From Clostridiales bacterium (GTDB lineage Bacteria > Bacillota > Clostridia > Lachnospirales > Lachnospiraceae), in assembly GCA_012520655.1 (NCBI GenBank), contig JAAYNW010000008.1, positions 1 through 64,000 on the forward strand: DNA of 64,000 nt, given 5' to 3'. The notes under the pieces are model-generated. The model saw nothing but the letters and a program-made list of their open reading frames with translations. It did not search any database and had not been told where the DNA came from. A program made the translations under genes and the position numbers. Each line of letters begins with the position of its first letter. Positions within the stretch are counted from its first letter, which is position 1. Positions 1-64,000 of the stretch are shown here, one piece after another.

Positions 1-1348
1 AAGCTTCTTCGGAAGTAGCGTTTCCGAGGAAAATATCTACCATGGCGTTATCGAAAACATCTCCTGCTTCCACACTTGCCAAAGACTCGTTGTAAAATCC
101 GAAGGTACCTGTCATGCTGGAAAGAATATCCTGTACATAAGATAACTGCGCCGGTGCTTTATCGTAATCAATTTCCACATTATTTACAACCGGAATCTTT
201 CCTCCTACTTCCGCCGTATATTTCTGTGCTGTTTCATCTGTAAAATATTTCATCAATGCAATTACCGCATCCGGATGTTCTGTCGAAGAGCTCATAACAA
301 GATTATCAGTCTTAACAATCATACGATTCGGATCCGCTCCTCCCGTAACTGCCGGGAACTGGAACACACCGCATTTAGGTTCGAAGTCAGGATTATTTCC
401 ATTAATCTGTCCGATAGCCCAAGAACCTTGAATCAACATTGCTGCTTCACCGTTATAAAAAGCTGCAGTTGCCTGATCATTGGAATCGCCTGCTGCCGTC
501 GCCTGGAAATATTGAGATAATTCTTTCAGCTTATTACCCGCATCGATAAAGGTAGGATCGGTCCACTCCATCTGATGATCCGCAATATTCTGAAGATTAT
601 CGGGGCCGCCTACACGGTCACAAAGATATCCGGCAACCATGGAAAGACACCATGCTGTTCCTGCTGAACAAGAGATTGGGGTATATCCGGCATCTTTAAT
701 TTTCTGACAGGTCTCTAACAATTCATCATAGGTAGTAGGAACCTTCGCTCCTGCTTTTTCGAATATTTCCGTATTATAGAAAACGCATGCAGCTGCAAAG
801 TTTGTCGGAACGGCCATTATTTTTCCATCATATGTAATTCTTTCAAAAATTCCCCCGCTGAAAGTATCATACCAATCCTTCTCCTGATTTGTAAGAATGT
901 CCGTTAAATCAGCAGCAACACCCGCATCCACATACTGTGTCAGATTAGGACCCGGATTACACGTGAATAAGTCCGGTGTATCCTTTGCTGCGATCAGAGC
1001 ATTCAATTTTGTATCATATTCTTCCAGATTAGTCGTGATAACTTTTACATGATAAGTGCCTGCATAGTCATTATTAAACCTGTCGATGACTTCTTTATAA
1101 CCTTTTGTGATTAAATCCTCCGTCGCCTCAAGGTCATCCCAAAACATCCATGTAATTTCTACTTCTTTTCCGGTTGAAGCCGTTTCAGTTTTCGCCGTAT
1201 CTGTACTCTTCGTGCTGCTCTCTGTCTGTTCCGTACTTGTAGTACTTGCAGTACTTGTGCTTCCCGTATCGGTAGATACTCCACAGCCTGACAGAAGACT
1301 TACAGCCATTCCAACCGACAGTAACAATGACAATAATTTTTTCTTCAT
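1..1348 (-). CDS. Extracellular sugar-binding lipoprotein (ABC transporter substrate-binding protein), 3' end outside window
   Basis: Reverse-strand reading starts at 1348 with MKKKLLSLLLSVGMAVSLLSGCG (lipobox LSGC) followed by an S/T-rich linker and ...EITWMFWDD..., typical of family 1 sugar SBPs. The ORF runs off the left edge, so it is missing from the ORF track. Confidence 0.85.
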   Translation of the reverse strand, partial: MKKKLLSLLLSVGMAVSLLSGCGVSTDTGSTSTASTTSTEQTESSTKSTDTAKTETASTGKEVEITWMFWDDLEATEDLITKGYKEVIDRFNNDYAGTYHVKVITTNLEEYDTKLNALIAAKDTPDLFTCNPGPNLTQYVDAGVAADLTDILTNQEKDWYDTFSGGIFERITYDGKIMAVPTNFAAACVFYNTEIFEKAGAKVPTTYDELLETCQKIKDAGYTPISCSAGTAWCLSMVAGYLCDRVGGPDNLQNIADHQMEWTDPTFIDAGNKLKELSQYFQATAAGDSNDQATAAFYNGEAAMLIQGSWAIGQINGNNPDFEPKCGVFQFPAVTGGADPNRMIVKTDNLVMSSSTEHPDAVIALMKYFTDETAQKYTAEVGGKIPVVNNVEIDYDKAPAQLSYVQDILSSMTGTFGFYNESLASVEAGDVFDNAMVDIFLGNATSEEA

Positions 1349-1742
1349 TTACTTTTCCTCCCTATTAATTTAATTTTGTAACCGTAGTTTCATTTTAAAA
1401 TGTTATTTTGGTTACTTAATATCGGGTAACTTTGTAACCTTAAGATAACACACTATTTTTTTACTTTCTTTCTAATAATTGCCTTGTGATTATTAATTAT
1501 TGCTATTTTATTTATATCATAATTATAAATAGTGTCAAAATATACTATTTTTATAGTTAATTATACAACATATTTAACAAATAAAATTTATTTATGGATT
1601 AATATGTTTACTTTTTTACCTAGTATTGCTACTATTTTAGTAAATCATTTGATGTTTATAATTAACATAATAGCAACAATTAACTTTTAATAATTGTTAT
1701 TATACATCATTTTAGATATGGATTTATAAATGATTAAATAAA

Positions 1743-2627
1743 ATGGGGGAAAGGAAGTATGAAGGAATGATTGAGAATTTAAAAGGTATTTTTGAAACGG
1801 TAAATTTTAAAGAAAATACTAATTTAAGACTTTATGATAATGATGAATATGAAGACTATCCGCCCCACTGGCACACTCCTCTTGAGATTATTATGCCCAC
1901 GGAAAATATATATACTGTCGTTTGCTGTGAACGTACCTTCGTACTTCGGGAAGGCGATATTATTCTTATCTGTCCCTGCTGTCTCCATACCTTGTATGCA
2001 CCGGAACAGGGAAGGCGGATTATTTTCCAGCCCGATATATCCGTACTCAGAGAAATAAGGGAATTGGATACCGTACTGTCCATCTTATCTCCTGTTATTG
2101 TCATAACCCCGGAGGAGTATCCTCAGATTCATCCTCAAATTCAGGCTTTGTTATTAGATATAAAAGATGAATATATAAGAAATACATCCCTTGCAGAAGC
2201 TGCTATTTACGGCAAACTTCTCTCCATTCTTATTATGATTGGGCGCAGCTATACGGAAAACAGGAGGAAATTTGACGTTACGAATAACAAGCAGCAGGAA
2301 TATACCGAAAAATTCATGTATATATGCGATTATATAAGCGCCCACTGCACGGATAATTTAACTTTGGATGATGTGGCGAACCTTGCCGGATTCTCGAAAT
2401 TTCACTTTACAAGGCTTTTTAAGCAATTTACTAACGTATCTTTTTATAAATACTTGAATCAAAAAAGAATTGCTTCAGCAGAAAAGCTCCTTGCCAATCC
2501 TGAGTATACGATAACGGATGTAGCTCTGAATTCCGGGTTTTCCAGCCTTTCCTCATTTATTAGGATGTTCAAAATCATTAAAAACTGTACACCTACGGAA
2601 TTCAGAAACATGTATAGTATTTCATAG
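1743..2627 (+). CDS. AraC family transcriptional regulator
   Basis: C-terminal double HTH (LTLDDVANLAGFSKFHFTRLFKQFTNVSFYKYLNQKRIASAEKLL...ITDVALNSGFSSLSSFIRMFK) with N-terminal cupin-like domain. Confidence 0.9.
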   Translation: MGERKYEGMIENLKGIFETVNFKENTNLRLYDNDEYEDYPPHWHTPLEIIMPTENIYTVVCCERTFVLREGDIILICPCCLHTLYAPEQGRRIIFQPDISVLREIRELDTVLSILSPVIVITPEEYPQIHPQIQALLLDIKDEYIRNTSLAEAAIYGKLLSILIMIGRSYTENRRKFDVTNNKQQEYTEKFMYICDYISAHCTDNLTLDDVANLAGFSKFHFTRLFKQFTNVSFYKYLNQKRIASAEKLLANPEYTITDVALNSGFSSLSSFIRMFKIIKNCTPTEFRNMYSIS

Positions 2628-4148
2628 AATTAATTCCGAAAAACGGGCATAATTGCTACTATGGGTATCATGATTAGATGTCGCATAGATACCCATAGTA
2701 CAGCCTACAAAACCGCCGGCAGCCTCTGAGGTAAGACGGCGGATATCTATATTCATCAATTTATTTCCTTCTGCCATGCAAATAAGCTCCAACCCCTTTA
2801 GATGCATTTTTAGTCTATGAGCATTTCTATTTATTTCATCCTGAAATAGAACAATTTCTTTTCCTTCTTCCACCTTAACAATCTTTATGCTTTGACCTTC
2901 CTCATTGCCGCTTGATACCGTTATAACAAATCTCACATAATTATTTTCATCGTGTAAATAAATAAGCCCCGCCTCTTGATTGTTGCAAGGTGTGAATTCT
3001 ATCATTGTTTCCATATGAAAATCCATAGAAGTAACCCTTGTTCCTATATAAGCGGGAGATAAATCATCCGACATACATTGAGGCAAAGTCTTAAGCGCAA
3101 TTTTTCCGTTTTCTTCAACCTCATACATACCTTTTTCGGGAAAGCGAAAAAAAATACATCTTTTATCGAGCGGGTTTTTCCATTTAATATTTTTCTCATC
3201 TTCACATAAGTTCTGTTCTGAATCTATTTGATCTCCGGAAACCTCTTGAATATCTCTAAGCTTTCCTTCTCCCGGATTAACTATAGGCCAATTATTTTCC
3301 CATACAAGTTCTGCAAAAAATGTCTCTCGTCCGAGGGGTGCATATCCTTCTTTAGGCCTCGTTCCAAGCATCACGATATACCACTGTCCATTCGGCGTCT
3401 CAACAATATCTCCATGTCCGACATTCTGCACCTTTGCATTGTGACCAAGATGCCTATGAGTAAGAATAGGGTTATAAGGACAAGGCTCATAAGGGCCGAA
3501 TAATCTTCTACTTCTAGCTATGCATATACTATGCTCGTAAGCTGTTCCGCCTTCCGCAATTAGTACATAATAATAATCTCCTCTTTTATATAAATGGGGA
3601 CCTTCCGCCCAAACAGCATTTTTAAATGCTCCGTCCCACACTACATGAACCTCTCCAGTCAGTTCTCCTTTATTTAAATCCAGCTTCTGTATCCATATTT
3701 CACAATCACCATAATACTTTGCATCTTTTTTTCCACGTTGTCCTATATAATAGCAATCGTTACCTTCAAAAAATAAACTGGGATCTATACCCTCCGCATC
3801 TTTTAAGTAAATAGGATCGGACCAAGGACCCTCCGGCTTTTCTGCCGTTACGTAAAAATTACCTCCTCCCGACACATTTGTCGTAATCATGTAATAAGTT
3901 TCTTTATAATAACGAATGCACGGCGCATATATACCATGAGACATCTTGACCCCCTTCAGTCTAAGCTGCTCCTCACGTTCCAGCACATGTCCTATCTGCT
4001 TCCAGTGTATCAAATCTCTGCTATGAAAAACCGGAACTCCCGGAGCATAAGAAAATGTAGAATTTACAATATAATAATCATTTCCGACTCTGCAAATTGA
4101 CGGGTCTGGATAAAAGCCTTTCAACAACGGATTATAAATATTTCCCAT
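2622..4148 (-). CDS. Glycoside hydrolase family 43 (beta-xylosidase/arabinofuranosidase-like)
   Basis: NPLLKGFYPDPSICRVGNDYYIVNSTFSYAPGVPVFHSRDLIHW is a GH43 N-terminal signature. ORF extends to 4181, but the GGAGGT RBS just upstream of the ATG at 4148 favours that start. Confidence 0.9.
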   Translation of the reverse strand: MGNIYNPLLKGFYPDPSICRVGNDYYIVNSTFSYAPGVPVFHSRDLIHWKQIGHVLEREEQLRLKGVKMSHGIYAPCIRYYKETYYMITTNVSGGGNFYVTAEKPEGPWSDPIYLKDAEGIDPSLFFEGNDCYYIGQRGKKDAKYYGDCEIWIQKLDLNKGELTGEVHVVWDGAFKNAVWAEGPHLYKRGDYYYVLIAEGGTAYEHSICIARSRRLFGPYEPCPYNPILTHRHLGHNAKVQNVGHGDIVETPNGQWYIVMLGTRPKEGYAPLGRETFFAELVWENNWPIVNPGEGKLRDIQEVSGDQIDSEQNLCEDEKNIKWKNPLDKRCIFFRFPEKGMYEVEENGKIALKTLPQCMSDDLSPAYIGTRVTSMDFHMETMIEFTPCNNQEAGLIYLHDENNYVRFVITVSSGNEEGQSIKIVKVEEGKEIVLFQDEINRNAHRLKMHLKGLELICMAEGNKLMNIDIRRLTSEAAGGFVGCTMGIYATSNHDTHSSNYARFSELIL

Positions 4149-4408
4149 CCTTACCTCCCATTTGATTTCTGCTTTATACAATTATAGTCTATCATTTATT
4201 GCTTTACTATTTAATTATTGCTCTGCTTCTCTCAATTATTGTGTTTTATAGAAAAATTAGTATATAATGCTTATAAATAAAAGTCTCAAACCACAATATT
4301 TTGATTTTGTACACTTATTAACTCTTATTAACAATTGTGAAATTCTCTCAACTTGCTTGTTTTACAATTACATAATTATTTATTAATCATAAGGAGATAG
4401 AATTCAAA

Positions 4409-5977
4409 ATGAAAAAAGACACAAATTACTTAACTGTAGCTTCTATATTTCAATCGCATATGGTAATTCAACGAGACAAGCCTATTGTTATATGGGGAAA
4501 TGCTCCGGACCTTTCGAATATTACCGTTAATTTCTGTGGCAGTACCTATACTGCTGCAGTAACGGATCAAAAATGGCGCTGTGTCCTTCCTTCTATGGAT
4601 GCCGGAGAAGGGTATACGATTACTATATCCTGCAGCCATGAGGATACAAGCCCCATTATTTTAGAGGGCATTTCCATAGGCGATATTTGGCTTGCCTGCG
4701 GGCAATCGAATATGGAATTTCATTTACGCTATGATGAGGATTGGGAAAATGTAAGAAACTATGAAAAAAATTCGAAAATACATATGTATAACGTTCCTCA
4801 GCTCGCTTTTGAAGGGCATAAGAAAGATACTAAGGGATATGGTATATGGTTTTATGAAGGTGAATGCGGATTTGAAACATTTTCCGCACCCGGTTATTCC
4901 TTTGCCAGACATGTACAGCCTCATATAAATGTTCCAATCGGTATTATCGGATGTAACTGGGGTGGATCTACCGCTTCTGCCTGGTTGGAGGAAGATTATC
5001 TCTCGAGAGAACCTTTATCTGTTTATTTGAAGGAATACGAAGAAGCGATAAAAGATATTTCTTTAGAGGAATTGAAGAAAAGAAGTATGGAGGCTTATGC
5101 CTTTGAAGAATCTCAGAAGCATGCGGAGGATTTTATGCCTTTAATGTATGGACGGGATGAAAAATGGCAACAGGAATATATGAAAGAACATGAAAATGAT
5201 GCTTTTGTTCCGATGGGTCCATGGAATATTAATAGACCATCCGGATTATATCATCAAATGCTGGAGCCGCTTATTCCATTTTCCATTAAGGGTGTGTTAT
5301 GGTATCAGGGGGAATCCGATGCTGCACATGCAGACATATATGATAAGCTATTTTCTTCTCTTATTGACTGCTGGAGAAGAAAATGGAAAGATAACTTTCC
5401 GTTCCTGTTTGTCCAGCTTGCTCCTTTTAAAAAATGGCTCGCCTGTGATGCTACCGGTTATCCTGAGGTACGGCAGAAACAGGAAATCGTAAGTAAAACT
5501 GTTACGAATACCGCAATGGCAAGTATTATGGATATAGGCTCCTATTACGATATTCATCCGAAGAAAAAAATGGAAGTAGGAAGACGCCTTGCCCTTCTTG
5601 CACGCGGCAAAGTATATGGAGAAAATATATTGTGCGAATCTCCCGAATTGGAAAAAGCAGAAAGAAAAGATAATCAGATTATTTTATCCTTTCTTCATTG
5701 TGGACAATCAGGGGATAAAAGCGGATTATATATAATGGATAAAACTTATAATTCCATTATGGCAGATAACCATGACGTTAATGGCTTCTTAATCATGCAA
5801 AATAATGAAAAAATCCCTATTGATTCGATAGAAATCAAAGGAAATCATATTCTCTTGAATTTTAAAGATCTGAAAGATACTCCGTGTACAATATTCTTTG
5901 CATGGGAGGAATACGTGGAAGTAAATGTCTTCAATGCAGCAGGACTTCCTTTAAAACCTTTTGAATGTACCATATAA
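4409..5977 (+). CDS. Sialate O-acetylesterase-like SGNH esterase (likely carbohydrate acetylesterase)
   Basis: ACGQSNMEF block and VLWYQGESDA motif typical of the sialate O-acetylesterase/DUF303 family. Confidence 0.88.
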   Translation: MKKDTNYLTVASIFQSHMVIQRDKPIVIWGNAPDLSNITVNFCGSTYTAAVTDQKWRCVLPSMDAGEGYTITISCSHEDTSPIILEGISIGDIWLACGQSNMEFHLRYDEDWENVRNYEKNSKIHMYNVPQLAFEGHKKDTKGYGIWFYEGECGFETFSAPGYSFARHVQPHINVPIGIIGCNWGGSTASAWLEEDYLSREPLSVYLKEYEEAIKDISLEELKKRSMEAYAFEESQKHAEDFMPLMYGRDEKWQQEYMKEHENDAFVPMGPWNINRPSGLYHQMLEPLIPFSIKGVLWYQGESDAAHADIYDKLFSSLIDCWRRKWKDNFPFLFVQLAPFKKWLACDATGYPEVRQKQEIVSKTVTNTAMASIMDIGSYYDIHPKKKMEVGRRLALLARGKVYGENILCESPELEKAERKDNQIILSFLHCGQSGDKSGLYIMDKTYNSIMADNHDVNGFLIMQNNEKIPIDSIEIKGNHILLNFKDLKDTPCTIFFAWEEYVEVNVFNAAGLPLKPFECTI

Positions 5978-6021
5978 CAATATTACATTTAATACAATAT
6001 CATTTGTACTGAATATTAAAG

Positions 6022-6054
6022 GTCCACCAAGAATTCAAGTCATTCTTGGTGGAC
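6022..6054. terminator. Bidirectional intrinsic terminator-like hairpin between convergent esterase and gyrA
   Basis: Perfect 13-bp stem GTCCACCAAGAAT / ATTCTTGGTGGAC with 7-nt loop. Confidence 0.8.
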
Positions 6055-6093
6055 TTTGTCAATCTGGTTTGAATTTAATTATTATCAAAAGGA

Positions 6094-8676
6094 TTATTCT
6101 TCCGTTTCTTCTACAGGAAGAGTTATTTCTTCTTCCTCTTCAATGATTACCGGATGCTTTTCTTCTTCAGGAATATCCTCAAGCGCATCCTCAAGATTCT
6201 CAAATTCTTGATTGCCGTTAGAAACTTTTTCTCTTACTTTAGCAATTCTGGCAACTTTTACTCCTTCATCCAAGTTAATCATCTTAACGCCGGAAGTAAT
6301 TCTTCCCAAGGTAGATATATCCTCCATCCGAAGCTGAATGATAATGCCAAGCGTAGTGATCATCATAATTTCATGACTGTCATTTACTGCTTTTACCCCT
6401 ACTACGTATCCGGTCTTTTCTGTAATCTTGTAACACTTTACACCTTTACCGCCTCGTTTTTGAACGCTGAACTCTTCCAGATAAGTACGTTTACCCATTC
6501 CGTTCTCTGATACAATGAGCAAAGAATCGCCCTGATGGTCGAGCTGCATTCCTACTACTTCGTCCCCATCGTTTAAGTTCATACCTATGACACCCATAGA
6601 AGTTCTTCCTGTTGCCCTTACATCGGTTTCTTTGAATCTAATGCATATACCATGCTTTGTAACGAGGAAAATTTCCGTATTTGAATCCGTAATTTTTACT
6701 TCAATCAATTCATCGTCTTCTCTGAGGTTAATGGCAGCAAGTCCGTTCTTTCTTACATTACTGTATTCCATAATATGAGTTTTCTTCACAATACCTTTTC
6801 TCGTCACCATGAAGAGATTTTTATTTTCCTCATAATCTTTAACCGGTATAATAGCAGAAATCTTTTCTCCCGGATTCAACTGCAGCAAATTAATAATTGC
6901 AGTTCCCCTCGCTGTCCTTCCGGCTTCCGGAATTTCATAAGCCTTCAGTCTATAGACACGCCCGAAGTTGGTAAAGAACATGATATAATGGTGGGTTGTA
7001 GTCATAAGAAGGTCTTCAATGAAATCTTCCTCTATTGTCTGCATTCCCTTAATTCCCTTACCGCCGCGGTTCTGACTCTTGAAATTATCAATAGTCATAC
7101 GTTTGATATAGCCGAGGCTTGTCATGGCAATTACCGTATTATCCTTAGGTATCAGGTCTTCCATATTAATATCATAAACATCAAATCCTATAATACTTCT
7201 TCTTTCATCACCATATTTTTCAGCAATAATGGAAATTTCTTCTTTTATAACTCCAAGCAACAATTTTCTGTCAGCGAGAATAGCTTTCAGTTCTGTTATT
7301 TTTTGAAGTAATTCCTTATGTTCATTCTCTATCTTATCTCGTTCCAACCCGGTAAGAGTACGAAGTCTCATATCTACAATAGCCTGAGACTGCACATCGG
7401 AAAGACCAAAACGTTCTATTAAGCTTTGTTTTGCAACTTGTACATTTTCACTGCCCCTAATAATATTGATTACTTCATCTATATTATCAAGAGCGATAAG
7501 CAGACCCTGTAAAATATGATCTCTTTCTTCCGCTTTATTTAAATCATATTTTGTTCTTCTTGTTACTACTTCTTCCTGATGTGCCAGATAATTGGTAAGC
7601 ATATCCAGGATATTCATTACCTTCGGCTCATTGTTTACGAGAGCAAGCATAATGATACCAAAAGTATCCTGCATCTGTGTATGCTTATAAAGCTGATTCA
7701 TAATAACATTGGCATTAGCATCTCTTCGAAGCTCGATAACGATGCGCATACCTTCTCTGTCGGACTCATCCCGAAGATCAGTAATTCCGTCAATTTTCTT
7801 TAATTTAACGAGTTCGGCAATTTTTAAGATCAAATTAGCCTTGTTAACCATATAAGGAAGTTCCGTTACAATAATTCTGCTCTTTCCGCTGGAAAGTGTT
7901 TCTATATCCGTAACCGCGCGCACTCTTACTTTACCACGACCTGTACGGTAAGCTTCTTCACTTCCTCTCGTTCCGAGGATTATACCTCCGGTAGGAAAAT
8001 CAGGAGCCCTAACAATAGAAAGAATTTCTTCTATATCCGTATCTCTTTCTTCCTCTATTCTATTATCGATAATTTTAACAACGGCACTTATTACTTCACG
8101 AAGATTATGAGGAGGTATATTAGTAGCCATACCTACGGCAATACCTGTAGTACCGTTAACAAGAAGATTCGGGTAACGGCTGGGAAGTACTGAAGGTTCT
8201 CTTTCCGTCTCGTCGAAGTTGGGCAAAAAATCTACCGTATCCTTATTGATATCCGCAAGAAGCTCCATAGAAATCTTGGAAAGTCTTGCTTCCGTATAAC
8301 GCATAGCTGCCGCTCCGTCTCCGTCCACAGAGCCGAAGTTACCGTGTCCGTCTACAAGAGGGTAACGGGTAGACCACGGTTGCGCCATATTAACGAGCGC
8401 TCCATAGATAGAACTGTCACCGTGAGGGTGATATTTACCCATCGTATCACCGACAATACGCGCACTTTTTCTGTGCGGCTTGTCAGGACCGTTATTTAAT
8501 TCTATCATAGAGTACAGAACTCTTCGTTGTACCGGCTTCAAACCATCTCTTACATCGGGCAATGCGCGGGAAGCTATAACGCTCATGGCATAGTCTATAT
8601 AAGAGGTTTCCATAGTCTTTTTCAAATCCACATCATGAATTTTATCAAAGACTGTGTCTTGGATATTTTCTCCCAT
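6094..8676 (-). CDS. gyrA: DNA gyrase subunit A
   Basis: Canonical Gyr[54 protein letters not shown]. Confidence 0.98.
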
Positions 8677-8712
8677 TTTTCATTATCTCCATTTCGTAAC
8701 TACAACATTTAA

Positions 8713-10701
<1,989 letters not shown>

Positions 10702-11784
10702 TCACAATTTCTCGACAGTTCCTTCCACTATTCTAAAAACTTTATTTATTTCAAATCTATTATTAACGAATTCATCCAGACCTGTACAGGTTATAATTGT
10801 CTGTATATCTCCTATACTGCTAAGCAAGTAATTCTGTCTGTTACTGTCAAGTTCCGAAAGTACATCATCGAGAAGAAGAACAGGAGTGTCCTTCGTAATT
10901 CTTTTTACTAATTCAATTTCGGATAATTTAAGAGAAAGAGCCGCTGTCCTCTGCTGCCCCTGAGAACCGAATTTACGAATATCTATATCTCCTACCATAA
11001 AGCAAAAATCATCTCTATGAGGCCCTACCGAAGTTTGCTTTAACCTAATATCCTTTTCCTGGCTGTTTTTCATTAATCTACCGAAATCATCTATTTCCAC
11101 ATCAGGCTCATATTTTACAACTAATTCTTCTTTATCTCCGGATAATTTTTTATGTATGTCATATATAATTTCATTGAGCTGTTCTACGAAAATACGGCGT
11201 CTTTCTATAATTTTACTTCCGAAAGAAACGAGCTGAGAATCCCATATATTCAATGTTTCTTTTAATTCTGGATTAAAATACATGTCTTTTAAAAGCTTAT
11301 TTCTTTGATTAACAATTTTATTATAATGATTAAGGTTATACAGATAAAAATTGTCCAACTGACATAGCTCTATATCTACAAATCTTCTTCTTTCAGCAGG
11401 TCCGTTTTTAATAATGCTTAAATCTTCGGGAGAAAAAAAGACGACGTTCAACAAACCTAAGAGGTCTGCAGCTTTTTTTATTTTCTGCCCATCAACTGCA
11501 ATCCCCTTTGATTTTTTTTTACGAAGATGCATATCTACTCTGTATTCAATTTCTTGTTTTTCAATATAAGTTCTTATATGAGATTCTTCAGAATCGAATT
11601 TTACAATATCCCTGTCTTTACTTCCCTTATGAGATTTTGTGGTTGCAGATAAATAAATGGCCTCCAGCACATTCGTTTTTCCTTGTGCATTGTCACCGTA
11701 CAGAATATTCGTTCCTTCACTGAACTTCAAATCAAGAAACTCATAATTTCTGAAATTCATAAGTTCCAACGATTTTATTATCAT
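10702..11784 (-). CDS. recF: DNA replication and repair protein RecF
   Basis: SMC-like P-loop (GDNAQGKTNVLEAI), QGQQRTAALSLKLSE, LLLDDVLSELD; gene order dnaN-S4-recF-gyrB. Confidence 0.97.
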   Translation of the reverse strand: MIIKSLELMNFRNYEFLDLKFSEGTNILYGDNAQGKTNVLEAIYLSATTKSHKGSKDRDIVKFDSEESHIRTYIEKQEIEYRVDMHLRKKKSKGIAVDGQKIKKAADLLGLLNVVFFSPEDLSIIKNGPAERRRFVDIELCQLDNFYLYNLNHYNKIVNQRNKLLKDMYFNPELKETLNIWDSQLVSFGSKIIERRRIFVEQLNEIIYDIHKKLSGDKEELVVKYEPDVEIDDFGRLMKNSQEKDIRLKQTSVGPHRDDFCFMVGDIDIRKFGSQGQQRTAALSLKLSEIELVKRITKDTPVLLLDDVLSELDSNRQNYLLSSIGDIQTIITCTGLDEFVNNRFEINKVFRIVEGTVEKL

Positions 11785-11828
11785 TTTTACACCTTATTTT
11801 CCATAAACAGTAATTTTTATATAAAGCA

Positions 11829-12038
11829 TTACTGTTGTATTAAAATCTTTTTCCCTTCAAATTCCACTATATCCTTGTCGTACAGTTTCTTTCCTCTTTG
11901 AAATTCCGGTGCACCGTTTACTTTTACATACCCATTTACGATTACTTCCTTCGCTTCTGCGCCGGATTCTACAAAACCGGCAGCTTTCAGAGCTTGACCA
12001 AGCTTTATATATTCATCTCTTAATTTTATTATTTCCAT
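11829..12038 (-). CDS. S4 domain RNA-binding protein (YaaA-like)
   Basis: 69 aa S4 fold: IKLRDEYIKLGQALKAAGFVESGAEAKEVIVNGYVKVNG; conserved position between dnaN and recF. Confidence 0.93.
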   Translation of the reverse strand: MEIIKLRDEYIKLGQALKAAGFVESGAEAKEVIVNGYVKVNGAPEFQRGKKLYDKDIVEFEGKKILIQQ

Positions 12039-12130
12039 ATTTTTCCTTAAAATTCAAATAGCATATATTTATGAATCTATAAATATATCAACTTATAAAT
12101 ATTTAAATATACATATTTGAATTAATATAT

Positions 12131-13240
12131 TTAGTTAACAGTTGTAAAATTTACAGGAAGAATCAAATAAGTATATTTTTCCTCCACATCTCTGATAAAA
12201 CAAGGAGCTTTCGGATTAACAAGATAGATATCAATTTCTTCATCATCGATAACCCTAAGCGCATCTATTAAGAATTTCGGATTAAAACCGATCATTATAT
12301 CTTTTCCTTTTTTATCAATGTCTATTTCTTCATTCATGCTTCCGACTGTGGAATTAATCTTAAGTCCCATTACTCCATCGGTTATATTGATAATAATAGG
12401 TTTCTTATCCCCTTCCTTTACAAGAAGAGTAGCTCTGTCTATACAGTTTAATAATTCTTTTTTATTTATTTTTACTTTTGTCTCATAATCGCTGGAAAGC
12501 ATCTGATCAATTTTAAAATATTCTCCTTCAATCAGACGAGAAACAACAATAGTTGTATCGAATTCAAAAACTATATGTTTGTCCGTAAAGAAAATATGTA
12601 CATCCTTATCCGTATCTCCTGACAATATTTTACTTATTTCGCTAAGTGTTTTACCGGGTACTACGACTTTCTTCGGCATATAAAAATTCTTCAATCCTAT
12701 CTTTCTTATAGAAATTCTATGCCCGTCCAAAGATACTACTTTCAAAATATCTTCATTTATTTCAAACAATTCTCCTGTCATCAATTTATTGCTGTCGTTA
12801 TCGGAAATAGAGAAAATAGTCTGTCTTATCACTTCCTTCAAAGTAAATTGAGAGACTACAATGGAATCAATTTTTTCAATAGAAGGAAGATAAGAAAAAT
12901 CATCTCCCGACTTTCCGATAATATTAAACTTAGACTTTTCACACGTTATAGTAGTCTTATAAGAAGAATCCGTTAATATCGTGATATCATTGTCAGGAAG
13001 TTTTCTTACTATTTCCAAAAAAATCTTAGCATCTAGAGCTATCAAACCTTTCTCCACAATATTTCCTTCAACCAATGTCTCTATACCGAGTTCCATATCG
13101 TTGGCTATCAGTTTTATTTTATCTCCTCTCGCATCGATAAGAATACATTCGAGAATGGACATCGTTGTTTTATTAGGAACAGCTTTTGATACGATTTGTA
13201 CTCCGTTAAGCAGATTCGATTTTGAACAGACTAATTTCAT
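12131..13240 (-). CDS. dnaN: DNA polymerase III subunit beta (sliding clamp)
   Basis: MKLVCSKSNLLNGVQIVSKAVPNKTTMSILECILIDA...; ends LPVNFTTVN; adjacent to dnaA. Confidence 0.97.
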   Translation of the reverse strand: MKLVCSKSNLLNGVQIVSKAVPNKTTMSILECILIDARGDKIKLIANDMELGIETLVEGNIVEKGLIALDAKIFLEIVRKLPDNDITILTDSSYKTTITCEKSKFNIIGKSGDDFSYLPSIEKIDSIVVSQFTLKEVIRQTIFSISDNDSNKLMTGELFEINEDILKVVSLDGHRISIRKIGLKNFYMPKKVVVPGKTLSEISKILSGDTDKDVHIFFTDKHIVFEFDTTIVVSRLIEGEYFKIDQMLSSDYETKVKINKKELLNCIDRATLLVKEGDKKPIIINITDGVMGLKINSTVGSMNEEIDIDKKGKDIMIGFNPKFLIDALRVIDDEEIDIYLVNPKAPCFIRDVEEKYTYLILPVNFTTVN

Positions 13241-13341
13241 TTGTGTATAACTCCCTTCCTTAAAAAATAAAAAAATTAATTTGCGAATATATAATTAATA
13301 TATAAAGAATTTAATAATATAAATAATAATAATTGTTGATA

Positions 13342-13444
13342 TGTGTATAACCTTATCTATTATACTATTTTTCAATAAAAAAAGAAATCATAATATATGT
13401 GAAAAACTAAATATAACTTTAGGATAACATGTAAATTATTCACA
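13342..13444. other. Secondary DnaA-box pair in dnaA-dnaN intergenic region
   Basis: TGTGTATAA 13342-13350 and TTATTCACA 13436-13444 in very AT-rich spacer. Confidence 0.5.
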
Positions 13445-13550
13445 TATTATTTTTAAGGTTCATAATCAATTTATAAGCTCTATAAAATATCAACAGTATA
13501 ACCACATAATAATAAACATTAAATTGTGGAAATCTTAATAATTTTAATTC

Positions 13551-14903
13551 TTAAGACGGATTAATTTTTTTCTTTATAATTTCTATTTTGTTTCTAAGCT
13601 CTTCATTTGTCTTAATTTCTTCCGTTATTTTATTAACACCATGTATTATCGTAGTATGATCCTTTTTACCGAGTATTTTTCCGATGTTCTGATAAGAAGT
13701 ATCTGTCATAACGCGGCAGAGATACATAACGACCTGCCTCGGCTCTACGAATTCTGAGTTACGTTTCTTGGAAGTAATATCTTCAGGATTCACTCCAAAA
13801 TGTTCGGATACTATATTAATAATGAAAGAAGGACTTATTTCTTTTGGCTTATCGGGATAAATAATATCCTTCAGCGCTTCTTCAGCTATATCTAAAGTAA
13901 TATCCACATTATTTAATTTTGAGAAGGCTATAATTTTATTAAAAGCTCCTTCTAATTCTCTAATATTTGATTTAATATTTATAGCTATATATTTGAATAT
14001 TTCATCGTCAACTTCTTTATTGTAGCTTTCGGCATTCTTCTTTAATATTGCCATTCTCGTCTCATAATCAGGAGGCTGAATGTCGGCAATGAGTCCCCAT
14101 TCAAATCTGGACCTAAATCTTTCTTCCAGAGTTTCCATTTTCTTCGGAGGTTTGTCCGAAGAAAGAATAATCTGTTTTCCAGAAGCATGAAGAACGTTGA
14201 AAGTATGGAAGAATTCTTCCTGTGTACTTTCTTTTCCTATAATAAATTGTACGTCGTCTATAAGAAGAACATCTACGGTTCTGTATTTCTCACGAAGCTT
14301 TGTCATAGCGGCAGCATTACCGCTTCTGATAGATTCTATCACTTCATTTGTAAATTGCTCCGAAGTAACATAGAGAACTTTCATATTAGGATTCTGGTTC
14401 AATATGAAGTGTCCGATAGAATGCATAAGATGCGTCTTACCGAGTCCGGCTCCTCCGTATAAATAAAGAGGATTATATGCTTCTCCGGGAGATTCCGCTA
14501 CTGCAAGAGAAGCGGAGTGAGCAAATTTGTTATTGCTTCCTACTACAAAAGTATCAAATCTGTACTTTGGATTAAGATTTGCTTTTTCATAATTGATATT
14601 ATACTGAGGCTTTAAGGCCATAGAATCTTCATTCTCATCCACATCTTTTTCCAATATAAATGAAATGTCATATTCATGGTCCATCATTTCTGTTATGGTT
14701 ACCTGAAAATAACTCTTATATTTGTTCGTTATGTAACTAAGTGCATGAGCCTGATCAGAAGGAATTAAGATAGTGACTACGTCATTTTCCACACTATAAA
14801 AATTAAGGTTAGCTACCCATGTGTTATAGGAAATATTTGATAAGTCATATTCTTTTTTTATAGTCTGTTTAATTAATTCCCAGTTTTCTTTAATAGGATC
14901 CAT
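13551..14903 (-). CDS. dnaA: Chromosomal replication initiator protein DnaA
   Basis: Walker A GGAGLGKTHLMHSIGH, Walker B LLIDDVQFI, C-terminal DnaA-box-binding helix KDHTTIIHG. Start set to ATG 14903 preceded by GGAGGA; ORF track extends to 14945. Confidence 0.97.
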   Translation of the reverse strand: MDPIKENWELIKQTIKKEYDLSNISYNTWVANLNFYSVENDVVTILIPSDQAHALSYITNKYKSYFQVTITEMMDHEYDISFILEKDVDENEDSMALKPQYNINYEKANLNPKYRFDTFVVGSNNKFAHSASLAVAESPGEAYNPLYLYGGAGLGKTHLMHSIGHFILNQNPNMKVLYVTSEQFTNEVIESIRSGNAAAMTKLREKYRTVDVLLIDDVQFIIGKESTQEEFFHTFNVLHASGKQIILSSDKPPKKMETLEERFRSRFEWGLIADIQPPDYETRMAILKKNAESYNKEVDDEIFKYIAINIKSNIRELEGAFNKIIAFSKLNNVDITLDIAEEALKDIIYPDKPKEISPSFIINIVSEHFGVNPEDITSKKRNSEFVEPRQVVMYLCRVMTDTSYQNIGKILGKKDHTTIIHGVNKITEEIKTNEELRNKIEIIKKKINPS

Positions 14904-15015
14904 AAATTCCTCCGGTTTATGAAATAGAACAAAAGTATCCTCCAAGCGAAAATACCTCGTTTATATCTTAATATAAATAATATAAAATTTCAAATGGTTA
15001 ATTTTATAAACGGAT

Positions 15016-15271
15016 TTATACACATGTTGTGGATAAGAGAAATAAATAAAATGTATTTATTAAAAAAAGTTTACATAGAAAATTTAATACGGGCATAATA
15101 TGTGTATAACTTCTTAAATAATTATTAACATATATAAAACTATAAAATTAAAGGATTTTTTTATTCAATTAATTTTATTTTCACATGTTATAAAAGAGTT
15201 ATCCACAATTTATACACAATTTGTGGATACTTTTATGTAAATTAATATATTTTTGTCTTCAATGTGTATAA
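15016..15271. other. oriC: oriC: cluster of DnaA boxes in AT-rich dnaA-rpmH intergenic region
   Basis: Seven 9-mers matching or near TTATNCACA: TTATACACA 15016-15024; TGTGGATAA 15028-15036; TGTGTATAA 15101-15109; TTATCCACA 15199-15207; TTATACACA 15210-15218; TGTGGATAC 15222-15230; TGTGTATAA 15263-15271. Confidence 0.9.
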
Positions 15272-15554
15272 TTTTTTTGAAGCCTATATTTAGTGGTTTA
15301 TCCATTATAAAAATAACAATATATAGATTTAGTTAAAATCACGATTTTTTCACTGTTTTTTGGGTATTTTTATTTTATAAAATTTGTAGTTATTTACTTG
15401 ACGTAAACTTCTTTATCTTATATAATCGTAATGATATTTTTCCAACATAATATTAATAAATTAACTATTTGTTTACCTTATATTTATAAATGTATACCGT
15501 ATATAAGAGTATACTTTGTACACATGAAGGTTTTAAAAGGAGGTGCAATATATT

Positions 15555-15689
15555 ATGAAAATGACATTTCAACCTAAGAACAGACAGAGAAAAAAAGTTC
15601 ATGGTTTTAGATCCAGAATGAGTACTCCGGGCGGAAGAAAAGTTCTGGCTGCCAGAAGAGCAAAAGGAAGAAAGAGATTGTCAGCATAG
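15555..15689 (+). CDS. rpmH: 50S ribosomal protein L34
   Basis: Manual translation [44 protein letters not shown]; below ORF-track length cutoff. AAAGGAGG upstream. Confidence 0.98.
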
Positions 15690-15711
15690 GCCGCAGTTTT
15701 GTGGCCTTTTT
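15689..15711 (+). terminator. Intrinsic terminator/attenuator between rpmH and rnpA
   Basis: GGCCGCA-gttt-TGTGGCC stem followed by TTTTTT; overlaps the rpmH stop codon and ends just before the rnpA ATG. Confidence 0.8.
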
Positions 15712-15717
15712 TCTCTT

Positions 15718-16083
15718 ATGGCGAAAAATATGAGATTTTCAGAATCATTGAAGAAAAATAACGATTTCAAGACTGTTTATAAAAATGGCAAATCTTATGC
15801 CAATAAGTATCTTGTAATGTATGTGTTGGAAAATAATATGGAAATAAACAGGATTGGTTTATCGGTAAGTAAAAAAGTCGGAAACAGTGTTGTGCGTCAT
15901 AGAGTTACAAGACTGTTGAGAGAAAGTTACAGACTACATGAAAATATATTTAATGGTGGATTGGATATAGTAGTCGTTGCAAGAAACAATGCGGCTTCGG
16001 CAACTTATGCCGATATAGAAAGCGCATTACTACATCTGGGAAAGCTTCATCGTATATTAAAAATATTTTTTTATAATGAATAG
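15718..16083 (+). CDS. rnpA: Ribonuclease P protein component
   Basis: RIGLSVSKKVGNSVVRHRVTRLLRESYRLHE is the RnpA signature; position after rpmH. Confidence 0.96.
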   Translation: MAKNMRFSESLKKNNDFKTVYKNGKSYANKYLVMYVLENNMEINRIGLSVSKKVGNSVVRHRVTRLLRESYRLHENIFNGGLDIVVVARNNAASATYADIESALLHLGKLHRILKIFFYNE

Positions 16084-16154
16084 TATATTGTATATTTTTT
16101 ATGTTTAAATGAATGTTTTTAATTTATAGTTTGAGGTTTGATTTGAAAATTGAT

Positions 16155-16364
16155 ATGAAAAAATTATTAATTTGCATGATTAAATTCTATAGAAAATACA
16201 TTTCTCCTATGAAAAGTAATAAATGCCCTTATTTTCCTACTTGTTCGGAATATGGTCTGGAGGCGATAAGCAAATATGGCACTTTGAAAGGCGGGCTTTT
16301 ATCATTGTGGAGAATTTTACGGTGTAATCCTTTTTCAAAGGGAGGATATGATCCGGTTCCGTAG
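16155..16364 (+). CDS. yidD: Membrane protein insertion efficiency factor YidD
   Basis: [35 protein letters not shown]...[17 protein letters not shown] opens at 16113; [12 protein letters not shown] start at 16155 more likely. Confidence 0.93.
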
Positions 16365-16414
16365 AATATTTACTAAACCAAATTTAAGTTATGCTTTATT
16401 AAGGAGGAGAAAAA

Positions 16415-17722
16415 TTGTCAGGTATTATATTAACCCAGAATCAGACTTTTATTATAGGGCCGGTTGCAAAACTTCTCGGATATATAATGGAAGGAATTTT
16501 TTTCTGTTTGGATAAGATAGGTATTCCGAATATTGGTTTAGCTATTATCTTATTTACTATCGTTATTTATCTTATGATGATGCCCCTTACTATTAAGCAG
16601 CAGAAATTTTCTAAGCTTTCTGCTAAGATGAATCCTGAACTTCAGGCTATTCAAGCAAAGTATAAGAATAAAAAAGATAATGAAAGCGCAATGAAAATGA
16701 ATGAGGAGACGCAAGCCGTATATGCAAAATATGGTGTATCACCTACGGGAAGTTGTCTGCAGCTCATTATCCAGATGCCAATATTGTTTGCTCTTTACAG
16801 GGTAATATACTCAATGCCCGCTTATGTAGGAAAAATAAAGGAAGCTTTTTTCCCTTTTGTGGATAAATTGATTTCACAGCCGGGAAGTACAGAATTTATA
16901 AGATCATTTAAAGAAGCAAATATGTATAGCAAGCAATTTGAGTCAGAAGCATTTAGCGGCGGTAATATAGAATATGTGCAGAATACTTTTATAGATGTTC
17001 TTAATAAAGCTTCTACCTCCGAATGGCTTTCTATTTCGGACAAGTTTCCCAGTCTGTCCACAGACGTGACGAATACCCTGCAGACTTTAGAAAAATATAA
17101 TAATTTTCTCGGTTTAAATATAGGTAATTCTCCTTCTTTTATTGTGAAGGATGCTATTTCAAGCGGAACTTATTTGATGATTTTGGCTGCTCTTGCTGTT
17201 CCTGTATTATCTGCGGTTACTCAGTGGATTAATACAAAATTGATGCCTCAGCCGGATACGAGTAACAATAAAGACAATACGATGGCTTCTTCCATGAAGA
17301 CGATGAATTTGATGATGCCTATTATGTCTGCTTTTTTCTGTTATACTCTTCCTGCAGGTATGGGTATTTACTGGATTGCAGGTTCCGTAGTAAGAAGTAT
17401 TCAGCAGGTAGTCATTAATAAGCATATCGATAAGATGGATTTGGATGAACTTGTAAAGAAAAACGTTGAAAAAAGAAATAAGAAACTTGAAAAATCAAAT
17501 GGTTTTAATTTAAAGACAATTAATGATTATGCTAACTTGAATACTAAAAATGTTGCTACTAAGACGAACCAGAAGGTTTCGGCAAGTTCTTCTATGACGC
17601 AGGAAGAAAAAGATTCAGCAATAAAGAAATCAACAGAATATTATAGTAAGAATGCAAAGCCGGGAAGTATTGCTTCAAAGGCTAACATGGTAAAACAATA
17701 TAATGAAAAAAATAATAAGTAG
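16415..17722 (+). CDS. yidC: Membrane protein insertase YidC/Oxa1 family (TTG start)
   Basis: MMMPLTIKQQKFSKLSAKMNPELQAIQAKYK; AAGGAGGAG RBS before TTG at 16415. Confidence 0.95.
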   Translation: MSGIILTQNQTFIIGPVAKLLGYIMEGIFFCLDKIGIPNIGLAIILFTIVIYLMMMPLTIKQQKFSKLSAKMNPELQAIQAKYKNKKDNESAMKMNEETQAVYAKYGVSPTGSCLQLIIQMPILFALYRVIYSMPAYVGKIKEAFFPFVDKLISQPGSTEFIRSFKEANMYSKQFESEAFSGGNIEYVQNTFIDVLNKASTSEWLSISDKFPSLSTDVTNTLQTLEKYNNFLGLNIGNSPSFIVKDAISSGTYLMILAALAVPVLSAVTQWINTKLMPQPDTSNNKDNTMASSMKTMNLMMPIMSAFFCYTLPAGMGIYWIAGSVVRSIQQVVINKHIDKMDLDELVKKNVEKRNKKLEKSNGFNLKTINDYANLNTKNVATKTNQKVSASSSMTQEEKDSAIKKSTEYYSKNAKPGSIASKANMVKQYNEKNNK

Positions 17723-17734
17723 GAGGGAATAGTC

Positions 17735-18358
17735 ATGGATTTTATTGAGATTTCAGCAAAGACTGTCAATGATGCAATTACGGAAGCTTGTAGAAAACTT
17801 ACTATTACAAGTGATAAATTGGATTATGAAGTTGTGGAAGAAGGTTCTTCGGGATTTCTTGGAATTGGTTCTAAGCCGGCGATTATTAAGGCAAGAGTAA
17901 AATCCTCTATAGATGATAAAGCAAAGATATTCCTTAAGGATGTTTTTGAAGCGATGAATCTCACAGTTTTGATAGACGCAAAATACGATGAAATAGAAAA
18001 CTCACTCGATATAGACTTAAGTGGTGATGAAATGGGAGTTCTTATAGGAAAGAGAGGACAAACTCTGGATTCTCTTCAATATCTTGTATCTTTGGTAGTT
18101 AATAAGGACTCCGAAAATTATATTCGCGTAAAGGTTGATACTGAGAATTATAGGCAGAGAAGAAAAGATACTCTTGAAAATCTTGCTAAAAATATGGCTT
18201 ATAAAGTTAAGAGATCAAAACGTCCTTTATCTCTGGAACCTATGAATCCATATGAAAGAAGAATTATTCACTCCGCTTTGCAGGGTGATAAATATGTAAC
18301 TACTCATAGTGAAGGTGAAGAACCTTTCCGCCGTGTAGTTGTTACTTTAAAAAAATAA
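17735..18358 (+). CDS. jag: Jag/KhpB RNA-binding protein (Jag-N, KH, R3H)
   Basis: Jag-N (EISAKTVNDAITEACRKL), KH (GVLIGKRGQTLDSLQYLVSLVVN), R3H (RRIIHSALQ). Confidence 0.94.
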   Translation: MDFIEISAKTVNDAITEACRKLTITSDKLDYEVVEEGSSGFLGIGSKPAIIKARVKSSIDDKAKIFLKDVFEAMNLTVLIDAKYDEIENSLDIDLSGDEMGVLIGKRGQTLDSLQYLVSLVVNKDSENYIRVKVDTENYRQRRKDTLENLAKNMAYKVKRSKRPLSLEPMNPYERRIIHSALQGDKYVTTHSEGEEPFRRVVVTLKK

Positions 18359-18373
18359 AAATATATGATATAA

Positions 18374-18407
18374 TAAACCCTTGAATTTATATAGATTCAA
18401 GGGTTTA
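18374..18407. terminator. Hairpin between jag and mnmE
   Basis: 13-bp stem TAAACCCTTGAAT / ATTCAAGGGTTTA, 8-nt loop; weak downstream T-run. Confidence 0.65.
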
Positions 18408-18463
18408 TACTTTAATAAATTAATAACTTAATTGATGTATAATAGATAGGCTGTGATAATAAG

Positions 18464-19873
18464 ATGAAGACGGATACAATAGCTGCTGTTGCAACCGCAA
18501 TGTCTGATTCCGGAATAGGAATCATAAGAGTAAGCGGTGAAGAAGCAATTGAGATTGTTAATAGAATATATAGATCAAAATCAGGAAGAAAAAGTCTTTG
18601 TGATGTTGCTTCTCATACAATAAACTATGGTTACATTGTGGATAATTCGGGGAATGATATTGATGAAGTTATGGTAAGTGTAATGAAATCTCCTAACAGT
18701 TATACGACGGAGGATACGGTTGAGATTAACTGTCATGGCGGTGTATTTATGGTAAACCGTATTCTGGAAACAGTTATAAAAAACGGGGCAAGAATTGCTG
18801 AACCCGGTGAATTCACAAAGAGAGCATTTTTAAACGGAAGGATTGATTTATCCAAGGCCGAAGCCGTTATCGATATTATTCATTCAAAAAATCAGTTTGC
18901 ATTAAAAAATTCTGTCAGTCAATTAAAAGGATCTGTATCTGATACGGTTTGTAAACTAAGAGATGAAATAATATATGAAATTGCTTTTATAGAATCTGCT
19001 TTGGATGACCCTGAACATATAAGTTTGGATGGTTATAGAGAAAATTTATATGAGAAGGTAGAGGATATTATTGTAAAACTTAAAAAACTATTGGATTCAG
19101 CCGATAATTCCAAGATGTTAAAGGAAGGAATTAATACTGTAATTGTCGGGAAGCCAAATGCGGGTAAGTCTTCTCTTTTGAATCTTCTTGTCGGAGAAGA
19201 AAAGGCTATTGTGACAGATATTGCGGGAACTACCAGAGATGTTCTAGAGGAATCTATAAGACTTCATGGAATTAGTCTGAATATCATTGATACTGCAGGT
19301 ATCCGTTATACGGAAGATGTAGTAGAAAAAATAGGAGTTGAAAGGGCAAAAAAATACGCTTCGGATGCGGATCTGATTATTTATGTAGTGGATGCATCCG
19401 TGCCTCTTGATGAAAGTGATTATGATATCATGAGTATGATATCCGGAAAAAAATTGCTAATCCTTTTAAATAAGACAGATTTGGATGAAGTCGTTACGGA
19501 AGAGCTTTTATTATATGAAATGAAAAATCTTGATATAAACAGCAATATGAACAACTCTCAAATTATAAAGACTTCTACAAAGGATAATATAGGGATTGAT
19601 TTATTGGAACAAGCTATAAAGGATATGTTCTTCCATGGTGAAATATTATTTAACGATGAAGTGTTTATTACGAATATGCGGCATAAGGAAGCGATTATGA
19701 ACGCCTATAAAAGCATGCTTCAGGTAAAAAGAAGTTTGGAAGACGATATGCCGGAGGATTTTTATTCCATTGATTTAATGAGTGCATATTCATCCTTAGG
19801 AGAAATAATAGGTGAAGAAGTAGAGGAGGATTTGGTAAATGAGATTTTTTCCAAGTTCTGTATGGGAAAATAA
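18464..19873 (+). CDS. mnmE: tRNA modification GTPase MnmE
   Basis: [52 protein letters not shown]-terminal FCMGK. Confidence 0.97.
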
Positions 19874-19890
19874 CGAAAGAAGGAAATAAA

Positions 19891-21783
19891 ATGTCTGGAA
19901 CATATATAAGAGAAAAAGTAGATGTTTGTGTAATAGGAGCAGGGCATGCCGGGTGTGAAGCAGCTTTGGCTTGTGCGAGGCTTGGTCTCGATACGATTAT
20001 TTTTACAGTTAGTGTGGATAGTATTGCTCTTATGCCATGCAATCCCAATATAGGAGGATCTTCAAAGGGTCATTTGGTAAGAGAAATAGATGCTCTTGGC
20101 GGCGAGATGGGAAAAAATATCGATAAGACCTTTATACAGTCTAAGATGTTGAATGTGTCAAAGGGTCCGGCTGTTCATTCGCTCAGAGCGCAGGCAGATA
20201 AAGCTGAATATTCCAGGCAAATGCGGAAAGTTTTGGAGAATCAGGATCACTTAATAATCAGGCAGGCGGAAATATGTGATTTATTGGTAGAAAATAATCA
20301 GATTGTCGGAGTAAAAACTTTTACGGGTACCGTTTATGAGTGTAAAGCGGCGATCCTTTGTACAGGTACTTATTTGAAATCCAGATGTCTCTGCGGAGAA
20401 AGTATTACCTATACGGGACCGAATGGACTGCAGTCAGCGAATTATCTGACAGATTCCCTGAAGAATCTCGGAATTGAAATGAGGAGATTTAAGACGGGAA
20501 CTCCTGCGAGAATGGATAAAAGAAGTCTTGATTTTACAAAAATGGAAGAGCAATTTGGAGATGAGAAAGTCGTTCCTTTTTCTTTTTTTACGAATCCCGA
20601 AGATGTACAGATTAATCAGGTTTCTTGTTGGTTGACTTATACGAATAAAAATACTCATGAAATTATAAAGGCAAATCTCGATCGCTCTCCTATTTATGCT
20701 GGAATTATTGAAGGAACAGGACCCAGGTATTGTCCTTCCATTGAAGATAAGGTTGTTAAATTTTCAGATAAGGAAAGGCACCAGGTCTTTATTGAGCCTG
20801 AGGGACTTCATACAAATGAGATGTATGTTGGAGGAATGTCATCTTCTCTTCCGGAGGATATTCAACTAGCCATGTATCGAACGGTCCCGGGGCTTGAAAA
20901 TTGCAGAATCGTAAGAAATGCTTATGCGATAGAATATGATTGCATCAATCCAAGACAGTTGTTGCCTACGTTAGAGTTTAAAAGTATAAAGGGACTTTTT
21001 AGCGCCGGGCAGTTTAATGGAAGCAGCGGATATGAAGAAGCGGCGGCTCAAGGGCTGATAGCAGGAATTAATGCGGCACTTTCTATTCAGAATAAGGAAC
21101 AGATTATTATCGATCGTTCGGAAGCATATATCGGTGTATTGATCGATGATTTAGTGACAAAAGATAATTTGGAGCCTTATAGAATGATGACTTCCAGAGC
21201 GGAATATCGATTAATTCTCCGCCAGGACAATGCTGATTTGAGACTTCGTGAGAAGGGTTATAAGGCAGGACTCATTTCTAAAGAAGTTTATGAAGCTACT
21301 CTTTATAAGCGTGAATTGATAGATAAAGAAGTTCTGCGCCTAAAAAATACAGTTGTAGGTGCATCAAAAGAGGTACAGGAGTTTTTAATCTCGAAGGGAA
21401 GTTCTACTCTTAAGACCGGTACTAATATGTCAGAGTTAATATGTCGACCGGAGCTTTCTTATGAGATTGTATCTGAAATAGATGTAAACAGGAAACCGTT
21501 GCCTGATGATGTAGTTGAGCAGGTGGGAATAGAGATAAAGTATGAAGGTTATATTTCCAGGCAGATGAAGCAGGTGGAGCAATTTAAGAAAATGGAAAAG
21601 AAGAGAATTCCTCCTGATTTGGATTATAATGATATAAAAAGCCTTCGTTTGGAAGCACGTCAAAAGCTAATCTCTTATAAGCCGGTATCAGTGGGCCAGG
21701 CTTCCAGAATATCCGGAGTCTCTCCTGCGGATGTTTCCGTACTTCTTGTTTATTTGGAGCAATTTAATAAGCAGCATAAATAG
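19891..21783 (+). CDS. mnmG: tRNA uridine-5-carboxymethylaminomethyl synthesis enzyme MnmG/GidA
   Basis: [48 protein letters not shown]. Confidence 0.97.
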
Positions 21784-21796
21784 TGTTTGGTGAGGA

Positions 21797-22588
21797 ATGT
21801 ATAAAATTTTGGATAAATATAATATTAGGCAATTTGAAAATGATTTGAAGGAATTGAATATTAATTTGAGCGATTTCCAGAAGTCTCAATTTATTCAATA
21901 TTATGAATTGCTCGTGGAATGGAATTCATTTATGAATCTGACAGCAATTACTGATTTTGATGAGGTCTTAAAGAAACATTTTATCGACAGCCTTTCTATC
22001 GTGAAGGCTTTTGATTATATAGATAAAAATATCCATGCGCATAAATATAATATTGATGTGATTGCTGAAAAAGATAAGAGCTTAAAGGTAATTGATATTG
22101 GGACTGGGGCCGGTTTTCCGGGAATTCCCTTAAAAATTGCTTTTCCGAGACTTCAGATAATATTGCTCGATTCTCTTCAGAAGCGGGTTAAATTTCTGGA
22201 TGAGGTAATAGAAAAACTGCAGCTTGCAAATATTGATACCTTTCACGGGCGCGCTGAAGATTATGCGAAGCCGGATCAACTACGAGAGAAATATGATTTG
22301 TGCGTATCCAGAGCGGTTGCCAATCTTTCTACTCTTTCAGAATTCTGCCTTCCTTTTGTGAAAAAGGATGGGATTTTTATTTCTTATAAATCCGAAAAAT
22401 TAACAGATGAGTTGAAGGAGGCTGAAAAGGCTGTATCTATACTTGGTGGAAATGTGGAAGGGCAGTTATATTTTAAGCTTCCCCATTCCGATATAAGTCG
22501 AAATCTTCTTATTATAAGAAAGATTAAAAATACACCGGAAAAATTTCCAAGAAAAGCAGGACTCCCTGCCAAAGAGCCCATTAAATAA
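21797..22588 (+). CDS. rsmG: 16S rRNA (guanine527-N7)-methyltransferase RsmG/GidB
   Basis: VIDIGTGAGFPGIPLKIAFP...LLDSLQKRVKFLDEV...SRAVANLSTLSEFCLP. Confidence 0.96.
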   Translation: MYKILDKYNIRQFENDLKELNINLSDFQKSQFIQYYELLVEWNSFMNLTAITDFDEVLKKHFIDSLSIVKAFDYIDKNIHAHKYNIDVIAEKDKSLKVIDIGTGAGFPGIPLKIAFPRLQIILLDSLQKRVKFLDEVIEKLQLANIDTFHGRAEDYAKPDQLREKYDLCVSRAVANLSTLSEFCLPFVKKDGIFISYKSEKLTDELKEAEKAVSILGGNVEGQLYFKLPHSDISRNLLIIRKIKNTPEKFPRKAGLPAKEPIK

Positions 22589-22589
22589 T

Positions 22590-23645
22590 TTATGAATCTA
22601 AAAAGATATTTATATATTTTATTGTTTTTTCCGGTGCTTCCAGGTGTGGAAGATGCTTTGTATACGGAATATATACAGATTCGATGGCGTTGTTATAATA
22701 AATATAGTTTTCTAAGGTTGTATGGATATTCTCTTTGCCATCTCCTCCTATAAGATATATGCTGTGATTAATTTCTTTTAATGCATGTATAAAGTTTGTA
22801 TTAATATACTTTCCTATATAGCTTGAAAAGGAATATTTTGAGGTGTGATCAGGAAGATGAGCAGCTTCCAGGTAAGCTGAAATATCTTTTTCTTCTATAT
22901 TTAATACATTGTAAAAATATTCTTCTTTAAAATTTCTTTCAATAGAAGATTTATCTGTCAGCAAATTATAAATAAATGTACCGATCACAGGTATATCTAA
23001 AAGTAATTTTAATAGCTTTGTCTGTTTTGAAGGAATCTGATTGGATTCATACAGATTTTGTGGGTTAATATAAATCATTTTATTAATTACTTCCGGATCA
23101 TTGTGACAGGCCATGATTGTAATTGGTGAGGAATCTCCTGTTGCAATGATATCTGTTTTTTTGCCGATAATATTTTTAATGAAATCGATGATGAGCTGTA
23201 CATATAAATAATTGGTATAAGTTATATTCGGTTTATCCGATAATCCGTAACCTAATAAATCGATGGAGTATACTTCGTGGTTTTTGGATAATAAATCTGA
23301 GATTTTACTGAATTCATAGACGGAGCTTCCTACTCTTAAATCATGAATGAGAAGTATAGGAGAACCGGTTCCTTTTTTCGTATAACGAATTTTACCGAAT
23401 CTCCATTCGTAATAATTATTCTTCGGATAGCGAAGAGAATTTTTTGCAGTGTATAAAGAATAATAAACTCTGTTTATAATATGAATTACGATAGTTGTAA
23501 GTCCTGATAAGATTACAAAATGTTTTAATTTTTGTTTCATATAAATAACCATGCCCTTCCCATAGCCTGCAGTTTTTATTTTACATTTTAATTGTATTAT
23601 ATTTATAAAACGATTACAAATAAAATTAATATTATATCTTCTCAT
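22590..23645 (-). CDS. Alpha/beta hydrolase with N-terminal membrane segment
   Basis: GSPILLIHDLRVGSSVYEFSKISDLLSKNHEVYSIDLLGYGLSDKP; start likely at the internal MKQKLKHFVILSG. Confidence 0.82.
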   Translation of the reverse strand: MRRYNINFICNRFINIIQLKCKIKTAGYGKGMVIYMKQKLKHFVILSGLTTIVIHIINRVYYSLYTAKNSLRYPKNNYYEWRFGKIRYTKKGTGSPILLIHDLRVGSSVYEFSKISDLLSKNHEVYSIDLLGYGLSDKPNITYTNYLYVQLIIDFIKNIIGKKTDIIATGDSSPITIMACHNDPEVINKMIYINPQNLYESNQIPSKQTKLLKLLLDIPVIGTFIYNLLTDKSSIERNFKEEYFYNVLNIEEKDISAYLEAAHLPDHTSKYSFSSYIGKYINTNFIHALKEINHSIYLIGGDGKENIHTTLENYIYYNNAIESVYIPYTKHLPHLEAPEKTIKYINIFLDS

Positions 23646-23723
23646 TCTTTTTATTTTATTATATTATATCAATAGTAATTTTTAAAGTAATCATTTTACC
23701 AAATTAGGTAAAAATATGATATA

Positions 23724-24812
23724 ATGTTACTTAATAAATTATGTTGTAATGTATGGGGACATTGGATGCTGAATGAATTATACTCAAACTTAAAAAAAAT
23801 GTATTACGATTTTTTTAAAGAACAGCAGGAATTATATGAAAAAATTGACAATAATAAAAGCCGTATTTTACAAATTGACAATTTTTTAAAAACTATTTCT
23901 GTTAAACAAGAAAAGAAAGAAGAAACTTTTTTTTCGAAAAATAGTAAATATTTACAGGATATTTATTTTAATTTGTTGCTTTCTGAAAAAAATAATATTA
24001 GGAATGATAATCAATATTATGAAGATAAAATTGACTTATTAAATGTGAGAATTAAAACTTTAGAATCTGAAGTTAATTTCCTTAATGAAAATCATATTTT
24101 TAAGAGGAACTGTGCTGAAAATGATGTTAGTTATAGTGAAGGTATCAAGTTCAATCAGGAGAATATTAACAGACAGTGTCAGATTCTAGATGTACAAGAA
24201 AAGGAACGTCAGAGAATTGCAAGAGATTTACATGATACTTCTCTTCAAAACTTGGCACACTTGGTACATAAGATAGAGCTTACTTCTATGTATATGGACC
24301 AAGACCTTATAAAAGCAAAATTGGAACTTGCTACTGTCAATAAGAATTTAAAATCTATTATTCAAGATATACGAAATACTATTTTTGATCTTAGACCTAT
24401 GATTTTTGATGATCTGGGATTAAAGACGGCTTTTGAAAAATTAATTGATAAATTAAGTGAGTCTTTTGATTTTAATATAAAATATGAAATAGATGAAATT
24501 AAATGTAATAATTCTTTAGTGTTGATGACGATATATAGAATTGTTGAAGAATGTATTAATAATGCTCTTAAACATTCGGAAGGCAATGAGATTATTTTTA
24601 TTTTGAAAAGTGAAAAGAATGGATGTTTTATTTCTGTCACGGATAATGGTCAGAGCTTTGATTGCAATGAAGTTCTTTCTTCAGAAGAAAGACATTTTGG
24701 TTTATGTATTCTAAAAGAAAGAGTAGATTTGTTGACAGGTACTATTAATATAGATTCTAGACCTGGTGTAGGTACAACGATAAAAATATTTATTCCATTA
24801 TTATCAGTGTAA
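23724..24812 (+). CDS. Cytoplasmic DegS-like sensor histidine kinase (HisKA_3)
   Basis: ERQRIARDLHDTSLQNLAHLVHKIEL; HATPase motifs EECINNALKHS and VGTTIKIFIP; N-terminal coiled coil. Confidence 0.9.
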   Translation: MLLNKLCCNVWGHWMLNELYSNLKKMYYDFFKEQQELYEKIDNNKSRILQIDNFLKTISVKQEKKEETFFSKNSKYLQDIYFNLLLSEKNNIRNDNQYYEDKIDLLNVRIKTLESEVNFLNENHIFKRNCAENDVSYSEGIKFNQENINRQCQILDVQEKERQRIARDLHDTSLQNLAHLVHKIELTSMYMDQDLIKAKLELATVNKNLKSIIQDIRNTIFDLRPMIFDDLGLKTAFEKLIDKLSESFDFNIKYEIDEIKCNNSLVLMTIYRIVEECINNALKHSEGNEIIFILKSEKNGCFISVTDNGQSFDCNEVLSSEERHFGLCILKERVDLLTGTINIDSRPGVGTTIKIFIPLLSV

Positions 24813-24910
24813 AGTTTTATATGTAAATATTGATGAATGAGAATTTTTATTTATTATGAAAGAAATTCTGTAAGAGTGAAAACTCTTCTTGGATTTGAGG
24901 GAGAAAAAGA

Positions 24911-25555
24911 ATGTGTATTAATGTAATGCTAGTTGATGACCATATGATGATGAGGGAGGGAATAAAGAATCTTTTAGAGTTTGACGGGAACATAAAAGTT
25001 GTTTCAGAAGCGTCGGACGGAGTAGAATGTTTGAATATTTTAAAGGACGTTGTTCCTGATATTATTCTGTTAGATATAAATCTGCCTAATAAAAATGGGA
25101 TTGAAGTTTTGCAAGACATTAAGAATAATGCTATACCTGTTAAAGTTTTAATGCTAACGGTACATAATGAAGTGGAATATTTATTGAAAGCAATTGATAT
25201 TGGCGCAGATGGATATATTTTAAAGGATTCCGAATCTGCAGAATTGAAACGAGCAATTAATTATATTATGGGGGGTGAGAACTATATACAGCCAAGTTTG
25301 ATCCCGGCATTGAATTCGAGGTTGGTTAAGAGAGACTTGGATAAAGATAAAATTGAATCATTAACAAAGAGAGAGTTAGAAGTTCTTATTCAAGTTTCAA
25401 ATGGTATGTTTAATAAAGAAATTGCTACCAGCTTAAATATCAGTGAGAGAACTGTTAAAAATCATATATCTAATATTTTTAAGAAAATTGAGGTTAGTGA
25501 TAGGACACAGGCTGCTGTTTTTGCGATTAAGAATAATTTGATTCAACTTTATTAG
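24911..25555 (+). CDS. NarL/LuxR-family response regulator (DegU-like)
   Basis: Receiver INVMLVDDHMMMREGIKNLL...DIILLDINLPNKNG; LuxR HTH LTKRELEVLIQVSNGMFNKEIATSLNISERTVKNHISNIFKK. Confidence 0.93.
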   Translation: MCINVMLVDDHMMMREGIKNLLEFDGNIKVVSEASDGVECLNILKDVVPDIILLDINLPNKNGIEVLQDIKNNAIPVKVLMLTVHNEVEYLLKAIDIGADGYILKDSESAELKRAINYIMGGENYIQPSLIPALNSRLVKRDLDKDKIESLTKRELEVLIQVSNGMFNKEIATSLNISERTVKNHISNIFKKIEVSDRTQAAVFAIKNNLIQLY

Positions 25556-25584
25556 TTAATAGCTGGCAAAAAGAGAGTATTTAA

Positions 25585-25600
25585 TGTTTCACGTGAAACA
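25585..25600. other. parS: parS site 1 (Spo0J/ParB centromere)
   Basis: Perfect 16-bp palindrome TGTTTCACGTGAAACA, one mismatch from B. subtilis-type TGTTCCACGTGAAACA, just upstream of parAB. Confidence 0.92.
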
Positions 25601-25634
25601 TATAGTGCTCTTTTTTCATTATTCCACAAGATAA

Positions 25635-25650
25635 TGTTTCACGTGAAACA
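25635..25650. other. parS: parS site 2 (Spo0J/ParB centromere)
   Basis: Second perfect TGTTTCACGTGAAACA, exactly 50 bp downstream of the first. Confidence 0.92.
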
Positions 25651-25823
25651 TACAAGCCCTACATATTGTAAAATATGGTTGTGAAACATTTTACTGTAGC
25701 GTGAAACATTAGAATAACTCAAAATTATGTAGATTCTCAATATAAATAATGATATAATCGAACAAGACGATATAATATGTAATAAAGAAAAGCGTCTGGA
25801 GAAAACGAAAGGCGAGTATAAAA

Positions 25824-26591
25824 ATGGGAAGAACAATTGCAGTCGCAAATCAAAAGGGTGGTGTTGGAAAAACAACAACATCTATTAATTTATCTGCTTC
25901 GCTAGCGGAAAAAGGAAAAAAAGTATTGGTTATAGATACTGATCCTCAGGGAAATACAACCAGCGGATTTGGTATAAACAAGAATGAATTGGATAATACA
26001 GTATATGAATTGATATTGGGAGAATGTTCTATACAAGAATGTATAATAAAAAATATTGTTCCGGGGGTATCTATTATACCTTCAAATGTAAATCTTGCAG
26101 CAACAGAAATTGAACTAATAGGAGTAGAAAAAAAAGAGTTTATATTAAGAAATGAAGTGGATTGGGTTAAAGATCAATATGATTATATTATAATAGACTG
26201 TCCTCCTTCCCTTAATATGTTGACAATTAATGCGATGACGACTGCGGATTCAGTATTAGTTCCGATTCAATGTGAGTATTATGCGTTGGAAGGATTAAGT
26301 CAATTAATACATACTGTTAATTTGGTAAAAGAAAGATTGAATCCGGATTTAGAGATAGAGGGAATTGTTTTTACAATGTATGATTCCAGAACAAATCTTT
26401 CCATGCAGGTAGTCGAAAATGTTAAAAACCATTTGAAGCAAAATATTTATAAAACTGTTATTCCAAGAAATATTCGTTTAGCTGAGGCACCAAGTTATGG
26501 CATGCCAATAAACATGTATGATGCTAAATCGGCCGGTGCCGAAGCATATTTATTACTTGCAGATGAAGTTATTAATAGAAAGGATATATAA
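25824..26591 (+). CDS. parA: Chromosome-partitioning ATPase ParA/Soj
   Basis: GRTIAVANQKGGVGKTTTSINLSASLAEKGKKVLVIDTDPQGNTTSGFG. Confidence 0.96.
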   Translation: MGRTIAVANQKGGVGKTTTSINLSASLAEKGKKVLVIDTDPQGNTTSGFGINKNELDNTVYELILGECSIQECIIKNIVPGVSIIPSNVNLAATEIELIGVEKKEFILRNEVDWVKDQYDYIIIDCPPSLNMLTINAMTTADSVLVPIQCEYYALEGLSQLIHTVNLVKERLNPDLEIEGIVFTMYDSRTNLSMQVVENVKNHLKQNIYKTVIPRNIRLAEAPSYGMPINMYDAKSAGAEAYLLLADEVINRKDI

Positions 26592-26593
26592 CT

Positions 26594-27496
26594 ATGGCGG
26601 CGAGAGGATTAGGTAAGGGACTTGATGCTTTAATACCGAGTGGGGTAGATACAAAGCAAAAAAAAGAAACATCCAAGAATGAAAAGAATGAGAATGCAGT
26701 AAATGAAAGTAACTCAGAAACATTAGTGAAGATTACAATGGTTGAGCCGAATAGAGAACAGCCAAGAAAAAATTTCGATGAAGATGCATTATTGGAATTG
26801 GCCGAATCAATAAAGCAATTTGGTTTGTTGCAGCCCATTCTTGTTCAGGATAGAAAGACATATTATGAAATAATTGCCGGTGAAAGAAGATGGCGCGCTG
26901 CTAAAATGGCAGGATTAAAAGAGGTACCGGTTATCATAAGAAATCTAACCGATCAAGAAATAGTGGAAATTTCTTTAATTGAGAATATTCAAAGAGAAGA
27001 CTTGAATCCGATTGAAGAAGCCTTGGCATATAAAAGATTACTGACAGAGTTCAATCTCAAACAAGATGAAGTAGCGGAAAGAGTATCTAAGAGCAGAACA
27101 GCCGTGACGAATTCCATGCGTTTGTTAAAGCTTTGCGATGAAGTACAGCAAATGATTATTAATGATATGATTTCAACAGGACATGCCAGAGCACTTATTC
27201 CAATAGAAGATTCGGAGCAGCAATACACAATAGCGCAGAAAATCTTTGATGAAAAGTTAAGCGTACGCGATGTGGAAAAACTGGTAAAAGATATTAATAA
27301 ACCGGCCAAGCCTAAAAAAATTGTACAAACTGATAAAAATCTGGAGGTAATCTATCAGGATATAGAAGAAAAACTGAAACAAGCTCTCAGTACAAAAGTA
27401 ACTATCTCTTCTAAAGGTCAAGGGATTGGTAAAATTGAAATTGAATTCTATAATCACGACGATTTGGAAAAAATTACAGATAAATTAACACATTGA
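26594..27496 (+). CDS. parB: Chromosome-partitioning protein ParB/Spo0J
   Basis: GLGKGLDALIP; NREQPRKNFDEDALLELAESIKQFGLLQPILV; AGERRWRAAKMAGLKEVPVI; VAERVSKSRTAVTNSMRLLKL. Confidence 0.96.
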   Translation: MAARGLGKGLDALIPSGVDTKQKKETSKNEKNENAVNESNSETLVKITMVEPNREQPRKNFDEDALLELAESIKQFGLLQPILVQDRKTYYEIIAGERRWRAAKMAGLKEVPVIIRNLTDQEIVEISLIENIQREDLNPIEEALAYKRLLTEFNLKQDEVAERVSKSRTAVTNSMRLLKLCDEVQQMIINDMISTGHARALIPIEDSEQQYTIAQKIFDEKLSVRDVEKLVKDINKPAKPKKIVQTDKNLEVIYQDIEEKLKQALSTKVTISSKGQGIGKIEIEFYNHDDLEKITDKLTH

Positions 27497-27524
27497 TAAA
27501 TGATATGATATATTTTGTAGACTA

Positions 27525-28082
27525 ATGCGAAGTCTTGATAATATACGAATGGAGGAAAATGAAATTGTGAAAAGTCAATTATTAAGTTATATGGGATTGG
27601 GAAATTTGGATATAGGCTATCTATTTATAGGTATGGCTGTAATTATCTTTATATTGATGATATTAGTAATTATCCAGATTGTAAATACATCCAAATTAAA
27701 GAAAAAATATTTAAAATTTATGCAAGGAAAAGATGCAAAGAACCTGGAGAAAGATATTATAGGATTATATGAAGATAATAAGTTTATAAAAGCTTCCGCC
27801 GAAAAAAACAAGAAGGATATTAGAGAATTATATAAAAAGTTAGAATCCACTTTTCAAAAAGTTGGAATTGTAAAGTATGATGCATTTAAGCAAATGGGAG
27901 GTCAACTTAGCTTTAGTCTGGCATTATTAGATGAGAATGATAACGGTTTTATACTGAATTCTGTTCACAGCGCAGAAGGATGTTATTCTTATACAAAACA
28001 AATAAAGAATGGGCAGTGTTCAATTTTATTGGGAGAAGAAGAAAAACAGGCACTCGACATAGCAATGGGTATGGGGGTTTAA
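27525..28082 (+). CDS. DUF4446 family membrane protein
   Basis: Single TM then ...VGIVKYDAFKQMGGQLSFSLALLDENDNGFILNSVHS, typical of DUF4446 downstream of parB; start uncertain (GTG 27567 possible). Confidence 0.85.
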   Translation: MRSLDNIRMEENEIVKSQLLSYMGLGNLDIGYLFIGMAVIIFILMILVIIQIVNTSKLKKKYLKFMQGKDAKNLEKDIIGLYEDNKFIKASAEKNKKDIRELYKKLESTFQKVGIVKYDAFKQMGGQLSFSLALLDENDNGFILNSVHSAEGCYSYTKQIKNGQCSILLGEEEKQALDIAMGMGV

Positions 28083-28102
28083 TAAGAAGAGGAGTATAAT
28101 TA

Positions 28103-29158
28103 ATGAAAATATGTGAAATTGGTAATTTATCTGGAGGGGAAATTCTAGCCAGAGCTGTGATGACGTTGGACTATCAGGTCCTGTTATCGGAGGGGACAAT
28201 TTTACGAAAAGAATACATTGAAAAATTAAGTGAGTTAGGAATTAGAGAAGTATATATAAAAGAGAAGGTTAACACGGAAGAAGTTGTATTGTTAAGAAAT
28301 GAAGTAGAAGAAGATTTTAAAAATAAAGTAAAAACAATAATTGAAAAGCATACTTATACTCATAGTAAAGAATTAGTAGAATTAAGTAAAACAGCAGATA
28401 ATATTATTACAAACATTTTAGAGGAAGAAGAGCTAGTTGAAAAAATATACGATATTAAGGAAAGAAGTGCTGATATTTACGAACATTCAATTACTGTTTG
28501 TTCATTAGCTACATTAACTTCTCTTAAAATGAAATTATCAAAAAGCAGAATACATGATATTGGAGTTGCATGTCTCTTGCATGATTTGGGGTTAAGATAT
28601 TTGGTGGTTGATTGCATTGATAAAAACATGGAGGAATTATCGGAGCTCGAGTTAGCAGAATATAAGAAACATTCTGTGTATGGTTATTCAGCTCTTAAGA
28701 ATGAACTTTGGATTTCTGAAATAAGCAAGTATATTATTCTGTATCACCATGAGAGAATGGATGGTTCAGGATATCCTCTCAAAGCGACAGATATTCCTTT
28801 GGAGGCAAGAATCGTAATTATTTGTGAAGCCTTTGACGAAATGATTTGTGGAATTGGCTGCAAGAGAGTTAAGGTGCACGAAGCGATAGAACATTTGAAA
28901 AAATATAAAAATATATTATATGACGGAAAAATTGTAGATATATTTCTTGATTTTACTGCAGTTTACCCGGCAGGCTCCTACATTCTTACAAATGAAGGAG
29001 AAATAGGTATTGTTATAAGGCAGAATAAAACTTTTCCTGACAAGCCTTTTATTAAAATTATATATGATAATAAAGGTGAAAGAGTTTTGCAAGATATAGT
29101 AAAAGATTTATCGGTACAAGATAATGTTTATATTGAAAAAGTAATTGAAATTATTTAA
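28103..29158 (+). CDS. HD-GYP domain protein (putative c-di-GMP phosphodiesterase)
   Basis: HDLG...HSVYGYSAL...YHHERMDGSGYPLKATDIPLEARIVIICEAFDEM. Confidence 0.9.
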   Translation: MKICEIGNLSGGEILARAVMTLDYQVLLSEGTILRKEYIEKLSELGIREVYIKEKVNTEEVVLLRNEVEEDFKNKVKTIIEKHTYTHSKELVELSKTADNIITNILEEEELVEKIYDIKERSADIYEHSITVCSLATLTSLKMKLSKSRIHDIGVACLLHDLGLRYLVVDCIDKNMEELSELELAEYKKHSVYGYSALKNELWISEISKYIILYHHERMDGSGYPLKATDIPLEARIVIICEAFDEMICGIGCKRVKVHEAIEHLKKYKNILYDGKIVDIFLDFTAVYPAGSYILTNEGEIGIVIRQNKTFPDKPFIKIIYDNKGERVLQDIVKDLSVQDNVYIEKVIEII

Positions 29159-29192
29159 TAAAATTATATAAATAAGAAAGAGGAGTAAAGCA

Positions 29193-30470
29193 ATGATCGA
29201 TATTAAATTTTTGAGAGAGAATCCGGAAATCGTAAAGGAGAATATCAGGAAAAAATTTCAGGACAATAAACTCAGTCTGGTGGACGAAGTAATTGCTCTC
29301 GATCTGGAAAGCAGAAAGACACAGCAGGAGGCGGACGAATTAAGAGCGAACCGTAATAAAGTATCAAAAGAAATCGGAACGTTAATGGCACAAGGGAAAA
29401 AAGAAGAAGCCGAGGATAAAAAAAGGGAAGTTGCAGTCGGTGCAAAACGCCTTGCGGAATTGGAAGAAAAAGAAAAGGAATTGGAAGAAAAAATAACTAA
29501 AGTAATGATGTCAATTCCTAATATTATCGATCCCACTGTTCCTATCGGGAAAGATGATACAGAAAATGTGGAAATAAAAAAATATGGTGAACCTGTATTT
29601 CCCGATTTTGAGATTCCTTATCATACGGAAATCATGGAAAAGTTAAATGGAATTGACTTGGACAGCGCGAGAAAGGTTGCAGGTAATGGTTTTTATTATT
29701 TGATGGGAGATATTGCGAGACTACATTCCGCAGTTATTTCTTACGCACGTGATTTTATGATTGATAGAGGATTTACCTATTGTATTCCACCATTTATGAT
29801 TCGAAGCAATGTTGTAACGGGAGTCATGAGTTTTTCTGAAATGGAAGCGATGATGTATAAAATTGAAGGAGAAGATTTGTATTTAATCGGAACATCGGAG
29901 CATTCTATGATAGGTAAATTTATCGATACTATCGTTTCTGAAGAAGAGCTTCCAAAGACGCTTACAAGCTACTCTCCTTGTTTCAGAAAAGAAAAAGGTG
30001 CACATGGCTTGGAAGAACGTGGAGTATACAGAATCCATCAATTCGAGAAACAGGAAATGGTTGTTGTGTGTAAGCCTGAAGAATCACCTATGTGGTTTGA
30101 AAAATTATGGCAGAATACAGTGGATTTATTCCGCTCCATGGATATTCCGGTAAGAACAATTGAATGCTGCTCCGGCGATTTGGCAGATTTAAAAGTAAAG
30201 TCCTACGATGTGGAAGCCTGGTCACCGAGACAGAAAAAATATTTTGAAGTAGGAAGCTGCTCCAATTTAGGAGACGCTCAGGCAAGAAGATTAAAAATTC
30301 GTGTAAACGGAGAAAACGGAAAGTACTTCGCGCATACATTAAATAATACGGTAGTCGCCCCTCCGAGAATGTTAATTGCATTTTTAGAGAATAATCTTCA
30401 AGAGGACGGTTCCATAAGAATTCCGGAAGTATTATGGCCTTACATGGGCGGTAAAAAAGTTATAAAATAG
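29193..30470 (+). CDS. serS: Seryl-tRNA synthetase
   Basis: MIDIKFLRENPEIVKENIRKKF; class II motif 2 SPCFRKEKGAHG..GVYRIHQFEKQEMVV; motif 3 NNTVVAPPRMLIAFLENNLQEDGSIRIPEVLWPYMGG. Confidence 0.97.
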   Translation: MIDIKFLRENPEIVKENIRKKFQDNKLSLVDEVIALDLESRKTQQEADELRANRNKVSKEIGTLMAQGKKEEAEDKKREVAVGAKRLAELEEKEKELEEKITKVMMSIPNIIDPTVPIGKDDTENVEIKKYGEPVFPDFEIPYHTEIMEKLNGIDLDSARKVAGNGFYYLMGDIARLHSAVISYARDFMIDRGFTYCIPPFMIRSNVVTGVMSFSEMEAMMYKIEGEDLYLIGTSEHSMIGKFIDTIVSEEELPKTLTSYSPCFRKEKGAHGLEERGVYRIHQFEKQEMVVVCKPEESPMWFEKLWQNTVDLFRSMDIPVRTIECCSGDLADLKVKSYDVEAWSPRQKKYFEVGSCSNLGDAQARRLKIRVNGENGKYFAHTLNNTVVAPPRMLIAFLENNLQEDGSIRIPEVLWPYMGGKKVIK

Positions 30471-30523
30471 TCAGATTCCATAAAGACAAAGTTAAGAGTT
30501 GAGATATGGAATTTTGAAAAGAG

Positions 30524-31414
30524 GTGAAATCTTTGCATAAATATTTAAGGGCAATTGGCTTTAGTAAATTAAAGGATAGAAAGGAACTGCAAAATCTATT
30601 GACAGATATTATTGTTAATTCGAATGAACGTGCTTATACATCTAACGGGGACGATACGATTTTGGCAGTATTCTGCAAAGATTTTGGTGAAAACATGGGA
30701 ATAGCGGTCTGTGGAGAATTCGATAAGGAAGAGAAATATTCCTATGATTACTATTATCCATATTTAAGAGGAACCGGGATCACCTCCGAAGAGGATGTAT
30801 CCGTAGAACGCCATGCCGGTACGGAATCATATGCAGGAGTGTGCGACGACATTAAAGTAGGCGTTTCTCTCATTTTTTATCTACAGAATATGATTCCCTA
30901 TGTGAAAGCTCAATATAGCAATAGCCTTCCGATAAGGGGAACTACTCTCACTCTATCGGGGCTTTCACTCCAGGGGAAGATTATGATGCCGATTATAAAA
31001 AATGAAAAAGATAAAAAGATCATTCAAAAGGCATCTAATAACCGCAATTCTTTAATTGCGGCTGCGAGAAAAGGAGACGAAGACGCTATCGAGAGTCTGA
31101 CGCTCGAAGATATGGATACCTACACTACGATTTCCAAAAGAATTCAGAAAGAGGATTTATTCAGCCTTGTTGATACCTATTTTATGCCCTATGGTGTCGA
31201 GTGCGACCAATACTCCATTTTGGGAGAAATCATGGAATGCCATAAGGTAACAAATAGAATGACAGGAGAAGAAATATACCAGATGACAATAAGTTGCAAT
31301 GACCTCCAGTTCGATATTTGCATTAATTCCGAAGACCTGTATGGCGAACCACAGGTAGGGAGAAGATTTAAAGGAAATATATGGATGCAGGGGTATATTA
31401 ATTTTCCCGAATAG
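30524..31414 (+). CDS. DUF3881-like conserved protein
   Basis: LHKYLRAIGFSKLKDRKELQNLLTDIIVNSNERAYTS; recalled as a Lachnospiraceae-associated family, not verified. Confidence 0.65.
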   Translation: MKSLHKYLRAIGFSKLKDRKELQNLLTDIIVNSNERAYTSNGDDTILAVFCKDFGENMGIAVCGEFDKEEKYSYDYYYPYLRGTGITSEEDVSVERHAGTESYAGVCDDIKVGVSLIFYLQNMIPYVKAQYSNSLPIRGTTLTLSGLSLQGKIMMPIIKNEKDKKIIQKASNNRNSLIAAARKGDEDAIESLTLEDMDTYTTISKRIQKEDLFSLVDTYFMPYGVECDQYSILGEIMECHKVTNRMTGEEIYQMTISCNDLQFDICINSEDLYGEPQVGRRFKGNIWMQGYINFPE

Positions 31415-31441
31415 TTAAAGACTAAAAATGCATCGCAGTTT

Positions 31442-31469
31442 AAAGGAGGGAAATAAAATGCCCTCCTTT
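31442..31469 (+). terminator. Intrinsic terminator after the DUF3881-like gene
   Basis: AAAGGAGGG-aaataaaatg-CCCTCCTTT followed by T. Confidence 0.75.
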
Positions 31470-31586
31470 TGCTTAATATTTATTTTATCATTATATAATT
31501 TTCAAAGGGATGGTTGTCAGAGCTTGCTTCTTATGGTAAAATAATTCGGTAGCATTTTTTGATAATTAATTTTGATAATTAAATGA

Positions 31587-31658
31587 GCTCTCATAGTTAA
31601 ATGGATATAACGTACCCCTCCTAAGGGTAAATTTCCAGTTCGATTCTGGATGAGAGTG
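31587..31658 (+). tRNA. tRNA-Arg (anticodon CCT)
   Basis: Cloverleaf by eye: acceptor GCTCTCA/TGAGAGT, D arm GTTA..TAAC, anticodon arm TACCC-CTCCTAA-GGGTA, T arm TCCAG-TTCGATT-CTGGA, discriminator G; T-run immediately downstream. Confidence 0.93.
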
Positions 31659-31919
31659 TTATTTTTTTGATTATTAATCTATTCTTCTGTCAGCTTATCT
31701 ATGTTTCATAGCAATTAGGAAATCAACAGCTTATATAGTTTTACGCATAATCTTCTATATTCTTGATTCTTTTAACGTTACCAATTCCATACATTTATTG
31801 CATTTAGTATCACATAACTTCAAAAAATAAATATTGACTGTAAAAACTTGTATCCAATAGAAGTTTAAAGTAATATGAAATAAAGGAATTTTAATAAAGG
31901 TATATTAAATAAAGGGAGA

Positions 31920-32412
31920 CTTACATACTGACATATAATAATAATGGTTATCGCGTGTTAAGACAGATACTCTTAGGTGTTCCTGCTATATCATTTCGTA
32001 TAACAATAAGAATATTTTAATCGATACAAGTATGAAATGGGAACGCTTGGCACGATCCTTTTTATGATTTTAAAAATATGAAGCATGTCCATATGCTCGT
32101 CCGTTAATGCAGAACATTGTGAATTATTATTTAGGAGATGCAGCCAGGCTTATTGAGACTCCTGGGCATTCACATGACAGTATATCCATTATTCTGGAGG
32201 ATAAAATTGTATTTTTGGGAGATACTTTGGTAAGTACGATTGGCCCCAAATACCCGCCGTTTGCAGACGAAGAAATATTGCTGAAAAAGACATGGAAAGA
32301 ATTATTGAAAACAAAAGCGAAACTGTTTTGCCCTGCGCATGGCAGACCGTTTGGGCGTGTGGCTTTTATAAAAATATATCAAAAGGAGGTAATTTCATGG
32401 GAAAAAAATTAA
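31920..32412 (+). pseudogene. Decayed MBL-fold metallohydrolase
   Basis: Frames read NGYRVLRQI..., then stops/shifts, then intact C-terminal part (YYLGDAARLIETPGHSHDSISIILEDKIVFLGDTLVS...CPAHGRPFG). Confidence 0.7.
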
Positions 32413-33584
32413 CGGATAAGGTGAGTTGGGTAGGAAAGACGGATTGGGAGTTAATGAAGTTTCATGGGGATGAATATTCTACGCACAGAGGTTCTTCTTA
32501 TAATTCTTATTTGGTACGGGATCAGAAGACTGTCCTGATTGATACGGTATGGCAGCCTTATGACAAGGAATTTGTAGCCCGTTTGCGTCGGGATATCGAT
32601 TTACGTCAAATTGATTATATTATTATGAACCATAGTGAGGTCGATCATAGCGGTGCACTGCCCGAATTGATGAGAGAGATTCCGGATACCCCTATTTATT
32701 GTACGGCAAACGGTGCAAAAATTATGAAAGGACATTATCATCAGGAATGGAATTTCGTACCTGTTAAAACCGGAGATTCTCTCGAGCTGGGAGAAAGTAA
32801 TCTCGTATTTGTAGAGGCGCCTATGCTCCATTGGCCGGATAGTATGATGACTTATATGACCGGTGAAAATATTCTTTTCAGCAATGACGCTTTTGGTCAG
32901 CATTTTGCAACCGAATCACTGTATAACGATGCTGTGGATGAGGCCGAGTTATTTGCGGAGGCACTGAAATATTATGCAAATATTCTTACTCCCTTCAGCT
33001 CGTTTGTAACCAAAAAAATCCGGGAGATTCTTGCATTAAACCTTCCGGTAGACATGATTTGCACGAGCCACGGAGTGATTTGGAAGGAGAACCCTGCTCA
33101 AATAATTGAACAATATCTGAAGTGGGCAGATAATTATCAAGAGAATCAGATTACGTTGGTTTATGACACTATGTGGAATTCTACACGTAAAATGGCTGAA
33201 GCAATAGCCGCCGGTATCGGTCAAGCCGATCCGTCCATAACGGTTAAGCTTATGAATGCAGCCAAGGAAGACAAGAATGATATTATTACCGAGGTATTCC
33301 GTTCCAAAGCAATTCTTGCAGGTTCCTCAACCATTAATAACGGACTGCTTTTCTCCATGGGCGGCATTCTTGAAATGATGAAGGGAATGAAGTTTAAAAA
33401 CAAAAAAGCTGCTGCTTTCGGGAGCTATGGATGGAGCGGTGAATCTGTGAAGCAATTAACGAAAGCTCTCGAAGAAGGCGGGTTTAAAATAGTCGATGAT
33501 GGCTGCCGCATGATGTGGGTTCCGGATGAAGAAGGACTTTCCTCTTGCATTGAATACGGAAAGCGATTTGTGGAGTCGCTTTGA
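32397..33584 (+). CDS. Flavodiiron protein (FprA-type, MBL-flavodoxin)
   Basis: MNHSEVDHSGALPEL diiron motif; flavodoxin domain VYDTMWNSTRKMAEAIAAG. Start at ATG 32397 with AAGGAGG, internal to ORF 32292. Confidence 0.92.
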   Translation: MGKKLTDKVSWVGKTDWELMKFHGDEYSTHRGSSYNSYLVRDQKTVLIDTVWQPYDKEFVARLRRDIDLRQIDYIIMNHSEVDHSGALPELMREIPDTPIYCTANGAKIMKGHYHQEWNFVPVKTGDSLELGESNLVFVEAPMLHWPDSMMTYMTGENILFSNDAFGQHFATESLYNDAVDEAELFAEALKYYANILTPFSSFVTKKIREILALNLPVDMICTSHGVIWKENPAQIIEQYLKWADNYQENQITLVYDTMWNSTRKMAEAIAAGIGQADPSITVKLMNAAKEDKNDIITEVFRSKAILAGSSTINNGLLFSMGGILEMMKGMKFKNKKAAAFGSYGWSGESVKQLTKALEEGGFKIVDDGCRMMWVPDEEGLSSCIEYGKRFVESL

Positions 33585-33712
33585 TTTAAGGGCAGCTGCA
33601 ATGTTATTTAGCCTTCTTTTATTATACCATTTTATATGGTAATATTGGGTAGTAAAGATAACGGATATTAATTCGGTGCTAATTGAGGTAATCAGGGGGA
33701 ATTTAAAAGTAC

Positions 33713-35041
33713 ATGAATATAAAAATAAAAATGCTTATAAAGGATTTGATGAATAAAACGGCTTTCCATTATAAAAGGCATCCGATATTATTTAGTTTAT
33801 GCACCAGTTTTTTTATTGCTTTTGTGTTTGGCATTGTATTTGTGGCACAAGCGGCATGGAAATATAGCATTAACTTGAATGAATTATCTATATTTGTTCT
33901 GGGATTTCTTTGCTTATGGATATTTGCCGGTTTTCCGTTCATTTTGACTTTAATAAATTTATTTATGCTATTTTACAGGAAAACATCTCAGGAAATCTTT
34001 ATAAGCAATAGAAAAATTGAGCTATTAGTTATTTTTCTTGGGATAATATATTCTATAACTTATATTTCTCTTGGTTTTCCCGATATAGTTTATTCCGACT
34101 GGCAGGAACAACTTTATAATTCTGCGATGCACACTCCTATTTTCACGGATGCAATGCCTACTGTAACAGCGGTTGGAGCTGTTTCGATACTTGGATATTT
34201 TATTGTCCGTTATAGGCAATTAGAAAAAATGTCTCCCTTGGTCATCACGTTTTGTATCGGTGCCATGTATTTGGGGGTAGCAGAGTGTATTCTTTGGATT
34301 GTTCAAATATGGAACGGCGAATTTCATGCGTTAGTCTTATGTTTATTTCCGCTTAATTTTATTGTTATTGTGTTAAAAACAATGAAGGATATTATTTTGA
34401 AATGGCGAGAAATACATAATTCGGATTTGAATCCGGCGGATGAACAAAGCAATTTTTATCAAAAGCCATTATTTGCGCTTATTAATTCCTGGTTATTGAA
34501 CTCGACCAATTGGCCTTTTATCGGGCTACTTTTTTCCCTTCCGCTGTTAGGAGTTCTGGTCGTCGTTTTGGCGTTGTTCGGACAGGCACCGGACAGCTTC
34601 ATAAAAGCTTGGACAGAGACGGCCGATTGGAACTTGTCACAGCGCGTTGCACCTCAAAATATCAGTTATGATGAGCATTACTTATGTACGGTGGCGGCAG
34701 GCGGACATAAAAAAGTAGTAAAGCCTTTGCGTCTTGGAAAGAGGCACGGACATGAGGTTATTGTTAACAGGCAGTTGTGCATTGCCAATGCGTTTGAACA
34801 AATTCTGGAAGAAAAGACGCCGCATTTGCATAAAATGATACGCAGTGCTTATGATAAATACGGTTATCCGGTTGCCCGACATATCAAATCGCCGTATACG
34901 GCGGATATTATTTACTTTTTTATGAAACCGGCGGAATGGTTTTTCTTGTTCATTATTTACCTTTGCGACAGCAAACCGGAAAATAGAATTGCACTGCAGT
35001 ATATTCACGGGCCCGACAGAGGAGATAATTGCGGAATATAG
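33713..35041 (+). CDS. Polytopic membrane protein, possibly DUF6688-like
   Basis: Multiple hydrophobic segments, C-terminal soluble region (YLCTVAAGGHKKVVKPLRLGKRHGHEVIVNRQLCIANAFEQ); family name is from memory. Confidence 0.6.
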   Translation: MNIKIKMLIKDLMNKTAFHYKRHPILFSLCTSFFIAFVFGIVFVAQAAWKYSINLNELSIFVLGFLCLWIFAGFPFILTLINLFMLFYRKTSQEIFISNRKIELLVIFLGIIYSITYISLGFPDIVYSDWQEQLYNSAMHTPIFTDAMPTVTAVGAVSILGYFIVRYRQLEKMSPLVITFCIGAMYLGVAECILWIVQIWNGEFHALVLCLFPLNFIVIVLKTMKDIILKWREIHNSDLNPADEQSNFYQKPLFALINSWLLNSTNWPFIGLLFSLPLLGVLVVVLALFGQAPDSFIKAWTETADWNLSQRVAPQNISYDEHYLCTVAAGGHKKVVKPLRLGKRHGHEVIVNRQLCIANAFEQILEEKTPHLHKMIRSAYDKYGYPVARHIKSPYTADIIYFFMKPAEWFFLFIIYLCDSKPENRIALQYIHGPDRGDNCGI

Positions 35042-35063
35042 TTATAAAGAGGAGAATAGCATT

Positions 35064-36143
35064 ATGAAAAAGTTGCTTTTATTGTTAAGTATAATTTCAT
35101 GCTTGTCATTATTGGCAGGCTGCGGCAAACAGACGGAGAATCCCGCTGTGGAAAATGCAGGCGAAGAAGGTTCTGTTCAGACGGATGAGACGCAGGCTTC
35201 GGAAGAGGATAAAGAGCTTCCTGAGACGAGTATTCGCGTTATGGCATTGAAAGGCCCTACGGCTATGGGTATGGTGGAGCTGATGGAGGAAGGAGAGGCT
35301 GGTACCGTAAATGGCAATGATTATGATTTTACAATTGTAGCTTCCGTAGACGAAGTGATTCCTAAGATTGTACAAGGAGGAGTGGATATCGCGGCTGTCC
35401 CTGCAAACCTTGCTTCCGTGCTTTATAATAATACCGATGGACAGGTTCGAGTGCTTGCCATAAATACTTTAGGAGTGCTATATATAGTGGACACAGGTGA
35501 TACAGTACATTCGGTCGAGGATCTGAAGGGAAGAACCATATATGCCAGCGGAAAGGGAGCAACTCCTGAGTATGCTCTTAACTACATACTCTCGGAAAAT
35601 GGAATCGATCCGGAAAAGGATGTGACGATCGAATGGAAATCGGAACATGCGGAATGTGTGACGGCTCTTGCGGTTTCTTCTAAGGAAAGTGAAGTTGCAT
35701 TGCTTCCTCAGCCTTTTGTTACTACGGCTCAGACCCAGAATGACAGAATACGAATAGCGCTGGATCTGACGGAAGAATGGGATAAATTGCAGGAGGATGC
35801 GGAGTTTCCCAGTGCGCTTCTTACCGGAGTTATCGTGGCTAGAGCGGATTTTATAGATGCGCATCCCGAGGCAATTAGTGCCTTTATGGATTCTTATAAG
35901 AAGTCCGTAGACTATGTGAATGAAAATATTGAGGAGGCAGCAGGTCTTATTGAGAAATTCGATATTATACCTTCTGCCGTAGCGCAAAAGGCGCTGCCAT
36001 ACTGCAATATTACATTCATAGAAGGCGGGGAGATGAAAGACAAGCTTTCCGGATATTTGAAAGTATTGATGGAACAGAATGAGAAGTCCGTGGGAGGAGT
36101 GATTCCGGCTGATGACTTTTATTACAACAGACAGGGCGAATAA
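35064..36143 (+). CDS. NitT/TauT-type ABC transporter substrate-binding lipoprotein
   Basis: MKKLLLLLSIISCLSLLAGCGKQ lipobox; ASVDEVIPKIVQGGVDIAAVPANLASVLYN; ORF opens at 34989 but lipoprotein signal and RBS point to 35064. Confidence 0.88.
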   Translation: MKKLLLLLSIISCLSLLAGCGKQTENPAVENAGEEGSVQTDETQASEEDKELPETSIRVMALKGPTAMGMVELMEEGEAGTVNGNDYDFTIVASVDEVIPKIVQGGVDIAAVPANLASVLYNNTDGQVRVLAINTLGVLYIVDTGDTVHSVEDLKGRTIYASGKGATPEYALNYILSENGIDPEKDVTIEWKSEHAECVTALAVSSKESEVALLPQPFVTTAQTQNDRIRIALDLTEEWDKLQEDAEFPSALLTGVIVARADFIDAHPEAISAFMDSYKKSVDYVNENIEEAAGLIEKFDIIPSAVAQKALPYCNITFIEGGEMKDKLSGYLKVLMEQNEKSVGGVIPADDFYYNRQGE

Positions 36144-36882
36144 AACAGAGGTAAAAATATGGGCGGTTCTTCTATGGCTGATTGTGTGGGAGATAGCAGC
36201 ACGTTCTATCGGACAGGAGATACTCTTGGTATCTCCTGTTGTTGTATTGTTCAAATTTTTTCAATTAATGATTACCTTAGAATTCTGGCAGTCCGTCGCT
36301 TTTTCGTTTCTGCGGATTATAGGAGGTTTTATCCTCGCACTGTGTGTAGGAAGCTTTTTAGCCGCCGTCAGTTCAGTCAGCTCTTTTATAAGAGAATTGA
36401 TGCAGCCTCTTATTGCGGTTATGAAAGCAGTACCTGTCGCGTCCTTTATTATTATCATATTGATATGGATACCTTCACGTAATTTAGCGGCAGTTATCTC
36501 TTTTCTTATGGTGCTGCCCGTTGTATATAAGAATATTTTGGAAGGCATAGAGAGAATGGACAGGCAGCTTTTGGAAATGGCGGAGGTTTTTAAAGTATCG
36601 CATTTAAAGCGATTCCGATATATATACCTTTCACAGATTATGCCATATTTTAAAATAGCATCCTCTCTGTCACTCGGATTGTGCTGGAAGGCCGGAGTAG
36701 CAGCGGAGGTAATCGGAATTCCTCAAGGTTCGATTGGTGAAAAACTATATGAAGCGAAAGTTTATCTACAAACTCCGGATTTATTTGCATGGACATTTAC
36801 CATCGTTTTATTGAGCGCCGGTTTTGAAAGGTTATATCTTATTGTTGTGGATAACTTGGTAAAAAAAGTTGAAAGAGGTTGA
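36112..36882 (+). CDS. ABC transporter permease (SsuC/TauC-like)
   Basis: Inner-membrane permease with VSHLKRFRYIYLSQIMPYFKIASSLSLGLCWKAGVAAEVIG (EAA-like loop). Confidence 0.88.
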   Translation: MTFITTDRANKTEVKIWAVLLWLIVWEIAARSIGQEILLVSPVVVLFKFFQLMITLEFWQSVAFSFLRIIGGFILALCVGSFLAAVSSVSSFIRELMQPLIAVMKAVPVASFIIIILIWIPSRNLAAVISFLMVLPVVYKNILEGIERMDRQLLEMAEVFKVSHLKRFRYIYLSQIMPYFKIASSLSLGLCWKAGVAAEVIGIPQGSIGEKLYEAKVYLQTPDLFAWTFTIVLLSAGFERLYLIVVDNLVKKVERG

Positions 36883-36902
36883 AAACTTAAGGGAGAGCCA
36901 CA

Positions 36903-37493
36903 ATGGATATTATAGTTCGCAATTTATCAAAAAAGTATGGGGAAAAAAAGGTGTTTCATAATTTTTCCGCAATAATAAAAGAGGGGGGCGTAACGTCTAT
37001 CATGGCTCCGTCCGGTGCGGGTAAGACAACATTTCTCAGAATTCTTGCGGGGCTTGAAAAGGCGGACGAAGGAAGCATAGAAGGAATGGAAGGTAAGAAT
37101 ATCGGTATGGTTTTTCAAGAAGACAGGCTTTGTGAAAATTTGAATTCCGTTTCCAATATTAGTTTCGTATGCAGTAACGCGATAACCAGGCAGCAGATTC
37201 TTGAGGAATTACATAAAGTCGGACTTGCGGGAAGCGAGTTGCAGCCGGTTCGGGAATTGTCCGGCGGTATGCGCAGGAGAACTGCCCTGGTGCGTGCGCT
37301 TTTGTCCGTTTATGATATATTAATTCTGGATGAACCTTTTAAAGGGCTGGATGAAAGCAATAAAATAGAAATCATGAACTACACGCTGAAAAAAAGCATG
37401 GGAAAGACTGTTATACTGGTAACTCATGATGAAAACGAAGTAAAGTTTATGGGAGGGGAAATAATATATATGTATCCTCATATAATAAAATAA
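36903..37493 (+). CDS. ABC transporter ATP-binding protein
   Basis: APSGAGKTTFLRILAGLEKADEG, LSGGMRRRTALVRALL, LILDEPFKGLD. Confidence 0.93.
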   Translation: MDIIVRNLSKKYGEKKVFHNFSAIIKEGGVTSIMAPSGAGKTTFLRILAGLEKADEGSIEGMEGKNIGMVFQEDRLCENLNSVSNISFVCSNAITRQQILEELHKVGLAGSELQPVRELSGGMRRRTALVRALLSVYDILILDEPFKGLDESNKIEIMNYTLKKSMGKTVILVTHDENEVKFMGGEIIYMYPHIIK

Positions 37494-37516
37494 CTTTAAA
37501 AATAAAGGATATAAAT

Positions 37517-38335
37517 ATGTTCTATATCACTTCCTCGGATAATGTAAAAATAGCTGTCTATAATTTTGACTGCGGAGGAGCACATACTGTTTTTCTCATC
37601 CACGGCTGGCCGCTTTCCCACAAAATGTATGAATATCAGATTGAAAGATTAATCGCCTGCGGTTACAGGGTTGTGACACTCGATTTGAGAGGATTCGGGA
37701 ATTCCGACGCGCCTGGCTGCGACTATTCCTTTGATCGGATGGCGAAGGATGTCTATGAAATCATATCCGCACTTTGTTTGAAGGATATTATGCTTGTAGG
37801 ATTTTCTATGGGCGGGGCAATTGCACTCCGGTACATGAATTTATATCGTGGTTATGAAGTAAGGCAGCTGATTTTGTTAGCGGCGGCGGCTCCTTCATGG
37901 ACACAGAGACCAGGCTATCCTTACGGTTTTACAAGGCAATATGTGGACGAATTAATAGAACGGGTATGTACAGATAGGCCGAAAGTTGCTTATGAATTCA
38001 GCCACGACCAGCTTTTTGCCAGTCCGCAGAGCAAAGCGGCCAAGGACTGGTTTGGAGATATTGCCCTTTCCGCATCAGGAATCGGTACTTTGAAGGCGGC
38101 CATTTCTCTTCGCGATGAAGACGGAAGGAGGGATCTGGCAGCAGTACGCGTACCAACGGTAATCATTCACGGTGCCAAAGACATTGTCGTATCCAACGAC
38201 CTTGTCAGAATTCAACACAGAGGAATCCGAGGCTCCAAATTATACACTCTTGAAAACAGCGGTCATGGAATTATATACGATGAATTGGATAAATTCAACA
38301 GAATATTTATAGATGTGATTGATGGAGCTTATTAA
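37517..38335 (+). CDS. Alpha/beta hydrolase
   Basis: FLIHGWPLSHKMYEYQIERLIACGYRVVTLDLRGFGNSDAP...GFSMGGAIALRYM. Confidence 0.9.
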   Translation: MFYITSSDNVKIAVYNFDCGGAHTVFLIHGWPLSHKMYEYQIERLIACGYRVVTLDLRGFGNSDAPGCDYSFDRMAKDVYEIISALCLKDIMLVGFSMGGAIALRYMNLYRGYEVRQLILLAAAAPSWTQRPGYPYGFTRQYVDELIERVCTDRPKVAYEFSHDQLFASPQSKAAKDWFGDIALSASGIGTLKAAISLRDEDGRRDLAAVRVPTVIIHGAKDIVVSNDLVRIQHRGIRGSKLYTLENSGHGIIYDELDKFNRIFIDVIDGAY

Positions 38336-38340
38336 AAAAT

Positions 38341-38378
38341 ATGCACCAAGTTGAAAGAATAAATACCGCTTGGTGCAT
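38341..38378. terminator. Inverted repeat after the hydrolase gene
   Basis: ATGCACCAAG ... CTTGGTGCAT perfect 10-bp arms, 18-nt spacer; no strong T-tract. Confidence 0.45.
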
Positions 38379-38468
38379 AATTCTTGACATTTGAATAAAA
38401 AGTATTCAAAATAAAAGGAAATAGGCATCTTTAGGTAGGACTGTTTTGCAAAGGAAAAGGTATCTTTC

Positions 38469-39419
38469 ATGAATTATATAGTGTTTGATTTAGAATGGAA
38501 TCAAAGCAATACAGGAAAAGAGAAAGAAGTAAAAACTGTTCCTTTTGAGATTATAGAAATCGGCGCCTTAAAGTTAAACGATAGTTTTGAGATTACTGAT
38601 AAATTTAACCGATTGATAAAGCCTCAGATTTACCATGAAATGCATCATATTACGAAGAAATTAATACATTTGCACATGGAAGAGTTAAAGGATGAGTGTT
38701 TTTTTAAGGAAGTAGCAGAAGACTTCCTTACATGGTGCGGAACGGATTATATGTTTTGCACTTGGGGGTCTTTGGATCTAACAGAGCTCCAGCGGAATAT
38801 GAGGTTTTATAATCTACCGCCCCTATCGGACAGGCCTATGAAATTTTATGATGTACAGAAGCTCTTCAGCATTGCTTTCGAGGATAAAAAATCCAGAAGG
38901 ACTCTGGAGTACGCCATAGATTTTCTGAACATAAGAAAAGATATTCCTTTTCACAGAGCATTCAGCGATGCTTATTATACGGCAAAAATATTTGCTTGCT
39001 TGGATAAGTCCGTATTGAACAACATTTCTTTCGATGTTTTTGTAACTCCGAAGAGTAGAAAAGAAGAAGTTTATATGGTGTTCGATAATTATACGAAATA
39101 TATTTCAAGAGAATTCGACAGTAAACAGGACGTGCTCAGTGACAGGGAAATTATGAGCACAAAGTGCTATCTTTGCAGGAGAAATATAAAGCGCAAGATC
39201 AGATGGTTCTCACCTAACGGAAAGCATTATTACAGCGTGGCCTACTGCAACAATCATGGTTTTATGAAGGCAAAGGTTCGCATTAGAAAAGCCGAAGATG
39301 ATAAAATGTATGCGGTAAAGACGACAAAGTTTATATCGGAAGAAGATATGCTCGATATAAAAGAAAAACAAGAGCGTGCAAAGCAGCAGAAAAGAGAAAG
39401 AAACAAGCATATAAAATAA
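38469..39419 (+). CDS. DEDDh 3'-5' exonuclease with C-terminal Cys-rich domain
   Basis: IVFDLEWNQ...EIIEIGALKL...HRAFSDAYYTAKIF; C-terminal CYLCRRN...YCNNHG. Confidence 0.85.
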   Translation: MNYIVFDLEWNQSNTGKEKEVKTVPFEIIEIGALKLNDSFEITDKFNRLIKPQIYHEMHHITKKLIHLHMEELKDECFFKEVAEDFLTWCGTDYMFCTWGSLDLTELQRNMRFYNLPPLSDRPMKFYDVQKLFSIAFEDKKSRRTLEYAIDFLNIRKDIPFHRAFSDAYYTAKIFACLDKSVLNNISFDVFVTPKSRKEEVYMVFDNYTKYISREFDSKQDVLSDREIMSTKCYLCRRNIKRKIRWFSPNGKHYYSVAYCNNHGFMKAKVRIRKAEDDKMYAVKTTKFISEEDMLDIKEKQERAKQQKRERNKHIK

Positions 39420-39426
39420 GCAATTG

Positions 39427-39448
39427 AAGCCGTCAACAATGACGGCTT
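39427..39448 (+). terminator. Hairpin after the exonuclease gene
   Basis: AAGCCGTCA-acaa-TGACGGCTT. Confidence 0.65.
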
Positions 39449-39562
39449 TAAGAATTTTGTAAGAAATAGGTAAATAAAGCTGTAAGAAATATGAAATATG
39501 ATATACTCAGGCTTGATAAACGGATAAGGGTCGATATTTTTTTATGAGTAAGGAGTTGTATT

Positions 39563-40261
39563 ATGAAAGAATGTGTACTTGTAGTAGACGATGACAGGGA
39601 GATTGTAAAAGCAATAGCGCTGTTGCTTGAAAAGGAGGGATACGATGTGCTCAAGGCATATGATGGGATGCAGGCACTTGAAATTGTGTCGGAGAAGTCG
39701 GTGCAATTAATTATCATCGACGTAATGATGCCGAAGCTGGACGGTTTGTCGGCAGTTATGAAGATCAGAGAAAAGAAAAATATTCCTATCATTGTGCTTA
39801 GCGCTAAAAGCGAGGATACGGATAAAGTGCTAGGTTTATCTATGGGAGCTGATGATTATGTGACAAAGCCATATTATGCGGCGGAGCTGGTTGCGAGGGT
39901 AAAGAGTCACCTACGCAGGTATACAAGTCTTGGAGATATCAACACCTTTGTTTCCTCAAGCAATGTTGCAAATGGGAGGCTTCGATATAATAAGCTGGAA
40001 CGTATTTTATATGCGGATGAGGAACCGGTAAGATTAACTGCTACGGAAACAAAAATTGTAGAATTGCTCATGTGCAATATAGGAAGGGTTTTTCCTGCAG
40101 AGGAAATATACCGTCGTGTTTGGAACGAGGAAGCGTACGCGGCGGAAAATACAGTAATGGTACACATAAGGCGCATTCGCGAGAAGATAGAACTGAATCC
40201 GAAAGAGCCGGAATATTTAAAGGTGGTGTGGGGCATTGGATACAAAATTGAAAAAAAGTAA
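39563..40261 (+). CDS. OmpR/PhoB-family response regulator
   Basis: Receiver VLVVDDDREIVKAIALLLEKEGYDV..IIDVMMPKLDG; winged HTH ETKIVELLMCNIGRVFPAEEIYRRVWNE. Confidence 0.95.
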   Translation: MKECVLVVDDDREIVKAIALLLEKEGYDVLKAYDGMQALEIVSEKSVQLIIIDVMMPKLDGLSAVMKIREKKNIPIIVLSAKSEDTDKVLGLSMGADDYVTKPYYAAELVARVKSHLRRYTSLGDINTFVSSSNVANGRLRYNKLERILYADEEPVRLTATETKIVELLMCNIGRVFPAEEIYRRVWNEEAYAAENTVMVHIRRIREKIELNPKEPEYLKVVWGIGYKIEKK

Positions 40262-42551
40262 AACAGTCGTGAGCTTTGTCTCGTGGTTCATAGGAATAAT
40301 ATTGTTGTTCATTAATCTTTTTTCCGCCGTTATAGAGTATGACAGTAATCCTAATTTTATAGGCCGGATAAAAGAGGTATTCGGAGAAGATTATCAGAAT
40401 ACGGATGAATTTCGTTACTGTATGTCCGATTATCTGAATACCTTTTTAGCTATGTCGATTGGCGGTTCCATATATGAAGACTATGGGGAAACCGCTTATG
40501 AATATGATCCGGAATACGGAGAGTTACCGGATGTGTCTGTTCAAACAGCAATTGAATATGGTATGAATTATGATTATTCGTCGGATACAGCCGAACAAAT
40601 GCTGAGGGAGTGGGGTTACGAGGAACCGCCATATGCAGCGGACAAGGAAGATTATCTAGAAGATGCGGAAGAATATCATAAAAGTATTGTAAATGACAGA
40701 AATAAGCTGTATACAATAGAGAAAGACGGAAAAGTATTATATACAAATGAAGAAAGCTTAGGCATGTACGGCAAAGATTTTGTTATGCCGGAAGGATATA
40801 ATTATCTGCTTTATTTCGATGGTAAAAAAGCGACCGTAATAAAAGACGGAAAAGAAATCAACGTATACGGGGATGGATATTATCGGGATAACACTAGCTG
40901 GTATATACCGGGTTATATAAATTTCCCTGCGGATGAAGCGCTTGAAGGCTCAAGGATATGTATTGTTGCGGCAAAAGTACCACGCATTACCGTAACCAAG
41001 AATTATGACGGAAACGGTACAACGTATTTTAATAATGCTTTCTATAATATACAGGAAAACTTATCCTCGAAAAAAACTGCGTATTTGGGATGGTTATGCA
41101 GTTTTATATTAATGATGGCACTTCTTACTGTCAGTGCAGTCCTGCATAAGAGTAAAAAAGAGGCCAATCTTGTAATCGCCGGATTTACAGCAAAGATCTG
41201 GTATGAAATAAAGCTGATACCTATTATAGGAATCCTATATTGTTTCATTATGGCGATTGCTACAATCATATATAACGGGGAATGGTACTATCTGGAAGAA
41301 ATATGGGATATGGGCAGCAGCTTTTGGGGTATAGATTATTTAATGAATAAAAGTGCTTTAATATGTATTTTGTCTTTGAGCTTTGGCTTTATCTGGCTGT
41401 TCATTAATGATGTTCGTCACAATGAAAAACCTTGGAATAAAAGTATTGTATCCGCTCTCAGTAAGGTATTCAGAACTTCTATGCTGAAGCTTCCCTTTGG
41501 AAAAAGGATGGTAAGACAATATATGTGGGTATTTTTTGCGGAGTTTGCCGTAGGATTTCTCATGGTCTTATTATTGGGTATTTGGGCTTATACAAATTTT
41601 TCAATAGAAGAAGCTTTGCTATCAGGGGGAGTTTTCGTTTTCCTACTGCTGACAGTTTGGATATGTCAGTTTTTTTACGCCAGAAATAATAAAGAAATAG
41701 CAGAGGACATGGATGCACTCGTTTCCCAGATAGAGATCATTCATAGCGGAAGATTAGCGGAGATTCCAGAAGTGTCGAAGGATTCCGACTTGTCGGAGGC
41801 AATTAATAATTTGAACGATATACAAAAAGGCATGAAAACGGCGTTGGAGGAACAGATAAAAAGTGAACGTATGAAGGTGGAGCTTATTGCGAATGTGTCC
41901 CATGACATTAAGACGCCGCTCACTTCCATTATCAGCTATGTGGAACTTCTGAAACAGGAGGATGATCTTCCGGATCACGTAAGGGATTATATTTCCATAT
42001 TGGAAAACAAGTCGCAGAGATTAAAAGCCATGGTACAGGATGTATTCGAAGTTAGCAAAGCGGCTTCGGGAGAGCTGTCCGTGAATATGGAGGACTTGGA
42101 TCTTGGAAAATTAATTCGTCAGACTCTTGCCGATATGTCCGAGCAGATTGAGGAAAGTAATGTAATTATTAAAACGGAAATGCCGGAAGGGGCAGTAATG
42201 ATTCACGCCGACGGCGAACGTCTATACCGCGTATTTCAGAATCTGCTGCAAAATGCATTAATATATTCTCTTGAAGGATCTAGGATATATGTTACTTTGC
42301 AGGAGGATGGAAAGCTTGTTGCCGCAAGCATCAAAAATACTTCTAAAGATGAGATTCCCTCAGACGTCGATTTTACGGAACGTTTTGTTAGAGGCGATAA
42401 GAGCCGAAGCGACGGCGGAAGCGGATTAGGGCTGTCCATTGCGCAGAACTTTACCGAAGCCTGCGGCGGTACCTTTAAGGTGGAAACCATAGCTGACTTA
42501 TTCGTGGTGACGGTTTCGTTCAAAAAAGTTGAAAATCATAATAACAGTTAA
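40236..42551 (+). CDS. Transmembrane sensor histidine kinase (TTG start, overlaps RR gene)
   Basis: LIANVSHDIKTPLTSIISYVELL, FQNLLQNALIYS, SGLGLSIAQNFTEACGG; large N-terminal extracytoplasmic segment. Confidence 0.94.
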   Translation: MDTKLKKSKTVVSFVSWFIGIILLFINLFSAVIEYDSNPNFIGRIKEVFGEDYQNTDEFRYCMSDYLNTFLAMSIGGSIYEDYGETAYEYDPEYGELPDVSVQTAIEYGMNYDYSSDTAEQMLREWGYEEPPYAADKEDYLEDAEEYHKSIVNDRNKLYTIEKDGKVLYTNEESLGMYGKDFVMPEGYNYLLYFDGKKATVIKDGKEINVYGDGYYRDNTSWYIPGYINFPADEALEGSRICIVAAKVPRITVTKNYDGNGTTYFNNAFYNIQENLSSKKTAYLGWLCSFILMMALLTVSAVLHKSKKEANLVIAGFTAKIWYEIKLIPIIGILYCFIMAIATIIYNGEWYYLEEIWDMGSSFWGIDYLMNKSALICILSLSFGFIWLFINDVRHNEKPWNKSIVSALSKVFRTSMLKLPFGKRMVRQYMWVFFAEFAVGFLMVLLLGIWAYTNFSIEEALLSGGVFVFLLLTVWICQFFYARNNKEIAEDMDALVSQIEIIHSGRLAEIPEVSKDSDLSEAINNLNDIQKGMKTALEEQIKSERMKVELIANVSHDIKTPLTSIISYVELLKQEDDLPDHVRDYISILENKSQRLKAMVQDVFEVSKAASGELSVNMEDLDLGKLIRQTLADMSEQIEESNVIIKTEMPEGAVMIHADGERLYRVFQNLLQNALIYSLEGSRIYVTLQEDGKLVAASIKNTSKDEIPSDVDFTERFVRGDKSRSDGGSGLGLSIAQNFTEACGGTFKVETIADLFVVTVSFKKVENHNNS

Positions 42552-42556
42552 AAAGT

Positions 42557-42601
42557 GGAGCACTGCTCTATGGATAATAATTATCCATAGAACAGTGCTC
42601 C
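42557..42601. terminator. Long bidirectional terminator hairpin between convergent genes
   Basis: GGAGCACTG-C-TCTATGGATAA-taa-TTATCCATAGA-A-CAGTGCTCC then TTTT; one mismatch over a roughly 21-bp stem; T-rich on both strands. Confidence 0.85.
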
Positions 42602-42681
42602 TTTTCAATTGACTGAGTTGTATATAAAATTCAAATACAATTATAGTTTGCAAACGTCTAAATATTACTTGAACAAGTGAA

Positions 42682-43212
42682 TTAATCACTTAATAATTTA
42701 ATTTCAGGATAATATTCGAATTCCGCTTTTCCGATGATGGCATCTTTACTTACAAATTTATTCTGCCAGTAGCGGGAATCCCAGGAGTTTTCCCTGTTAT
42801 CTCCCATCATAAAATAGCAGTCTTCAGGGACAGTGTACGGGCCGAAGTCATCGGTAACAAATTTTTCTAAGTACGATTCCTTAAGTTCTGTTCCGTTAAT
42901 ATAAACCTTACCCCCAATTCCCTCTACCGTTTCTCCGGAAAGAGCGACGATTCTTTTTAGTAAGGGTATTGCATCCGGGTCCTCATCGGGACATTGAAAA
43001 GCTACAATATCACCTCTGGAAGGAGAGGAGGCTTTGTAGGCGAGCCGGTTAATGATGATCCGGCTGTCTTTCATGATGGTAGTCTCCATAGAAGTAGTGG
43101 GTACTTGTGCATTTGCGATCAGCTTACTGTTGATAAAGGAAGCAAAGAGCAGGAAAAAAAGAATAATCTTAGAGTAACTTAGAATCTCTTTTAATAATTC
43201 TTCTTTTTTCAT
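42682..43212 (-). CDS. lepB: Signal peptidase I
   Basis: QVPTTSMETTIM (catalytic Ser), DIVAFQCPDE..LLKRIVALSGETV, YFMMGDNRENSWDSRYW. Confidence 0.94.
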   Translation of the reverse strand: MKKEELLKEILSYSKIILFFLLFASFINSKLIANAQVPTTSMETTIMKDSRIIINRLAYKASSPSRGDIVAFQCPDEDPDAIPLLKRIVALSGETVEGIGGKVYINGTELKESYLEKFVTDDFGPYTVPEDCYFMMGDNRENSWDSRYWQNKFVSKDAIIGKAEFEYYPEIKLLSD

Positions 43213-43252
43213 AATATATCCTCACTTTGATTTTGTAATACTTAATTAAATC

Positions 43253-44761
43253 TTAGAAATCAAAATCTCTAAAATGAGAACGCATTCTGTCCTTCCGTCT
43301 GTTTTTTCTGCGCAAACGGCTTCTGCGCCTTTTTGCAAAGCTATAATTTTGCATAATCGATTTGATAATAAACAAAAAAATCAATATGCCTGCGACAATT
43401 AAAATAACAGAAAGCACTCTTTTTACATTGACAAATATAACGTTTTCCTGCGGCTCTTCGTTTGCTGTACTTTCGTCGACACTGCTCTGTCCCGATGTGT
43501 CAAAATCGTAAGAAGATTCAGTATTCAGAGCGATATCGACGGATGCGCTTCCTACGTATACGCCATTGTAAGTATAATCGATCTTGGCTATCTGACTTTC
43601 ATCTTCCACATCGTAAGAAATAGAAGATTCCGTATCTTCGAAAACCGCTGTTTTCGGAAGCACAACATAGCTATCCTTATTCAAGGATAAGACCGGCTTC
43701 GAGCTGCCGAAGATATCGTTGTCCGTCTGGAAAAAGTCTGCGTTGTCTATGTTGTAGTTCGACTCGTTCTGCGAAACATTGACTGCTTCAAAGTTATTAA
43801 ATCCGTATTGGAACAAGTCCACCGTGTCTGTAAACTGGTTGGGGGATTCTTCCTTCATAATGACGCAAATAAGCTTCATGCCGTTGCGTTCCGCACAGCT
43901 TACGAGCGTCTGTCTCGCAGTGTCAGTATAACCCGTTTTACCGCCGATGATTCCTTCATAGGGGTATTCATTGTTTACAATCTTATTATGAGTTCGCAAT
44001 ATAAAGTCGTCAGGCTGTGTGGGTGTCGCCTCGAAATGATAAGAAGGTGTGCCGGATATTTTGGCTAAGAGCTCATTTTTATAGAAGGCACGGGCAATAG
44101 TCGCCAAATCATAAGCAGAGGTATAATGGTTATCGTCATGTAAACCGTTTGCATTGGCAAAATGAGAATCGGTGCAGCCTAATTCCTTTGCCTTTTGATT
44201 CATCATTTCGGCAAAGCCTTCTATACTCCCTCCGATATGCTCTGCCACCGCGTTGGCTACTTCATTGGCAGAGCCGACCAGAATACCATATAGACATTCT
44301 TCCATGGAAATAGATTGTCCTTCGTCCATACCCATGTTTGAACTTCCAACCGGAATGGAAAAAACTGCATTATGGGAGAAGGTGACCGTTTCATCCAAAG
44401 ACGAATTTTCTGCAGCTATCAGGCAAGTGAGTATCTTCGTAGTACTCGCAGGGTATAGTTGTTCGTGGATATTTTTACTGTATAAGATAGCGCCCGTATT
44501 CGCTTCCATTATAATAGCTGATTCGGCACCTATCAGTGGACCGGCGGGCCAGTTTTCTATTTCATTGGACTGTACAGGGAGGGTTTTTCTTGTTTCTACC
44601 GCCTGTGTCAGTTCGTCTAAGCTTGCGGCATATGCAGATACGGTATCCGCCGCAAAGGATACGGAAAACATGGAAACCGATAAAGTGAAGATACAAATAT
44701 TTTTTTTAAGTTTATGAAAGCTAAAGGGTTTTTTCCCTTGCCCGTTATGATTATAATACAT
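43253..44761 (-). CDS. D-alanyl-D-alanine carboxypeptidase (penicillin-binding protein)
   Basis: YPASTTKILTCLIA (SxxK), VGSANEVANAVA (SxN), GGKTGYT (KTG); C-terminal TM and basic tail. Confidence 0.94.
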   Translation of the reverse strand: MYYNHNGQGKKPFSFHKLKKNICIFTLSVSMFSVSFAADTVSAYAASLDELTQAVETRKTLPVQSNEIENWPAGPLIGAESAIIMEANTGAILYSKNIHEQLYPASTTKILTCLIAAENSSLDETVTFSHNAVFSIPVGSSNMGMDEGQSISMEECLYGILVGSANEVANAVAEHIGGSIEGFAEMMNQKAKELGCTDSHFANANGLHDDNHYTSAYDLATIARAFYKNELLAKISGTPSYHFEATPTQPDDFILRTHNKIVNNEYPYEGIIGGKTGYTDTARQTLVSCAERNGMKLICVIMKEESPNQFTDTVDLFQYGFNNFEAVNVSQNESNYNIDNADFFQTDNDIFGSSKPVLSLNKDSYVVLPKTAVFEDTESSISYDVEDESQIAKIDYTYNGVYVGSASVDIALNTESSYDFDTSGQSSVDESTANEEPQENVIFVNVKRVLSVILIVAGILIFLFIIKSIMQNYSFAKRRRSRLRRKNRRKDRMRSHFRDFDF

Positions 44762-45068
44762 TGGCTTACACTCCTACAAAGTATATATTTTTTCGCACAA
44801 ATGTATTGTACCACACTCAAGGCTCAATTTCATTAAATTGTGTCAAGGTAAAAAATTTTTATACTAATTCACAAGCCAATCTTTGCAAACTTTATGACTT
44901 TTTGATCCATGCCGACTTTTTAAAATATTGTATTACACCTTCAAAAGCCATTTTTTCACCTTCTTGTATTTTATTTGCTTTCAGTATATATTATCGCATC
45001 CTGTTAGGGCTTTTCATTTACAGGATTGTGGTGTAAAATAAAGTATAAGAAAATGAAGGAGCAGCCTT

Positions 45069-45713
45069 ATGCGTTTGCGTAATATATCGGGTTCGAGAGA
45101 GATAATTGGCATGAGCGGGTTCGTTATTCACGAACCGGAGAATCAAAAAGGAAACTGGCAGAGTATTTTTGGCAATAATAATCCCATACACATTGAAATC
45201 GGGATGGGAAAGGGCCGTTTTATTATGGATATGGCGAAGGCATATCCGGATATCAATTATATAGGAATAGAGAAATATTCCAGCGTTCTTCTGAGAGCGG
45301 TTCAGAAAATGGAGCAGGAGAAGGAAGTCATACCCAACGTCCGTTTTATCCGGATGGACGCCGAGGTAATTGAGGAGGTTTTCGAAAAAGAGGAAGTGGA
45401 GAGGATTTACCTCAATTTTTCCGATCCATGGCCGAAAGACAGACATGCCAAGCGCCGTTTGCCGTCGAAGGAATTCCTTGCCCGTTATGACAAAATATTA
45501 AAAAAAGATGGCCGGTTAGAGTTCAAAACTGATAATAAAGAATTATTCATGTTTGCATTGGAGGAGCTTGGAGTCGCCGGCTGGAGAGCTGAAAAAGTAA
45601 GCTACGACTTGCATCACGATGAAGAGATGATGCAAGGAAACATAATGACCGAATATGAAGATAAATTTTCTTCTTTGGGTAATCCTATTTATAAATATAT
45701 CATTGTGAGATAG
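45069..45713 (+). CDS. trmB: tRNA (guanine46-N7)-methyltransferase
   Basis: IHIEIGMGKGRFIMDMAKAYPDINYIGIEKYSSVL...IYLNFSDPWPKDRHAKRRL. Confidence 0.95.
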   Translation: MRLRNISGSREIIGMSGFVIHEPENQKGNWQSIFGNNNPIHIEIGMGKGRFIMDMAKAYPDINYIGIEKYSSVLLRAVQKMEQEKEVIPNVRFIRMDAEVIEEVFEKEEVERIYLNFSDPWPKDRHAKRRLPSKEFLARYDKILKKDGRLEFKTDNKELFMFALEELGVAGWRAEKVSYDLHHDEEMMQGNIMTEYEDKFSSLGNPIYKYIIVR

Positions 45714-45729
45714 AAAGAGAGGCTTGAAT

Positions 45730-46050
45730 ATGGAATACAAATTTACAACAGCAAATTTTGATGCGGAAGTATTGAATGCGGATATTCCCGTATTGGTGGA
45801 TTTCTTCGCGGACTGGTGCGGACCATGTAAAATGATGGCTCCGATAGTGGAAGAATTGGCCGGGGAATTCGAAGGAAAAGTAAAGGTAGGAAAATGTAAC
45901 ATCGATGATGAAATGGAGATAGCGCAGAGATACCGCGTTATGTCGATACCTACATTTATTATCTTTAAAGGCGGAGAAGCAGTAAGTGTAACAGTCGGCG
46001 CGCTTTCCAAAGCAGAATTAACAGATAAGCTGGAGCAGGTACTGGCATAA
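45730..46050 (+). CDS. trxA: Thioredoxin
   Basis: VLVDFFADWCGPCKMMAPIVEELA; ATG at 45730 preferred over upstream TTG 45724. Confidence 0.95.
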   Translation: MEYKFTTANFDAEVLNADIPVLVDFFADWCGPCKMMAPIVEELAGEFEGKVKVGKCNIDDEMEIAQRYRVMSIPTFIIFKGGEAVSVTVGALSKAELTDKLEQVLA

Positions 46051-46108
46051 TAACTGAATTTTTATACAGCTGAACAAAAGCTATGTTACCGGATTATTTG
46101 GTTGCGAG

Positions 46109-46135
46109 AGTGTGCGAAAGGCACACTTTTGTTTT
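46109..46135 (+). terminator. Intrinsic terminator after trxA
   Basis: AGTGTGC-gaaag-GCACACT followed by TTTGTTTT. Confidence 0.85.
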
Positions 46136-46198
46136 ATATAGCTATTATAGGAAAAATTTTTCATTAATTATAAAATTTAATAACCCGTAAGGGAAGGC

Positions 46199-47986
46199 AT
46201 GGAGCGTAATATGAGTCAGTATACTAGAAAACGTGCGAAGTACAATAAGAAGCATGTGGCAATTGTCGCAGGAGCAGGCATTTCCGTCGTTCTTATTCTG
46301 GTGATTGTAGTCGCATCAGTAAAATCATTATTTTCAGGAAGGAAAGATAGCGAAGTAGCGGCCGTACAGGTGATAGCGGAAACGGGGGTAACGGAAGGAG
46401 AAGAGGCCGCAGAGGAAGAGACATCGAGAGCGGATGATACCGAGGATTTGCAGATAGCAGCAGACGTTGCGGATATGAATGATGCAGAAGACCCTCAGGA
46501 GGCGGAGAGCATGAACGAGGACGGAGCAGGAGCCGCATCGGATATCAGCGCAGTGATAAAGGGGGCGAATGAGACGGGAGATGTTTCTTATGGAATTGAT
46601 GTCGCCAAGTGGCAGGGAACGATAGACTGGCAGCAGGTGGCTGATTCAGGCGTAGAATTTGCAATTATCCGTGTAGGCTACCGCACCCAGAAGACGGGAA
46701 TCATCATGGAGGATCCCTTGGCGAAATACAATATGCAGCAGGCAAAGGAAGCAGGTATTCAGTTGGGTGTTTATTTCTTCTCCACGGCGATAACAGAGGA
46801 AGAAGCAAAAGAGGAAGCGGCATGGGTAACCGGCTTTATCGCGCAATACCCGATTACCTATCCGGTAGTTTATAATTGTGAAGGCTTCCAATCTTCGGAA
46901 AGCAGGCAATACGGATTGGATAAAAGTATACGGAGTGATTGTGCTATTGCCTTTTTGGATTATGTGCAGAAGAAAGGCTATACGCCTATGTTCTATGCGG
47001 CAAAAAATGAGATGCAGGGAAATGCTCTATGGGATACGGACAGGCTTGCCAGCCGGTATAAGATATGGGTATCCCAATATCCGGATGCTCCCTATCCTCA
47101 GACGGCAACCTCCAGCTACAGCGGTAAGCATGATATGTGGCAGTATACAAGCCAGGGTACGGTGCCGGGTATTCCCAAAGGTGTGGATATGAATGTGGCT
47201 TATTTCAGCTACAGCCAGGCGGCGGAAGCGGTGGATGATACCCCGTATGAAGTGGTAGAGGCAGATCCGGAAGCATTACTCGATATGACGGAAGTAGATG
47301 AGCAGATAACGGCGAAAATAGAAACAAATCTGCGTTCGATGCCGAGCACGACCAGCGAAGATACAATTGTAGGAAAACTGAAAAACAAAGAAACGGCAAC
47401 GAGAACAGGCATATCTTCAAGCGGCTGGTCGAGACTCGAATATAACGGACAGAAGGTATATGCGGTAAGCAGTTATCTGACAACGGATTTGAGCTATGAG
47501 GCACCGGCGTCCGCCATACAGCCGGCGTCCATATATCAGCCGGTAAACGAGACGGTGACAGCAAAAAAGGTTACCAATTTAAGGAGCACGGCTAGTTCGG
47601 CCAGTGATGATACAATAGTGGCAGTGCTCCACAACGGCGAGACCGTGACGCGTACAGGTGTCGGAAGCAATGGCTGGTCGCAGGTGGATTATAGCGGACA
47701 GACCTTATATGCCATCAGCAGTTACCTCACAACAGACCTGGGATATGTGCAAACAGCTCCCGATACATCGGTCTATACGGATGTCAACGAGCAGATGACG
47801 CCGAAAATCGAATGCAATCTCCGCACAGAGCCAAGTACGGCGAACGAAGGTACGATAGTGGCAACGATAAGAAACGGAGATGTTGTGACCAGAACAGGAA
47901 TTAACCCGAATACAGGCTGGTCGAGACTTGATTATAACGGACAGACAGTATACGCGGTGAGCAGTTATTTGACACCTGTACAATAA
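46199..47986 (+). CDS. Membrane-anchored GH25 lysozyme with three C-terminal SH3-like repeats
   Basis: N-terminal TM, acidic linker, GH25 core YGIDVAKWQGTIDWQQVADSGVEFAIIRVGYR...; three repeats of (K)xxxNLRSxxS...GWSxxxYxGQxxYAxSSYLT. Confidence 0.92.
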   Translation: MERNMSQYTRKRAKYNKKHVAIVAGAGISVVLILVIVVASVKSLFSGRKDSEVAAVQVIAETGVTEGEEAAEEETSRADDTEDLQIAADVADMNDAEDPQEAESMNEDGAGAASDISAVIKGANETGDVSYGIDVAKWQGTIDWQQVADSGVEFAIIRVGYRTQKTGIIMEDPLAKYNMQQAKEAGIQLGVYFFSTAITEEEAKEEAAWVTGFIAQYPITYPVVYNCEGFQSSESRQYGLDKSIRSDCAIAFLDYVQKKGYTPMFYAAKNEMQGNALWDTDRLASRYKIWVSQYPDAPYPQTATSSYSGKHDMWQYTSQGTVPGIPKGVDMNVAYFSYSQAAEAVDDTPYEVVEADPEALLDMTEVDEQITAKIETNLRSMPSTTSEDTIVGKLKNKETATRTGISSSGWSRLEYNGQKVYAVSSYLTTDLSYEAPASAIQPASIYQPVNETVTAKKVTNLRSTASSASDDTIVAVLHNGETVTRTGVGSNGWSQVDYSGQTLYAISSYLTTDLGYVQTAPDTSVYTDVNEQMTPKIECNLRTEPSTANEGTIVATIRNGDVVTRTGINPNTGWSRLDYNGQTVYAVSSYLTPVQ

Positions 47987-48045
47987 AGAAATGTGTAAAA
48001 TAAAATCGACAAAAGAGAAAAAATTTTTTGTGAGGAGGGCTAAAG

Positions 48046-50094
48046 ATAAAATCAATAAAAACAAAGATGTTAATCACTATTTTACCAATTATTATATTAT
48101 GCATGCTGTTTCTTACTATTAACAGTTCCTATGCCAGCAGAAGCAGTATTCTGACGCAGACGGAAGAATTAATGTCAGCGAAATTGGATGGGGAGATTAC
48201 GAGTATTTCCAGGGAGATTAGAGAAGTAGAGATGATGGCAGGAATTATTTCCACTACGGTCTCCAATACTTATCAATCGACAGAACTGCAAGAATATGAA
48301 AAACTGTTGGGAGAGATTATATATAGCAATGCCCTTGCTATGGGAAGCGGTATTTGGTTCGAGCCGTATGCGTATGATAAAAAGGAAAAATACGTAGGAC
48401 CCTATATTTACAAAGATGGAGAACAACCAGCAGTGACTTATGAGTACAGCAATGCAGAGTACAATTACTTCGGGTATGAATGGTATCAGAATGCGGTAAA
48501 GTCCCAGGGAAATCCGATATTTACGGTACCTTATTATGATGAAACGTTGGATGTTACCATGTCTTCATGTACTGTACCTATTAAAAAGGCAAATGGTGAT
48601 TTCATTGGAGCTGTTTCAGTAGATATCGAGCTTACGACAATTCAGAATTTAATAAGCGACATACAGGTAGGGGAAAAAGGAAAAGCCTTTTTACTCAGTG
48701 CAGACGGGACATATCTTTCTTGTTCCGACAGCAGCAAGATTATGAAACAGAAGATTCAGGAGGAGGAGAACTCATCTCTCGCACAGCTCGGCAATGAGGC
48801 ATTACAGCAGGGAGAAGGCTCCGGCTCTTATACCGGAGGAAATGAAACCTATCGAGTATACTATAAGAGGCTACCGGGATTGAACTGGATACTGGCAATC
48901 GAGATTCCGGAGAGCGAGCTGAATGCTCCGGTACGGTCTCTGATTGCGCAGATGGCAGTAATCAGCGTTGTGGCCATAGTTCTTTGTTTTGCCGTAGTTT
49001 TATATATGGTTGGTAATGTGAGTAAGAACCTAAAGAAGGTAAATCTTTTTGCGGGCATTCTGGCCAAGGGAGACCTTACGGTAGATGAGTTGAAGATAAA
49101 AGGAAAAGATGAACTGAAGCAGATGAGCGAATCCTTAAATGATATGTTTGCTAATAATAAGTTCATCATAAAGCATATTGCAGATAGTTCGGAGACGCTG
49201 AATGAGTCGGGTGGCAATTTAACACAGGCGGCCAAAGAGCTTTCTATGCAATTTAAGAACATTGCAGAGGTATTAAATGCGGTCAATGAAGATATGATGT
49301 CTTCCAGTGCTTCTACAGAAGAAGTAAACGCGTCTGTTGAGGAAGTAAATTCTTCGGCCAATGTGTTGCTTGAGGAAACGGAAAAAAGCAATGAGCTGGC
49401 TGCAGAAATAGAAAAGCGTGCGGCAGAAGTTAAGCAGATCAGCCGAACTTCTTATGAAAAAGCGACCGATCTGACGAAGGTTTATGAAAGTGAACTCGAG
49501 CAGAGCGTGGAAAATGCCAAGATTGTGGAATCCGTAAGCGTTCTTGCCGATGTAATCTCACAAATTGCCGATCAGATTAATTTGCTATCCCTCAATGCAT
49601 CAATAGAAGCGGCGCGTGCGGGAGAGCAGGGAAGAGGATTCGCGGTTGTAGCAGGAGAAATCGGTAAGTTGGCAGGGGAGACAGCCTCTGCGGTCAACGA
49701 GATTAAGGAGACTACCGAGAAAATAGAAGATGCCTTTAAGCTGTTAATCAATACGGCCAATGGACTTTTGCAGTTTATTACAAAAACAGTGTCCCCGGAT
49801 TACGAAGCCTTTGTTCATACCGCAAGGCAGTATGAATCAGATGCAGAAACTATCAAGGTTTTCTCGGAAAAGATATCAGATATGTCCAAGGCTATAGAAC
49901 ATACAATAAACGAAGTGAGCCAGGCAGTGCAGAGTATTGCTTATTCTACACAAAATACTTCCGATAACAGCGGTAAAATCATCGAATCTATCGGTGCCAT
50001 GGAAAAAACGGTCAATGAAGTAGCCGACATGTCCGAGGAACAGAAAGAGATGTCAGAACAGCTGTATGATATGGTAAATAAGTTTAAATTATAG
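48046..50094 (+). CDS. Methyl-accepting chemotaxis protein (dCache-like sensor)
   Basis: MCP hub ...[56 protein letters not shown] track starts at ATG 48067; RBS placement suggests 48046 (ATA), see findings. Confidence 0.9.
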
Positions 50095-50116
50095 AGAATA
50101 TATAAAAAGCCGATTA

Positions 50117-50181
50117 ATATGCTCCCTTCCGGTTAGACAAGTGAAATAATAGAAACACTTGATACTTGGACGGGAGCATAT
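50117..50181. repeat. Nested inverted-repeat element
   Basis: Outer arms ATATGCTCCC (50117-50126) / GGGAGCATAT (50172-50181); inner arms CAAGTG (50138-50143) / CACTTG (50156-50161). Confidence 0.6.
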
Positions 50182-50346
50182 CGCTTAGTGCGACAAATTC
50201 GCGAAAGAGGCCTCGAAATGCAAAAACGTTTTGCCTCATAGGCTTTGCCGGCAAGTGATGTTACAATAAAAAGGTACTTGTGTTTAGGACATTTCTGCAA
50301 CATTTGGTGTTTAAGCTATCCCTATCACACAAAGGGAGGTATTCCT

Positions 50347-50845
50347 ATGAGTATCCTACAAACATTCAATTTGAAAAAATACTACGTCACCGAGCCGAAC
50401 ATTACTCGCGCACTGGATGACGTAACCTTCTCCGTGGGGGAAGGTGGGTTTGTAGCAGTGGTTGGTACATCCGGTTCCGGAAAGTCTACACTGCTGCATA
50501 TGATGGGCGGTCTGGACACTCCGACATCAGCTAGCGTGGTAGTACGGGACAAAGATGAATGACGAGCAGCTTACCATCTTTTGCCGTCACAATATCGGTT
50601 TTGTGTTCCAGAGCTACAACCTAGTACCGATTCTGAATGTGTATGAAAACATTGTTCTTCCCGTAGAACTGGACGGAGACATGGTGGATTAGCGGTTCAA
50701 GAACGAGGTAGTAAAGATGCTGGGTCTGCTTCAACGTACCAGCCGAGAATTCAATCAAACGCTGGTGATGATTACGCACAACAATGAGATTGATCAGCTT
50801 GCCGACCGGATTGTACGGATTGAGGACGGCAGAATCAAGGCATAA
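50347..50845 (+). pseudogene. MacB/LolD-type ABC ATPase pseudogene
   Basis: Walker [22 protein letters not shown], then frame break at 50562, in-frame TAG at 50690-50692, and loss of signature/Walker B between KMLGL and QRTSREFNQTLVMITHN. Confidence 0.9.
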
Positions 50846-50857
50846 GGGGGCGAAATC

Positions 50858-51391
50858 ATGAAGCTACCATTTGAAAATGATACATCGAAAGTAGTTAAAC
50901 GACTGGCAAAACGTAGCTTACAGGCTGACAAGAGGCGGAATTTCTTTGTGGTAATTACCATTATTCTGACGACCGCACTTTTGTCCGGAATATTTTTTGT
51001 CACATTTGCCGGTCAGAGGAAGCTTGAAGCGGATATTCGCGGGCAGTATCAAGCAGTAGTAGTAGATACTACTCAGAAGGAGATAAACAATCTTTCTTCT
51101 CGGTCGGAAATCGAACAATGGGGCCTATCGCAGAAATATGGTATGTCCCGTTATCAGGACAGCAACCTGATAGAAGCCGATGCTAACTGGATGGTATTGG
51201 GGAATGGAAGAATGCTTCTGCTATATTGTCGCCACCTTGCTCATTACCCTCGTGCTTGGTGGTTGTTTGGGGGCCGTATTGGTGGTCGCCATGGGGAATT
51301 TTGAGATTTTCGGACCGCTGGTTTACCGGTTTCCTATAATTGAACTGTTAATATTTACGGGGCGCTATTTCTGGTGCAAACTCCATCTATA
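50858..51391 (+). pseudogene. FtsX-type ABC permease pseudogene (internally deleted)
   Basis: N-terminal first TM (VVKRLAKRSLQADKRRNFFVVITIILTTALLSGIFFV) joined out of frame to a C-terminal piece (VATLLITLVLGGCLGAVLVVAMGNFEIFGPL). Confidence 0.82.
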
Positions 51392-51402
51392 AAAGAGTGT
51401 GG

Positions 51403-54400
51403 TTATTCCACACTCTTTAGAGCTTCTACCATATTAATACGGTTAAGGGCTCGATTGGTCATTAAATTCACAATAAAAGCGAAGCAGAGTGTAATGGCAG
51501 AGGATACCAGGTAGCTCATGGGTTTCACGTGCACAGCAAAGTATACGGACGGCAATTGCAGTACGCTGGTAAGAAGTCCGCTTAGAAACCGGCCTAGGGG
51601 TAATCCTGCAAGACTCCCTATTATAGTTAAGATTAATGTTTCTTTATAGACATATTGATGCACTTCGTTATCATAGAATCCTAGTACCTTGATTGTAGCG
51701 AGCTCCCTAATTCGTTCCGATATATTTGTATTCGACAATGTGAAGAGCACTACGAATGCGAGGCCGCCTGCCATAACAATCAACAGCAGGACTACCGCAT
51801 TAATTAATTCAAAGCCAAAATCTTCTTTTAAACCGGCAGTACTCGCTGCGGAGAGTATTCCGTCGTTATCGAGAAGCGAATGGATATATTCCTCCGGATC
51901 GGTGCACTTATCCGTAAGATGGGCGAGTACACCGTTGGGCGTATATTCCTCGAACAGTGATTCATAGTAGGATTGGTTAATATATATGTTATTGCCCAGG
52001 TAATTCTTAATAATCCCGGCTACGACTGCTTTACGTTCCTCCAGCTGCAGATTCTGGAGAGAAACAGTATCGTCCTTATTAAGATTGAGAATTCCCGCAG
52101 CATTCTGTGTGACATATATGCCGGCATCATCCAGATAAACCGGTGCACCGTCCGGATCCTGTAAGTGAATATAATCGTTGATAGAAGCGCCTTCGGGAAT
52201 AACCATCAGCTGAACCTTTTCCGCTTCTTTCGCCGAATTAAGCAGCTTGATGCTGTCGATTTGCAGATTCAGACAATCGGCGATATTACTGTCATCGGAC
52301 AGCCTTTGTATCAAATCGTCATTATTCTCCGAATCGGTAATTACCATCAGGTCATAGCTGTATATTTTTTCGTATTGCTCGGGGGCTAGGTTTGTGATAG
52401 TATCTTTCAGCGCGAAACCGCAAAGAATGAGAGCATTACAGCCCATAATGCCACCGATTGTCATAAATAAACGCTTTTTAAACCGAAATAGATTTCGGAC
52501 GGTAACCTTGTTCAGGAATTTGAAGCGGTTCCATAGAAAAGGTAATCGTTCGAGAAAAACCCGGGAGCCTGCACGGGGCGCTTTGGGGCGCATAAGTGCC
52601 GCAGGTGTCTGGGAAAGTTCGCTATGGCAGGCAAGTAGAGTCGCACCTGCAATTCCGAACAAGAACAGCAAAATACCGCCTATACCGTAGAGAACATCAA
52701 AGCGTAGGTAATATTGGGGAAATGAATAAAGCGACTCTAAAATATACATCAAAAATTTCGGAAAGAGAATAAAACCAACCAAATCCCCCATGATTCCGCC
52801 CAATAAACAGGCGAGCAGAGCGAAGAGGAGATATTTCCAGTATACGGCGGAATCGCTGAATCCCAACGCCTGATAAGTTCCTATAAGACCTCGTTCCTCT
52901 TCCACCATGCGCGTCATGGTTGTAAGGCTCATGAGAACCGCAACTACCAAGAAAATAATAGGAAATACATTTCCTACAGCTTCAATTGAAGACATATCGT
53001 TGTGAAGGCTTGAATAACTATCCAAAGAAAAGCGATCCTGAACATACCATTGCGTCATATCTATTTCATCCAGTTTAGCATATGCATCCATAATCTCTTC
53101 ATTGGCTTCTTTTTTTTCAGCGGCGTATTCCAGTTCTTTTTGGATGAGTTCAGCTTCGCCTTCTGCCAGCTCTTTCTTACCTTCTTCCATTTCCTGCTTG
53201 GCTTGTGCAAGTTCTTTCTTAGCATTTGCTTCTTCCGTATTCAGCTTTTTTTCGACGTCTGCCAACTTGCTTTTTGCCGATTCTAGCTCTGCTTTGCCGT
53301 CTTCCAGTTCAGCCCTTTTTTCTTGGAGAGCTTTACGTCCCGCCTCCAGCTGGGCTTCCGCACCCGCAAGCTGTGCCGCAATTCCGTCCAAATGCTGTCT
53401 GGTACTTCGCAGTGATTCCTCGAAAACGGCTTTTTGAGCATCCAGCGCTTGCTGCCCTCCGTTTATCTTACCCATCCCGAAAGCAGCCTGTACAGCGGAA
53501 GAGAGAAGTGTATCCAATTGAACGGCTTGTTCGTTCATCTGAACAATGGAGGCGGAAAGCTGCTGCATTTCGGCAGTTTTTGAATCGCGTTCATTTGTCA
53601 GATCTGCAATGGCCTGCTCAGCCGCACCTTGCTGCAGAGCGTCTTCAATCTTGTAATTTAAGTTTTCTACATATACATTTAAGCCGTTTAGTGAGATCTG
53701 CATTTGATCGATTTGTGCTGTCAGTCCGGACTTTATTAAATTAATTCTTTCCTGTAGGGCATTGGAAAAAGCGGCTGCTTCGGCAGATGCTTCCTGCGCG
53801 ATAACGGTATCTTCCGCACCGGCAGCTACTTTGGCGGCAACCGCACCGACCAGTGCATCCCATTCGTCATTCGGCCAAGTATCTCCGAAAGGAGCTTTCA
53901 TTTGCCGGAGACCTGCTTCCAGCTGAGTGCGGGATTCATCCAGTTGATTCTGTGCGTTGGTCAGTTTCTCATTTGCGGCTGCAAACTGGTCCTCTGCCTG
54001 TCTGCGCCCGTCGGCTAATTCCAGTTTTGCATCCTCTACCTGTCTGGCTTTGGAATTTATTTCCGCCTCGCCCTGTGCCAGCTTCTTCTCACCGTCCAGA
54101 AGCTCCGATTCCGCATCAGCCAGTTTCTGCCTTGAACTTATCAGCTCCTCTCGAGCCTTTGCAATTTGCTTCATGGCATCGGCTTCTTTACGGGAGAAAG
54201 TAGCTTCTCCATCCTTCAGCTCCTGTTTTCCGTCGTCAATATCGTCCCACGCTTTTTCAAACTGTTCGTCAGCCTCTGCAAATTCCTCATTCATTTTGCT
54301 TTCAACTTCTTCAACTTTTTCACGCGCCTCTGTCACAACAGAATGATAGCGAGCCAACTCTCTTTGTTCTTTAATATGATTTTCAATATCGTTGATAACG

Positions 54401-54579
54401 GTTTGAACCGTTTCACTATATTTATCCGAATTGCCGTCCATCTCTTTTGCTCCGGACAAAGTGAGATAGATTGCCGTAAAAACATCACTGTCTGCATCTG
54501 CCGGAGTTACGAAAAAGGTGTAGTCGGCAGACATGGCTGAACGGTATACGGTTCCGAAGCCCTCGCTCTGAATATCCAT
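51403..54579 (-). CDS. FtsX-like ABC transporter permease, C-terminal major part (frameshifted from 54591-55139)
   Basis: Long coiled-coil region plus two FtsX permease units; N-terminal TM is in the neighbouring ORF 54591-55139 in another frame. Confidence 0.88.
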   Translation of the reverse strand: MDIQSEGFGTVYRSAMSADYTFFVTPADADSDVFTAIYLTLSGAKEMDGNSDKYSETVQTVINDIENHIKEQRELARYHSVVTEAREKVEEVESKMNEEFAEADEQFEKAWDDIDDGKQELKDGEATFSRKEADAMKQIAKAREELISSRQKLADAESELLDGEKKLAQGEAEINSKARQVEDAKLELADGRRQAEDQFAAANEKLTNAQNQLDESRTQLEAGLRQMKAPFGDTWPNDEWDALVGAVAAKVAAGAEDTVIAQEASAEAAAFSNALQERINLIKSGLTAQIDQMQISLNGLNVYVENLNYKIEDALQQGAAEQAIADLTNERDSKTAEMQQLSASIVQMNEQAVQLDTLLSSAVQAAFGMGKINGGQQALDAQKAVFEESLRSTRQHLDGIAAQLAGAEAQLEAGRKALQEKRAELEDGKAELESAKSKLADVEKKLNTEEANAKKELAQAKQEMEEGKKELAEGEAELIQKELEYAAEKKEANEEIMDAYAKLDEIDMTQWYVQDRFSLDSYSSLHNDMSSIEAVGNVFPIIFLVVAVLMSLTTMTRMVEEERGLIGTYQALGFSDSAVYWKYLLFALLACLLGGIMGDLVGFILFPKFLMYILESLYSFPQYYLRFDVLYGIGGILLFLFGIAGATLLACHSELSQTPAALMRPKAPRAGSRVFLERLPFLWNRFKFLNKVTVRNLFRFKKRLFMTIGGIMGCNALILCGFALKDTITNLAPEQYEKIYSYDLMVITDSENNDDLIQRLSDDSNIADCLNLQIDSIKLLNSAKEAEKVQLMVIPEGASINDYIHLQDPDGAPVYLDDAGIYVTQNAAGILNLNKDDTVSLQNLQLEERKAVVAGIIKNYLGNNIYINQSYYESLFEEYTPNGVLAHLTDKCTDPEEYIHSLLDNDGILSAASTAGLKEDFGFELINAVVLLLIVMAGGLAFVVLFTLSNTNISERIRELATIKVLGFYDNEVHQYVYKETLILTIIGSLAGLPLGRFLSGLLTSVLQLPSVYFAVHVKPMSYLVSSAITLCFAFIVNLMTNRALNRINMVEALKSVE

Positions 54580-54590
54580 AGAGTCCGTTA

Positions 54591-55139
54591 CTACGCCGGC
54601 AATTGTGTAGGTAGTACGAATAAAGACTGGGGGTCTTCCTCCTCATTCTCAGAGTCTTCTTCAATAATAAGCAGATCGCCAATGGATTTGCCGGAGGTAT
54701 CCATATATTTTTGTGTAACGGCAATTTCTCCCGATTTCGATGGGAGTTGACCTTTCAACAAATAGGGTACGTTGATACCTTTTTCACTTAGAACAGTCAT
54801 TTCGGCACTTTTCGATATGCCCTTTACATTGGTATAAACTGTCTTACTGTATCCGCCTTCGGCAAGCGCTACGCCTTCTATCTGTTCCAATGCTTCTATG
54901 TCGTCTTCCGAGAGTCCCAGTGTGGATGAAATGCGAATGTCGAACAGGTTCTGTCTGTCAAAAAATTGATCCGCTGAGTAATACATATCCTGGCAGGCCG
55001 CATAAATACCTGTCAGCATTGTCACCCCAAGCATAGTAATAATAAGAATGGATATAAAACGTTTCCAATTCTTTTTCATGGAACGCCAAGTGTCTTTTTT
55101 ATAGGATTGATTCATAACGTTACCACTCAATCTGCTCAA
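54591..55139 (-). pseudogene. N-terminal fragment of the same FtsX-like permease
   Basis: MNQSYKKDTWRSMKKNWKRFISILIITMLGVTMLTGIYAACQDMYY...; continuity with 51403-54579 restored by one extra C in a C5 tract (plus-strand G5 at 54629-54633). Confidence 0.8.
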
Positions 55140-55821
55140 TAGGCGTAGGATGATCGTTGCGCACGGTTTTTACAACCGTGCCGTTTTTAAAGTGAATCAC
55201 TCTGTCGGCCATAGGTGCCAAAGATGAATTGTGCGTGATGAGAAGAACCGTAATCTTTTCTCTTCTGCAGGTATCCTGCAATAGCTGTAGAATTTGCTTA
55301 CCTGTGTTATAGTCCAATGCTCCGGTAGGTTCGTCGCATAAGAGCAGCTTCGGATTTTTGGCGATGGCGCGGGCAATCGATACGCGCTGTTGTTCGCCAC
55401 CGGAAAGTTGTGCAGGAAAATTGTTTTTGCGATTTGTGAGTCCCACTTTTTCTAAAGTCTCGGAAGCGTCTAAGGAATTCGGGCAGATTTGGGAAGCCAG
55501 TTCTACGTTTTCAAGTGCTGTTAAGTTCGGCATTAAGTTATAAAATTGAAATACAAAACCGATATCCGTACGCCTATAGCCGACTAACTGTTTTTTGGTA
55601 TAGGTGGCGATATTCTCTCCATCCACCATGACATCGCCGGATGTAGCGGTGTCCATGCCCCCCAAAATATTGAGGGCTGTTGTTTTACCCGCGCCTGAAG
55701 CGCCTAAAATAACAGTAAGTTCTCCTTTATCCACAAAAAAGTTCGCATTGTCCAGGGCGCGAATCTTTACATCGTCAGCAGCGTATTCTTTTATTACATG
55801 ATTAAATTCTATATATGCCAT
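55120..55821 (-). CDS. MacB/LolD-type ABC transporter ATP-binding protein
   Basis: [58 protein letters not shown]. Confidence 0.95.
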
Positions 55822-55974
55822 AAGTCCTCCATCCCTATTCTTGCCTTACCTGATAAATTCTATTATGCAAAGACCACCAAAAGTGGCTCTTGTTTTTCCC
55901 TTTGAGATTATTTATGATAAAGATATTATATAAACACCGTGTTGATTTTACAATCGACAGTTGGTTTTCAGACG

Positions 55975-55995
55975 ATGATTTTACAACAAAATCAT
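55975..55995. promoter_or_regulatory. Candidate TetR operator
   Basis: ATGATTTT-ACAAC-AAAATCAT perfect 8-bp inverted repeat upstream of a TetR gene and divergent from the ABC ATPase. Confidence 0.5.
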
Positions 55996-56064
55996 ATTTA
56001 AATGTCGGTTTTGAAGCATATGACGCATAGCTTGTTTGAATTCAGCACAGAAAGGGGAGTACTT

Positions 56065-56664
56065 ATGAAAAACATGAAACAGAGCAGAAAGACACGTTAC
56101 ACACAAATGGCTTTACAGGACAGTTTGGTAGAGCTTATGAAGCAAAAGCCGATTGCTAAGATAACGATAAAAGAGCTTTGCGAAAACGCGGATATTAATC
56201 GTACAACCTTCTATGCGCATTATACCGATCAATATGATCTGCTTCAAAAAATGGAGGAGGAATGTCTTTCTTTTGCAAGAGAGGCTATTTCCAATCTTAT
56301 TGGAGAAAAAGATCAAAATGAAATGATGAAACTTCTGGAAGAGGTTTTTGAATATATTATTGACAATAGAAATCATATTCGGATACTTATGAGCGAACAG
56401 GGTGATATCAATTTTCAAAAACAGCTATTTGCAATGATATATGAATCCTGTGGCATATCGCCATATCCGGATAAGAATGTCGATATGGGAACGAAGGAAT
56501 ATTATTTTATCTATGCGGTATCCGGAAGCGTAGGACTGCTCCAGCATTGGTTGAAGGATGACGTGATGAAACCAGCCAAGGAAATGGCTGAAACGATCTA
56601 TCGAATGGCTTGTTTTACACAGTTTACCGGGTGTTGTACCGTACAGTTGTCGGAAGACAGGTGA
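56065..56664 (+). CDS. TetR/AcrR family transcriptional regulator
   Basis: RYTQMALQDSLVELMKQKPIAKITIKELCENADINRTTFYAHYTDQYDLL; ORF opens at 56002, MKNMKQSRKTRYTQ at 56065 more likely. Confidence 0.92.
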   Translation: MKNMKQSRKTRYTQMALQDSLVELMKQKPIAKITIKELCENADINRTTFYAHYTDQYDLLQKMEEECLSFAREAISNLIGEKDQNEMMKLLEEVFEYIIDNRNHIRILMSEQGDINFQKQLFAMIYESCGISPYPDKNVDMGTKEYYFIYAVSGSVGLLQHWLKDDVMKPAKEMAETIYRMACFTQFTGCCTVQLSEDR

Positions 56665-56733
56665 AAGAAAGCATATCCAAAACCGGCAGCGTAAGATGGA
56701 AGAATCAATCTATGGTTTAAAAAATCTAATATG

Positions 56734-56794
56734 AGTACCAAGTAAACTTTAATACGTCAAAGTACCAAGTAAACTGCTATACTTTTACTTGACA
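56734..56794 (+). promoter_or_regulatory. Repeat operator and -35 region upstream of the decarboxylase operon
   Basis: 15-bp direct repeat AGTACCAAGTAAACT at 56734-56748 and 56761-56775; inverted CAAGTAAA (56766-56773) / TTTACTTG (56784-56791); TTGACA at 56789-56794. Confidence 0.65.
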
Positions 56795-56977
56795 AATAAG
56801 AGGTCAGGATATTATTATAGTTATAACAAATATATTTATATTGATATTTAATTCCGGTTGGACATATATTTTATAATAAATATATGTTTTCAAGATTTAG
56901 TTAGCTTAGGGTGGAGGCTTGGCGAAAGTTGTCTACTCTTTTATTATGTTAATACGTATGAAAGGAGTTGTAATTTT

Positions 56978-58372
56978 ATGAAAGTACACTTTACAGAAAC
57001 AGTATTGCGCGATGCAAACCAATCTCTTATCGCAACTCGTATGCCATTTTCCGATTATGAAGGAATATTAGAAGCGTTGGACAATGCCGGCTATTATTCT
57101 CTTGAATGTTGGGGTGGTGCAACCTTTGATTCCTGTCTTCGCTATTTGGGAGAAGACCCGTGGGAAAGACTTAGAAAAATAAAAGCAAAGGTAAAAAATA
57201 CAAAGTTGCAAATGCTTTTAAGGGGTCAGAACATACTCGGTTATAAGCATTATCCTGATGACGTAGTCAGAAAGTTCGTCGCTCGTGCAGTACAGAACGG
57301 AATAGATATATTGCGCATCTTTGATGCCTTGAATGATTTTCGAAATATCGAGGTAGCAATAGATGAAACGTTAAAGCAGGGTGCACATGCACAAGGGTGT
57401 ATCTGTTATACTACAAGTCCTATCCATAATTTGGACAAATATGCTACTATGGGAAAACAGTTGGAAGCGCTCGGAGTGAATTCTATTTGCATTAAAGATA
57501 TGGCTGGAATTATGGGACCCCAGGAAGCTTATGACTTAATAAAAGCGTTGAAGAGCAGTGTGAGTGTTCCTGTCTTTTTACATACTCATTCCACAACAGG
57601 ACTGGGTCCTATAACATATGCGAAAGCAATAGAGGCTGGCTGCGACGGAATTGATACGGCAATTTCTTCTTTTTCGGGAGGGACTTCACAGCCGGCGACA
57701 GAATCTTTGAATTATGCTGTTAAGCAAATGGGATATGAAACCGGTTTGAATGAGAAAGTGTTAAAAGAGATCAATGATTTCTTTAAGCCTTTAAAGGCAA
57801 AATATGTAGATTCCGGTTTGTTGGATTCATTTGTCATGGGAACGGAAACGGATGCCTTGGTATATCAGGTTCCGGGCGGTATGTTGTCCAATTTAATTGC
57901 GCAGCTGAAAGAGCAGAACGCCAGCGATAGACTGGAAGAGGTTTTAGCTGAAACACCGAAGGTAAGAAAAGATCTGGGATATCCCCCTCTTGTTACTCCT
58001 ATGAGTCAAATGGTCGGTGTGCAGGCGGCGATTAATGTGCTTACCGGCAAACGTTACGGGAATGTATCAAAAGAGATAAAGTCCTACCTCAGAGGAGAAT
58101 ACGGTCAGGCACCTGGTGAAGTAAATCAAGATCTTGTTCATAAAGTATTAGGAGAAGAGAAACCGATCACAATCCGCTTTGCCGATACCTTGGAGCCGGA
58201 GTTTGAGAAGATAAAGGCAGAACTGGGAAGCAAAGCCCGTAATGACGAGGATGTCCTTTCTTATATCGTATTTCCACAGATTGCGGAGAAGTTTTTTAAA
58301 GAGCGGGAAGAAAGAGAAAGCAGAACAGTGACTTATTCTATTATTAAGAAACAGGAGGATCCTATTGTATGA
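56978..58372 (+). CDS. Oxaloacetate decarboxylase alpha / pyruvate carboxylase subunit B-type carboxyltransferase (no biotin domain)
   Basis: VHFTETVLRDANQSLIATRMPFSDYEGILEALDNAGYYSLECWGGATFDSCLRYLGEDPWERLR; RBS AAAGGAG before ATG 56978. Confidence 0.94.
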   Translation: MKVHFTETVLRDANQSLIATRMPFSDYEGILEALDNAGYYSLECWGGATFDSCLRYLGEDPWERLRKIKAKVKNTKLQMLLRGQNILGYKHYPDDVVRKFVARAVQNGIDILRIFDALNDFRNIEVAIDETLKQGAHAQGCICYTTSPIHNLDKYATMGKQLEALGVNSICIKDMAGIMGPQEAYDLIKALKSSVSVPVFLHTHSTTGLGPITYAKAIEAGCDGIDTAISSFSGGTSQPATESLNYAVKQMGYETGLNEKVLKEINDFFKPLKAKYVDSGLLDSFVMGTETDALVYQVPGGMLSNLIAQLKEQNASDRLEEVLAETPKVRKDLGYPPLVTPMSQMVGVQAAINVLTGKRYGNVSKEIKSYLRGEYGQAPGEVNQDLVHKVLGEEKPITIRFADTLEPEFEKIKAELGSKARNDEDVLSYIVFPQIAEKFFKEREERESRTVTYSIIKKQEDPIV

Positions 58373-58686
58373 CCGTGTGGGAAGGCATTTTAGTAGCAAT
58401 ATTCTGTATATCGATGGTCTTTTTTGTTCTCATAGGATTGAGCCTGCTAATCAAAGGATTTAGTTTTATTCTGGGTATATTTTCAAGTCAAATGAAACAA
58501 GACACGACTCCTGTACCGGCTCAGTCTGAAACTGTCTTGGAAAATGAACTGTCATTGGGGATTCTCAAGCTGAAGGATGTGGACGAGCCGACGGCAGCCA
58601 TGATTATGGCGATTGTCAGTGATGAATCAGGAATTCCTCTGTCAGAGCTTTGTTTTAAATCCATAAAATTATTACGACAAGACTAA
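58369..58686 (+). CDS. OadG-like gamma subunit
   Basis: N-terminal TM small protein between the alpha and biotin-carrier genes of the operon; overlaps the alpha stop by 4 nt. Confidence 0.75.
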   Translation: MTVWEGILVAIFCISMVFFVLIGLSLLIKGFSFILGIFSSQMKQDTTPVPAQSETVLENELSLGILKLKDVDEPTAAMIMAIVSDESGIPLSELCFKSIKLLRQD

Positions 58687-58714
58687 TGATTCTCAAGGAA
58701 TGGAGGAAAGATTG

Positions 58715-59101
58715 ATGATATATGTTGTGAGAATTAATGATAAGGAATATGAAGTTGAAGTGGAGAGAGGGCAGGCAAATCTTGTGAAGACAACGGAAGT
58801 TACAGCACATGAACCGGTGGCTGTTGTTCCTCAGCCTGCAGCCCCGGCAAGTGAAAAAGCAGCGCCGGTGCAAGCGGCATCTGCCCCGGCAGATTCTGTG
58901 ACAGCTCCTATGCCAGGAGTGGTCGTGGATATAAAGGTGACTTCCGGCAAAAGCGTAAAGCGAGGAGAGGTTTTGTTGATTTTGGAAGCTATGAAAATGG
59001 AAAATGAAGTGGTTGCACCTGCCGACGGAGTTGTCGGCCAGATATTTGTTTCAAAAGGAGCATCTGTGGCTGCCGGCGATCCATTAATTTCCATACAGTA
59101 A
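58715..59101 (+). CDS. Biotin/lipoyl carrier protein
   Basis: Ala/Pro-rich linker and biotinyl motif LILEAMKMENEV; start ATG 58715 after GGAGGA. Confidence 0.94.
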   Translation: MIYVVRINDKEYEVEVERGQANLVKTTEVTAHEPVAVVPQPAAPASEKAAPVQAASAPADSVTAPMPGVVVDIKVTSGKSVKRGEVLLILEAMKMENEVVAPADGVVGQIFVSKGASVAAGDPLISIQ

Positions 59102-59113
59102 GGAGGAATGACT

Positions 59114-60250
59114 ATGTTTATTGAGGCCCTGCATGAAATATGGAAAACATCCGGTTTTATGGCACTTACATGGCAGCACGTAGTGATGATTATAGTTGCT
59201 TGCGTTTTGATTTATCTTGCTATTGTCAAGAAGTTTGAGCCATTATTGTTACTGCCGATTGCCTTTGGCGTATTGCTTGCAAATCTTCCGCTAGCAGGAT
59301 TGATGGCAGAGCCGGCAAGCGCTTCTGAAGCGGGAGGCTTGCTTTATTATTTATATTTAGGAGTAAAAAAAGGTATTTATCCTTCTTTGATTTTTTTGGG
59401 CATAGGAGCTATGACAGATTTCGGACCTTTGATTGCCAGACCAAGCAGCTTACTTCTTGGTGCAGGTGCACAGTTCGGTATTTGCATTGCCTTTGTTGTA
59501 GCGGTTGCGCTTGGGTTCGCACCGGAGGAGGCAGCATCTATAGCTATTATTGGCGGGGCAGACGGGCCGACAGCTATTTTCCTGACAACAAGATTGGCAC
59601 CTGAGTTGTTACCGGCCATAGCCATTGCCGCGTATTCTTATATGGCGCTTATTCCAATGATTCAGCCTCCTATTATGAAGGCTTTAACTACGAAAAAAGA
59701 AAGAGAAATAGAAATGTCTCAGCTGCGGGAAGTATCAAAGTTGGAAAAGATATGCTTTCCTATTGTAGTTACCATTGTGTGCGTGCTTCTTTTGCCTTCT
59801 GTTGCGCCGCTTATTGGTATGTTGATGCTGGGAAATCTGTTCCGTGAATCAGGCGTTGTTGAGCGTTTGTCCAATACGGCGCAAAATGCTTTGATTAATA
59901 TAGTTACGATATTCTTAGGCGTTACTGTTGGAGCCACTGCTGTAGCAGAGAATTTCTTGAGACCTGAAACTCTGAAAATAATCGGGCTTGGATTGATGGC
60001 TTTTATCTTTAGTACGGTAGGCGGACTTCTTTTAGGAAAATTAATGTGTTGGCTGACAAAGGGTAAGATTAATCCGTTGATTGGTTCGGCAGGAGTGTCG
60101 GCAGTACCTATGGCGGCACGAGTAGCACAGATAGAAGGACAAAAAGCTAATCCGGCGAATTTCTTATTAATGCATGCAATGGGGCCGAACGTAGCAGGTG
60201 TAATTGGCTCGGCAGTGGCGGCAGGTATTCTACTGTCTTTGTTCGGTTAA
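59114..60250 (+). CDS. Na+-translocating decarboxylase beta subunit (OadB/GcdB-like)
   Basis: GIGAMTDFGPLIARPSSLLLGAGAQFGI...IIGGADGPTAIFLTTRLAPELL...; RBS AGGAGG favours ATG 59114. Confidence 0.94.
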   Translation: MFIEALHEIWKTSGFMALTWQHVVMIIVACVLIYLAIVKKFEPLLLLPIAFGVLLANLPLAGLMAEPASASEAGGLLYYLYLGVKKGIYPSLIFLGIGAMTDFGPLIARPSSLLLGAGAQFGICIAFVVAVALGFAPEEAASIAIIGGADGPTAIFLTTRLAPELLPAIAIAAYSYMALIPMIQPPIMKALTTKKEREIEMSQLREVSKLEKICFPIVVTIVCVLLLPSVAPLIGMLMLGNLFRESGVVERLSNTAQNALINIVTIFLGVTVGATAVAENFLRPETLKIIGLGLMAFIFSTVGGLLLGKLMCWLTKGKINPLIGSAGVSAVPMAARVAQIEGQKANPANFLLMHAMGPNVAGVIGSAVAAGILLSLFG

Positions 60251-60256
60251 AAAATA

Positions 60257-60369
60257 CGCCGCAGTGGAATCCATGTCAATACGGTACGGCTTTATGAAGA
60301 CCTTTGATTGATTCCTAAAGTGAAGCGTAAAGATAACGGTTATCGTGTTTTTACAGATTTTCGTATGGA
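60257..60369 (+). pseudogene. MerR-family regulator remnant
   Basis: Reads RRSGIHVNTVRLYEDL*LIPKVKRKDNGYRVFTDF: the MerR HTH with an internal stop. Confidence 0.7.
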
Positions 60370-60375
60370 CCAATA

Positions 60376-60408
60376 ATAACACCAGACTTTGTTCTGGTGT
60401 TATTTTTT
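60376..60408 (+). terminator. Intrinsic terminator
   Basis: ATAACACCAGA-ctttgt-TCTGGTGTTAT followed by TTTTT. Confidence 0.85.
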
Positions 60409-60434
60409 ATAAAAAACCGGAGGAGATTCAGTGC

Positions 60435-60533
60435 ATGGAAACTACGATTGAAGTTAAAAACCTATGCAAATCTTTCGCCCATGTAAAAGAGGTAAAAAAT
60501 AGCATCAAACAGCAGCACTCGCTCTGCCGATAA
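60435..60533 (+). pseudogene. Truncated ABC ATPase N-terminus
   Basis: METTIEVKNLCKSFAHVKEVKNSI resembles an ABC ATPase N-terminus; it then ends, overlapping the 3' end of the minus-strand methyltransferase ORF. Confidence 0.6.
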
Positions 60534-61146
60534 AATAAAAACCATTTGATTTATGCCCATTCATTGTAGTAAAAGTTAAATGCTCATAAACTATACAATT
60601 AAAATCTGCGAGTAAATGAAGAATCCAGTTTTCATCATGATGTCTGCAGACAGCCCCCTCCGGCAATTCGAATACACCATAATTTCCATATTTGGAGGCA
60701 AATTCAGCATAGCGCTTTCTGTTTCTTTCATCATCATTCAAAAGAAAGTCATTCACATATAATATACCGTTTGGCCTTAAAACTCTTTCAATTTCCTTGA
60801 TTAGCTTCTCCTGCTCGGAATTATTCTGAATACAAGTTAAGACTGCAAATAAAATAACCGCATCAATACTATGATCCGGAAAATCAATAGATTCCGTTAT
60901 TTTTGTTCTCAAATCTAAATAGGGGAATTGCTCTTTACCCCGTTCAATCATTCCACTTGAAAAGTCAATTCCTATTAAGTGCTGAAAACTGAGTTGATAT
61001 AATTCATTGAGGGTACGGCCATAACCGCATCCTACATCGAGAATTGAAGAATTTCTTCCGACATACTTTTTAAATTCAGCTGAATGAAAAGGAGTGGTGA
61101 ATTGCTTTATTGTTGATACCTGATTCCAATATTTTTTTTGGTCCAT
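60505..61146 (-). CDS. Class I SAM-dependent methyltransferase
   Basis: ILDVGCGYGRTLNELYQLSFQHLIGIDFSSGMIERGKEQFPYLDLR...LRPNGILYVNDF. Confidence 0.92.
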   Translation of the reverse strand: MDQKKYWNQVSTIKQFTTPFHSAEFKKYVGRNSSILDVGCGYGRTLNELYQLSFQHLIGIDFSSGMIERGKEQFPYLDLRTKITESIDFPDHSIDAVILFAVLTCIQNNSEQEKLIKEIERVLRPNGILYVNDFLLNDDERNRKRYAEFASKYGNYGVFELPEGAVCRHHDENWILHLLADFNCIVYEHLTFTTMNGHKSNGFYFIGRASAAV

Positions 61147-61238
61147 TATAATGTCCTCCTTGCTTTTCTTGAATTATAACGTTATTTATGCTAAGCTACT
61201 ATGAGAAATCTCACATGCTTTTGTAGAAAGGACTGTTC

Positions 61239-61925
61239 ATGAAAAAGATAGTTCGGCAAAATCTTGTAGAAGAATATTACAATCACTTTCCTTTAACGGA
61301 TTTTTTTAATTTTGATATAACACCATATGCTTCGGTTGTTCAATTCGAAAGCGGCGAAATGATAATGCAGGAGGGGACCGCCCCTGCATATCTATATTAT
61401 CTAATTAACGGCAGAGCCAAATTGCTTCTGTCGCATGATAATGGACGTATGTCTCTAATTAATTTTTTAAATGCTCCTTGCTTTATCGGGGAAATGGAAT
61501 TAATCGGGGCACAAAATATGTCAAATGGAGTTACAGCCATTACAATATGTACCTGCTATGCAATAAACATAAACAGTTCCAGGAACAAAATACTGAAAGA
61601 TGTCAAATTTTTGAGCCACCTATGCCTTTTTCTTGGTCAAAAGGCAATAGGAAACACATACAATTACTCCCGTAATCAGTCTTACCCTTTGGATGTGCGT
61701 TTGGCAAATTTTATTTTACTCACTGCACAGAATGGGCATTATAGAGAGAAGCATACAGAATCGTCAGAATTCTTGGGGGTTACATATCGGCATCTTCTAT
61801 ATGTCCTGGCTGATTTTGTAAAGCGAGGCATACTTATAAAAACAAATAGTGGTTATTATATAAATGACGTGACCTATTTACAAAAATTAGCTAATTACGA
61901 AACTGATGTGATCAAAGTAACATGA
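61239..61925 (+). CDS. Crp/Fnr family transcriptional regulator (YeiL-like)
   Basis: cNMP-binding-like fold (FESGEMIMQEGTAPAYLYYLINGRAKLLLSHDNGRMSLINFL) and HTH (ESSEFLGVTYRHLLYVLADFVKRGIL). Confidence 0.85.
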   Translation: MKKIVRQNLVEEYYNHFPLTDFFNFDITPYASVVQFESGEMIMQEGTAPAYLYYLINGRAKLLLSHDNGRMSLINFLNAPCFIGEMELIGAQNMSNGVTAITICTCYAININSSRNKILKDVKFLSHLCLFLGQKAIGNTYNYSRNQSYPLDVRLANFILLTAQNGHYREKHTESSEFLGVTYRHLLYVLADFVKRGILIKTNSGYYINDVTYLQKLANYETDVIKVT

Positions 61926-61931
61926 AACAAA

Positions 61932-61961
61932 ATACCGCCCAAACGAGACTATGGGCGGTAT
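61932..61961. terminator. Hairpin between Crp-like and hemerythrin genes
   Basis: ATACCGCCC ... GGGCGGTAT inverted repeat between convergent genes. Confidence 0.5.
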
Positions 61962-61994
61962 CCTGTGTTATAGTGGAAGTCCATCGATAATCTT

Positions 61995-62564
61995 CTATAG
62001 AAGTGAAGCAGAGTATTTCTCCTCTAATTCCTGTAAAATTTTTATATATGTTTCTTGAATCTGATTCATATCCGCTTCTGCCTCGAATGCTCTAACCCTT
62101 TGATCTACCGACTCAAGAACGTCCGGAGACAGATTTTTTTCCGCATAGGTATAGACGACGAGATTTTCCTTATCGATATGTCTTTGTAGTAAATTTGCGT
62201 ATCCCATGGCTTCGGTCACAATACCGAGCTTGGCTTCGGTTCGGGGATTGTCCTTATATTGATTGAGAGCTTTTTCCAGTTCCGAAATATGAAGCCGACC
62301 CATATCATGTTCTACCAGCATACCTTGCTTAATCAATTTGCTACCGATATCCCCCAGACGGTCGGTCATTTCCCGAAATAGGATTTGCTCTTCTTTGCCG
62401 TGATGATGTTTGTCGGCATAATTGCGCGCAAATTCAATTATCTTACGAAAATCACTATCGTTTACTTCCTGCCCATCCATAATTCCGCAGCAAGCCTTTT
62501 TTATCACTGTGAGAAGATTCAGAATATTATCATGTTCTTCCACCATTAATTTTACGCTGTACAT
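61995..62564 (-). CDS. Hemerythrin-like HHE domain protein
   Basis: EEHDNILNLL, YADKHHHGKEEQILF, EHDMGRLHI, LQRHIDKENLVVYTYAE. Confidence 0.9.
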   Translation of the reverse strand: MYSVKLMVEEHDNILNLLTVIKKACCGIMDGQEVNDSDFRKIIEFARNYADKHHHGKEEQILFREMTDRLGDIGSKLIKQGMLVEHDMGRLHISELEKALNQYKDNPRTEAKLGIVTEAMGYANLLQRHIDKENLVVYTYAEKNLSPDVLESVDQRVRAFEAEADMNQIQETYIKILQELEEKYSASLL

Positions 62565-62569
62565 ATTAA

Positions 62570-63181
62570 TTACCCCTTTCTGCTGATTTCATATTCATTG
62601 TTTTCTAAGCGGTGATACTCAAGGCCGCTGCGAATAAGAATTCCTTTAATAATTTCTGCCCGAAGTGTCTCGTATGCCGCAATATCACCGCCTACCTGAT
62701 CCCAATACTGACGCTGTACGTATTGCTCCTTTTGCCAAATGACTTTGTCTATGCCACGTTCTACCACATGGTTCACGTGGTCACAAGGCATACCATCCAG
62801 TAAGGAATCTTCCAGCACTTTGAAGGCATCGTCCGCCCCAACTCCATCTTGCAGAGCATGCTTTTCTCCGAATTGGAATGCAGTTTGCTTTAAGGCAGCC
62901 AGTCTGGAAGCATCTTCGTTTAACAGGGTGGTAACCAGGAAAGCCAACCGGGTTTCGCTGATTGCTATTTGCTGCTGCAGCCAGCCATGGATATTGGTCT
63001 GGTCAATAATTTCTTCCAATGGTCCCGACTCTAATTTGCCGCATATTGATTCCAGCTTTTGATCAGCTACAATTTCCCAGCCATTTTGTGCAGAAATATT
63101 CAGAATACTTCGGATCCACTCCTCCTGAAGCTGGATTTTGTTGTACAAACAGTAATGAATTGGTCCTAAAAAAGCGCTCAT
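62570..63181 (-). CDS. Conserved-looking protein of unknown function
   Basis: 203 aa ORF, good coding character, stop 6 nt before the hemerythrin start; no family recognised. Confidence 0.75.
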   Translation of the reverse strand: MSAFLGPIHYCLYNKIQLQEEWIRSILNISAQNGWEIVADQKLESICGKLESGPLEEIIDQTNIHGWLQQQIAISETRLAFLVTTLLNEDASRLAALKQTAFQFGEKHALQDGVGADDAFKVLEDSLLDGMPCDHVNHVVERGIDKVIWQKEQYVQRQYWDQVGGDIAAYETLRAEIIKGILIRSGLEYHRLENNEYEISRKG

Positions 63182-63239
63182 AATCTAATCCTTTCTTATA
63201 TCTATGGTATATTTTTTCCAATTATATGTTTATTATTTC

Positions 63240-64000
63240 TTATGCAAATATTTCTTCCCGGCGTAAAGTGTCCCCCATACGAAGCATTTGCCGTGCGTTC
63301 TGCATAACAGCATCGATTTTATCCAAATCTGTCAGCAGGTCTTTCTCCTCCGGAGTGGTTTGCAGTACTGCGTGAATGCCGCCGTTACGAATGACGATAC
63401 GTCGGTCTGCCATCAAAGCCAGAAGCGGGTCATGGGTTGCCATAAGCACAATTTTGTCTTGAGAGACCAACAGCTCAAGCGCTTTACGGCGGTCAATCCC
63501 TGCATTTTCTATTTCGTCGATCAGCACGATAGGGGAAGAGCTTAGGATGGCTGTATCCGCAATCATCAGTGCCCGGGACTGTCCGCCGCTTAAATTAGTG
63601 ACAGCAGTGTCAGATGAGAACGGTTCTCCTGCAAGACGGTTGGCGGATTCCAGAATCTCCTTGGCGATTTCATCAGGGTTTTGTACCATTCGGCTTTCTG
63701 CGTGCAGCTTGACGAATTCACCTGCGCTGATATCCATGACAAAATTCATGTTCTGAGAAAGCTGGGCTACCAGCTTATTATTAGGGGAATATCGCCATTT
63801 GGAATCGGGTACGCTTCGGTTGATCCGAATACTGCGGCCGGTAGGAGTATCTCCTTGCGCCGCCCATTCGATATCAGCTAGCAGGCGGCTCTTGCCCGAA
63901 CCGGTAGGGCCTACGATGGAAACAATCTGAGAGGGGAAGATCTCCAGCTGTTCAAAATCTTCCGCTTGTCCGTTTTTATCCTGGCCGGGCAGGATAATTA
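63240..64000 (-). CDS. ABC-type ATPase domain protein, 5' end outside window
   Basis: Reading through from the right edge: VSIVGPTGSGKSRLLADIEWA ... LSGGQSRALMIADTAILSSSPIVLIDEIENAGIDRRKALELL ... MATHDPLLALMADRRIVI. ORF track shows only 63240-63749. Confidence 0.9.
   Translation of the reverse strand, partial: IILPGQDKNGQAEDFEQLEIFPSQIVSIVGPTGSGKSRLLADIEWAAQGDTPTGRSIRINRSVPDSKWRYSPNNKLVAQLSQNMNFVMDISAGEFVKLHAESRMVQNPDEIAKEILESANRLAGEPFSSDTAVTNLSGGQSRALMIADTAILSSSPIVLIDEIENAGIDRRKALELLVSQDKIVLMATHDPLLALMADRRIVIRNGGIHAVLQTTPEEKDLLTDLDKIDAVMQNARQMLRMGDTLRREEIFA

Follow-up and report, generated by a model that had tools for sequence, protein, structure and literature searches.

Positions 56734-56977 of the window, the whole 64,000-nucleotide stretch of DNA analysed here, probably form a control region with two layers, in which a protein that would bind paired repeats at the promoter is combined with a Na+-I riboswitch in the leader of a Na+-pumping oxaloacetate decarboxylase (OAD) operon. 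Membership of the leader in the Na+-I class is supported by its match in sequence and structure, and switching by Na+ would follow by analogy with the published class. An earlier note on this DNA had described the repeat and the promoter but considered that no regulator was obvious; that statement no longer holds, as a Na+-I riboswitch and a predicted terminator sit between the promoter and oadA.

Paired repeats at the promoter of a Na+-pumping decarboxylase operon

The elements of the promoter region and the genes that follow are:

56734-56748, + strand: direct repeat copy 1, AGTACCAAGTAAACT, a putative transcription-factor site
56761-56775, + strand: direct repeat copy 2, AGTACCAAGTAAACT, a putative transcription-factor site 27 bp downstream of copy 1
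56784-56791, - strand: TTTACTTG, inverted copy of CAAGTAAA, overlapping the -35 element and weak on its own
56789-56818, + strand: predicted sigma-70-type promoter TTGACA-18-TATTAT, 11 of 12 consensus matches
56960-56968, + strand: Shine-Dalgarno-like GAAAGGAGT, preceding the oadA start codon at 56978
56978-58372, + strand: oadA, oxaloacetate decarboxylase carboxyltransferase subunit (HMGL-like plus PYC_OADA)
58369-58686, + strand: OAD gamma subunit (PF04277)
58700-59101, + strand: biotin carrier protein (PF00364)
59108-60250, + strand: Na+-transporting OAD beta subunit (PF03977, E = 2.4e-162)

Judged by the Pfam matches of its genes (OadA/gamma/BCCP/beta), oadA-gamma-BCCP-beta is a Na+-pumping oxaloacetate decarboxylase operon. 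The earlier description of a near-consensus promoter and a non-random, operator-like repeat in front of such an operon is supported. A second and more typical oadA is present on contig C89 of the same genome. The nearest OadA proteins found were those of G473 (84%) and G791 (78%), followed by G261, G332 and G265 (60-65%); within the genus, none of the remaining 15 genomes has an OadA closer than 53-55% to that of the window, so the operon is absent or replaced there.

Elsewhere in the window, two perfect copies of the ParB/Spo0J binding site parS, TGTTTCACGTGAAACA (25585-25600 and 25635-25650), lie directly upstream of parA (25824-26591) and parB (26594-27496), which suggests an origin-proximal region.

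The 15-bp repeat with its 27-bp period, the inverted half and the TTGACA/TATTAT elements are exactly as first reported, in both sequence and coordinates. Each copy of the repeat is extended by nnnATAC. Within the second copy, CAAGTAAA (56766-56773) forms an inverted repeat with TTTACTTG (56784-56791), the two 8-bp arms matching perfectly across a gap of 10 bp and the right arm overlapping TTGACA (56789-56794); the -10 element TATTAT is found at 56813-56818, after a spacer of 18 bp. The inverted repeat is unremarkable by itself, with many comparable ones in the same AT-rich region. As for the direct repeat, no perfect repeat of at least 15 bp with a period up to 100 arose in 60 simulated windows, and local simulations gave a perfect repeat of at least 15 bp with a period up to 60 once in 3000. 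The repeat thus exceeds chance in simulation and, as an operator would, sits at the promoter. A 16-bp perfect direct repeat with a 21-bp period, GGAATTGGAAGAAAAA, also occurs at 29456-29492 of the window; its period is divisible by three, which suggests that it falls within a coding sequence.

The earlier note had proposed cooperative repression (or activation) at the repeats; that they are operators of a dedicated repressor which binds cooperatively and covers the -35 element is a model that we consider rather unlikely. In its favour, a near-consensus promoter can do without an activator, and the -35 is overlapped by the inverted half. However, this half is weak on its own and tandem direct repeats ending beside the -35 fit activators equally well; at the corresponding promoters of two congeners, G008 and G014, TTGACA lies downstream of the end of the proximal repeat.

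A probable Na+-I riboswitch aptamer in the leader

The leader contains the following elements:

56856-56920, + strand: Na+-I (DUF1646) riboswitch aptamer (Rfam RF03071, 38.4 bits)
56862-56871/56878-56887, + strand: aptamer stem P1, 10 bp, perfect
56887-56897, + strand: aptamer conserved segment UUUCAAGAUUU (RF03071 alignment)
56903-56907/56915-56919, + strand: aptamer stem P2 with loop AGGGUGG (RF03071 alignment)
56908-56947, + strand: predicted intrinsic terminator (expression platform), hairpin 56908-56939 followed by UUUUAUUAU, which would exclude P2

Scanning of the leader against Rfam returned a single match, RF03071, on the coding strand between the promoter and oadA, and this is the sole match to the family in the whole genome. 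Its score of 38.4 bits falls 2.1 bits short of the gathering score of 40.5, with a genome-wide E of 2.2e-6 (1.9e-6 in the leader scan and 5.3e-7 when aligned). The strongly conserved nucleotides GGUUGG, UUUCAAGA and GGGUGG are all intact, and both stems of the family, P1 and P2, are present, P2 having 5 bp including one G-U and two non-standard pairs relative to the RF03071 model. The score below the cut-off is probably due to the long AU-rich P1 hairpin and the short P2 variant; the shorter P2 loop is also found in the relatives in G055.

The window leader has in common with the Na+-I class (DUF1646 motif, RF03071) the GGUUGG, UUUCAAGAUUU and GGGUG segments and the two stems. It also has in common the position in the leader of a sodium-related gene, here oadA-gamma-BCCP-beta, and a terminator, here predicted, that competes with P2 (PMC9337991). 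It differs from the class in its lower score, longer AU-rich P1 hairpin, short P2 and weaker terminator, and in the additional repeat element upstream of the promoter.

A predicted terminator that would compete with P2

In the computed fold, the hairpin at 56908-56939 (AGGGUGGA...UCUACUCU, -12.1 kcal/mol) is followed by UUUUAUUAU. Its left arm starts in the P2 loop and takes up the 3' strand of P2, so aptamer and terminator are predicted to be mutually exclusive. Folding of the full leader gave -23.4 kcal/mol with the terminator, compared with -16.1 kcal/mol when P2 was enforced, and in these computed folds the nascent RNA, being shorter, adopts P2, whereas the terminator prevails once the leader is complete. 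The competition between terminator and P2 seen in ON switches of RF03071 is thus reproduced by the computed fold. The arrangement of aptamer and terminator is visible in most of the relatives examined, although the window terminator is weaker than most of theirs (-12 versus -17 to -22 kcal/mol, the energies at L182, L181, L154 and L156 not being meaningful as the hairpin was clipped there at an early U-run) and its U-run is interrupted.

Within the accounts given in PMC9337991, Na+-I riboswitches act as ON switches through mutual exclusion of P2 and terminator, and the layout published for the kefB representative is the same as that of the window leader. The same source records Na+-I riboswitches on oxaloacetate decarboxylase genes, including pycB leaders, and the riboswitch on the decarboxylase operon of the window is a further case of this pairing. 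In Acetivibrio cellulolyticus a Na+ riboswitch likewise precedes an oxaloacetate decarboxylase gene, pycB (PMC9337991, Extended Data Fig. 6); this is a different organism, and the account of it given there describes no upstream repeats.

The riboswitch in relatives

The Na+-I riboswitch is rare in the group, being detected in 4 of 98 relatives and in 23 of 391 genomes of the class under strict filters by which weak matches can be lost. G791 carries a matching aptamer, exactly at the Rfam cut-off, directly upstream of oadA, and G473 carries one before a DUF1646-type gene adjoining its OAD operon. The oadA leader of G473 itself (L194, minus strand, just above 12208) contains, read by eye, a diverged aptamer copy in which the core has UUUGAGAA in place of UUUCAAGA, with GGUUG, P2 and GGGUGG kept; this copy is absent from the Rfam matches at E <= 0.05 and may be a variant whose ligand has changed, or else one in decay. 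In the congeners G008 and G014, a Na+ riboswitch with a strong terminator precedes an operon that includes the gene for the OAD beta subunit.

The repeat layout, not its sequence, recurs within the genus

Searching the genome for AGTACCAAGTAAACT with up to 2 mismatches gave only two further matches, fewer than the reversed-pattern control: one with 1 mismatch at the kdpD/kdpE junction and one with 2 mismatches inside tsaE. Neither is a credible further copy, and a AGTACCAAGTAAACT regulon in this genome was rejected. The exact double repeat was not found in a scan of 84,980 species genomes, and a scan with AAAGTACCAAGTAAACT gave 17 scattered single matches, mostly in unrelated taxa.

Conservation of the repeats in orthologous promoters, on which the operator proposal had been made to depend, was found only in part. 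The sequence is not kept: it is missing from the orthologous promoters examined, which belong to other genera and families with OadA 60-84% identical. The paired layout does recur within the genus, in G008 and weakly in G014. When 21 promoters of Na+ riboswitches were tested for direct repeats (within 150 bp upstream), only those of the window (15/15, period 27) and of G008 (GTACATAATATAGATAA / GTACAAAATATAGATAA, 16/17, period 23) beat all 300 simulations; the repeat of G014 is degenerate and borderline (P = 0.057). In all three promoters the repeat units start with GTAC and the second unit ends shortly upstream of TTGACA. The pattern GTACMWW-gap-GTACMWW-gap-TTGAC was found among 16 genomes of the genus only at these three promoters and, as it was derived from them, only the absence of other matches is informative. 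Five of the best other matches to the G008/G014 repeat all lie within coding sequence. Other genomes of the family also gave short promoter matches, which were discarded as most of them resembled coding or generic promoter sequence; a 19-bp match in G215, beside an apparent T-box leader, was set aside.

A layout that recurs in the genus with different letters fits either a dedicated factor with co-diverging sites or different factors. On these comparisons of sequence, the repeats are probably a transcription-factor operator at the level of the genus. Tandem direct-repeat operators beside the -35 are familiar from activators of the AraC and OmpR types, with periods of about 21 or 10-11 bp. The elements of the window and G008 resemble them in having direct repeats of about 15-17 bp, of which the proximal copy stops close to the -35, but differ in their periods of 23-27 bp, and no such regulator is tied to the site.

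It is also conceivable, if rather unlikely, that the riboswitch alone regulates the operon, the repeats being a functionless trace of a 27-bp tandem duplication or an UP-like promoter context. This would agree with the lack of the repeat sequence in every orthologous promoter examined and in the rest of the genome, and with there being no regulator linked to the repeats. However, the 27-bp units are mismatched at 6 of 27 positions, all within the last 12 (P = 0.003 under random placement), which is a better fit to two 15-bp sites under conservation, separated by an unconstrained spacer, than to an ageing duplication, and G008 has an independent 16/17 repeat at the same position.

Candidate binding proteins

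The TetR-family gene upstream (56065-56664) adjoins the repeats on the same strand, but it is very improbable that its product binds them. In G014 (88%) and G008 (83%) the orthologous genes retain an upstream region of the TGATTTTRCAAC type in places where this OAD operon is missing, the G014 ortholog visibly retaining the divergent ABC gene too, and the dyad ATGATTTT-N5-AAAATCAT and the TGATTTTACAA repeats sit in the ABC/TetR divergent region and are unlike AGTACCAAGTAAACT. TetR was rejected as the repeat-binding regulator on the ground that its orthologs still have a divergent operator region of their own where the operon is missing; none of the other OAD operons examined has a homolog of it alongside, and it seems to go with the divergent ABC transporter. 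The divergent ABC/TetR promoter at 55940-56000 of the window, with ATGATTTT-N5-AAAATCAT and repeated TGATTTTACAA and with similar motifs in G014 and G008, likely holds a TetR operator. The Crp-like gene downstream (61239-61925) was discarded as a candidate, since homologs of it are lacking next to the other OAD operons examined.

Binding by an HxlR-family regulator, with AGTACC as an HxlR-like half-site, is improbable and at most a weak lead. The genome encodes two HxlR proteins; the divergent promoter of one contains AGTACC-N6-GGTACT, which is conserved in G008 and G014, and the other has GGTACTTTAAAGTTCC in its promoter region, conserved in G011. These sites are inverted with short spacing, whereas the repeat of the window is direct and its second half differs from theirs; it lacks an inverted AGTACC/GGTACT dyad with short spacing and has only the hexamer AGTACC in common. 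A literature search on HxlR operators yielded nothing useful.

The first of these dyads (L079, about 1348-1368, G000 contig C89) has the HxlR gene on one side and a divergent heavy-metal P-type ATPase on the other, and is a likely operator of the adjoining HxlR. The GGTACTTTAAAGTTCC of the second (L080, about 1270-1310, G000 contig C65) lies with its flanks between its HxlR gene and an NADH-dehydrogenase-like gene that is divergent from it, and it is GGTACTTTAAAGTTCC together with the flanking bases that is kept in G011.

A probable two-layer control of the decarboxylase operon

In the two-layer arrangement that we favour, a DNA-binding protein would occupy the paired repeats, just ahead of the -35 and in part covering it, and set initiation from TTGACA/TATTAT. 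The transcript would then begin with the Na+-I riboswitch. At low cell Na+, the 3' strand of P2 would be drawn into the terminator hairpin and transcription would stop before oadA, whereas at high cell Na+ the ion would stabilise the aptamer and P2, the terminator would not form and the pump would be made. Export of Na+ by the pump would in turn exert negative feedback on cell Na+. In this scheme we infer Na+ sensing by the window aptamer, termination in the cell and protein binding at the repeats.

More tentatively, with chances that we would put a little short of even, the Na+-pumping decarboxylase operons of the genus may be governed by a two-input gate, composed of an undescribed factor on fast-diverging paired repeats and read-through of the Na+-I riboswitch, such that the pump is made only when a metabolic signal coincides with high cell Na+.

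Taken together, what had been an unexplained operator would be replaced by a concrete Na+ feedback circuit, in which a sodium-sensor RNA acts on a sodium-exporting decarboxylase. Two congeners show the same logic at their decarboxylase operons, most of the relatives searched being without the riboswitch. The identity of the protein reading the paired repeats, which go together with this riboswitch in this genus only, is thereby set apart as a separate question.
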